Below are positions 1 through 38,501 of a DNA stretch of 38,501 nucleotides, one piece after another. Below the pieces are notes generated by a model. The model made no database searches. It was given only the letters and a program-made list of their open reading frames with translations, and had not been told where the DNA came from. The position numbers and the translations under genes are program-made. How positions within the stretch are numbered: the stretch's first letter is position 1; every line of letters begins with the position of its first letter. Location: the NCBI GenBank assembly GCA_913055845.1, contig CAJXKO010000017.1, positions 1 through 38,501 of the forward strand, written 5' to 3'. Source of the DNA: an uncultured Bacteroidota bacterium (lineage in GTDB: Bacteria; Bacteroidota; Rhodothermia; Rhodothermales; Salinibacteraceae).

Positions 1-128
1 GAGCCCGCTTGCCGGCCGAGGCATAATCATCACTTGCTCGGGGGACCGCGCTCACGTGGGACCACCCCGAGTCTGTGTGGGGCCGGAACGGGGGGCGCAG
101 AGGAGGAGAAAAACAGGGGACACTCGTC
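1..128. other. Non-coding flank 3' of aspS
   Basis: This short stretch lies downstream of aspS, which runs leftwards. I find no convincing gene, hairpin terminator or repeat in it. Reading frames that enter it are antisense shadows of aspS. It may contain the end of the intergenic region before a gene outside the window. Confidence 0.4.
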
Positions 129-2018
129 TTACGAGGCGAGTCGCTTCCGTCGGGCCACGTGGGCGGGCGGCTCCACGTCGGGCGGGAGGTCGAGTCGGAG
201 GGCGAGTTCCTCCAGCTGCTCGGGGTCCACCCAGTCGGGCGATTGCACCATGGGCTCCTTGCCGCTCTGCGTCTTGGGGAAGGCGATGACGTCCCGCAGC
301 GAGTTGGCCCCGGCCAGGAGCATGACGAGGCGGTCGAGACCCAGCGCGATGCCGCCGTGCGGCGGGGCGCCGTAGCGGAGGGCATCGAGGAGGAAGCCAA
401 AACGGTTCTCGGCTTCTTCCTCGTCGATTCCGAGCACGTCGAACACCTTCATCTGCGTCTCGCGGGTGTGAATGCGGATGGAGCCGCCGCCAATCTCGTT
501 GCCGTTCAGCACGAGATCGTAGGCGCGCGCCTGCACTCGGGTCGGGTCGTCGTCGAGCCGGTCGACGTCGTCGGGATGCGGAGCGGTAAAGGGGTGGTGC
601 ATAGAGACGGGCCGCCCGGCCTCTTCGTCGTACTCCATGAGCGGGAAGTCGGTGACCCAGAGGAAGGCGTCTTCGCCTTCGTCGGCGGGGGGGCGCAGGT
701 CGAGTTCTTCGCCCAAGTGGAGGCGAAGGGCCCCGGCCTGCTCATAGACGATCGGTGGGTCGCCGGCCAACGTGAGAATCAGATCACCCGCCTCGGCTCC
801 GACTTGCTCGGCCGCCTGTCGACCGTACTCGTGGGGCAGCGCGTCGCTACTTAGGTTCTGCGCAAGGCTAGAACCGTCGCTCGGCAGCTGGAAGTAGATG
901 AGTCCAGCGGCGCCGATTTCGTCGGTCACGTAGTCCTCCAGCCGATCCATCGCTGCGCGGCCCCGGTCGCCCTCGCCCGGCACCCGGATCGCCACGATAC
1001 GCCCCCCGTCGTCCACGATCGACTCGAAGACGCGGAAGCCGCTGCCGTCGAAGCAGTCGCTCACATCGTGCAACTCCAGGCCGAAGCGCGTGTCAGGTTT
1101 GTCTGTGCCGTAGGTGCGCAGCGCCTCGTCGTAGGTCATGCGCGGGAAGGGCGTCTCCAGTGTCGTGTCCTCCAGGTCCGCCCAAAGGTCCGCCATGAGA
1201 CCCTCCGTCAGCTCGTACACCTGCTCCTCGGTGGCGAAGGTCATCTCCACGTCGATCTGCGTGAACTCGGGCTGTCGGTCGGCGCGCAGGTCCTCGTCGC
1301 GGAAGCACTTCACGATCTGGACGTAGCGGTCGAGCCCGCCCACCATGAGGAGCTGCTTGTACGTCTGCGGCGACTGCGGCAGCGCGTAGAAGCGGCCCGG
1401 GTGCAGGCGGCTCGGGACTAGGAAGTCGCGCGCGCCCTCCGGTGTCGATTTCATGAGCACCGGTGTCTCCACCTCCAGAAAGTCGTGCCGGTCAAAGTAG
1501 CGGTGGGTCGTCTGGTAGAGGCGGTGGCGCAGGATCATGTTCTCCTGCAGCTCCGGCCGCCGGAGGTCCAGGTAGCGATGCTTCAGGCGCAGATCCTCGT
1601 TCGTATTCATCTGCCGCTCCTCGTGGGCGCTCACCACGAAGGGGGGCGTCTTGGACGTATTGAGTACTCGCAGGTCGTCGGCGCTCACCTCAATGGCCCC
1701 GGTGGCCAGATCCGGGTTCACCATGTCCTCGCCCCGAGGTCGCACCGTGCCTTGCACGCTGATGACGTCTTCCCGCCGCAGCCGTCCGGCCATTTCGTAG
1801 GCCGTCTGGTTATCCTGCGGAGAAAAGACAACCTGCGTGAGGCCGTACCGGTCGCGCAGGTCCACAAACACGAGCCCCCCGTGGTCGCGCCGGGTGTCGA
1901 CCCAGCCTTTGAGGACGACGTCGTGCTCATCGTCCTCGGCGCGGAGGGCGCCGCAGGTGTGGGTGCGGGGGGGGTGCGTGTCCTCGGAAATGAGGTCGGC
2001 ACGGGAGGGAGAACTCAT
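129..2018 (-). CDS. aspS: Aspartyl-tRNA synthetase
   Basis: Class II aminoacyl-tRNA synthetase that charges tRNA-Asp with aspartate in the cytoplasm. The 629-residue product is slightly longer than the usual 580-600 residues of bacterial AspRS. An N-terminal OB-fold anticodon-binding domain covers about residues 30-120 (GWVDTRRDHGGLVFVDLRD). The catalytic core follows: FLEVETPVL and STPEGARDF near 180-200, QSPQTYKQLLM near 215-225, class II motif 2 near 239-256 (CFRDEDLRADRQPEFTQID), and motif 3 at 555-570 (GGIALGLDRLVMLLAG). Between motifs 2 and 3 sits the bacterial GAD insertion. The protein is very acidic, as expected for a salt-in halophile. The ATG at 2018 is the only start that keeps the full OB domain. 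The gene stands alone and is divergent from the POT transporter gene. The identification is secure; discriminating versus non-discriminating tRNA specificity cannot be told by eye. Confidence 0.97.
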   Translation of the reverse strand: MSSPSRADLISEDTHPPRTHTCGALRAEDDEHDVVLKGWVDTRRDHGGLVFVDLRDRYGLTQVVFSPQDNQTAYEMAGRLRREDVISVQGTVRPRGEDMVNPDLATGAIEVSADDLRVLNTSKTPPFVVSAHEERQMNTNEDLRLKHRYLDLRRPELQENMILRHRLYQTTHRYFDRHDFLEVETPVLMKSTPEGARDFLVPSRLHPGRFYALPQSPQTYKQLLMVGGLDRYVQIVKCFRDEDLRADRQPEFTQIDVEMTFATEEQVYELTEGLMADLWADLEDTTLETPFPRMTYDEALRTYGTDKPDTRFGLELHDVSDCFDGSGFRVFESIVDDGGRIVAIRVPGEGDRGRAAMDRLEDYVTDEIGAAGLIYFQLPSDGSSLAQNLSSDALPHEYGRQAAEQVGAEAGDLILTLAGDPPIVYEQAGALRLHLGEELDLRPPADEGEDAFLWVTDFPLMEYDEEAGRPVSMHHPFTAPHPDDVDRLDDDPTRVQARAYDLVLNGNEIGGGSIRIHTRETQMKVFDVLGIDEEEAENRFGFLLDALRYGAPPHGGIALGLDRLVMLLAGANSLRDVIAFPKTQSGKEPMVQSPDWVDPEQLEELALRLDLPPDVEPPAHVARRKRLAS

Positions 2019-2080
2019 GGGCGAGACGAGATTGAGCGTCGGGTGGAAAGGCGAAGAGAGGCGCAGTGCAATTATGCTTG

Positions 2081-2110
2081 AAAAGCTAACAGACCGAACG
2101 GTAGAGTCAA
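2081..2110 (-). promoter_or_regulatory. Candidate aspS promoter
   Basis: On the minus strand, TTG at 2108-2110 (within TTGACTC) is followed after 19 bases by TAGCTTTT at 2081-2088. This resembles the Bacteroidota primary sigma pattern TTG ... TAnnTTTG. Transcription would start near 2074, giving a leader of roughly 55 bases before the aspS ATG. It is a pattern match only. Confidence 0.4.
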
Positions 2111-2171
2111 TCCCCGGTTCGTCCTCACCGTGAATTTAGACATAGAATTAGACAGAGCGAGGGGCGTCTCC

Positions 2172-2179
2172 TATATTCC
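2172..2179 (+). promoter_or_regulatory. Candidate -7 element for the POT transporter gene
   Basis: TATATTCC partly fits TAnnTTTG and lies in the AT-rich part of the aspS/POT divergent gap. I see no clear TTG about 20 bases upstream. Transcription from here would start near 2186, before both possible start codons of the transporter gene. Confidence 0.22.
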
Positions 2180-2271
2180 TTCCGTTCGTAGAGATTCTGT
2201 AACGACGCCCCGGTGTGACCCCTCGTATCACGGGGGTAGTTCCGTCTCTTGCATCGATCCTCAGGCAACCG

Positions 2272-4188
2272 ATGGCTGCTAGCGATCCGTCGTCCGACGA
2301 CTCTCTGAAGAACGGGGGCGCAGGTGCCCCGGCGGAGGCAGCGGCCACGGCCGTGCCGCAGGACCAGGACTTCTTTGGGCACCCCCGTGGGCTGGCGACG
2401 CTGTTCTTCACCGAGCTCTGGGAGCGATTCAGCTACTACGGCCTGCGGGCGCTTCTCGTGTTGTTTATGACGGCTCCCGCCGGGGCCGCGGCCACGAATC
2501 CGGGCCTGGGCTTTGGCACGGAGAAGGCGACAGCCGTTTACGGGCTCTACACGGCCTTTGTGTACCTGCTGGCCCTGCCGGGTGGCTGGGTGGCCGACAA
2601 CATCTGGGGCCAGCGGCGGTCGGTGTTTGTGGGCGGCATCATCATCGCGGCCGGGCACTTTAGCCTCGCGATGCCGGCGCTCGGACTGCCCGACGAGGCC
2701 TTTTTCTACCTCGGGCTGTTTCTCATTGTGGTGGGCACCGGTCTGCTCAAGCCTAACATTAGTACGATGGTGGGCGACCTCTATCCGGAGGGAGGGGCGC
2801 GGCGCGATGCGGGGTTCTCGGTCTTTTACATGGGCATTAACTTCGGGGCCATCCTCGGGCCTACGCTCTGTGGCTGGCTTGGCGAGCAGTACAGCTGGCA
2901 CTGGGGCTTTTCGCTGGCTGGGTTTGGGATGCTCGCGGGCCTGGTCTCGTACAAGCTCGGGGCGCCGAACCTTGGCAAGGCGGGCCTGCTTGAGGCCGAC
3001 GACGACGCGGCGGTGCAGCGCAAGAGTCGCAACTTCTACCTCCTCACGGCGCTTGTGGCAGCGCTCGTGGTGGCGTTCGGCTTTCTTGCCACGTCGGGCG
3101 TCATTGCCGTGACCCTTACGCAGGTGGCCGAGGCACTGGGCGTCGGCATCATCCTCGTCACGCTGCTTTTCTTTGCCTACCTTACGCTCGACTGGAGCGG
3201 CGTGGGGGCCATGACCGCGTTCTTCGTGGTGGCGAGTGTCCTAGCCAATCAGTTCGTGGGGGGCGGCGCACTGGCCTCTCAGATTGGGGTGGGCGCCACG
3301 GTGGCATTCTTCATACTCGTGAGCATCTCGCGTCTGCTCGCGCCGCAGTACGACGTGTCGTTGAAGAAAAAGCGGCTTTTGGTGATCTTCTGGCTGTTTC
3401 TGCTCTCGGCCCTCTTCTGGTCGGGCTTCGAGCAGGCCGGCTCCTCGCTCAACCTCTTTGCCCGCGACCTGACGGCGCGTGGCTTCGGGCCCTTCGCCTT
3501 CTCACAGACCTCGGCGCTCCTGGGGGCCCTCGTGATTATTGGATTGCCGGCTGCTTACATCGGCTACCGCATGTTTCGACGCGAGGACCTGTGGTGGGTG
3601 GGACAGGCCGGCGTGAGCCTGCTCGGCGCGCTCGTCGTGGGCTTTCTGGGCTACTTGGCGTACCAGATGGCCGGGGGCTGGACCATGCCAGCCAGCATGC
3701 TGCAGAATATCAACCCGACGTTCATCGTCGTGCTTGCGCCCGTTTTCGGGAGCCTCTGGACTTGGCTGGCCAACCGGGACGCCAACCCGTCCATCCCGGT
3801 CAAATTCGGGCTCGGTCTCTTCGGGCTCGCGGCGGGCTTTTTTGTGATCTCCTGGGGCGCCGCGCAGGCCACCGCCGAGAATCCGGTGGGGGCGCACTGG
3901 CTCGTCGTAACCTACTTCCTGCACACCTGTGGCGAGCTGGCCCTGTCTCCGGTTGGCCTCTCCTCGATGACCAAGCTGGCGCCGGAGAATCGCGTGGGGC
4001 AGATGATGGGTGTCTGGTTCGTGTCTACGGCCCTCGGCAACCTGTTCGCCGGCCTCATTGCCGGGCAACTCGAAGCCCTCGATCCGGCCAGCCTCTTCTC
4101 CACGGTGGCGGTTATCGTGGGCGGGGGCGGGGTGATTGCACTGCTCGCGGCGCCACCCGTGAAGCGACTGATGGGGGACGTAGAGTAA
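2272..4188 (+). CDS. POT-family proton-dependent oligopeptide transporter
   Basis: Inner-membrane symporter of the POT/PTR family (major facilitator superfamily), expected to import di- and tripeptides with protons. The 638-residue product is longer than typical bacterial POTs of about 500 residues and has roughly 14 hydrophobic segments. The N-terminal helix carries the proton-coupling ExxERFxYY-type motif ([15 protein letters not shown]). The PTR2 signature region follows with [17 protein letters not shown] and [14 protein letters not shown] late helix contains [20 protein letters not shown], also typical of the family. The ATG at 2272 is chosen because the acidic leader [11 protein letters not shown] looks like a natural cytosolic N-terminus. 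An in-frame GTG at 2215 would add 19 residues and cannot be excluded. The gene is transcribed alone, followed at 83 bases by dut. The family call is firm; the substrate is inferred. Confidence 0.92.
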
Positions 4189-4270
4189 TCGGCGAGACAC
4201 TGCTTTTTTCCTGAAGGCGTCCTCGGGGCGCCGATACCACCCTTTTTCCACGCCAACCGCTCCAGTTCTG

Positions 4271-4723
4271 ATGATCGACGTCGCCATTACGCGCCTGCCT
4301 CACGCGGAGGGGCTTGCCCTTCCCGCTTACGAAACCTCCGCCAGTGCGGGCCTGGACCTGCGGGCCGCGGTGCCGGCGGACGAGCCGGTGACGCTCGATC
4401 CGGGAGGGCGAACGCTCGTGGATACGGGCCTGCAGATTGCGCTGCCGGAGGGCTACGAAGGTCAGGTGCGGCCGCGGAGCGGGCTGGCGCACCGCCACGG
4501 GATCACGGTGCTGAACAGCCCCGGCACCATTGATGCAGACTACCGGGGCGAGGTGAAGGTGCTTCTCGTACACCACGGGTCCGAGCCGTTTGCCATTGAG
4601 CGCGGACTGCGCATCGCACAGCTCGTCGTGGCGCAGCATGCCCGGGTCGAATGGAGGCGTCGGGACACGCTGGATGAGACGGAGCGGGGGGGCGGCGGGT
4701 TTGGGTCCACGGGTGCCCAGTGA
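4271..4723 (+). CDS. dut: dUTP diphosphatase (dUTPase)
   Basis: Hydrolyses dUTP to dUMP and diphosphate, keeping uracil out of DNA and feeding dTMP synthesis. The 150-residue product has the usual length of a trimeric dUTPase and all five conserved motifs in order: [10 protein letters not shown] (about 23-32), [12 protein letters not shown] (68-79), [13 protein letters not shown] (86-98) with the likely catalytic Asp88 and uracil-stacking Tyr91, [10 protein letters not shown] (111-120), and the P-loop-like [10 protein letters not shown] at the C-terminus, whose Phe stacks on the uracil. The ATG at 4271 gives the standard N-terminus. It lies 82 bases after the transporter stop in the same direction and converges with the lipoprotein gene downstream. 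Confidence 0.96.
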
Positions 4724-4746
4724 GGGGAAGGGCGATTCGCACAGAC

Positions 4747-5265
4747 CTAGCGACTGATCGGGTTGCTCACGGGGCGAGGTCGCTTCGACAGGTAGAGATC
4801 GACCTGGTCCACGGCGCCCCGGATGGGGAGCCGCAGGAGGTCGAGAATCAGGTCCTCGCTCGCCCCTTCCTCCGCGCGTAGCCGCAGGGTGGCGTCCGCG
4901 GTGTCCGAGATTGCGTAGTCGAACTCGATAGGGGAGGTCGTGTCCGGAAAGAGCGTGAGCTCGTCGCCATCCACGTCGAAGGTGCCCTGCACGATGAGAT
5001 CATCGTCGGTTTCTTGCTCCCGGCCGATAAACGTAAAAAACTCCCCGCCCTCGGCGCCCCGCCGCAGTGTGAGCACCAGCCGGTCGTACTGCGTGTCAAG
5101 TTGCTCCTTCACCGAAATCCCATCGACCGACAAGTCTGTGGCCCGCCAGGAGCCGGGCAACTCGCCGAGATCGTCCTCATCGGCGAGGTCGCACCCGGCC
5201 AGCATCCACACCAGTCCAATACACGCAGCCACGATGGTCCAGGGTCGCTTCAACAGAGGTCGCAT
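4747..5265 (-). CDS. Small lipoprotein, possibly lipocalin-like
   Basis: A 172-residue exported lipoprotein of unknown function. The N-terminus is a lipoprotein signal: positively charged start (MRPLLKRPW), hydrophobic stretch, then lipobox LAG-C with Cys25 as the predicted lipidated residue. The mature part begins with LADEDDLGELPGSWRATDL and continues with alternating strands (LVLTLRRG, FFTFIGRE, IVQGTFDVDGDELTLFPD). This resembles lipocalin-like small beta-barrel lipoproteins common in Bacteroidota. The ATG at 5265 is chosen because it starts the signal peptide; an upstream in-frame start at 5373 would bury the signal. It converges with dut and is divergent from ahcY. The lipoprotein assignment is strong; the fold is a guess from strand pattern. 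Confidence 0.8.
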   Translation of the reverse strand: MRPLLKRPWTIVAACIGLVWMLAGCDLADEDDLGELPGSWRATDLSVDGISVKEQLDTQYDRLVLTLRRGAEGGEFFTFIGREQETDDDLIVQGTFDVDGDELTLFPDTTSPIEFDYAISDTADATLRLRAEEGASEDLILDLLRLPIRGAVDQVDLYLSKRPRPVSNPISR

Positions 5266-5653
5266 AGCAGGAAGGGGAGTGGAGATTTGATGAACGCAAT
5301 GTGTTGTACGAGAGGCGCCCCGCTTCGATTCTTCGATGGGTGAAGCCCGATGGGGCCGTTTCGAGCCGAACACTGGGCCGATACATCAGGTGCGACCGCT
5401 TCATCTCGTCACGGCTACATGGGACATTGAGGGAATGACGAGATTGTAGCAGAACTACGGGTGAATCAAGAAAAATCCGAGGCGGGCGCCCAAACTGTTG
5501 GGGGCGGAATGTGTAGAACCTCGCGGTTATACAATTCCCCGCACTATTCGCGCATCGAATGACTCATTGCGGAGCTGCGTGTCGGGGGAGGGCCCGAACG
5601 CCCCGTAACAGGATCGACTCACCACATCGTACCGCACCAACCTCTTTCTGTAC
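5266..5653. other. Divergent intergenic region before ahcY with dyad and hairpin
   Basis: This 388-base gap separates the lipoprotein gene (-) from ahcY (+). I find no gene in it. TATACAAT at 5529-5536 is a possible -10/-7 element for ahcY. A perfect dyad AATGA-C-TCATT lies at 5558-5568, just downstream of the start that element would give. A further possible stem pairs CGGGG (5583-5587) with CCCCG (5601-5605). The leader would be about 110 bases long. It does not match the SAH or SAM riboswitch consensus that I know. Confidence 0.4.
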
Positions 5654-6931
5654 ATGGATCACAAAGAAGGACAATACAAAGTACGCGACCTGAGCCTGGC
5701 CGAGGAGGGCCGCAAGCGCATCGAATGGGCGGAAAGCCGCATGCCCGTTCTCATGCAGCTCCGCGAGGAGTTTGCCGATGAGAAGCCGTTCGAGGGCTAC
5801 AAGATTAGCGGCTGTCTGCACGTCACGAAGGAGACGGCCGTGCTCGTCGAGACGCTGCAGGCCTGCGGCGCCGAGGTGGCCTGGAGCGGCTGCAACCCGC
5901 TCTCGACGCAGGACGATATCGCCGCTGCCCTGGCCAACAACGGCATCGAGATCTACGCCTGGCACGGGCTCGACACCGACGACTTCTACTGGTGCATCGA
6001 GCGGACCATCGATACGCCGCCGCACCTGACACTCGACGACGGCGCCGACCTGATTTTTACGGTTCACTCCGACCACCCGGAGATGGCCGACCACATCATC
6101 GGGGGCTCAGAGGAAACCACGACCGGAGTGCACCGCCTCCGCGCCATGGACAATGATGGAGAGCTGCAGTATCCCGTCTACGCCGTAAACGACGCCGAGA
6201 CGAAGTGGGACTTTGACAATGTCTACGGCACCGGCCAGAGCACGATCGACGGCATCCTCCGCGCCACCAGCACCTTGATTGCGGGCAAGAACTTCGTGGT
6301 CGCTGGCTACGGCCACTGTGGCCGCGGCGTCGCCACCCGTGCGAAAGGCATGGGTGCCAACACGATCGTGACGGAAGTAAAGCCGGCCAAGGCGTTGAAG
6401 GCCACGCTCGATGGCCACCAGGTCATGAGCATGGACGAGGCCGCCGAGAAGGGCGACATCTTCGTCACGGCCACCGGCATGAAGGACGTGATCCGTGGTC
6501 GGCACTTCCTCAAGATGAAGGATGGCGCCATCGTCGCGAACACCGGCCACTACGACGTGGAGCTGAACCTGGAGGAGCTCGCCGACCTCTCCACCGACGC
6601 CCGCGAGGTGCGCGAGAACAACCGCGAGTACACGATGGAAAACGGCAAGCGTGTCTACGTGCTCGGCGACGGCCGGCTTGTGAACTTGGCCGCGGCGGAG
6701 GGGCACCCGAGCGAGGTGATGGACATGAGCTTTGCCAACCAGTTCCGTGCCCACCTGGACTTGGTGCAGCGCCACGAGTCCGACGAGATGCTGGAAGACA
6801 GGGTGTACGACATCCCGCAGGAGATGGATAACGAGATTGCCCGCGTGAAGCTGCAGACGATGGGCATCGAGATCGACGGCCTTTCCGAGGAGCAGGAGCA
6901 CTACGCTACGGACTACTCGGCGGGAACGTAG
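5654..6931 (+). CDS. ahcY: S-adenosylhomocysteinase, archaeal/Thermotoga-like type
   Basis: Reversibly splits S-adenosylhomocysteine into homocysteine and adenosine using bound NAD, removing the product inhibitor of methyltransferases. The 425-residue product has signature 1, CNPLSTQDDIAAAL, at about 80-93. The catalytic region VNDAETKWDFDNVYGTGQS contains Lys184, Asp188 and Asn189. The NAD-binding loop is VAGYGHCGRG at about 216-225. The YGTGQS form, and the C-terminus EEQEHYATDYSAGT in place of the Lys/Tyr-containing tail of typical bacterial and eukaryotic enzymes, resemble the archaeal and Thermotoga subtype. The ATG at 5654 gives a standard N-terminus. A strong terminator follows, so the gene is probably a single unit. 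Function is secure; the archaeal affinity is by memory of motifs, not by a tree. Confidence 0.96.
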   Translation: MDHKEGQYKVRDLSLAEEGRKRIEWAESRMPVLMQLREEFADEKPFEGYKISGCLHVTKETAVLVETLQACGAEVAWSGCNPLSTQDDIAAALANNGIEIYAWHGLDTDDFYWCIERTIDTPPHLTLDDGADLIFTVHSDHPEMADHIIGGSEETTTGVHRLRAMDNDGELQYPVYAVNDAETKWDFDNVYGTGQSTIDGILRATSTLIAGKNFVVAGYGHCGRGVATRAKGMGANTIVTEVKPAKALKATLDGHQVMSMDEAAEKGDIFVTATGMKDVIRGRHFLKMKDGAIVANTGHYDVELNLEELADLSTDAREVRENNREYTMENGKRVYVLGDGRLVNLAAAEGHPSEVMDMSFANQFRAHLDLVQRHESDEMLEDRVYDIPQEMDNEIARVKLQTMGIEIDGLSEEQEHYATDYSAGT

Positions 6932-6979
6932 AAGAAAAGACCAGCCGGAGTAAGACCGCCGACTGATGGACATCAGACA

Positions 6980-7025
6980 CGCCGCGTTGAGGCTGGCCCT
7001 GAGCCTCGGCGCGGCGTTTTTTGTT
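6980..7025 (+). terminator. Rho-independent terminator of ahcY
   Basis: A GC-rich inverted repeat pairs CGCCGCGTTGAGGCT with AGCCTCGGCGCGGCG around a short GGCCCTG loop. It is followed at once by a run of six T (7017-7022). It sits 48 bases after the ahcY stop codon and is a textbook intrinsic terminator. Confidence 0.9.
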
Positions 7026-7108
7026 TGGCGCGGGCGGGCTCGAACGCCACGTCCATAGAGGTTGGTGTCGGAGACGCGAACGCCTTCCGTTTCCCAGAGT
7101 CTCCGTAC

Positions 7109-8080
7109 ATGCCTTCCGACAGCACACACGATCTAACGCTGGAGGCCGGCGTCCTCCACGGCCAGTTTTCCTCGAGCCTGTCGCCTGTGCTCACCATCGC
7201 GTCCGGCGACACTGTTCGGTACCATCGTCTCCCCGATGTGGCTTGGGGGCTGGAGAAGCACAACGCCGAGGGCGGTCCACGCCGCAAAGTGGAGCCTCGC
7301 ACCCCGCCCCGCGACGACGGCCCCTGTCTGGCCGGGCCAATTCGCGTGGAGGGTGCCGCGCCGGGCGACGTGCTCGCCGTCCACATCGACACGCTCGTGC
7401 CGGGTCCCTGGGGCTGGACGCTGGCCGGAGAGATGGACTTCTTCAATGCTGCCTTGAACCGCCGGCTTGAGGTGGCGGAGGGGCCGCCCACCATTCTCCG
7501 GTGGGTGCTGGAAGAAGAGATTGCAACCGATCAGCGTGGGCACCGAGCAGCAGTGCGTCCTATGCTTGGCACCATCGGGGTGTGCCCGGCGGGGGAGGGC
7601 TGGCAGTCGGGCTGGACGCCCCGCCGCACGGGGGGCAACCTGGACGCGGCGGTGCTCACCGAAGGAAGTGTGCTGTATTTGCCCGTGGAGGTAGAGGGGG
7701 CGCTCGTGTCGGTGGGCGACGGGCACGCGGTACAGGGCCACGGTGAGAGCAGCGGCACGGGCATCGAGTGCATGACGGAGGAGGCCAAACTGCGATACGT
7801 AGTGCGGCCGGACCTGAAACTCGACGCGCCCCGCGCGGAAACACCCCGTGGCTGGGTCGCCTTCGGGGTCGGAGATACGCTCGATGACGCCTCCACGATG
7901 GCGCTCCGGGGCATGCTGAGGTGGCTCACGGAGGCATACGATCTTCCGAGAAAGGAAGCCCTCGCCCTCGCGAGTGTCTGTGTGGACCTCGAGGTGACGC
8001 AGCTCGTGAATGGGGTTCGGGGCCTCCACGCCGTACTGTCCACGGCGACCCGGGAGCGTCTCTTCGGCGCGGAGACCTAG
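7109..8080 (+). CDS. Acetamidase/formamidase family hydrolase
   Basis: A 323-residue soluble protein of the FmdA/AmdA family, which hydrolyses formamide, acetamide or related short amides to ammonia and the acid. Family features seen are HDLTLEAGVLHGQFSSSLSPVLTIASGDTV at the N-terminus (here described by its parts HDLTLEAG and LTIASGDTV), PGDVLAVHIDTLVPG, and the probable metal-binding stretch GDGHAVQGHGESSGTGIEC. The length fits the shorter members of the family. The ATG at 7109 is chosen; a longer in-frame reading from a TTG at 7025 would begin inside the ahcY terminator and is implausible. The gene converges with the membrane peptidase gene. The actual amide substrate cannot be read from sequence. 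Confidence 0.88.
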   Translation: MPSDSTHDLTLEAGVLHGQFSSSLSPVLTIASGDTVRYHRLPDVAWGLEKHNAEGGPRRKVEPRTPPRDDGPCLAGPIRVEGAAPGDVLAVHIDTLVPGPWGWTLAGEMDFFNAALNRRLEVAEGPPTILRWVLEEEIATDQRGHRAAVRPMLGTIGVCPAGEGWQSGWTPRRTGGNLDAAVLTEGSVLYLPVEVEGALVSVGDGHAVQGHGESSGTGIECMTEEAKLRYVVRPDLKLDAPRAETPRGWVAFGVGDTLDDASTMALRGMLRWLTEAYDLPRKEALALASVCVDLEVTQLVNGVRGLHAVLSTATRERLFGAET

Positions 8081-8115
8081 CGGGGGTAGGGGCGAGGGCG
8101 ACCGCTAGGCTCAGG

Positions 8116-8628
8116 TTAGCAGATCCAGCGGGGGAGGAGGAGTCCAAACCCGAACGCGAGGAGGGCGAGGAGGAGAAAGATGGTGCCTACCACCCCGTCG
8201 TAGGACAGGAGTCCGGCCGCTCGCAGAAGATTCCACCAGTCATGTGAGTTCGGGGTGTTCGTGATGAGCGGCAGGGTCCGCTCCTGCGCATCGGCGGCGT
8301 AGGTGCTCACGTACAGTGCGTTCTGCCCCAGCCAGACCAGCGCCACCTGTACGCCGGGCCGATACGAGCGTCGCAGGAACGAAAAGACAAAGAGGCCCGG
8401 CAGGATCAGTTGAAAAAGTGAGCCCCCAAGGATGCGCAGTGTCCAACCGAACGGGGCGAAGAAGACGTGCCCGGCCTCGTGAATAATGAGCGCCGCCGTA
8501 TCGAATACCGTGAAGGTGCCGGTGGCGTGGGCCCACAGCAAATAGCCACAGAGTGGGGCAAGGAGCCCCGAGAGTCCCCACGTGGTGAGGAGGGAGTGCC
8601 AGGACCAATCCGACCGGGAGGGAAGCAT
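8116..8628 (-). CDS. Membrane HExxH putative zinc metallopeptidase (M50-like)
   Basis: A 170-residue hydrophobic protein with about four membrane segments. The zinc-binding motif HEAGH is at residues 50-54 within the second hydrophobic segment. A conserved-looking Asp in NSHDWWNLL (about 130) could be the third ligand, as in site-2-protease-like M50 enzymes. There is no PDZ domain, so it would be a minimal member. The role is unknown; intramembrane cleavage of an anti-sigma factor or similar substrate would be a guess. The ATG at 8628 gives a compact protein; in-frame starts at 8715 and 8739 would extend it into the promoter region of the next gene. It is convergent with the amidase gene and divergent from the ATP-grasp gene. 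Confidence 0.65.
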   Translation of the reverse strand: MLPSRSDWSWHSLLTTWGLSGLLAPLCGYLLWAHATGTFTVFDTAALIIHEAGHVFFAPFGWTLRILGGSLFQLILPGLFVFSFLRRSYRPGVQVALVWLGQNALYVSTYAADAQERTLPLITNTPNSHDWWNLLRAAGLLSYDGVVGTIFLLLALLAFGFGLLLPRWIC

Positions 8629-8731
8629 GAGAGGGTGAGAGACGTTTGGGGAACGCGTTTGCGGGGCTGCGCAAAGGAAGTGCCACGTTCCCGCCTGAGG
8701 TATATATCTTTTCATCCACCCGCCGGCTGTC

Positions 8732-10039
8732 GTGACCAAACAGAATTTTCTCTTCCTCTCCCTCGATGCTGCCCTAATTGCCGATCTCGCCTGGCAGGTC
8801 GCCCGTGAGGGTCACGATGTTCGGTATTACATCGAGGCCGAAAGCGATCAGGAAATCGGGGATGGGTTTGTGCCGAAAACCAAGGACTGGCGGGCCGACC
8901 TGGACTGGGCCGATGTCATCATCTTCGACGACATCTGGGTGGGCAAAGAGGTGGGCACCGGGGCCCTCGCACAAGAGCTTCGGGCGGATGGGCACGCCGT
9001 GGTGGGGGGCACGCCGAACACAGATCGGTTGGAGGAGGACCGCGGCTACGCGATGGAGATTCTGAACCGGCACGGCGTCGACCTTCTGCCCCACCGCGAG
9101 TTCGGGGATTTTGACGCGGGCATCCGGCACGTGGAGGCCCATCCGGCGCCGTACGTCATCAAGCCCCTCGGGGAGGTGCAAAACGTGAAGCGGCTGCTGT
9201 ACGTGGGCCGGGACGACGACGGGGGCGACGTGATCGACGTCCTCCGCGCCTACAAGAAGGCATGGGGGCACCGGATGAAGGGGTTCCAGTTGCAGCGCCG
9301 CGTGGAGGGTGTCGAAATTGCGGTCTGTGGTTTCTTCAACGGCTCCTCGTTCGTTGAGCCCATCAACTTCAACTTCGAGCACAAAAAGCTCTTCCCAGGC
9401 AACATCGGCCCCTCCACGGGCGAGATGGGCACGTCGATGTTCTGGGCGGGCCGCAATCGCCTCTTCGCCGACACACTGGGGCGACTGGAAGGATGGTTGG
9501 CCGAGGAGGGATACGTCGGCAGCATCGACGTCAACTGTATCGTGAATGCCGACGGCATTCATCCCTTGGAATTTACGCCCCGCTTTGGGTACCCCACCAT
9601 CGCGCTCCAGGAGGAAGCGTTCGAGATGCCGACCGGCGCGTTTTTCGCCGACCTCGCCCACGGCCGCGATCCGAATGTACAGGTGCACCGGGGCTACCAG
9701 GTGGCCGTCCGGGTGGTGCTGCCCCCGTTCCCGTTCGACGACGAAAAGACGTATGACGAGAACTCTCGGAACGCCGCGGTGGTGTTCGAGACCGACGACC
9801 GGACGGGAATCCACATTGAGGATGCGAAGCGCGTGGACGGGCAGTGGCGTGTGGCTGGTGAGTCGGGAATGCCGCTCGTGGTCACCGGCACGGGCGACAC
9901 CATGGAGGCCGCCCGTGAGCAGGCCTATGGGCGACTCGACGACATCGTAATCCCCAATCTCTACTACCGCGACGATATCGGAGAACGGTGGGGCGCGGGG
10001 GACGGCGACCGGCTGCTGGCATGGGGGTATCTGGGCTAG
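8732..10039 (+). CDS. PurD-like ATP-grasp protein of haloarchaeal type
   Basis: A 435-residue ATP-grasp enzyme resembling phosphoribosylamine-glycine ligase (GARS). The N-terminal Rossmann-like part reads FLSLDAALIADLAWQVAREG. An ATP-grasp core follows with YVIKPLGEVQN (ATP-binding Lys region), FQLQRRVEGVEIAVCGFFNG, NIGPSTGEMGT and LEFTPRFGYPT. These last elements recall PurD (GPxTGGMGAY, NxRFGDPE), but the residues differ: GEMGT replaces GGMGA, and TPRFGYPT replaces the usual NxRFGDPE. It may therefore act on another amine/carboxylate pair. From memory, haloarchaea carry very similar proteins; this was not checked. The start is the GTG at 8732, preceded by a possible promoter element TATCTTTT (8705-8712). 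The next gene, alaX, follows after 118 bases. It is unlikely to be the cell's only GARS. Confidence 0.75.
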   Translation: MTKQNFLFLSLDAALIADLAWQVAREGHDVRYYIEAESDQEIGDGFVPKTKDWRADLDWADVIIFDDIWVGKEVGTGALAQELRADGHAVVGGTPNTDRLEEDRGYAMEILNRHGVDLLPHREFGDFDAGIRHVEAHPAPYVIKPLGEVQNVKRLLYVGRDDDGGDVIDVLRAYKKAWGHRMKGFQLQRRVEGVEIAVCGFFNGSSFVEPINFNFEHKKLFPGNIGPSTGEMGTSMFWAGRNRLFADTLGRLEGWLAEEGYVGSIDVNCIVNADGIHPLEFTPRFGYPTIALQEEAFEMPTGAFFADLAHGRDPNVQVHRGYQVAVRVVLPPFPFDDEKTYDENSRNAAVVFETDDRTGIHIEDAKRVDGQWRVAGESGMPLVVTGTGDTMEAAREQAYGRLDDIVIPNLYYRDDIGERWGAGDGDRLLAWGYLG

Positions 10040-10157
10040 GAAGCGCCGGGGGCTCCCACTACTGCGTGAGATCCACAGCGGGCGTCGTTGTTGGAACGAT
10101 ACGATGGGTTGAGGGTGAGGCTGTGTGCACCGACTCGTTCTCGCGCCTACACCCTCC

Positions 10158-10880
10158 ATGACCGAACTTCGCTACCTCCCCGACAGCGATGACGTCACCA
10201 CCTTCACGGCCACCGTCGCGGAGGCCACCGAGGACTACATTGTCCTCGACGGCACCTATTTCTACCCCGAGGGCGGTGGCCAGCCGGCCGACCACGGGCG
10301 TCTGGTGTGGGCGGGCGGCACGGCGCGGGTGACCGACGTGCAGAAAGAGCACGGCGACGTTCGGCACTACCTGGACGGTCGGGACGGAGCACTGCCGGAC
10401 GAGGGCACTGAGGTGGAAGGGCAGATCAACGACGAGCGTCGGACGACACTGAAGCGGATGCACACCGCCCAGCACGTGGTGTCCAAGATCGTGCTCGACC
10501 GCTTCGACGCCCAGACGGCCGGCAACCAGATCCACGAAGAACGGTCCCGCATCGACTTCGAGCCCGCCGACTTCTCCGACGACGACGTGGCGTTCATTGA
10601 GGGGCGGACCAACACGGTCCTTGAACAGAACCTGCCGGTCGAAAAGACGCAGATGCCCCGAGCCGAGGCCGAGGAGAAGACGCCGGAGGGGCGCGGCTTG
10701 CTCGATCTGATTCCGGATCACGTCGATCCGCTCCGGATGGTCCGCATCGGCGACCTCGATCTCTGTCCGTGTGGGGGGACGCACGTAGATCGGCTCCGGG
10801 AGGTCGGGAGCATCCGCATCACGAACCGCACCTCGAAGGGCGCTAATGTGGACCGGATCGAGTTTGAACTCGTGGACTAA
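10158..10880 (+). CDS. alaX: AlaX-type alanyl-tRNA editing protein
   Basis: A free-standing homologue of the AlaRS editing domain that deacylates mischarged Ser-tRNA-Ala or Gly-tRNA-Ala. The 240-residue product has the glycine-rich FYPEGGGQPADHG (35-47), the first zinc half-site HTAQH (His102, His106), and the second half-site CPCGGTHV (Cys205, His209). It thus has the medium-type (AlaX-M/II) architecture, with no catalytic synthetase core and no C-Ala domain. The ATG at 10158 begins just before the conserved fold; an upstream in-frame GTG at 10125 adds only 11 unconserved residues. It lies 55 bases before the pantoate kinase gene in the same direction, so the two may be co-transcribed. Substrate preference is not visible from sequence. 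Confidence 0.9.
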   Translation: MTELRYLPDSDDVTTFTATVAEATEDYIVLDGTYFYPEGGGQPADHGRLVWAGGTARVTDVQKEHGDVRHYLDGRDGALPDEGTEVEGQINDERRTTLKRMHTAQHVVSKIVLDRFDAQTAGNQIHEERSRIDFEPADFSDDDVAFIEGRTNTVLEQNLPVEKTQMPRAEAEEKTPEGRGLLDLIPDHVDPLRMVRIGDLDLCPCGGTHVDRLREVGSIRITNRTSKGANVDRIEFELVD

Positions 10881-10935
10881 TGTTCTCGGCTGTCTCCTGC
10901 GTCAGACCCTTCTCTGAGCCCACTGGAGTTCCCGA

Positions 10936-11718
10936 ATGTCTGCTACCGCTCACGCTCCGGGCAGCGTCACCATCATCTTTGCGCCACAAGACGGCGAGGC
11001 GTCTCTCGGCATCAGCTTTGCCACGGCCGATGGCGTGTCGGCGACCGTCGAGCGCGCCCGCGAGTCCTTGGTTTACCTGGACGACCGGCCCGCTCGGATG
11101 GAACCCGTGACAGGTGTGCTTGACCGCCTCAGCGTGCCCGCGACCGTACGCCTGGATCCCGATGTACCCATCGGGTGCGGATTCGGGGCCAGCGGAGCGG
11201 CCACCCTGGCCGCCGCCCTCGCGGCCAATGAAGTGTTCGCCCTCGGCCACGACCGCGACGCTCTCGTGGCGGCGGCTCACCGTGCCGAGGTGGCCGCCGG
11301 GACCGGCCTCGGGGACGTGTTTATTCAGGATCGAGGCGGTCTCGTGTGGGATACCGGCGACGGCCTGCAGCACACGACCCGCACCGCCCGGATCGAGTAT
11401 GAAAGCTTTGGGGGCATTGCCACGGCTGCGGTGCTCGGGGACGAGGGCACGATCGCGCAAGTTCAGGAGGCGGGCCGGACGGCCTTGCAGGACATCGAAC
11501 CGGAAGGAGACTTTGCCGACCTGTTTGCCACCTCCTGGCAATTTGCGGCACAGACCGGGCTTGCGACGGAGGCCGTCTCGGAGGCCGTCGACGACGTCGT
11601 CGAGGCTGGGGGCACGGCCACCATGGCCATGCTGGGGGAAACCGTGGTGGCGACGGGAGTCGACGGCGTCCTCAGCCACGAGACCAAGATCACCCCGGAA
11701 GGGGCGGCGCTTGTGTAG
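10936..11718 (+). CDS. Archaeal-type pantoate kinase (GHMP family)
   Basis: A 260-residue GHMP-superfamily small-molecule kinase. The N-terminus ATAHAPGSVTIIF resembles the ATAFxPGHIT start of archaeal pantoate kinases. The ATP-binding glycine loop is VPIGCGFGASGAATLAAAL at about 77-95. EVAAGTGLGDV (118-128) and GGLVWDTGDG match further family blocks. In archaea this enzyme phosphorylates pantoate before coupling to beta-alanine, replacing the bacterial PanC-then-PanK order of CoA synthesis. In a bacterium it would be an imported gene or a kinase with a related substrate. The ATG at 10936 gives the expected N-terminus. It is flanked by alaX upstream and a penicillin-acylase-like gene downstream, neither of which is a CoA gene. 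GHMP kinase is sure; pantoate as substrate is likely but unproven. Confidence 0.75.
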   Translation: MSATAHAPGSVTIIFAPQDGEASLGISFATADGVSATVERARESLVYLDDRPARMEPVTGVLDRLSVPATVRLDPDVPIGCGFGASGAATLAAALAANEVFALGHDRDALVAAAHRAEVAAGTGLGDVFIQDRGGLVWDTGDGLQHTTRTARIEYESFGGIATAAVLGDEGTIAQVQEAGRTALQDIEPEGDFADLFATSWQFAAQTGLATEAVSEAVDDVVEAGGTATMAMLGETVVATGVDGVLSHETKITPEGAALV

Positions 11719-11748
11719 TTCTGCTTACTGTGCTTTTTGCCGCTGACA

Positions 11749-13851
11749 ATGCGTGCGACGTTTTTTTGGAGACATCGTGGGTGGGTGTGGACACTTGTCG
11801 CTGGCCTTCTGCTGGTGGGGATCCTCGGCTGTCGCTCGCACGAAGTCCCGGCTCAAACCGAGATTCTGTGGGACACCTGGGGCGTACCGCACGTCTACGC
11901 GCCCGACGCCGACTCGCTGATGTACGCCTTTGGCTGGGCGCAGATGAACGCCCACGGCGATCGTCTACTGCGACTGTACGGGCAGGCGCGTGGTCGTGCC
12001 GCTGAGTACTGGGGCCCAGAGCACCTTGCGTCCGACCGTCGGGTGCGCACGCTGGAGCTCCCTGAGCACGCGCGGCGCTGGGTACAGGAGCAGAAGCCGC
12101 CCTTCAAGGGCTACGTGCAGGCGTTCGTGGACGGGTTGAACGCCTACGCGAAGGCACACCCGAACCAGCTGGCCGACGTCCGAAAACGGGTCCTCCCGCT
12201 TCGTCCGCAGGACGTGTTTGCCCACGTGCTCCGGACGGTCCACGTCACGTTTGTGGCTCAGCGTAGCCTGGCCCAGTCGCAGCGGTGGCGTGGCGGCTCC
12301 AACGCGTGGGCAATTGGCCCCTCGCGCAGCCAAAGCGGCAATGCCATGCTCCTTACCAACCCGCACCTGCCGTGGGACGGACGGTTCACGTGGTTCGAGG
12401 CGCAGCTCGTGGGGCCGGGGTTCGATGCCTACGGTGCCGCGCTGCTAGGCATGCCATTTCTCGGGGTGGCCTTCAATCAGCACCTTGGCTGGACCCACAC
12501 CGTTAACCCCATCGACGCCGCGGACCTCTACCGCCTTCGTCTCATCGACGGCGGCTATGCGTGGGACGGCGGTCCGCGCCCCTTCAGCACCGACACCAAG
12601 GTGCTGCGCGTGCGGCAGCCGGACGGATCGCTGCGGGCCGACACGATGACGGTGCGACGGTCGGTGCATGGGCCCGTCGTGTCGCAACGAGAAAATCAAG
12701 CCCTCGCGCTTCGCATCGCCGGCCTCACGCAGCACAACCTGTTCGAGCAGTACTGGCGTATGCTGCGGGCCTCGTCGCTCTCGCAGTTCGAAGCTGAGCT
12801 TCGCAATCTCCAGATGCCCCTGTTCAACACCATCTACGCCGACGCCGACGGCCACATCCTGTATCATTTCGGGGGGCGGGTACCGCAGCGGCGCCACGGC
12901 GATTGGGCGTACTGGCAGGGCGTGGTGCCGGGCGATACGTCCGCCACCCTCTGGCGCACCATCCATCCCTACGAGGATCTGCCTCGCGTGGTGGATCCGT
13001 CGAGCGGATGGGTGCAGAACGCCAACGATCCGCCGTTTACGTCGACGGTGCCGCAGCAGGTAGATCCGGCCACGGTGCCCCCCTACATGACGCCGCGCCA
13101 TCCTCAGCCCGCGGCGCGCATGTTCCGGCCGCAGCGGTCGATCGAGATGCTGGCCGGCGACTCGTCGATCACCTTCGCGGAGCTGCAGCGCTACAAGAAC
13201 GACACGCGCATGCTGGCGGCTGACCGCCTGCTCGATGACCTGTTGCCGGCGGCCCGGCAGTCCGAGGATCAAGTCGTGCGCCGTGCCGCTCAGGTCTTGG
13301 CCCGCTGGGACCGCACGGCCGACGCCGAGAGTCGGGGCGCGGTGCTTTTTGCCGAGTGGCTGCGGTCGATGAGGAGCGGAGACGCCTCCTTCGAAACCCC
13401 GTACCGCCCAGATTCCCCCCGCACGACGCCCGACGGCCTCGCCGATCCGGCCGCGGCGGTTCAGACGCTCGGGCACGTTGCCCAGCGGGTGACGCAGCGG
13501 TACGACTCGCTCACGGTGCCCTGGGGGACTGTCCACCGCCTCGTTGGCCCCGACTCCTCGTACGCGGCCTCGGGGGGAAGTGGCCTGCTCGGCCTTTTCC
13601 GCGTACTGCGGTATCAGGAGGGCCCCAACGGACAGCGGCGCGCCACTGGGGGCGACTCGTACGTAGCACTCACCGAATTTACTGCCGACGGGCCTCGCGC
13701 CAAGGCCGTGCTGCCCTACGGCAACGCGTCCCAGTCCGGGTCGCCCCACCGTGGGGATCAGCTTGAGCTCTACGCCGAAAAGCGGATGCGGCCGGTGTGG
13801 CTGGATCGCGACAGCATCCGCGCCCATCTGAGCAACCGCACTGCATTTTAG
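11749..13851 (+). CDS. Penicillin acylase family N-terminal nucleophile hydrolase, lipoprotein
   Basis: A 700-residue Ntn-hydrolase of the penicillin amidase family (MEROPS S45), which cleaves an amide bond in beta-lactams, acyl-homoserine lactones or other N-acyl compounds. The N-terminus is a lipoprotein signal with lipobox ILG-C (Cys28). The alpha-chain start is ILWDTWGVPHVYA. After the spacer comes the autocatalytic junction RGG-SNAWAIGPSRS, where Ser184 becomes the nucleophile at the beta-chain N-terminus. LLTNPHLPW and AFNQHLGWTHTVN follow as in the family. The ATG at 11749 is chosen over an in-frame start at 11737 because it begins the signal peptide cleanly. It follows the pantoate kinase gene by 30 bases and precedes the DoxX-like gene by 27. 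The natural substrate is not predictable. Confidence 0.9.
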   Translation: MRATFFWRHRGWVWTLVAGLLLVGILGCRSHEVPAQTEILWDTWGVPHVYAPDADSLMYAFGWAQMNAHGDRLLRLYGQARGRAAEYWGPEHLASDRRVRTLELPEHARRWVQEQKPPFKGYVQAFVDGLNAYAKAHPNQLADVRKRVLPLRPQDVFAHVLRTVHVTFVAQRSLAQSQRWRGGSNAWAIGPSRSQSGNAMLLTNPHLPWDGRFTWFEAQLVGPGFDAYGAALLGMPFLGVAFNQHLGWTHTVNPIDAADLYRLRLIDGGYAWDGGPRPFSTDTKVLRVRQPDGSLRADTMTVRRSVHGPVVSQRENQALALRIAGLTQHNLFEQYWRMLRASSLSQFEAELRNLQMPLFNTIYADADGHILYHFGGRVPQRRHGDWAYWQGVVPGDTSATLWRTIHPYEDLPRVVDPSSGWVQNANDPPFTSTVPQQVDPATVPPYMTPRHPQPAARMFRPQRSIEMLAGDSSITFAELQRYKNDTRMLAADRLLDDLLPAARQSEDQVVRRAAQVLARWDRTADAESRGAVLFAEWLRSMRSGDASFETPYRPDSPRTTPDGLADPAAAVQTLGHVAQRVTQRYDSLTVPWGTVHRLVGPDSSYAASGGSGLLGLFRVLRYQEGPNGQRRATGGDSYVALTEFTADGPRAKAVLPYGNASQSGSPHRGDQLELYAEKRMRPVWLDRDSIRAHLSNRTAF

Positions 13852-13878
13852 CGACTCTCGTACCTACTCGTCTCGCTT

Positions 13879-14382
13879 ATGCCGACCCTTGAGGAGCGAC
13901 TCATTAAACGCCTCGGTCTTGAGAGGATCGATCGCCAAATCTCCGGGTGGATGCGGCGCTATGGCCTCTCGGTATTGCGTGTGGGGCTGGCGCTGGTCTT
14001 TATCTGGTACGGCATTCTGAAACCCCTCGGGATGAGTCCGGCCGCGGAGCTCGTGCGGCGCACGGTCTATTTCGTGCCGCCCGATGTCTTCATTCCCATC
14101 CTGGGATGGTGGGAGGTAGCCATCGGGGTAGGGCTCCTGTACCGCCCGCTCAACCGGACGGCTATCTTTCTGCTGTTTCTGCAGATGCCGGGCACACTCC
14201 TTCCGCTCGTGCTTCTGCCGGAGGTCTGCTTCACGCAGATCCCGTGGGGGCTCACGCTGGAGGGACAGTACATCGTAAAGAACGCGGTCCTGATTGGGGC
14301 CGCCCTCGTGGTTGGAGGGACGGTGCGGGAGCAGGAGAGCGTGAAAGGGACCACTGATTCCACCGAGGTGCCGGTCTCGTAA
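13879..14382 (+). CDS. DoxX/DUF417-like integral membrane protein
   Basis: A 167-residue membrane protein with about four hydrophobic segments. The stretches SVLRVGLALVFIWYGILKPL, LGWWEVAIGVGLLY, LQMPGTLLPLVLLPEVCF and LTLEGQYIVKNAVLIGAAL closely recall the DUF417/YkgB (RclC) branch of the DoxX superfamily, small membrane proteins linked with redox or thiosulfate/quinone metabolism in some species. No cofactor ligand is evident. The ATG at 13879 leads to a short charged cytoplasmic segment before the first helix. It lies 27 bases after the acylase-like gene, so it probably shares its transcript. The C-terminal tail is soluble and unconserved. Function is unknown. Confidence 0.75.
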   Translation: MPTLEERLIKRLGLERIDRQISGWMRRYGLSVLRVGLALVFIWYGILKPLGMSPAAELVRRTVYFVPPDVFIPILGWWEVAIGVGLLYRPLNRTAIFLLFLQMPGTLLPLVLLPEVCFTQIPWGLTLEGQYIVKNAVLIGAALVVGGTVREQESVKGTTDSTEVPVS

Positions 14383-14390
14383 AGGAGGAG

Positions 14391-14422
14391 TTGGAGGTCC
14401 CCGGACCGGTCGGATATCTTGT
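14391..14422 (+). promoter_or_regulatory. Candidate promoter of the amidohydrolase gene
   Basis: TTG at 14391-14393 is followed after 21 bases by TATCTTGT at 14415-14422, which fits TAnnTTTG with two mismatches. Transcription would start near 14429, about 38 bases before the ATG at 14467. This suggests the fusion gene is transcribed separately from the DoxX-like gene. Confidence 0.35.
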
Positions 14423-14466
14423 GTTGCTGAACTGCTGTTACTCATTGTCTCCAAGCTCGTCGTCTC

Positions 14467-17400
14467 ATGCGTCACCTCCTGCATTCAGTCCGCGTTCCCA
14501 CGTTCCTCATCGCACTGTTTCTGTGGGCCGTCTGGGGGCCCGCCGGGGCCGCCGCCCAAGGCATTGTCCCCGACACCAGTGTGGACGCAGGACCTGGGAC
14601 CCTCCCGCTGGAGCCCACTCGCACCTTTGAAATGACCGCCACGGAGGGCTCGTGGCTCTCGCTGGACACGCACCCCAGTGGTGAGAAGCTTGTCTTCGAA
14701 CTGCTGGGCGACCTCTACACGTTGCCCCTCGATGGCGGCGAGGCCACCCGCATCACGCACGGCATGGCATTCGACAGCCAGCCGCGGTATGGGCCGGAGG
14801 GGGAGCGCATCGTGTTCGTGTCCGACCGCAGCGGTTCGGAGCAGGTGTGGATCCTGAACCGGAGCGAGGAAGACACGACGCAGGTGTCGAGCGGGGACAA
14901 TCTGCGCTTCCATTCGCCGGAGTGGACCCCGAGTGGGGACTACGTGATCGCGTCGCGGCAGACCAGCCTGGGCGACGCGGCCACGCCGTGGCTTTACCAC
15001 GTGGAGGGGGGAACCGGGACGCCGCTGGTGGACGGCTCCGACGACTTGCGGCTGAGCGGCGCGGCGTTCGGCGATGATCCCGAGCACGTGTGGTTCGCGC
15101 AGCGCAGTGGGGCGTGGGACTACAACGCCATTTTGCCGGAGTATCAACTGGCCGTTTATGACCGCGAGACCGGCGAGTTGTATGGGCGCTCCTCGCGTTT
15201 CGGTTCAGCGTTCCGTCCTACGCTTTCGCCCGATGGGCAGTGGCTCGTCTACGGCACGCGCCACGACGCGCAAACCGGCCTCCGGGTGCGAAACCGGGAC
15301 ACCGGAGAGGAGCGATGGCTGGCCTTTCCCGTCCAGCGCGACGATCAGGAGTCGATTGCGACGCGCGACGTGTATCCCGGCATGAGTTTCACGCCGGACT
15401 CGGAGGCCCTGATCGCGTCGTATGGGGGCAAAATCTGGAGGCTTCCCATTGACGGCGGCGAGCCCTCCAAAATCCCATTCACCGCGGATGTGGAGATTCC
15501 GATGGGGCCGGAGCTCGACTTCGACTATCCCATCTCCGATGCGCCGCAGTATACCGCCCGTCAGATTCGCAACGCCGTGCCCTCGCCCAGCGGCGACCGG
15601 CTGGCCTTCACGGTGCTCGACCGGCTTTACGTCATGGACTATCCGGACGGTACGCCGCGTCGTCTCACCGACCAGGATCGGATTCAGGCACACCCCACAT
15701 GGGCCCCGGATGGCGAATCGATCGCCTACGCCGCGTGGTCTAACGACAGCGGGGGCCACCTGTACCGTGTGCCGGCATCCGGCGGCCCGCCCACGCAAAT
15801 CACCGAGGCCCCTGCTGTTTACCAGCAGCCGGCGTGGTCGCCCGACGGGGAGCGCATTGTCGCCCTCCGCGGCCCGGCCCGTGCCTTCCGCACCTCCACG
15901 AGTCCGGTCGCGCCCGGTGCGACGGACAATGTTGTGTGGGTGCCCGCGGAGGGCGGGGAGGCCACGCAAATAGCCCCGGCGGAGGGACGACACCATCCCC
16001 ACTTTACGACGAATCCGGACCGGATTTACGTCTACGGCCAGGGGCAGGGTCTCCAGTCGATGCGCTACGACGGCACGGACGTAAAGACGCACCTGAAGGT
16101 GCGCGGCCTCCGCCAGCCGCTTAGCGACGAGCCACTGCCCGCGTCGCTCACCCTCATGGGACCGGAGGGGGATCAGGCCGTCGCACAGGTGCACAATAGT
16201 CTCTACCGCATGGCCGTACCGCTGGTGGGCGGGGAAGCCCCCACGGTGACGGTCACGAACCCGTCCGCGGCGTCGGTGCCGGTGCGCAAGCTCACGACCG
16301 TAGGCGGGCAATTTCCGGCGTGGGGCGAAGCAGGGGAGCAGGTTCACTTCTCCGCGGGGAACGCGCACTTTCGGTATGACCTTGTCGCGGTCCGGGCCGC
16401 TCAGGACAGTGCGGAGGCCGCGCCCGACTCGCTGGAGAGCGAGGAGCCCGTGTACGAGCCGTCCAAGACGCGCATCGAGATTGAGGCGTCCCGCGACATT
16501 CCGCAGGGCACAGTGGCGCTGCGGGGTGCCCGCGTGATCACGATGGATGGGGACGAGGTCATTGAAACGGCCGATCTCGTAGTTGAGGACAACCGCATCG
16601 CCACGGTGGGCGAGCAGGGATCGGTCGAAATTCCCGACGGTGCCGAGACGATCGACGTGTCGGGTCACACCATCATCCCCGGATTTGTGGACACGCACGC
16701 CCACTTGCGTCCATCCTGGGGGCTTCACAAGACACAGGCATGGCAGTACCTCACCAACCTCGCCTATGGAGTCACCACCACGCGCGACCCGCAGACGAGC
16801 ACCACCGACGTGCTCACCTACGCCGACAAGGTGCGGAGCGGGCGCATGCTCGGGCCGCGCATCTATTCCACGGGCCCCGGCGTTTTCCAGAGCGAGCAGA
16901 TCGGGAGCCTAGAGGACGCACGCAACGTCATGCGACGCTACAGCGACTACTACGACACGAAAACCGTGAAGCAGTACGTGGCGGGCGACCGCGAGCAGCG
17001 ACAGTGGATCATCGAAGCGGCCCGTGACCTGGAACTCATGCCCACCACTGAGGGCGCGCTCGACCTGAAGATGGACCTCACGCAGATCATCGACGGCTAC
17101 CCCGGGCACGAACACACCTTTCCGATCTATCCTCTCTACGAGGACGTGATCGGCCTCACGGCTGAATCCCAGACGGCCTACACTCCGACGTTGCTCGTGA
17201 ATTACGGCGGCCCGTGGGCTGAGAATTATTTCTACACCCGCGAAAACCCACACGATAACCCCAAGCTCCAGCGATTTATGCCCCACTCGGAAATCGATGC
17301 CCGCACCCGGCGGAAGGGACAGGGCGCGGGGCCGGGTCCCGGCGGCTGGTTCATGGAGGAGGAGCACGTCTTCGATGAGCAGGCCGAGACGTTGGCCGCC

Positions 17401-17826
17401 ATCGTAGATATGGGCGGCCGCGCCGGAGTGGGAAGCCACGGGCAGCTCCAGGGCCTGGGCTACCACTGGGAGCTCTGGGCCATGGCGACCGGCGGACTCT
17501 CAAACCACGAGACGCTCCGACTCGCCACCCTTACTGGCGCCCACGCCATTGGGCTCGATCAGGATCTTGGCTCCATCGAGCAGGGCAAGCTCGCAGACCT
17601 CGTCGTGCTCAAGGGCAATCCCCTTGACAATCTCCGCCATACGCGGTCGATTCGCTACGTCATGAAGAACGGGCGGCTCTACGACGGCGAGTCCCTCGAC
17701 GAGGTGTATCCGCGGTCGCGGTCGCTTCCGTCAATGTGGTGGCAGCGGGCCGGTCCCGACGCCGCCGTGCCGGGCGTGGACCGAGCCAACGATGGAATTT
17801 CGCTGGACGACAGCCTCCAAAACTGA
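14467..17826 (+). CDS. Exported TolB-like beta-propeller fused to an amidohydrolase
   Basis: A 1119-residue secreted protein. A signal peptide (about residues 1-31, ending AGAAAQ) is followed by a long WD40/PD40-type beta-propeller. Repeats such as YGPEGERIVFVSDRSG, FTPDSEALIASYGGKIWRL, WAPDGESIAYAAW and WSPDGERIVAL resemble TolB. From about residue 690 comes an amidohydrolase-superfamily domain: TIIPGFVDTHAHLRP supplies the metal-binding His744 and His746, PGHEH lies at 879-883, GSHGQ at 989-993, and LGSIEQGKLADLVVLKGNPL is the typical C-terminal return to the small beta domain. It most resembles imidazolonepropionase-like or prolidase-like amidohydrolases exported by Bacteroidota. It should act in the periplasm or outside the cell, possibly on peptides. 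A bidirectional terminator follows. The substrate is unknown. Confidence 0.9.
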   Translation: MRHLLHSVRVPTFLIALFLWAVWGPAGAAAQGIVPDTSVDAGPGTLPLEPTRTFEMTATEGSWLSLDTHPSGEKLVFELLGDLYTLPLDGGEATRITHGMAFDSQPRYGPEGERIVFVSDRSGSEQVWILNRSEEDTTQVSSGDNLRFHSPEWTPSGDYVIASRQTSLGDAATPWLYHVEGGTGTPLVDGSDDLRLSGAAFGDDPEHVWFAQRSGAWDYNAILPEYQLAVYDRETGELYGRSSRFGSAFRPTLSPDGQWLVYGTRHDAQTGLRVRNRDTGEERWLAFPVQRDDQESIATRDVYPGMSFTPDSEALIASYGGKIWRLPIDGGEPSKIPFTADVEIPMGPELDFDYPISDAPQYTARQIRNAVPSPSGDRLAFTVLDRLYVMDYPDGTPRRLTDQDRIQAHPTWAPDGESIAYAAWSNDSGGHLYRVPASGGPPTQITEAPAVYQQPAWSPDGERIVALRGPARAFRTSTSPVAPGATDNVVWVPAEGGEATQIAPAEGRHHPHFTTNPDRIYVYGQGQGLQSMRYDGTDVKTHLKVRGLRQPLSDEPLPASLTLMGPEGDQAVAQVHNSLYRMAVPLVGGEAPTVTVTNPSAASVPVRKLTTVGGQFPAWGEAGEQVHFSAGNAHFRYDLVAVRAAQDSAEAAPDSLESEEPVYEPSKTRIEIEASRDIPQGTVALRGARVITMDGDEVIETADLVVEDNRIATVGEQGSVEIPDGAETIDVSGHTIIPGFVDTHAHLRPSWGLHKTQAWQYLTNLAYGVTTTRDPQTSTTDVLTYADKVRSGRMLGPRIYSTGPGVFQSEQIGSLEDARNVMRRYSDYYDTKTVKQYVAGDREQRQWIIEAARDLELMPTTEGALDLKMDLTQIIDGYPGHEHTFPIYPLYEDVIGLTAESQTAYTPTLLVNYGGPWAENYFYTRENPHDNPKLQRFMPHSEIDARTRRKGQGAGPGPGGWFMEEEHVFDEQAETLAAIVDMGGRAGVGSHGQLQGLGYHWELWAMATGGLSNHETLRLATLTGAHAIGLDQDLGSIEQGKLADLVVLKGNPLDNLRHTRSIRYVMKNGRLYDGESLDEVYPRSRSLPSMWWQRAGPDAAVPGVDRANDGISLDDSLQN

Positions 17827-17856
17827 GGATACCCGCCTGAGCCCTGACCTTCGACA

Positions 17857-17898
17857 TAAAAAATGGCTGCACCGGATCGCTCGGTGCGGCCGTTTTTT
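17857..17898 (+). terminator. Bidirectional intrinsic terminator
   Basis: GGCTGCACCG pairs with CGGTGCGGCC around a short ATCGCT-type loop, with A6 before the stem and T6 after it. It lies 30 bases after the amidohydrolase stop codon and can also stop transcripts arriving leftwards from the ferredoxin gene. The remaining 220 bases up to the ferredoxin stop codon show no gene or motif I recognise. Confidence 0.88.
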
Positions 17899-18121
17899 CG
17901 TGTAGGAGCGAGTGACAACCATTCAGTACTCGGCTGTGGGTGTTGACGAGTTCCGCGGTAGACCGAGTTGTCCGCTCTATGCCGACGGATCTTTCGCTAC
18001 CACAGTCTGTCCGGCCGAGAGGGGTGGGGAGAAGTGCCAGTGTGGCGTTTGGGAACGAAGGGGACTGGGGGTTGAGGGCTCGTGGGCACTTCACGCCCTT
18101 TGCGACCGGGGGACGGTATAC

Positions 18122-18466
18122 TTAAACGTCCCACGTAAGAATGTCCTGCTCCGATTTCTCTTTGTCCTCCCATTCCTCGGCGTCTTCGAGAGGACCCGTC
18201 TTTTCGGTCACGTTGTAGCCAAGCTCACGCCACTGGTTGGCCAGGTACTCGTTCCACTGGATGTAGTGCTCGTACTCCTCGGGCAGCTGGTCGTCCGGAT
18301 AAATGGCCTCGACGGGACAGACCGGCACGCAGGCGTTGCAGTCGATACACTCGTCGGGCTGGATGGCGAGGAAATTGGGGCCCTCGTAGAAGCAATCCAC
18401 CGGACAGACCTCCACGCAGTCGGTGTACTTGCAATTGATGCAGGGCTCAGTGACGACGTACGGCAT
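18122..18466 (-). CDS. fdxA: FdxA-type seven-iron ferredoxin
   Basis: A 114-residue soluble electron carrier with one [3Fe-4S] and one [4Fe-4S] cluster. The N-terminus [16 protein letters not shown] is the hallmark of the FdxA family. Cysteines visible are 9, 12, 17, 21 and 25 in the first block ([17 protein letters not shown]) and 40, 43, 46 and 50 in the second ([16 protein letters not shown]). The C-terminal half is highly acidic and aromatic ([17 protein letters not shown]), as usual for this family. The ATG at 18466 is unambiguous. It is divergent from mgsA with a 171-base gap in which I find no convincing promoter. The redox partner is unknown. Confidence 0.95.
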
Positions 18467-18637
18467 ACGGCCAGAAAAGCAGTGGTGGGACGCAGTTGCG
18501 GGCGGTGGATAAATTCCGTAGTCTCATAGGCCATATGGCAAGTGCAGTTCCAGTCGCTTCGGGTGCTGGGGGTCGTAGGCGCAGACGTCACGAGGCCGTT
18601 TCGCCTTCGTCTTTTCTTTCACAGATCCGCATCTCTC

Positions 18638-19039
18638 ATGTCCGACGATGCCCCGGTAATTGCCCTCGTGGCCCACGACGGCAAGAAGGCTGACCTCATC
18701 TCTTTCGCCCACAAAAATGAGGATCTCCTCCGCCGGGTCCGATTGATGGCCACAGGCACTACCGGACAACTGCTCCAGGACCAGCTCGACCTAGACGTGC
18801 ACCGGTACCACTCCGGCCCGCTGGGAGGCGACGTGCAAATCGCAGCCCGGATTGTAGAAGGGGACGTGTGGGCCGTCGTTTTCTTTGTGGATCCTCTTGA
18901 CAAGCACCCCCATGAGCCCGACATCCAGACGCTTCTTCGGGCGTGCAACGTCCACAACGTGCCTCTCGCCACCAACGAGGCCACGGCCCGCTACCTCATT
19001 GCCCACGATACGGTTGCGGACGAAATGGGTGAGGCGTGA
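18638..19039 (+). CDS. mgsA: Methylglyoxal synthase
   Basis: Converts dihydroxyacetone phosphate to methylglyoxal and phosphate, a bypass of lower glycolysis that relieves sugar-phosphate build-up. The 133-residue product is close to the usual 130-152. It shows IALVAHDGKKADLI at the N-terminus, phosphate-binding TGTTG (39-43), SGPLGGDVQIAA (59-70) with Asp65 as the likely catalytic base, and DPLDKHPHEPD (85-95). The ATG at 18638 matches the normal N-terminus; a GTG at 18542 would add 32 unconserved residues. It converges with ruvB, whose end is 35 bases downstream. Identification is secure. Confidence 0.95.
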   Translation: MSDDAPVIALVAHDGKKADLISFAHKNEDLLRRVRLMATGTTGQLLQDQLDLDVHRYHSGPLGGDVQIAARIVEGDVWAVVFFVDPLDKHPHEPDIQTLLRACNVHNVPLATNEATARYLIAHDTVADEMGEA

Positions 19040-19074
19040 GGACGCCAGGGAGCCTCCAGGCGACCACACAGGGG

Positions 19075-20109
19075 CTATCCTTGGTCGAAGAGGTCCTTTT
19101 CCGAGGAGGGCGCAGTGCGGTCGAAGTGGTCGTAGGCCCGCTGGAGGGCGACGCGTCCCTGCGGTGTGCGCTCCATAAAGCCTTCCTGAATCAAATAGGG
19201 CTCGTACACTTCTTCGATGGTGCCGGACTCCTCCCCCACCGAGACCGCCAGGTTCTTGAGGCCGGTGGGCCCGCCGTCGAAGTTGTCGATGAGGGTGAGT
19301 AGGATGCGGGCGTCCATGTCGTCGAGGCCTTGCTCGTCCACGTCCAGGGCGTTGAGGGCGCGGTCGGCGATGGCCTGTGTGATTTGCCCGTCGCCTTCCA
19401 CCTCCGCGAAGTCGCGGGTACGCCGGAGGAGGCGGTTCGCCACGCGGGGCGTCCCACGGCTGCGACGGGCGATCTCATGGGCGCCGTCCTCGGTCGTCTC
19501 CACGCCGAGGATCCGGGCGGAGCGCTGGGTGATCTCCTGTAGCAGGTCCGCCGTGTAGTAGTCGTAGCGGAAGTCGATGCCGAAGCGGGCACGGAGGGGA
19601 GCCGTGAGGAGGCCCTTGCGCGTCGTCGCCCCCACCAGTGTAAAGGGCGGGAGGTCAATCTGGACGGTTCGGGCGTTAGGACCCTGGTCGATCACGATGT
19701 CGATCCGGTAGTCCTCCATTGCCGAGTAGAGATACTCCTCGACGACGGAGCTGAGGCGGTGGATCTCGTCGATGAACAGCAGGTCGCCCTCTTCCAGGTT
19801 CGTAAGTACGCCCGCGATGTCGGCCGGCTTTTCGAGCACCGGGCCGCTGGAGGTTCGGATGCGCGCCTCCATCTCGTTTGCAATGATGTGAGCGAGCGTC
19901 GTCTTCCCCAGGCCGGGGGGGCCAGACAACAGTACGTGGTCGAGCGTCTCTCCTCGCTGCAGCGCCGCCGTCATGAACACGTCGAGATTTTTCTTAATCT
20001 TCTTCTGGCCGACAAATTCGTCGAGTGACTGCGGGCGCAGCAGCTTTTCGACATCGGTCTCCGAGCGGTTGGCCTCAGGGTCGAGGGCCTCAGGTCGAGG
20101 GCTGCTCAT
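19075..20109 (-). CDS. ruvB: Holliday junction branch-migration helicase RuvB
   Basis: The AAA+ motor of the RuvAB complex, which drives branch migration of Holliday junctions during recombination and repair. The 344-residue product has the normal length. It has [12 protein letters not shown] at the start of the AAA+ domain, Walker A GPPGLGKT (63-70), Walker B with DEIH (114-117), the sensor/RuvB signature [18 protein letters not shown], the arginine region [12 protein letters not shown], and the winged-helix C-terminal domain with [14 protein letters not shown] and [18 protein letters not shown]. The ATG at 20109 fits. No ruvA or ruvC gene is adjacent. It is divergent from rpoN across a 319-base gap. 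Confidence 0.97.
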
Positions 20110-20179
20110 GAACGGAACGGAGGGATTGAGAGAGGGAAGCTGACGCTGCTTCGTTCAAGCAGGGAGGCGGCGGAGGGTT

Positions 20180-20317
20180 TCATGTGTGGGCACTGTGTGG
20201 CCGCCGCCGGCCCGCCAATTCCGCCTGGGCCTCGTTGAGGGGGCGCGTAAGTGTGTTGCCGGCCTCAAACTTCCGGACGCCCTCTTCGTAGCATAATAGC
20301 ACGACGACGGAATAAAT
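20180..20317 (-). pseudogene. Possible small-protein remnant upstream of ruvB (XseB-like?)
   Basis: In the 319-base ruvB/rpoN gap, one minus-strand frame encodes YEEGVRKFEAGNTLT followed by RPLNEAQAELA, ending at a TGA at 20180-20182. The first part resembles the LYEEGV... helix of the exonuclease VII small subunit XseB, and GC content at third positions is coding-like. There is no good start codon or preceding XseB helix, so it would be a fragment, or chance. I see no other gene in this gap. TAAATTTT at 20313-20320 is a weak -7 candidate for rpoN. Confidence 0.2.
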
Positions 20318-20428
20318 TTTGTGGCACAAGTATTTCCCGAAGCTTGTGGCGGAGAGTCGCGGGGACGGCGCCCGCGCCAGTCGTTTCACATCACATCCAC
20401 CCTGACAAAGCCAACCCGTCCGAGTCCG

Positions 20429-21943
20429 ATGAGCAACGCGTTAGAACTCAAGCAAGAGCAGGAGCTCCAGCAAAAGCTTTCCCCGCAGCAGATCCAGTAT
20501 ATTAAGCTGCTGCAACTGGATACGTTCGATTTGGAGCGCCGTATCGAGGAGGAGCTTGAGGAAAATCCCCTGTTGCAGGAGGGCCTCGGCGAGGAAGAGC
20601 AACGAGAAGAGGAAGAGATCGACGCGACCGCCGAGGAGATGGAAAACGAACTGGAGACCGACGATGAGGAGGAAGAAGACTTCGACGTGGAGGACCTCCT
20701 CAACAATACGGACGATATGTATGGCTACAATGCCAAGCCGGGCTATCAGGGCGACGAGGAAGACCGCGACCGTCCCATGCCGGCGGACCAGTCCCTCCCG
20801 GAGCAGCTCCAGGAGCAGATTTCGTTCCTGAACTTGGACGAGGCGGATCAAATCATTGCCGACCAAATCATTGGCTCCATCGACGAGGACGGGTACCTGA
20901 AGCGAGAGATTGACTCGATCCTCGATGACATTTTGTTCAACCACGGCATTGAGGTCACGGAGGAAGACGTAGAGGCGGTGCTGCGGCAGGTCCAGTCGCT
21001 CGATCCGGCAGGCATCGCTGCCCGCGATCTGCGTGAGTGCCTTCTGCTCCAGCTCTACCGCATGCCCCAGGACGTAGAGGGGCGCGACACGGCCATCGCC
21101 ATGCTAGAGGACCACTACGAGGCGTTCACCAAGAAACACTTCGACAAGCTCGAAAAACGACTCGGCGTGGACGACCGGGAACTGAAGACGGCGTTTGACC
21201 TTATTCGCCAGCGCCTCGATCCGAAGCCCGGCGAGGGAGAGTTTTCAGAGCAGACCAACTACATCACGCCCGACTTTTCGGTGCGCTATGTGGACGGCGA
21301 GTTCGTGATCACTCTCAACGGCCGCAATGCTCCCGACCTCCACATCTCGCGCCATTACCGCAAGATGCTGGAGAAGCTCAAGAAGCAGAAGGAGTCCGAT
21401 GCGCAGGAGGTCGACGAAGAAACCGAGGAGTTTCTGAAAGACAAGTTTAGCTCGGCCCAGTGGTTCATCGACTCCATCAACCAGCGGCGGCACACGATGT
21501 ACCTAGTGATGGACGCCATCGTGCAGCTGCAGGAGGACTTCTTCCGCTACGGCGAGGGCAATCTCAAGCCCATGATCTTGAAGGACGTGGCCGAGATCAT
21601 CGATATGGACATCTCCACCGTTAGCCGCGTGGTGAACGGCAAGTACGTGCAGACCGAGTGGGGCGTCTACGAGCTCAAGTACTTCTTCTCCGAGGGGCTA
21701 GAGACGGTCGATGGGGAGGAGGTGTCGAACAAGGAGGTAAAGGCCGAGCTCCAGCGCATTGTGGACGCCGAGGATAAGACCGATCCGATGTCGGACAGTG
21801 ATCTTGCCGATGCCCTGGAGGAGAAGGGCTTCAAGATTGCCCGCCGTACCGTCTCGAAGTACCGAAAGCAGCTCGGGATTCCCGTGGCCCGTTTGCGTCG
21901 AGAGATCGTGCTCGACGAGGAAGCGGAGGGACAGGAGGCGTAA
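20429..21943 (+). CDS. rpoN: RNA polymerase sigma-54 factor
   Basis: Sigma factor that directs RNA polymerase to -24/-12 promoters and needs an AAA+ activator for open-complex formation. The 504-residue product has region I at the N-terminus (QKLSPQQIQYIKLLQLDTFD, then EEELEENPLLQEG), and a strongly acidic region II (about 55-130). Core-binding and DNA-binding region III follow, with LKPMILKDVAEIIDMDISTV as the helix-turn-helix part and VVNGKYVQTEWG. The RpoN box at 471-480 reads ARRTVSKYRK, against the canonical ARRTVAKYRE. The ATG at 20429 is chosen; the longer reading from a GTG at 20321 adds a non-conserved segment. No activator gene is nearby, and no hpf or PTS genes follow, unlike in proteobacteria. 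The gene ends 15 bases before the convergent outer-membrane protein gene. Confidence 0.97.
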   Translation: MSNALELKQEQELQQKLSPQQIQYIKLLQLDTFDLERRIEEELEENPLLQEGLGEEEQREEEEIDATAEEMENELETDDEEEEDFDVEDLLNNTDDMYGYNAKPGYQGDEEDRDRPMPADQSLPEQLQEQISFLNLDEADQIIADQIIGSIDEDGYLKREIDSILDDILFNHGIEVTEEDVEAVLRQVQSLDPAGIAARDLRECLLLQLYRMPQDVEGRDTAIAMLEDHYEAFTKKHFDKLEKRLGVDDRELKTAFDLIRQRLDPKPGEGEFSEQTNYITPDFSVRYVDGEFVITLNGRNAPDLHISRHYRKMLEKLKKQKESDAQEVDEETEEFLKDKFSSAQWFIDSINQRRHTMYLVMDAIVQLQEDFFRYGEGNLKPMILKDVAEIIDMDISTVSRVVNGKYVQTEWGVYELKYFFSEGLETVDGEEVSNKEVKAELQRIVDAEDKTDPMSDSDLADALEEKGFKIARRTVSKYRKQLGIPVARLRREIVLDEEAEGQEA

Positions 21944-21958
21944 CGCGTAGGCCCTTCG

Positions 21959-22753
21959 TCATCGTCTGTAGGAGAGGGACAGCGTGAGGCCTCCGACGAG
22001 GACCAGCTCGCCGTCTTCTACGAGCGGATCGATCCCGGTGCCCAGAAGCAGACCTGGCTGTACGCGCGTTCCATTGAGCATGATGGAGAACACAGCCTGG
22101 TGCGCACTCCCGAAGCCTTGTCCGGCGTCCGTGAGGGTCGGTCGACCCACGACGCTGAATCCGGTGACGAAGCGCTCGCCAGTCCGCCAGAGCTGAGCGG
22201 CGTAGGGGAGCTGCCACCCCGCCGTGCGGCCCGCACTGCTGTCCGCAGATACCGACGCGTAAGAGACACCGGCCCGGAGGCGGAGCGTTGTAGTTCGGCC
22301 CAGAACAAGACGGGTGTTGAGGAGGCCCGACAGGGACACGGCCTCCTCCCGAAAAGCCGCGGTGCGACCCAGGTCGGCGCGCTGGCCGGCCTGAAGGGCT
22401 TGGTTGGTAGGCACTGCCGGAATGCGGGCACCCAGTTCGACGAGCAGCGGCCGGGAGGTACTACTCAGCCCGATGCCCACATAGGGATTCCCGACCGCTG
22501 TGGTCGAAGTGCCCCCCGTAGCGTACCGGGCAAGCGGTAGCTCCACCGCCAGTTCTACGTTGTCGTTCAGGGAGCGGGTCGCGGTCAAAAACGTCGCGCC
22601 GGATGGGAACGACGGGTTGCCGTCGGGGATCTCCGGAACGAGGGCCTCCACGGCAATCTGATTGGGCTGGTAGGGACGCGACCATATCGTCTGGGCTTGG
22701 GCAGGAGCGCACAAGCCCATAAGGAGGGCCACAAACAGGAGGGGCGAGCGCAT
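21959..22753 (-). CDS. Putative outer-membrane beta-barrel protein
   Basis: A 264-residue exported protein with a signal peptide (MRSPLLFVALLMGLCAPAQA, cleavage before Q). The mature protein alternates short amphipathic strands, for example NVELAVELPLARYA, YVGIGLSS, PLLVELGARIP, TTTLRLRAGVSYASVS, FVTGFSVVGRPTL and ELVLVGGLTLSLSYRR. The pattern and the C-terminal aromatic/Arg ending suggest an outer-membrane beta-barrel of the small 'transporter-like' group often left unnamed in Bacteroidota. The ATG at 22753 begins the signal peptide; a longer reading from 22846 would bury it. It converges with rpoN and is divergent from the class V aminotransferase gene. No ligand or partner can be named. 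Confidence 0.65.
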   Translation of the reverse strand: MRSPLLFVALLMGLCAPAQAQTIWSRPYQPNQIAVEALVPEIPDGNPSFPSGATFLTATRSLNDNVELAVELPLARYATGGTSTTAVGNPYVGIGLSSTSRPLLVELGARIPAVPTNQALQAGQRADLGRTAAFREEAVSLSGLLNTRLVLGRTTTLRLRAGVSYASVSADSSAGRTAGWQLPYAAQLWRTGERFVTGFSVVGRPTLTDAGQGFGSAHQAVFSIMLNGTRVQPGLLLGTGIDPLVEDGELVLVGGLTLSLSYRR

Positions 22754-22911
22754 AGACCGGGGGCGTCGACGGAAAAGGATGGATCTGCCCATACATGGAA
22801 GCGCATGAGCCGCTTCGGTGCAAACTCCCGTGCCGACGGTCTGCAACTCTCGTCCGTGAGTCCTACGTTATCGTGTAGAATTCAACACGTCCCTCATGTC
22901 CGCTCCGCCCC

Positions 22912-24438
22912 ATGATTGAGTCGGCCCCTCCGTCTTGCATCGACCCTCTCGGCCCTCCATCGGACCGGCGAGCGCGCCTGGAGGCCCTGCGCACGGCCTT
23001 CACGGGGCTCGACACCGCGTACCCACTGGTTGACGGCACGACCGTCCCGCGCACGTATCTCGACAGTGCGGCCTCCACCCTGCGCTGCACCGTGGCCGAC
23101 AACATCGTGCGCCGCGCCCTCCGACACTACGCCAACACGCACTCGACGCTCCACGCCGGGGCCCGCATCATGACCCGCCTCTACGAGGAGGCACACGAAA
23201 TCGTGGGCGACTTCGTAGGGGCGCCGGCCGACTACACGGTCGTGTTCAACGGCAGCGGTGTCACCAGCGGCCTCAACCGCATGGCACGCGTCCTGGCCGA
23301 GCGGCGGCCCGACCGCGACGTGGTGATTACGACCATGATGGAGCATCACGCCAACGACCTGCCCCACCGTAAGCACGTAGGGGAGGTGGTGCACGTGCCT
23401 CTAGAAAAGGATCCAAGCGGAGAGGCGGGACGCGTGGACATGGAGGCCCTGCGGAGCGCCATCGACGAGTACGCGGAGCGGCTCAATTACGTCGCCGTCA
23501 CCGCGGCCTCCAACGTGACGGGGATTGTCAATCCGGTCCACGAGGTGGCCCGGCAGGCGCACGAGGCCGGCGCGCTCTGTGTGGTCGACGCCGCGCAGTC
23601 AGCCGCCCACGCCCCCATTCGCATTGCCGGGCAGGCGGCGGAAGAGGCCCTCGACGTGCTCTGCATGAGCGGGCACAAGATTTACGCGCCCGGCAGCCCG
23701 GGCGTCATCGTGGCGCGCAAAGCGCTCTTCGAGGGGCTGGAGCCGCAGGAGGTAGGGGGCGGCATCGTGGATCGGGTGGAGACCGGCTCCTATGAAATCA
23801 TGGACGAGTTGCCGGAGCGGGAGGAGGCCGGCACCCCCAATTTGCCCGGGGCCCTCCGCCTCGCCGCCACGCTGCAGTTGCTTGGTCGCATCGGCATGGA
23901 CCTCGTCGAAGAAGACGAGCGCGCACTTACGCAGTATGCGCTGGAGCGCTTTGACGCCATCGACGGCCTTAAGATCTACGGCTCACACCGCCTGGAGGTC
24001 GCCGAGCGCATCGGGGTCATCACCTTCAACCTCGACGATCTGCCCCACGGGCTCGTCGCCGCGGCGCTCAACGATTACTTTGGGGTAGCCATGCGCAACG
24101 CGTGCTTTTGCGCACAACCCTTCGTGCGCCAACTCCTGGGGCGTACCGGTGCGCGCGGCGACGGCGCGCCCGTCGACACGTGTGGCCCGGAGACGTGCGG
24201 CCCTGAGACCCAGCCCGGCATGGTGCGCGCTTCGCTCGGGCTCTACAATACCGAGGCGGACGTAGACCGGGCGGCGGAGGCGCTCGCCGACCTGGCCGAC
24301 CGGCCGGACTGGTATCGCACACGGTATCGCCCCCGGAGGGAGGGCAGTGGCGACTGGGTGCACCGTGAGTTCGAACACCCTCCGGCGGCCGAGTTTTCGC
24401 TGGAAGCTGCGGTGGATGCATGGCTGCAGTCGGAGTAG
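22912..24438 (+). CDS. Class V aminotransferase, cysteine-desulfurase-like
   Basis: A 508-residue PLP enzyme of fold type I, longer than SufS/CsdA (about 405). The N-terminal block YLDSAASTLR is the usual substrate-binding start. MEHHANDLPHR (143-153), VVDAAQSAAH (224-233, PLP-binding Asp226) and MSGHKIYAPGSPGV, with the Schiff-base Lys256, follow. Near the C-terminus RNACFCAQPF (396-405) places Cys398 and Cys400 in the region where related enzymes read CFCAHP. This group may be a cysteine desulfurase or another beta-eliminating enzyme; no suf or isc genes are adjacent. An unusual tandem CGPET-CGPET (424-433) follows. The ATG at 22912 is the likely start. The gene ends 7 bases before the convergent treT end. 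Confidence 0.82.
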   Translation: MIESAPPSCIDPLGPPSDRRARLEALRTAFTGLDTAYPLVDGTTVPRTYLDSAASTLRCTVADNIVRRALRHYANTHSTLHAGARIMTRLYEEAHEIVGDFVGAPADYTVVFNGSGVTSGLNRMARVLAERRPDRDVVITTMMEHHANDLPHRKHVGEVVHVPLEKDPSGEAGRVDMEALRSAIDEYAERLNYVAVTAASNVTGIVNPVHEVARQAHEAGALCVVDAAQSAAHAPIRIAGQAAEEALDVLCMSGHKIYAPGSPGVIVARKALFEGLEPQEVGGGIVDRVETGSYEIMDELPEREEAGTPNLPGALRLAATLQLLGRIGMDLVEEDERALTQYALERFDAIDGLKIYGSHRLEVAERIGVITFNLDDLPHGLVAAALNDYFGVAMRNACFCAQPFVRQLLGRTGARGDGAPVDTCGPETCGPETQPGMVRASLGLYNTEADVDRAAEALADLADRPDWYRTRYRPRREGSGDWVHREFEHPPAAEFSLEAAVDAWLQSE

Positions 24439-24445
24439 GGCAATA

Positions 24446-25972
24446 CTACGCGTCGGTCGGGTCGTTTGTGGTGGCGTGGCCGTCCACCGACACGGCCGCT
24501 TGCCGGTCCACGGTCTGGGCCAGCACTTCCAGCCAGCGGCGCACTTGCGTGAACACCAAGTAGCGTTCGGAGACGCGCCGACGCGCGTTGCGGGCCCATC
24601 GTTTGCGCTCCGCTTCGGTGTTCAACATCTCGTGGAGCGTGTGGGCGATGCCCTCTGGGTCTTCGGCCTTTGGGATGCGGCGACCGTGCACGCCGTCCTT
24701 CACCTGTTCGCGGAGACCCGCGGCATGGGTCCCCATCACGGGGCGGCGTTTCCACATCGCCTCCGTCACGGTGAGGCCAAATCCCTCCCGCAGCGAGTTT
24801 TGCGCGATAATCGTGGAGCAGCGTTGGAGGGCATTCACCATGAGCGAGTTGACGCGGCGAGACGCCATGGGGAGCGTAATGATGGCCACGTCTCGCTGAA
24901 TTTCGGGGGGCAGGTCGTGCCAGAGGCGGCAGATTTCGTCGAAGACTTCCTGGCCCTCCGGATCGTCCGAGACCGAATCCGGATCGGGTCCCGCCAAGAC
25001 CAGTCGGGAGAGTGACAGGCGGTACCGGTCCCGCTCCGAAACAGCGTTGCGGTCCATAAAGCGAGAGTCCTTCAGCCGAGCAAAGCCCTGTAGGAGGGGG
25101 GCAAATCCCTTCAGGCGGTCCCAGCGGGAGATCTGTGTGATGATGGGACGCTCCATCAGCCCTAGGTCGTCGGGACGGGTAGCCGGCGCGAACGAGCCGT
25201 TCCGCTGCAGTCGGCGGGCCGGTGAGGCAAAGTCGCCTTCCATCGTAGGGTGGGGGGAGCCGGACAATCGGGCGCGACGCAGCACGGACGAGAGTTCCGT
25301 GACGGACAGGGTGCGGTTTTTGGGGCTTAAAGGATTGAGGGCCGGCTGGATGAGATCGGCGCGGTCCTCCAAAAAATCGGGGACGTACTCACGGAGGGTA
25401 AAGACCGTCTCGTCGTAGGCCTCGGCCCAGGGGCGCAGGAAGTCCCAGGCTGCCTCGGTGGCGTCGTTGGTCGCGTCGAGCCCAATGTGGCACCGCCACA
25501 CCGACGGCACGTCCATTGTCTCCTGCAGGAGCGCGCCCGTCCCCAGCGGTTGCGGGTCGTGCACCACCACCGGATCGCCCGGTGCCACGCGACGAGCCAA
25601 GCGCTCGGCCATCTGTTCGCTGACGGATCGGTACAGTGCCCGGTCGTCCTCGCTGATGTGCGGGTCGCCCGCGCCATGGAGGAGGTTGTGGAGGTGCTTC
25701 GTGAGCTGGAAGAAGCGATCCTCCTCGCTCACGATAACGGCCCACTCGGTCGATACGCCAAGCTCTCGGAGCATAGAGACGACCTTGGGCAGCATTTCGG
25801 CCACGCCGCCGCCCTGAGCGGTGGAATTCACCATCCAGACAGTCCGGTCCCCCAGCCGATCGGCGTACTGCTGCGCTACGGCCCGCAGGTCCTCAACCGG
25901 ACGCTTGAGGGGGGCATGGGCCGCAAAATCATCCAGTGTGCGATCCGTGTTGACATCGACGACCGTAATCAT
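24446..25972 (-). CDS. treT: Trehalose synthase of the TreT type (GT4 glycosyltransferase)
   Basis: A 508-residue glycosyltransferase (GT-B fold, family GT4) that matches trehalose glycosyltransferring synthase, which joins NDP-glucose and glucose to trehalose. Matching blocks are VWMVNSTAQGGGVAEMLP (45-62), VVHDPQPLG (136-144), WRCHIGLD (159-166), ITQISRWDRLKGF (278-290), and the donor-binding E-x7-E block SLREGFGLTVTEAMW with Glu396 and Glu404. It is about 100 residues longer than archaeal TreT, with extra segments near 240-270 and 300-325. Trehalose is a compatible solute, which fits a halophile. The ATG at 25972 gives a start close to the family pattern. The upstream gap holds no clear promoter. 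An unrelated alpha-glucosyl acceptor is possible. Confidence 0.85.
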   Translation of the reverse strand: MITVVDVNTDRTLDDFAAHAPLKRPVEDLRAVAQQYADRLGDRTVWMVNSTAQGGGVAEMLPKVVSMLRELGVSTEWAVIVSEEDRFFQLTKHLHNLLHGAGDPHISEDDRALYRSVSEQMAERLARRVAPGDPVVVHDPQPLGTGALLQETMDVPSVWRCHIGLDATNDATEAAWDFLRPWAEAYDETVFTLREYVPDFLEDRADLIQPALNPLSPKNRTLSVTELSSVLRRARLSGSPHPTMEGDFASPARRLQRNGSFAPATRPDDLGLMERPIITQISRWDRLKGFAPLLQGFARLKDSRFMDRNAVSERDRYRLSLSRLVLAGPDPDSVSDDPEGQEVFDEICRLWHDLPPEIQRDVAIITLPMASRRVNSLMVNALQRCSTIIAQNSLREGFGLTVTEAMWKRRPVMGTHAAGLREQVKDGVHGRRIPKAEDPEGIAHTLHEMLNTEAERKRWARNARRRVSERYLVFTQVRRWLEVLAQTVDRQAAVSVDGHATTNDPTDA

Positions 25973-26357
25973 GGAGGCGGTTGCGGAGTCCGTAGTTTTT
26001 TGTCGATAGGACGCGCAAAAACCGCTCCAGTGCGCACGAACGATGCCTGGTGCAGTGCCTCTCTGTCGGGGAGGAAAGCAGGCGTCGCTGGTTTTGGACG
26101 TATTCTGTTACGCGACGCCGTTGGGGAAAGCGCAGTTGGAGAAATCCGCCGGGGGATCTGCTGACGCAGGCTTCGTCGCTCGGGAGATTCCGTGCCGCGG
26201 CTCTCCTGGTCTGCAGACGCCGCACTCCGACAGAGAGTCGTGCGGGTGGCCGCATCCCGCCTGTAGACATTTTGAACGCTGTCTCCGATCAGTTTCCTGC
26301 ATTTACGTCGGAAAATGCTAGGAGCCCACTTGAGAGGCGGCGCAGAAACAATTCGTG
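25973..26357. other. Intergenic region upstream of treT
   Basis: About 385 bases between the treT start and the hairpin after the EF-G-like gene. Frames here have no recognisable domain, contain many Cys, Arg and Ser codons, and are probably chance. No tRNA, riboswitch or repeat was recognised. The segment should contain the treT promoter, but I cannot place it. Confidence 0.45.
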
Positions 26358-26382
26358 GGGGCAGAGGGGGGGCTTCTGCCCC
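26358..26382 (-). terminator. Hairpin after the EF-G-like gene
   Basis: GGGGCAGA (26358-26365) pairs perfectly with TCTGCCCC (26375-26382) around a 9-base loop. It begins 8 bases after the stop codon of the minus-strand EF-G-like gene. There is no good U-tract in the direction of transcription, so it may be a weak terminator or a 3'-end stabiliser. Confidence 0.45.
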
Positions 26383-26390
26383 AGAACCGA

Positions 26391-28511
26391 TCAAGCGGGT
26401 GCCTGGGCCGTGGCCTCCGCCACGACCTCTTCCTGCACGTTTCCGGGCATGGCCTCGTAGTGACTGAACTGCGTGTGGTGCAGCCCCCGGCCCTGCGTGA
26501 GTGAGCGGAGCGTGGTGGCGTACTGGTGGAGCTCCGCCTCGGGCACCTCCGCGGTAATTTTCTGCAGGGGCCCCTGCGTGTCGATCCCCTGCACGCGGCC
26601 TCGGCGCGTGTTGAGGTCGCTGATGATGTCCCCCGTGTAATCGTCGGGGGTGGTGATGGTGATCGTGTGGATCGGTTCCAAAAGGACGGGGTTGGCCTTC
26701 TGGAAGGCGCCCCGGAAGCAGGCGAACGCGGCGCGTTTGAAGGCTGCCTCGTTCGAGTCGACCGGGTGCATCCCCCCGTCGTAGATGACGATCCGCACGT
26801 TCCCGACGGGGAAGCCGGCCACCGGGCCCTCCTCCATCGTGCTCAATACGCCCTTCTTAATGGACGAGAAGAACTTGTTCATGTCAATGACGCCCCCGAC
26901 GATGGCGTTTACGAAGTGGATCTCGGCCCCCCACTCCGTTTCCACCACGTCTTCGCCCCGAACGTCCACGGAGTCCGGCGGGTGAAAGTCCCCGTCGTAC
27001 GGCTCTACGAGCATCGAGATATCGGCAAATTCGCCGGCCCCGCCCGACTGCTTCTTGTGGCGATAGTCGGCCGTGGCACGGTTCTGGATTGTCTCCCGGT
27101 ATGAGATGCGGGGTTGTACGAACTCAACCTCTACGCCGGCCTGGCGCTCTAGCCGCCCCTTCGCGATTTGCAGGTGCATCTCGCCGAGGCCGCTCAGCGT
27201 GAGTTGGTTGAGCAGCGCGTCGTGGTTGAAGACAAGCGACGGGTCCTCGTCGGTAATCTGATGGAGGCCGCGGGCCAGTTTGTCCTCCTGACCCTCCTGC
27301 ACGGGCCGAACGGCCATGCGGTAGCGGGGATCAGGGAACTGGATAGGGGGGACGACGAGGTCGGAGCCCTTTGGGCGGAGCGTGTCGTTGGTGTTGGTGT
27401 CGTCGAGCTTCACGAGGGCCCCGAGGTCCCCGGCCACCAGGCGCGGGATTTGGTTGCGGTCCTCACCGTTGAGCTGGTAGATCTGCCCGATCCGTTCGGT
27501 GCTTCCGGTAGTAGCATTCTCGAGGTCCTGCCCCGATTCGATGGTGCCGTCGAAGACACGGACGTACGAGTACTCCCCCACGTGCTCCTGGGCCATGGTG
27601 CGGTACACGAACGCGAGCGGGTCGCCGTCGGCGTCGGCTCGCACCTCTCGGCCATTCTCCGTCTCGACCAGCCGGCTGGCAGGGGAGGGGCACACGCCCG
27701 TAATGAAGTTGAGCAAGCGCCCGACCCCGATGGCCTCCGTGGCACTGGTTACGAACACAGGATAGAGCGACCGGTCGATCATGGCGGCCCGGAGTCCGTT
27801 TCGCATCTGATCTTCCGTCAGTTCGCCCTGCTCGAAATACGTCTCCATGAGCCGGTCGTCGCTGGCGGCTATGTCTTCGACCAGCGTCTCGTGGAGGTCA
27901 TGTGCCCGGTCCTCGAACGCGTCGTCGATGGGCTGCACCTTCGGCTCGGTCGCGCCTTCGGGGTAGTACAGTTGGCGCAGGCGCAGCACATCGACCAGGG
28001 TGCGGGTGCCCTCGCCCGCGGGAATTTGCACGACCGTGGCGCCCCGTCCAAAGCGGTCCTCAATTTCGTCGACGATCGAGGAAAAGTCGGCGCTGGCGTG
28101 GTCGATATGGTTGAGCACGAACAGGGATGGCGTTTCCGTCTGCTCGCCGTAGCCCCAGGCCATCTCCGTGCCCACTTCCACACCCGAGCGCGCATCCATG
28201 ACGTACACGGCCGTGTCCGCCACGCGCATGGAAGCGATCACCTCACTTGCAAAGTCCGGATACCCGGGCGTGTCCAGAATGTTGACCTTGGTGTCGTCCC
28301 ATTTGGCGTGGAGCAGCGTGGCGAAAATTGACATCTGCCGCTCCTTTTCGCTGGCGTGGTAGTCGCTTTTGGTCGTGCCCTCGGACACGGAGCCGGCGCG
28401 GGGGAGGGCACCGCTCACGTGAAGCATGGCTTCGGACAAGGCCGTTTTGCCGCTGCCCTGGTGGCCCACCAGGGCAATGTTTCGGATCTGATTGGGGGCG
28501 GAAATCGTCAT
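26391..28511 (-). CDS. Elongation-factor-G-like GTPase (EF-G paralogue)
   Basis: A 706-residue translational GTPase with EF-G domain order. The G domain has P-loop GHQGSGKT (16-23), G3 DTPGYPDF (80-87), and a switch I region reading EKERQMSI (55-62) where canonical EF-G has RGITI. The G4 motif is NHID (134-137) instead of NKxD, which should weaken or alter guanine specificity. Later domains are present: LSGLGEMHLQIAKGRL (domain III), GGAGEFADISMLVEP (domain IV start), GVIDMNKFFSSIKKG, and PLQKITAEVPEAELHQYATTLRSLTQGRG (the LQKITAEVPEAE part of domain V). This fits the EF-G2-type paralogues rather than the main fusA. No rpsL, rpsG or tuf gene is nearby, which supports that. Its role in translation is not established. 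Confidence 0.88.
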   Translation of the reverse strand: MTISAPNQIRNIALVGHQGSGKTALSEAMLHVSGALPRAGSVSEGTTKSDYHASEKERQMSIFATLLHAKWDDTKVNILDTPGYPDFASEVIASMRVADTAVYVMDARSGVEVGTEMAWGYGEQTETPSLFVLNHIDHASADFSSIVDEIEDRFGRGATVVQIPAGEGTRTLVDVLRLRQLYYPEGATEPKVQPIDDAFEDRAHDLHETLVEDIAASDDRLMETYFEQGELTEDQMRNGLRAAMIDRSLYPVFVTSATEAIGVGRLLNFITGVCPSPASRLVETENGREVRADADGDPLAFVYRTMAQEHVGEYSYVRVFDGTIESGQDLENATTGSTERIGQIYQLNGEDRNQIPRLVAGDLGALVKLDDTNTNDTLRPKGSDLVVPPIQFPDPRYRMAVRPVQEGQEDKLARGLHQITDEDPSLVFNHDALLNQLTLSGLGEMHLQIAKGRLERQAGVEVEFVQPRISYRETIQNRATADYRHKKQSGGAGEFADISMLVEPYDGDFHPPDSVDVRGEDVVETEWGAEIHFVNAIVGGVIDMNKFFSSIKKGVLSTMEEGPVAGFPVGNVRIVIYDGGMHPVDSNEAAFKRAAFACFRGAFQKANPVLLEPIHTITITTPDDYTGDIISDLNTRRGRVQGIDTQGPLQKITAEVPEAELHQYATTLRSLTQGRGLHHTQFSHYEAMPGNVQEEVVAEATAQAPA

Positions 28512-28594
28512 CGGCTCAGAGGCATTGGTGAACGGAGGCGAGGCGTGCGTCTTGGCGGGCCGGGGCCGACCGGGTCGGGCCCGCTAGGCTTTTC

Positions 28595-28625
28595 TAAGTT
28601 TACGGAAAGAGCCGGGAGAATCAAA
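28595..28625 (-). promoter_or_regulatory. Promoter of the EF-G-like gene
   Basis: On the minus strand TTTG (28622-28625) is followed after exactly 19 bases by TAAACTTA (28595-28602), a good fit to the Bacteroidota TTTG-N19-TAnnTTTG promoter. Transcription would start near 28588, giving a leader of about 75 bases. The rest of the 260-base divergent gap shows no gene. Confidence 0.5.
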
Positions 28626-28771
28626 GCGCTTTTGCCGCGGCAGAAGAGGCTGATCGGTGGATGAGACACCTCCTCGGGGCCGCCGAGCAAAGGGAGGGAA
28701 GCGAAACATGGCTTCCCCAATAGGGTTTTCAGGAGACGCTTTGCGTCCATCGCATCAGCAGCCCTTGTCTT

Positions 28772-29263
28772 ATGGCGTCTGTTCCGTCGAATTGGTCGTC
28801 GCACCTGAAGGCCTTTGGGGGCGGCATCGTATTGGCTCTCATCGGGCTTGGTTTGTACTGGCAGTTTGGGACCTCGCCCAATCTGCCCACTGTGACCGTC
28901 TACAAGAGTCCCTCCTGCAACTGCTGTCAAAAATGGGTGACCCACATGCGGGATCAGGGCTTTCCGGTCGAGATTAAGTCGGAGTTCAACCTGAAACCGG
29001 TGAAGCAGCAGCTAGGAGTGCCGGGAGCGCTGGCCTCCTGCCACACGGCGGTGGTGGGCGACTACGTGCTGGAGGGCCATGTGCCAGCGGAGGACGTGAA
29101 GGGGTTGCTCCGCCAGACGCCGGATGTACGGGGACTCAGCGTGCCCGGCATGCCGGTCGGGTCGCCCGGAATGGAGCGGGGAGATCGCGTGGAGCCCTAC
29201 GAAGTGGTGGCCTTTACCCCGGCGGGCGATACCAGCGTGGTCGCCAAGTACGGCCCGCGCTGA
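28772..29263 (+). CDS. Membrane-anchored DUF411 protein
   Basis: A 163-residue protein with one N-terminal membrane helix (about 14-32) and a DUF411 domain outside the membrane. The domain starts TVTVYKSPSCNCCQKWV, with Cys49, Cys51 and Cys52 as probable metal or redox ligands. SCHTAVVGDYVLEGHVPAEDV (split here as SCHTAVV and YVLEGHVPAEDV) gives Cys90, His91 and His103, and GMPVGSPGME is a Met-containing loop. DUF411 proteins are often found in copper- or other metal-resistance loci, which suggests metal handling in the periplasm. The ATG at 28772 precedes the membrane helix. It is followed 41 bases later by the DUF1684 lipoprotein gene, likely the same transcript. No copper ATPase or CopA/B is present in the window. 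Confidence 0.85.
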   Translation: MASVPSNWSSHLKAFGGGIVLALIGLGLYWQFGTSPNLPTVTVYKSPSCNCCQKWVTHMRDQGFPVEIKSEFNLKPVKQQLGVPGALASCHTAVVGDYVLEGHVPAEDVKGLLRQTPDVRGLSVPGMPVGSPGMERGDRVEPYEVVAFTPAGDTSVVAKYGPR

Positions 29264-29304
29264 CCGTGAGCAGTGGGGGATGAACGCTTTTCTGTGAGGA
29301 AGAG

Positions 29305-29934
29305 ATGCCGATGGTTGCGTTTCGGATCCTGCTTGTTGGGAGTGCACTGATTCTGCTACCGGCGTGTGGCGACGAGACAGCGTCGACCAGCGACTACGAA
29401 CAAACGGTCATGCAGGACCGCGTTCAGCGCGACATGCGGATGCGGGACAAAGAAAGTGTGGTTCCCCCTCGCCGCCGGGATGCCTTTCAGGGCCTTGACT
29501 ACTACAAGGTCGATCCGGCGTACCGCTACGTGGTCCCGCTTGACCGCTTTGCCTCCCCCGACACGGTGATGATGGCGGAGAGCACGGGAGGACTCCGCCC
29601 GCAGGCCCAAATTGGAGAGGTGACGGTGCCCCTCCCCACCGGTCCCGTCGACCTGATGGTGTTTCGGGGCGAGAGCGACGAGCCGAGGGGGCGTCGATGG
29701 ATCCCGTTTGCCGACTCGACCAACGACCACGCCACGTACAAGGGCGGCCGCTACGTGGATCTCAAATCGGCCTCCGGCGACTCGGTGGTAGTGGACTTCA
29801 ACCGGGCGTACAATCCCACCTGCGCGTACAACCCGGAGTTTGCTTGCCCGCTACCGCCCCCTGAAAATCGGCTGAATGTGCCGGTGCCGGCGGGGGAACG
29901 ACGGCCAATTTTTGGGGGCAGCAGCTCATCGTAA
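29305..29934 (+). CDS. DUF1684 lipoprotein
   Basis: A 209-residue lipoprotein. The signal ends in lipobox LPA-C with Cys21. The C-terminal half has the DUF1684 pattern: VPLPTGPVDLMVFRGE, WIPFADSTNDHATYKGGRYVD, then VDFNRAYNPTCAYNPEFACPL and PPENRLNVPVPAGE. The conserved end block with its two cysteines (Cys in NPTCAYN and in EFACPLP) suggests a disulfide or metal site. The molecular function of DUF1684 is not known to me. The ATG at 29305 is used; a second ATG at 29311 would give a nearly identical signal. It follows the DUF411 gene and precedes the TPP riboswitch, so it marks the end of that transcript, though I see no terminator. Confidence 0.85.
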   Translation: MPMVAFRILLVGSALILLPACGDETASTSDYEQTVMQDRVQRDMRMRDKESVVPPRRRDAFQGLDYYKVDPAYRYVVPLDRFASPDTVMMAESTGGLRPQAQIGEVTVPLPTGPVDLMVFRGESDEPRGRRWIPFADSTNDHATYKGGRYVDLKSASGDSVVVDFNRAYNPTCAYNPEFACPLPPPENRLNVPVPAGERRPIFGGSSSS

Positions 29935-29993
29935 CGCTGAGTCGTCGCTGTGGGCGAGTTGACGGTGGGCCGCAGAGCGGATTCGTTGGAACT

Positions 29994-30001
29994 TACATTC
30001 G
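29994..30001 (+). promoter_or_regulatory. Candidate -7 element before the TPP riboswitch
   Basis: TACATTCG fits TAnnTTTG with one mismatch. Transcription would start at about 30008, right at the first strand of the aptamer stem P1. No TTG lies at the right distance upstream, so the call rests on position. Confidence 0.35.
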
Positions 30002-30002
30002 A

Positions 30003-30100
30003 CCCCCGAGGCCAGGGGTGCCCCGCCGCTCGGCGTGGGCTGAGAGAGACCCTCCGAACCTGATCCGGTTCGTACCGGCGCAGGAAGCGTCGTCGCACTC
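30003..30100 (+). promoter_or_regulatory. TPP riboswitch (THI element)
   Basis: A complete thiamine-pyrophosphate aptamer. The conserved blocks are in order: AGGGGTGCC (30014-30022), GGCTGAGAGAGACCCT (30038-30053), CGAACCTGATCCGGTT (30055-30070) and CCGGCGCAGGAA (30075-30086). P1 can form between CGA-GC (30007-30012) and GC-TCG (30087-30092) with one mismatch; P2 pairs GGGT (30016-30019) with ACCC (30049-30052). The match to the THI box is strong. It controls the short-chain dehydrogenase gene starting at 30175. Confidence 0.95.
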
Positions 30101-30127
30101 CGAGACGAGTCTGGAAGGGACGATTCG

Positions 30128-30162
30128 CCCCTGGCTTCCTCGTTCGTTTCACTCGAAGCCAG
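30128..30162 (+). promoter_or_regulatory. Switching hairpin of the riboswitch expression platform
   Basis: CTGGCTTC (30131-30138) pairs perfectly with GAAGCCAG (30155-30162), ending 12 bases before the ATG at 30175. The same left arm, as CCCCTGGCTTC (30128-30138), can instead pair over 11 bases (one G-U) with GAGGCCAGGGG (30008-30018), which is part of aptamer stems P1 and P2. The two pairings exclude each other, so folding of the aptamer should favour the hairpin next to the start codon. Confidence 0.65.
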
Positions 30163-30174
30163 ACCCCATACGCC

Positions 30175-30939
30175 ATGCTCGATCTCCACCAGCAAGTCGT
30201 TGTTATTACCGGGGCCAGCCGAGGGCTCGGGGCCGCCATCGCCCGCGCTTTTGGACGAGAGGGAGCCCGGGTCGTGGTGAACTACCACCAGAGCGCGGAG
30301 CGTGCCAAGGCTGTCGCCGCGGATATCGGCGAGCGGGCCCTTCCGGTACAGGCCGACGTGCGCGCTCCGGACGCCGTGCAGGCGATGATTGACACTGCCA
30401 CCGACCACTTCGGCACCCCTGTCACCACGGCGGTCCACAACGCCCTCGTGGACTACCGCTTCGACCCCGACGCCCGGGCGACCGTCGACACGATTGAGTG
30501 GGCCGACTACCAGGCCCAGCTCGATGGCTCTGTGAAGGGGGCACTCCACCTGTTGAAGGCCTGTCTGCCGGGGATGCGGGCCGCGGGCACGGGGCGCTTC
30601 ATTGGAATCAGCTCCAATCTCGTGCAGGACCCGGCGGTGGCCTACCACGACTACACGACCGGGAAGACAGCGCTCCTGGGGTTTGTGCGGAACGTTGCCC
30701 AGGAGCTCGGAGAAGAAGGCATCACGGCCAATCTGGTGTCGGGCGGACTGCTCGACGAGACGGACGCTAGTGCCGCCACCTCGGACGCCGTGTTCGACAT
30801 TATCGAGCAAAACACGCCCCGTGGGACGGTGACGACGCCGGAAGAGGTAGCCGACGCTGTGTTGTTCTTTGCCTCCCCTTGGGCCCGCGCGGTCACTGGA
30901 CAGAACTTGATTGTCGACGGTGGGCTCGTCATGCAGTAG
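30175..30939 (+). CDS. Short-chain dehydrogenase/reductase under TPP control
   Basis: A 254-residue classical SDR, similar to 3-oxoacyl-ACP reductase (FabG). It has the cofactor motif TGASRGLG (12-19), the catalytic Ser147 in GISSN, and the YTTGK motif with Tyr160 and Lys164. An NYHQSAERAK stretch after the second strand (about 41-50) suggests NADP preference. The C-terminus TGQNLIVDGG is typical. The gene is the only one between the TPP riboswitch and tsaB, so control by thiamine diphosphate is direct. FabG itself is not normally thiamine-regulated, so this enzyme probably acts in thiamine synthesis, salvage or precursor metabolism. I recall that an SDR named oarX was listed among predicted THI-regulated genes; this was not checked. 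The ATG at 30175 lacks a clear Shine-Dalgarno. Confidence 0.9.
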   Translation: MLDLHQQVVVITGASRGLGAAIARAFGREGARVVVNYHQSAERAKAVAADIGERALPVQADVRAPDAVQAMIDTATDHFGTPVTTAVHNALVDYRFDPDARATVDTIEWADYQAQLDGSVKGALHLLKACLPGMRAAGTGRFIGISSNLVQDPAVAYHDYTTGKTALLGFVRNVAQELGEEGITANLVSGGLLDETDASAATSDAVFDIIEQNTPRGTVTTPEEVADAVLFFASPWARAVTGQNLIVDGGLVMQ

Positions 30940-30984
30940 TCCCGCAGCCCCGCGACTCTTTCCGTACGCTTCGATTCGATCCTG

Positions 30985-31689
30985 GTGCTACTTCTCGCCC
31001 TCGAGACCGCTACGACCACCTGTGGAGTGGCCATCCTACGAGACGACGCCGTGCTTGCGTCTGCTCACCTGCATCGCCCCCGCGTCCACGCCGAGCGCCT
31101 GACGCCGCTTGTGGAGGATGTGCTTGCCCACGCCAATGTGCAACCGGGAGGGCTGGACGCGGTGGCCGTTTCGATGGGACCAGGCTCGTATACTGGGCTC
31201 CGCATCGGCGTGAGCACGGCGAAGGGGTGGGCGCTGGCCACTGGTGCGGACCTGGTCGGCGTACCCACCCTTGCGGCCTACACCGCGCAACTGCGACCCG
31301 TCGTCGCAACAGGCGATGTGGTCTGCGGTCTCCTTGACGCCCGACGCGACGAGGTCTACGCGGGGGCGTACCGCCGTACGTCCGACGGGATGACCGAGCA
31401 CGTTCCCACGAAGGCACTGCCGGCGGCGGCACTCCCCGACTGGATGGGGGCCGTAGACGGCCAGCTATGGTTGGTGGGCGATGGGGCGCCGAAGGCAACT
31501 GAGTCGCTCGCTGCGGTTGACGCGCCCCGCACCCTCGTACCGAGCCACGACCTCCCCCCGTCCGCGGCCTGGGTGGCCCGCTGGGGACGGCAGCGTCTGG
31601 CAACGGACGGCCCTGACGACATTGAAGGCTTCGAACCGTTGTACGTCAAAGACGTGCATGCGGCACCGGCCCCCTCGCCCTTCGCCTGA
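30985..31689 (+). CDS. tsaB: tRNA threonylcarbamoyladenosine synthesis protein TsaB
   Basis: TsaB (YeaZ) is the scaffold partner of TsaD and TsaE in adding threonylcarbamoyl to A37 of tRNAs that read ANN codons. The 234-residue product begins LLLALETATTTCGVAI, the usual ASKHA-fold phosphate-1 strand. It has VSMGPGSYTGLRIGVSTAKG and, further on, LLDARRDEVYAGAY, both typical of TsaB. The start is a GTG at 30985. It lies 45 bases after the dehydrogenase gene in the same direction, so it may lie partly under TPP control by read-through. The next gene, accD, probably has its own promoter. Identification is secure. Confidence 0.93.
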   Translation: MLLLALETATTTCGVAILRDDAVLASAHLHRPRVHAERLTPLVEDVLAHANVQPGGLDAVAVSMGPGSYTGLRIGVSTAKGWALATGADLVGVPTLAAYTAQLRPVVATGDVVCGLLDARRDEVYAGAYRRTSDGMTEHVPTKALPAAALPDWMGAVDGQLWLVGDGAPKATESLAAVDAPRTLVPSHDLPPSAAWVARWGRQRLATDGPDDIEGFEPLYVKDVHAAPAPSPFA

Positions 31690-31695
31690 GTTTTG

Positions 31696-31729
31696 TTTGG
31701 ACATTGAGGGCCGGCGTCCTGATCTTTTG
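31696..31729 (+). promoter_or_regulatory. Candidate accD promoter
   Basis: TTTG at 31696-31699 is followed after 22 bases by ATCTTTTG at 31722-31729, which keeps the TTTG end of the TAnnTTTG motif but has AT for TA. Transcription would begin near 31736, about 55 bases before the accD ATG. Confidence 0.3.
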
Positions 31730-31790
31730 CGGCGGTCCTGGGCGGGAGCATCCTCACTATCCACCCCCTGACACCTGTCCCCACATCCCC

Positions 31791-32636
31791 ATGCCCTGGT
31801 TTCGGCGCGAGAAGGCCGGCATCCGTACCACCCGTGAAGAGCAAAACGAAATGCCGGAAGGCCAATGGGTGAAATGTCCAAAGACCGGCGAGATTACCAA
31901 CCGGCGCGAGCTGGAAAACAATCTGCTGGTCTTTCCCGGCTCGGGCTACCACTTTGGGATGGACAGCCATAAGTACTTCAACTTCCTCTTCGACGACGGC
32001 GACTACGACCTACACGACACCGATCTGCGGTCTGTCGACGCCCTCGATTTTGAGGATCGGAAGTCCTACGCGCAGCGGCTGGAGAGCGCCGTGGAGGACA
32101 CCGGACAGAACGAGGCCGCTCAGGCAGCAACCGGGACCGTGGGGGGACACCCAGTGTCGATGGCGGGGATGGACTTTAGCTTTATCGGGGGCTCGATGGG
32201 CTCGGTGGTCGGCGAAATTGTAGCGCGGGCCATCAAACGGGCGTACACGGATAAGATGCCGCTTATCACCATCGCGCAAAGTGGCGGGGCTCGCATGATG
32301 GAGGGTGCCCTCAGCCTCATGCAGATGGCCAAGACCAGCGCCCACCTCACGCGTCTCGACGACGCCGGGCTGCCTTTCATCTCGATTCTCACGCATCCGA
32401 CCACCGGCGGCGTTACAGCATCCTTCGCCATGCTTGGGGACATCCATATCGCCGAGCCGGACGCGCTCATCGGGTTTGCTGGGCCGCGCGTGATCCGGGA
32501 AACCATCGGCTCCGATTTGCCGGAGGGATTCCAAAAGTCGGAGTTCCTGCAGGAGCATGGGTTCGTGGACATGATCGTGGATCGTCGCCGCATGCGTCGC
32601 CGCATCATTGGGCTACTCGATTTGCTGATGGAGTAG
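31791..32636 (+). CDS. accD: Acetyl-CoA carboxylase carboxyltransferase subunit beta
   Basis: Forms, with AccA, the carboxyltransferase that moves the carboxyl group from biotin on AccB to acetyl-CoA, giving malonyl-CoA for fatty-acid synthesis. The 281-residue product starts MPWFRREKAGI, the normal AccD N-terminus. The zinc-ribbon region at 26-52 keeps only one of four ligands: Cys29 is present, while the others read Thr32, Phe48 and Ser51 (KCPKT ... LVFPGS). Loss of these cysteines is, from memory, usual in Bacteroidota AccD. The catalytic core is intact: MDFSFIGGSMGSVVGE, SGGARMMEGALSLMQMAKTS, PTTGGVTASFAMLGDI and LIGFAGPRVIRET. The ATG at 31791 is chosen; an upstream in-frame start at 31704 would add 29 unlikely residues. 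A decayed gene fragment follows directly. Confidence 0.95.
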   Translation: MPWFRREKAGIRTTREEQNEMPEGQWVKCPKTGEITNRRELENNLLVFPGSGYHFGMDSHKYFNFLFDDGDYDLHDTDLRSVDALDFEDRKSYAQRLESAVEDTGQNEAAQAATGTVGGHPVSMAGMDFSFIGGSMGSVVGEIVARAIKRAYTDKMPLITIAQSGGARMMEGALSLMQMAKTSAHLTRLDDAGLPFISILTHPTTGGVTASFAMLGDIHIAEPDALIGFAGPRVIRETIGSDLPEGFQKSEFLQEHGFVDMIVDRRRMRRRIIGLLDLLME

Positions 32637-32853
32637 CGATTCCTAGGGCTGTCCGTGCCGGGTCCTGACCGCCTCCGCCATCTTGCCGACCTCGATCGCT
32701 TCCAGGAAGTTGGGGCGGACGTGGTGGTCGCCGGAGAGGTAGAAACGACGATGCAGATTTCGGACAGGTGCTTCGGCCGTATCAGGTGTCCAGGGGGAAA
32801 TGCGGGCGCAGGTTCAGATCACCCGGTCGCACGGCCCCAAGCTTCTCCGGTAG
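32637..32853 (+). pseudogene. Frameshifted C-terminal remnant of a Kef/TrkA-N-type transport protein
   Basis: Starting immediately after the accD stop codon, one frame reads RLRHLADLDRFQEVGADVVV then AGEVETTMQISDR. This resembles the end of the NAD-binding TrkA-N domain of cation:proton antiporter-2 proteins (KefB/C, YbaL), where GADxVV...E.ET...SxRVL is typical. The reading then shifts twice: the next frame gives VLRPYQVSRG from 32768, and the third gives GEMRAQVQITRSHGPKLLR ending in TAG at 32851-32853. Joined, the three pieces make one continuous, plausible C-terminus, which argues for two single-base indels in a once-functional gene. The membrane part is missing altogether, so the gene was also truncated. 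The family name is from memory of motifs; the decay itself is seen directly. Sequencing error is an alternative for the frameshifts. Confidence 0.6.
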
Positions 32854-33324
32854 GAAAACGAAAGTGGAGGCGGGCAGTCAGCTCGTGGCAATGGGGAGCC
32901 CATCTTCGTGGAGCGCAGTCCTCTGTTCCGACCCGCCGACCCCCAGGCCGGTCCGGGCGCCGCTCCGAAGCGGTGAGGGATTTCGTTGGGGCGGAAGAGT
33001 CGTCTTCCGACGAAAGAAAGGGCGATCGGGAGCAGTTAGACAATAACGACGGGGGCAGGAGAGTTGACCTGCTGGCCAGCGGCTGAAGGGAGAGCGCCCA
33101 TTTTTGATGTGAACGGCGAAGGTGTACATTAGGCGCGGTTTGGATTCGGCAGCTCCCAAGACGCAATTTTTTAGGAGTAACATTATTTGAAGTAACAATG
33201 GTGTCGTATGGCGGCGCACTTCTCCCCTGAAACCCGAAAGCCGCACGCAGTTACCATTGGATGTCGTGTTCACTCGACCTTGCTCCAACCTCCATACTCC
33301 CTCGGACCTGTTACCACGAACTCC
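32854..33324. other. Long non-coding stretch before the propeller cluster
   Basis: About 470 bases with no gene I can support. The right part is AT-rich (33110-33200) and should hold the promoter of the next gene. It contains a direct repeat AGTAACAT (33176-33183) and AGTAACAAT (33191-33199), starting 15 bases apart. I recognise no insertion sequence, RNA gene or riboswitch. Frames in the left part could be further decayed remains of the neighbour at 32637 or of something else. Confidence 0.45.
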
Positions 33325-35715
33325 ATGAAACGAATATCCCTCCTGCTTAGCATTGTCCTCGGTCTTGTCGCCTGGGCCCTTCCCGCCACGGCCCAGACGA
33401 CTCCCACTGGCACGGTCGCCCAGATGAACGGATTTAGCCGTGCGCTCGACGTAGACGCCGATCGTGTCTTCGTTGGGGAGCCACAGAATATACATACGCC
33501 CGGCCGGGTGTACGTCTATGAGAAAGGCGATGACGCCTGGTCAGAGTCCACCTACCTCGAAGCCACCGACGGTGAGGTTGGGGATGGATTCGGCGCCTCC
33601 ATTGACGCGACCGGCGAGCACCTCGTGGTGGGGGCACCCTCTTCGAACGCCGCGTACGTCTTTCGGGTAGGGAGCGACGGATGGACCCAGACGGCCCGAC
33701 TTACGGCGGCCGACAGCACGTCGGGCTTCGGGCAAAGCGTCGTTCTCTCGGAGGACCGCCTGTTCGTGGGCACCTCGTCTACGGTGTCGATGACGGACAG
33801 CGACACCCTCACGGCTGGCGCTGTACATGTGTTTGAGCAAGGCGAGGGTCGGTGGAGTGAGGCCACCGTACTCCGGAGTGAAGAGGTGGGGGCGGACGCA
33901 GGCTTCGCGAGTGCACTGCTCTCCTGGAAAGACCACCTGCTCGTGACGGCCCCGAAACATGAGAGTGGGGCCGTCGTCGCGTTTCGGGCCGGAGCGGACG
34001 GCTGGACGGAAGCGCAGACCATCACCGCGAGTGGGCTGAGCAATAGCGCCCGCTTCGGGAGTGCCCTCCAGGCGGCTGGCGATCAGGTGCTTGTCGGCGC
34101 GCCACGAGCCTACGACGCCACCGGGGCGGCCTACAGCCTCTCGTTCGATACGGGCGCAGAGGAGTGGACGGTGGGCGGCCGGCTCTTGCCTTTCGACGGG
34201 ATGTCGCGCCACCTCTTCGGGTACGCCTTCGCCTATGACGGCTCTGACGTATGGGTGGGTGCTCCAGGGGCGTCCGACCGCACCGGGGCCCTGTATCGCT
34301 ACAGCTACGATGACGGCACGTGGGGAAGTGTCTCGCGCGTAGCGCACCCCAGAGCGGACGCCGGCAATGGCATTGGCGCCACCCTCGCGGGCAATGCGTC
34401 AATCGTCGCTGTTGGCTTTCCGGGGGACGACCACGGGGCCGGCACCATGGGCATCTACTCACTCGCCGACGGAAGCTGGACGCAGGACGCGCCTATCGTC
34501 CCGTCTTCCGGCACGGTGCTCAGCGCCATGACCGGTGAAGAGCAGAGCTGCGCGGACGGCTCGGTGGCTCAGTTCTCCTGTGAGAAGATTGACATGAAGT
34601 CCTTCCTCCCCATTCGGGACATCGGAGGGGAGCGGGGGATCGAGTTGAATGACATCTGGGGTTGGACGGACCCCCAGACCGGTACCGAGTACGCGCTGGT
34701 AGGACGTACGGACGGCACCTCCTTCGTCGATGTGAGCGACCCCACGAATCCGGTCTATGTGGGCGAGTTGCCGCTCACCGAGGGCGCCCAAATTAACTCC
34801 TGGCGCGACATCAAAGTGTACAAGGATCACGCATTCGTGGTGGCCGACAATGCCAAGGATCATGGCATGCAGGTGTTCGACCTTACCCGCCTTCGTGACG
34901 TGGGCGCCGACGAGAGGCCGGTGACCTTCGACCACGACGCCCTCTACGACAAGGTCAACAGCGTCCACAACATCGTCGTCAACGAGGAGTCGGGCTATGC
35001 CTACGCTGTGGGCAGCAGTGGAGGCGGCGAAACCTGCGGGGGCGGACTCCACATGATCAACATCCAGGACCCGACGAACCCCACGTTCGAGGGCTGCTTC
35101 GCAGATCCCTCGACCGGCCGCTCCGGCACCGGCTACACACACGACGCGCAGTGTCTCATGTACAACGGCCCGGACACCGAGTACCAGGGGCGCGAGATCT
35201 GCATTGGCTCCAACGAGACGGCCATTAGCATCGCGGACGTAACGAATAAGGACAGCACGGTGGCCATCTCCACGGGCTCCTACCCGGACTACGGATACGT
35301 CCACCAGGGCTGGTTTGGTGAGAGTCAGCGTTACTTCTACCAAAACGACGAGCTGGACGAGGCGCAGGGCAAGACCGAGCACACCCGAACGCTGGTTTGG
35401 GACCTGCAAGACCTCGACAATCCGAAGCTGGTGAACCAGTTCATGCTTCCGGAGAAGTCCATCGACCACAACCTCTACGTCGAGGGCTCCACCATGTACC
35501 AGTCCAACTACAAGAGTGGACTGCGCATCGTTGACATCAGCAACCCGACGAAGCCGAAGGAGGTCGCCCATTTCGACACGCAGCCCTACGACGACAACGG
35601 GCCGGGCTTCCAGGGAAGTTGGAGCAACTACCCGTACTTCGACAGCGGGATCATCGTGGTCTCCAGCATTGGTGAAGGCCTCTTCGTGCTGGAGAAGCCC
35701 AGGCAGGAGCTGTAG
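33325..35715 (+). CDS. Exported FG-GAP-like plus choice-of-anchor-B (LVIVD) propeller protein
   Basis: A 796-residue secreted protein. The signal peptide ends ATAQ at about residue 24. Residues about 35-390 form repeated units such as VDADRVFVGEP, GEHLVVGAPSSNAAYVF, LLVTAPKHESGAVVAF, DQVLVGAPRAYDATGAAY and SIVAVGFPGDDHGAGTMGIY, the FG-GAP/integrin-alpha type of beta-propeller. The C-terminal half from about residue 425 carries choice-of-anchor-B/LVIVD units: YALVGRTDGTSFVDVSDPTN, HAFVVADNAKDHGMQVFDL, HMINIQDPTNPTFEGCF, and NLYVEGSTMYQSNYKSGLRI followed by VDISNP. A pair of cysteines in CADGSVAQFSC may form a disulfide. The ATG at 33325 begins the signal; the frame is open back to 33208. It is the first of three secreted propeller genes. 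Ligand and role are unknown. Confidence 0.88.
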   Translation: MKRISLLLSIVLGLVAWALPATAQTTPTGTVAQMNGFSRALDVDADRVFVGEPQNIHTPGRVYVYEKGDDAWSESTYLEATDGEVGDGFGASIDATGEHLVVGAPSSNAAYVFRVGSDGWTQTARLTAADSTSGFGQSVVLSEDRLFVGTSSTVSMTDSDTLTAGAVHVFEQGEGRWSEATVLRSEEVGADAGFASALLSWKDHLLVTAPKHESGAVVAFRAGADGWTEAQTITASGLSNSARFGSALQAAGDQVLVGAPRAYDATGAAYSLSFDTGAEEWTVGGRLLPFDGMSRHLFGYAFAYDGSDVWVGAPGASDRTGALYRYSYDDGTWGSVSRVAHPRADAGNGIGATLAGNASIVAVGFPGDDHGAGTMGIYSLADGSWTQDAPIVPSSGTVLSAMTGEEQSCADGSVAQFSCEKIDMKSFLPIRDIGGERGIELNDIWGWTDPQTGTEYALVGRTDGTSFVDVSDPTNPVYVGELPLTEGAQINSWRDIKVYKDHAFVVADNAKDHGMQVFDLTRLRDVGADERPVTFDHDALYDKVNSVHNIVVNEESGYAYAVGSSGGGETCGGGLHMINIQDPTNPTFEGCFADPSTGRSGTGYTHDAQCLMYNGPDTEYQGREICIGSNETAISIADVTNKDSTVAISTGSYPDYGYVHQGWFGESQRYFYQNDELDEAQGKTEHTRTLVWDLQDLDNPKLVNQFMLPEKSIDHNLYVEGSTMYQSNYKSGLRIVDISNPTKPKEVAHFDTQPYDDNGPGFQGSWSNYPYFDSGIIVVSSIGEGLFVLEKPRQEL

Positions 35716-35742
35716 ATCCCACCTATCACGCTCGCTGGAAGG

Positions 35743-35769
35743 CCGCGGGGGTGGGGCTGGCTCCCGCGG
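35743..35769 (+). other. Intergenic hairpin between propeller genes
   Basis: CCGCGGG (35743-35749) pairs with CCCGCGG (35763-35769) around a 13-base G/T-rich loop. There is no T-run after it. It sits between the stop codon at 35715 and the next ATG at 35804, so it could reduce read-through or protect the upstream message. Confidence 0.3.
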
Positions 35770-35803
35770 TCAGATGTCCTAAACCAATCCATCTTGGACT
35801 CCC

Positions 35804-36877
35804 ATGCGTCGTCTGTTCACGGTCCTTGTCGCGATCGCCCTCCTGGGGCTGTCGATGCCGGCTCTGGGGCAGTCCCCAAGCCCCAAGCTCTACGTGTGTA
35901 ACCAGGGCGAAGCCACCGTCTCCGTGATTGACATGGAGTCAATGGCAATAACCGCGACCGTAGACCTAAAGGAGCGAGGCTTCTCGGAGAATGCGAAGCC
36001 GCATCACGTGGTGGCCGAGCCGAACGGAGGCCACTGGTACGTCACCCTGATCGGGGCGAATACGATCCTGAAGTTCAATCAGGACAACGAGATTGTAGAC
36101 CGACTGGACAACTTTGAAGTGCCGGGCCTCTTGGCCCTCGATCCCGCGAAGGACGTGCTCTACGCGGGCCGCTCGATGAGTGCCGTGAATCCGCCGAAGA
36201 GCCTGGGCATGATTCAGCGGTCCAACATGGAGGTGATGGGGCGCGTGAATACTTTCTTCCCCCGTCCCCACCCACTCGCCGTCACGCCGGACGGGAACCA
36301 TGCGTTCATCGCCAGCCTGGCTACCAACCAGTTGATGGGCATTAACACCGAGACCCGAGAAACGACGTTGACCCGGTTGGAGGGCACGACCCAAACCCCG
36401 GTGCAGTTCGCGGTGACGCCGGACGGCTCGCGGCTCATCGCCGGGGGACAAAAGACGGGACAGTTGCTGGTGTTCGACGCCACGCAGGCGCCGTCACTTT
36501 CCGTGGTCGATACGCTCAATGTCGGAGAGCAGCCGTGGCACCCCGTCATTAGTCGTCAGAGTGGCCTGGCGTACGTGCCGAATAAGATGTCCAACTCCAT
36601 CAGCGTGGTGGATGTCGACAATGCCGTCGTCACGGCGACCATTCGGGGCGACGGGCTGGCACAGCCCCACGGAACTGTTCTGTCCCCGGACGGCCAGTAC
36701 CTCTTCGTGTCCAATAACAACCGCGAGGGCACCTATACGCCCACCGGCGACAACCCGAGCGCCGGGACGGTTACCGTAATCGACACGAACACGAACGAAA
36801 TCGTGAAGATCATTGAGGTAGGCACCTACCCCACCGGCATTGGGACCTTTGGGGGCCAGCAAGCACCGACGATGTAA
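35804..36877 (+). CDS. Exported YncE-like beta-propeller protein
   Basis: A 357-residue secreted protein with a signal peptide ending PALGQ at about residue 23. The rest is a seven-bladed-type propeller of the YncE / surface-layer / cytochrome-d1-like class. Repeats include LYVCNQGEATVSVIDMESM, HPLAVTPDGNHAFIASLATN, FAVTPDGSRLIAGGQKTGQL, LAYVPNKMSNSISVVDVDNA, and TVLSPDGQYLFVSNNN. There is no haem-binding CxxCH motif, so it is not a cytochrome. The ATG at 35804 follows the previous gene by 88 bases. Such proteins often bind metals, haem or surface partners, but nothing in this sequence fixes the role. Confidence 0.88.
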   Translation: MRRLFTVLVAIALLGLSMPALGQSPSPKLYVCNQGEATVSVIDMESMAITATVDLKERGFSENAKPHHVVAEPNGGHWYVTLIGANTILKFNQDNEIVDRLDNFEVPGLLALDPAKDVLYAGRSMSAVNPPKSLGMIQRSNMEVMGRVNTFFPRPHPLAVTPDGNHAFIASLATNQLMGINTETRETTLTRLEGTTQTPVQFAVTPDGSRLIAGGQKTGQLLVFDATQAPSLSVVDTLNVGEQPWHPVISRQSGLAYVPNKMSNSISVVDVDNAVVTATIRGDGLAQPHGTVLSPDGQYLFVSNNNREGTYTPTGDNPSAGTVTVIDTNTNEIVKIIEVGTYPTGIGTFGGQQAPTM

Positions 36878-36935
36878 CCCCCGACAAGGTCCCAGCCCCG
36901 GCCCGCGACGTTGCTTTCTCGATTCGAACAGCCCA

Positions 36936-38501
36936 ATGTCCCGCGTCCTCTTCGCTGCCGCCTGCGTGATCGGACTGGTCCTCGTAGGATGTGCCGGTTC
37001 CGCTCAGACTGGGTCTTCGTCCTCTGATGGAAGCACGGGCGGCGCGTTTCCCGGCGACTACCGTCGTGTGGTCGCTCCCTCGTTCCCCCTCCTCGACCCG
37101 GACGGGACGCCCATTTCGAACCCGTTTTACGGCGGGTTCAATGCCCCCCGTCCCCAGTTTGTGGACATCGACGACGATGGCGATCCGGACCTTTTTGTGC
37201 AGGAGCGACCGGGGCAGGTCGCGTTCTTTGAGCACGTAACGGAGGGGGACTCGTCCCGCCTCGTCTGGCGCACCGACGACTACAAGAACCTGGACATTGG
37301 GGAATGGTATCGGTTCGCGGACCTGGATCAGGACGGGGTGCAGGACCTTCTCACCGAACAGCCGTATAGTCACATTCGCGCCTACCGAAATGTAGGCAGT
37401 GCCACCGAGGCAGAGTTCGAGCTCTTCACGGACACGCTGCGTACCTCCTCCGGTGACCCGATCTTCTCGGATCGGCAGAACATCCCCAACGTCACCGACC
37501 TCGGATGTAACGGAAAGCTGGACCTTTTTCTGGGGCGGCTCGACGGAACGATCACACGGTACGAGGCGGTCGGGGACTCGGCCGGCATGCCCCAGTTTGC
37601 GCACGTGACCGATCAGTTCGAGGGGATCAAGATCGTGGGGCAATCGTCGGGCCAGAAGAAGGGGCCTTCTCTCCACGGGGCCAACACGCTTACGTTTGCC
37701 GACATCGATGGGGATGGCGACTCGGACCTCTTCTGGGGCGACTTTTTTGAGCCAGGGCTTCTCCTCATCGAGAACACCGGCTCGTGCGGCAATCCCATTC
37801 TGAGCGGCGAGCCGGAGCGGTTTCCCCTCGACGACCCGTTGCTCACGAGTGGCTACAACGCCCCGGCACTCACAGACTGGACCGGCAACGGGAAGATCGA
37901 TCTGTTCGTGGGAGTACTTGGGGGCTCAAACGACGCCAATACGAGCCTCGCCGATAACTTTTATTTCTATGAGCACACGGAAAAGGGATATCGGCTGCGC
38001 ACCAAGCAATTCGCCGGCGGGCTCGACGTAGGAAGTGAGAGCACCGTGGCACTCGGCGACATTGACGGTGATGAGCAGACTGATGCTTTGGTGGCCAACA
38101 AAATCGATCCGGAGGAGGGCGCCACCTCGCTCGTTTACCCCCTTACCCACACTGGATCGAAGCGCACGAAGCTCCGAAAGCGGGCCGCGCTGGACCTGCC
38201 CGACGCGTACCACTACGCCCCGGCGCTAGGCGACCTCACGGGCAACGGCGTGGCCGATCTAGTCGTGGGGACCTGGCAGGGAGGGCTCTCCTACTACGAG
38301 AATCAGGGCAACGGCACCTTCCGTGCGACGGACGGTCCGCTTCGTGGGCTTTCCGGCGGCACCAATGTTGTGCCTGCCCTCGGCGATCTAACAGGGAACG
38401 GGCGCCTGGACCTCGTGCGGGGCACGGCCAGCGGCATGGTGACCCTGCACCGCAATTCGGGCAGTGCCTCGGTGCCCAGCTTTGCCCAAACGGCCGATAC
38501 G
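36936..38501 (+). CDS. FG-GAP/VCBS repeat lipoprotein (runs off window end)
   Basis: An open frame of 522 codons with no stop before the window end, so the C-terminus is missing. A lipoprotein signal has lipobox LVG-C (Cys19). The mature protein carries at least eight calcium-binding-loop repeats of the FG-GAP/VCBS type: DIDDDGDPDLF, DLDQDGVQDLL, DLGCNGKLDLF, DIDGDGDSDLF, DWTGNGKIDLF, DIDGDEQTDAL, DLTGNGVADLV and DLTGNGRLDLV. These would form a beta-propeller binding calcium, anchored to a membrane by lipid and facing outward or into the periplasm. The ATG at 36936 precedes the signal. It is the third gene in the secreted propeller cluster, 58 bases after the YncE-like gene, and probably belongs to the same operon. 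Function is unknown. Confidence 0.88.
   Translation, partial: MSRVLFAAACVIGLVLVGCAGSAQTGSSSSDGSTGGAFPGDYRRVVAPSFPLLDPDGTPISNPFYGGFNAPRPQFVDIDDDGDPDLFVQERPGQVAFFEHVTEGDSSRLVWRTDDYKNLDIGEWYRFADLDQDGVQDLLTEQPYSHIRAYRNVGSATEAEFELFTDTLRTSSGDPIFSDRQNIPNVTDLGCNGKLDLFLGRLDGTITRYEAVGDSAGMPQFAHVTDQFEGIKIVGQSSGQKKGPSLHGANTLTFADIDGDGDSDLFWGDFFEPGLLLIENTGSCGNPILSGEPERFPLDDPLLTSGYNAPALTDWTGNGKIDLFVGVLGGSNDANTSLADNFYFYEHTEKGYRLRTKQFAGGLDVGSESTVALGDIDGDEQTDALVANKIDPEEGATSLVYPLTHTGSKRTKLRKRAALDLPDAYHYAPALGDLTGNGVADLVVGTWQGGLSYYENQGNGTFRATDGPLRGLSGGTNVVPALGDLTGNGRLDLVRGTASGMVTLHRNSGSASVPSFAQTADT

Follow-up and report, generated by a model that had tools for sequence, protein, structure and literature searches.

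A TPP riboswitch with a probable translational switch precedes an SDR predicted to reduce a pyrimidine aldehyde to HMP

Few steps of HMP salvage are known to us: TenA, which is a hydrolase acting on aminomethylpyrimidine, kinases and transporters. Rodionov et al. in 2002 reportedly described a thiamin-regulated oxidoreductase gene of unassigned function, 'oarX', under THI elements. This oarX may be the SDR family analysed here, and TPP regulation of the SDR gene has then probably been noticed before. We found no report of the SDR gene among the titles and abstract openings of the open-licence literature listed, and no open-licence paper that has 'oarX' together with thiamin; the matches listed for 'oarX' by itself concern sheep genetics and other unrelated subjects. 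Searches for LuxC with thiamin and riboswitch, or for HMP carboxaldehyde with thiamin, returned no open-licence paper that was relevant by its title or abstract opening. The gene is not named in the accessible parts of PMC3766115, PMC12637900, PMC5613172 and PMC7793946, and the main texts of PMC3766115 and PMC5613172 contain none of the words 'oxidoreductase', 'dehydrogenase' and 'reductase'. According to the accessible part of PMC12637900, a need for external HMP is the most prevalent thiamin-related auxotrophy, and TPP riboswitches are known to act both at transcription and at translation (accessible part of PMC5613172).

We analysed a window of 38,501 nucleotides, this being the whole stretch of DNA considered (contig CAJXKO010000017.1 of GenBank assembly GCA_913055845.1), from an uncultured member of the Salinibacteraceae. 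Computation supports the aptamer, its alternative pairings, the cross-phylum association of the SDR with TPP riboswitches, the partners of the SDR in operons and the set of thi genes in the genome. Our reading, held with moderate confidence, is that a TPP riboswitch that probably acts on translation controls an SDR that most likely forms HMP by reducing a pyrimidine aldehyde.

The aptamer and its switch

We used cmscan to search the window against Rfam. The TPP riboswitch aptamer (RF00059) matches at 30004-30104 on the forward strand with 55.2 bits (E 2.7e-08), exceeding the gathering score of 54.3 by a narrow margin, and is the sole match at gathering scores in the whole window. The covariance model thus bears out the aptamer that the original prediction had recognised by eye. 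The window genome carries two TPP riboswitches in total. Like other RF00059 members, the riboswitch has the conserved core, and an aptamer strand and the platform pair in mutually exclusive ways; unlike the usual case, consensus P1 is weak, with three of five pairs forming on folding, and the target is an SDR rather than a named thi gene. Judged by sequence and folding, this is probably a real vitamin-B1-sensing RNA switch, which would bind TPP. The riboswitch itself is ordinary; the novel part is the reductive salvage step proposed below, which is a prediction.

Three forward-strand elements make up the switch, and their positions agree exactly with those originally predicted. Strand A (GAGGCCAGGGG, 30008-30018) comprises the 5' strands of aptamer P1/P2 and can form 11 pairs with strand B (CCCCTGGCTTC, 30128-30138). 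Strand B can alternatively form 8 pairs with strand C (GAAGCCAG, 30155-30162), closing a hairpin at 30131-30162. The coordinates likewise confirm that 12 bases separate the hairpin end at 30162 from the ATG at 30175.

Folding with and without an aptamer constraint, a check proposed with the original prediction, gave two states. In the free fold of 30000-30200 the A:B stem has a mean pair probability of 0.96 and the hairpin 0.03; with the aptamer consensus pairs forced, 30131-30138 pairs with 30155-30162 at a probability of 0.98. The energies, from a program that includes neither ligand nor tertiary contacts, are -79.2 kcal/mol for the free fold, -78.4 with the hairpin forced and -65.5 with the aptamer forced. 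Forcing the hairpin thus costs little and forcing the aptamer much, and the latter cost would need to be made up by TPP binding and by folding during transcription. None of 500 dinucleotide shuffles of the whole platform matched the 11-pair A:B stem, and none of 500 shuffles of the region 3' of strand B matched the 8-pair B:C hairpin.

These two folds suggest how the switch would work. In the absence of TPP, the aptamer 5' strand at 30008-30018 would pair with 30128-30138 and leave the start region open (ON). Once TPP is bound, the aptamer would retain 30008-30018, freeing 30131-30138 to fold with 30155-30162, and the resulting hairpin ahead of the ATG would lower initiation (OFF). That the platform instead controls transcription, through termination, is improbable. 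TPP riboswitches elsewhere do use both modes (accessible part of PMC5613172), but here no T-run follows the hairpin at 30131-30162, the hairpin sits just ahead of the start codon, and a scan of 29850-31100 found no terminator-like site on the forward strand, by which we ruled out a terminator in the leader. Control at the level of translation thus seems the more likely mode. The same scan found no promoter-like site, and no Shine-Dalgarno sequence ahead of the SDR start is visible by eye.

Versions of the strands are kept in 15 of 17 Salinibacteraceae leaders, as judged by eye. In 12 of the 17 leaders no more than 25 of 500 shuffles reached the best A:B stem, and the same is true of the best B:C stem in 10 of the 17; A:B is at chance level in L059, L060, L062 and L063, which are mutually close relatives, and in L074. 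Among the 15 leaders with recognisable strands, A:B is favoured in the free fold (probability >0.5) in 7, and strand B pairs with its own 3' side in 13 when the aptamer is left out of the fold. L008 and L010 were excluded from the leader test because the start-codon rule failed on them.

For covariation we aligned the strands in 14 rows, excluding L069 and L074, in which strands B and C were not recognisable, and merging L067 into L065, the aligned strands being identical. Over these rows, pairing in the 8-pair A:B core amounts to 92.0%, a value reached by 1 of 500 shuffles, and the covariation score of the core was equalled by 7 of 500. Two of its pairs have changes on both sides (a count equalled by 203 of 500 shuffles), and the full 13-pair version is weaker, with a covariation score equalled by 32 of 500. 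Two of five A:B measures do not exceed shuffles. In L065 and L067, G to A in strand A, C to T in strand B and G to A in strand C occur at matching positions, and L068 has a G-U intermediate at that site. Because kin sequences may beat such shuffles without any structure, we regard the A:B covariation as moderate support. For B:C, 85.7% of cells are paired over the 14 aligned leaders (23 of 500 shuffles as high), but the covariation score is not above shuffles (183 of 500 equal it). The covariation that the original prediction proposed to look for is thus present for A:B, whereas the B:C pairing is conserved with ordinary covariation. Given this, and with A:B favoured in free folds of just 7 of 15 leaders, we regard the mechanism as likely but short of proven. 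The predicted translational shut-off by TPP draws on both alternative folds and the lack of a terminator; judged by the sequence, the riboswitch likely acts at translation and is OFF with TPP.

The SDR and its association with TPP riboswitches

The SDR gene (30175-30939, forward strand) encodes 254 amino acids and is a predicted thiamin-precursor aldehyde reductase. The protein is a full-length member of NCBIfam NF006393 (PRK08642), scoring 410.9 bits against a curated cut-off of 292, and its predicted structure (mean pLDDT 89.8) matches generic FabG-like SDRs, in keeping with the original description of a FabG-like enzyme; the structure does not reveal the substrate. A PDB sequence search with the window protein alone at 1e-30 gave no match, and no close relative appeared in the PDB sequence searches. 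The classical SDR active site consists of Ser/Thr, Tyr and Lys plus a fourth residue, Asn, which has its role in FabG. In an alignment with 2uvd the catalytic Ser/Thr, Tyr160 and Lys164 are retained, the latter two being invariant in 25 sequences, but at the fourth position Ser stands in the profile where FabG has Asn. An extra loop precedes Trp109 relative to the FabG-like alignment. FabG function was rejected as an assignment, the FabG equivalog cut-offs not being reached (TIGR01830, 131 vs 297.75 bits; NF004198, 157 vs 296). Although the whole-length NF006393 match lies far above its cut-off, the family name, 3-oxoacyl-ACP reductase, denotes fatty acid synthesis, whereas the regulation and neighbours of the SDR point to thiamin.

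The gene had been described as a lone dehydrogenase. It has no thi neighbours in the window, but a tsaB-like ORF (PF00814, 30985-31689) follows on the same strand 45 bases past its stop, with an accD-like ORF (PF01039) next on that strand; the two ORFs span 30985-32636. Given this arrangement, co-transcription with tsaB is possible.

We searched 27 genomes of the window's family, 9 of which had no SDR match; one further copy, in G021, is truncated at the end of its contig and was left out of the count. RF00059 lies directly upstream at E<=1e-5 in all 17 full-length copies, scoring over the gathering score in 12. Three genomes of the window's genus (G007, G008 and G009) have no SDR match, yet carry two TPP riboswitches each. 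Outside the family, a TPP riboswitch stands ahead of the SDR, or of the operon that contains it, in Gemmatimonadota, Bacillota, alphaproteobacteria, a Rhodococcus plasmid and Lujinxingia. Twenty-three plasmid records match the SDR, and 11 of the 13 scanned have the riboswitch, the one in Priestia at 49 bits, below gathering. Among Paenibacillaceae, 2 of 148 genomes match the SDR.

In a tree of 36 SDRs and 10 outgroups, from which L077 was left out because it failed the motif filter, 30 of the 36 SDRs are TPP-led, 27 of these with scores above gathering (the exceptions are L010, L012 and Priestia). L020 and L021 were counted as TPP-led from longer upstream stretches, as their operons start beyond the short flank. 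The six SDRs lacking a TPP riboswitch are L017, two Caballeronia copies and three order-level relatives. The L017 leader (4900-4930) resembles only the start of a TPP aptamer and its core is missing, a remnant that reflects either deletion or assembly error. The Caballeronia plasmid copies (L099 and L103) gave no TPP riboswitch match when scanned at gathering scores, and no thi gene is annotated beside them. Order-level relatives in G033, G038, G045 and G056 (L076-L079) reach 318-349 bits with NF006393, which is above its cut-off, and no TPP riboswitch was found in the 0.5-1.5 kb scanned upstream of them; NF006393 therefore seems to mix two subfamilies. As a control, 13 of 37 distant SDR loci (L022-L058) were scanned, and none of the 13 has a TPP riboswitch.

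The original prediction had named orthologous SDRs consistently outside TPP control as evidence against it, and the tree instead has most of them under such control. This cross-phylum association strengthens its suggestion that the SDR catalyses an unassigned salvage step. Recurrent TPP control in several phyla suggests a role for the enzyme in remaking the pyrimidine moiety of vitamin B1 from salvaged compounds.

Operon partners and thiamin gene content

No thi gene adjoins the SDR in Salinibacteraceae, Gemmatimonadota, Sporosarcina, Lujinxingia or Exiguobacterium. TPP-led operons have the order thiM-thiE-thiD-SDR in alphaproteobacteria and SDR-thiM-thiD-thiE in Paenibacillus; the operons of L015 and L102 were assigned by ORF order and start sequences. 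In Rhodococcus, Pseudochrobactrum and Mesobacillus the SDR is paired with a luciferase-like monooxygenase (PF00296), the TPP-led pairs lying at L098 6001-8090, L101 5983-8051 and L105 5004-7145.

A sister clade has eight SDRs, and each of them belongs to a TPP-led operon that also encodes relatives of LuxE and LuxC (PF04443 and PF05893) and a transporter, either a Xan_ur permease or one of the NMT1/THI5-like ABC type. The members are Desulfosporosinus, Lactiplantibacillus, Niallia, Priestia, Azospirillum, G069, G070 and G132 (loci L019, L106, L109, L107/L111, L108/L112, L151, L154 and L155). The LuxE/LuxC genes of G069, G070 and Priestia were found by tblastn with the Azospirillum genes, and the Priestia riboswitch is again the one below the gathering score. 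These LuxE/LuxC operons belong to the sister clade and not to the window's own. In Niallia (L109), tandem TPP riboswitches at 176-284 and 363-472 stand before ThiW and the LuxE-LuxC-SDR genes. The G132 operon contains LuxE, LuxC, ABC transporter and SDR genes, thiF, thiE, thiG, a ThiO-like ORF and thiD (ThiF, ThiE and ThiO named from start sequences); thiC is found some 20 kb from it on that contig, and the operon misses only a pyrimidine source.

LuxE and LuxC relatives convert an acid to an aldehyde, as established for lux systems, and an SDR acting after them would make the alcohol. The sister-clade loci share with the LuxC/LuxE fatty acid reductase the same Pfam domains and the predicted activation of an acid and its reduction to an aldehyde, but differ in being TPP-led, in having a nucleobase-type or NMT1/THI5-like transporter and an SDR, and in their predicted substrate, a heterocyclic acid. 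They are a possible carboxylate-reducing salvage module.

The window genome is 94% complete, and draft genomes may miss genes. It has thiG, thiO, thiD and thiE (182.0 bits against a cut-off of 145.1), together with a second, thiE/tenI-like gene under that cut-off (114.8), and tenA lies behind the one other TPP riboswitch that it carries. It has no thiC match, thiC being present in 1 of the 27 family members (absent from 25 of the 26 others), and a set of 60 genomes, among them the window genome, gave no match to thiM or to the TPK domain (PF04263). The visible TPP route in the window genome therefore needs external HMP, and tenA and the SDR, both of them under TPP control, would answer this need. 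This gene content argues for a pyrimidine substrate over thiazole or thiamin. In other SDR-bearing genomes thiC is present in 8 of 12 and thiM is matched in 7 of 12, so the role of the SDR there would be supplementary or different. The idea that the SDR replaces ThiC everywhere was rejected, since these 8 genomes have thiC.

The proposed reaction and its alternatives

From regulation, partner chemistry and gene content we infer an enzyme with a particular substrate, direction and cofactor: the SDR would most likely reduce 4-amino-2-methylpyrimidine-5-carbaldehyde to HMP, which ThiD and ThiE would then use. The original guess of a step in thiamine metabolism or salvage is thereby narrowed, the evidence pointing to the pyrimidine (HMP) rather than to thiamin generally. 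The proposal resembles TenA pyrimidine salvage in being TPP-controlled and in supplying HMP, with tenA behind the window genome's second riboswitch, but the enzyme here would be a reductase rather than a hydrolase.

A role on the thiazole side, in which the SDR would reduce thiazole acetaldehyde to hydroxyethylthiazole for phosphorylation by ThiM, would also fit the alphaproteobacteria and Paenibacillus, whose TPP-led operons have the SDR next to thiM, and ThiW stands ahead of the module in Niallia. We consider it unlikely, as thiM is unmatched in all 60 genomes and in 5 of the 12 other SDR-bearing genomes, and the window genome already has the thiazole genes thiG and thiO. Still less probable is restoration of oxidised thiamin, that is, reduction of thiamin aldehyde to thiamin or, together with LuxE/LuxC, of thiamin acetic acid to thiamin. 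Carboxylate-aldehyde-alcohol chemistry would suit the hydroxyethyl arm of thiamin and TPP control speaks for this reading as well, but the sister-clade transporters are of nucleobase and NMT1/THI5 types, and PF04263 is absent from all 60 genomes. We know of no other route from free thiamin to TPP without TPK, so free thiamin in those genomes would lack a known route. Least credible of all is an ordinary FabG, a 3-oxoacyl-ACP reductase that stands behind a TPP riboswitch by chance: fold and database naming are FabG-like, but TPP control repeats over several phyla and contexts and is absent from the distant SDR loci scanned, and the protein differs from FabG in the Ser that replaces Asn and in the loop ahead of Trp109.

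Reduction of the pyrimidine aldehyde to HMP is thus the reading that we favour. More tentatively, and with somewhat less confidence than not, we propose that bacteria of several phyla share an unrecognised branch of thiamin salvage that works by reduction and is controlled by TPP riboswitches. A pyrimidine carboxylate would be imported and activated by the LuxE relative, the LuxC relative would reduce it to the aldehyde, and the SDR would yield HMP. Lineages of the window's type would keep the last step alone, with the aldehyde coming from elsewhere, and in other lineages the luciferase-like monooxygenase would make the aldehyde from an amine.

If oarX is the SDR family, the TPP association is already known, and what is new is the LuxE/LuxC link and the pyrimidine argument. 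If the proposal is true, the misleading database name 3-oxoacyl-ACP reductase would be corrected, and an aldehyde reductase, together with a carboxylate-reducing module, would widen the range of pyrimidine forms that bacteria can use.
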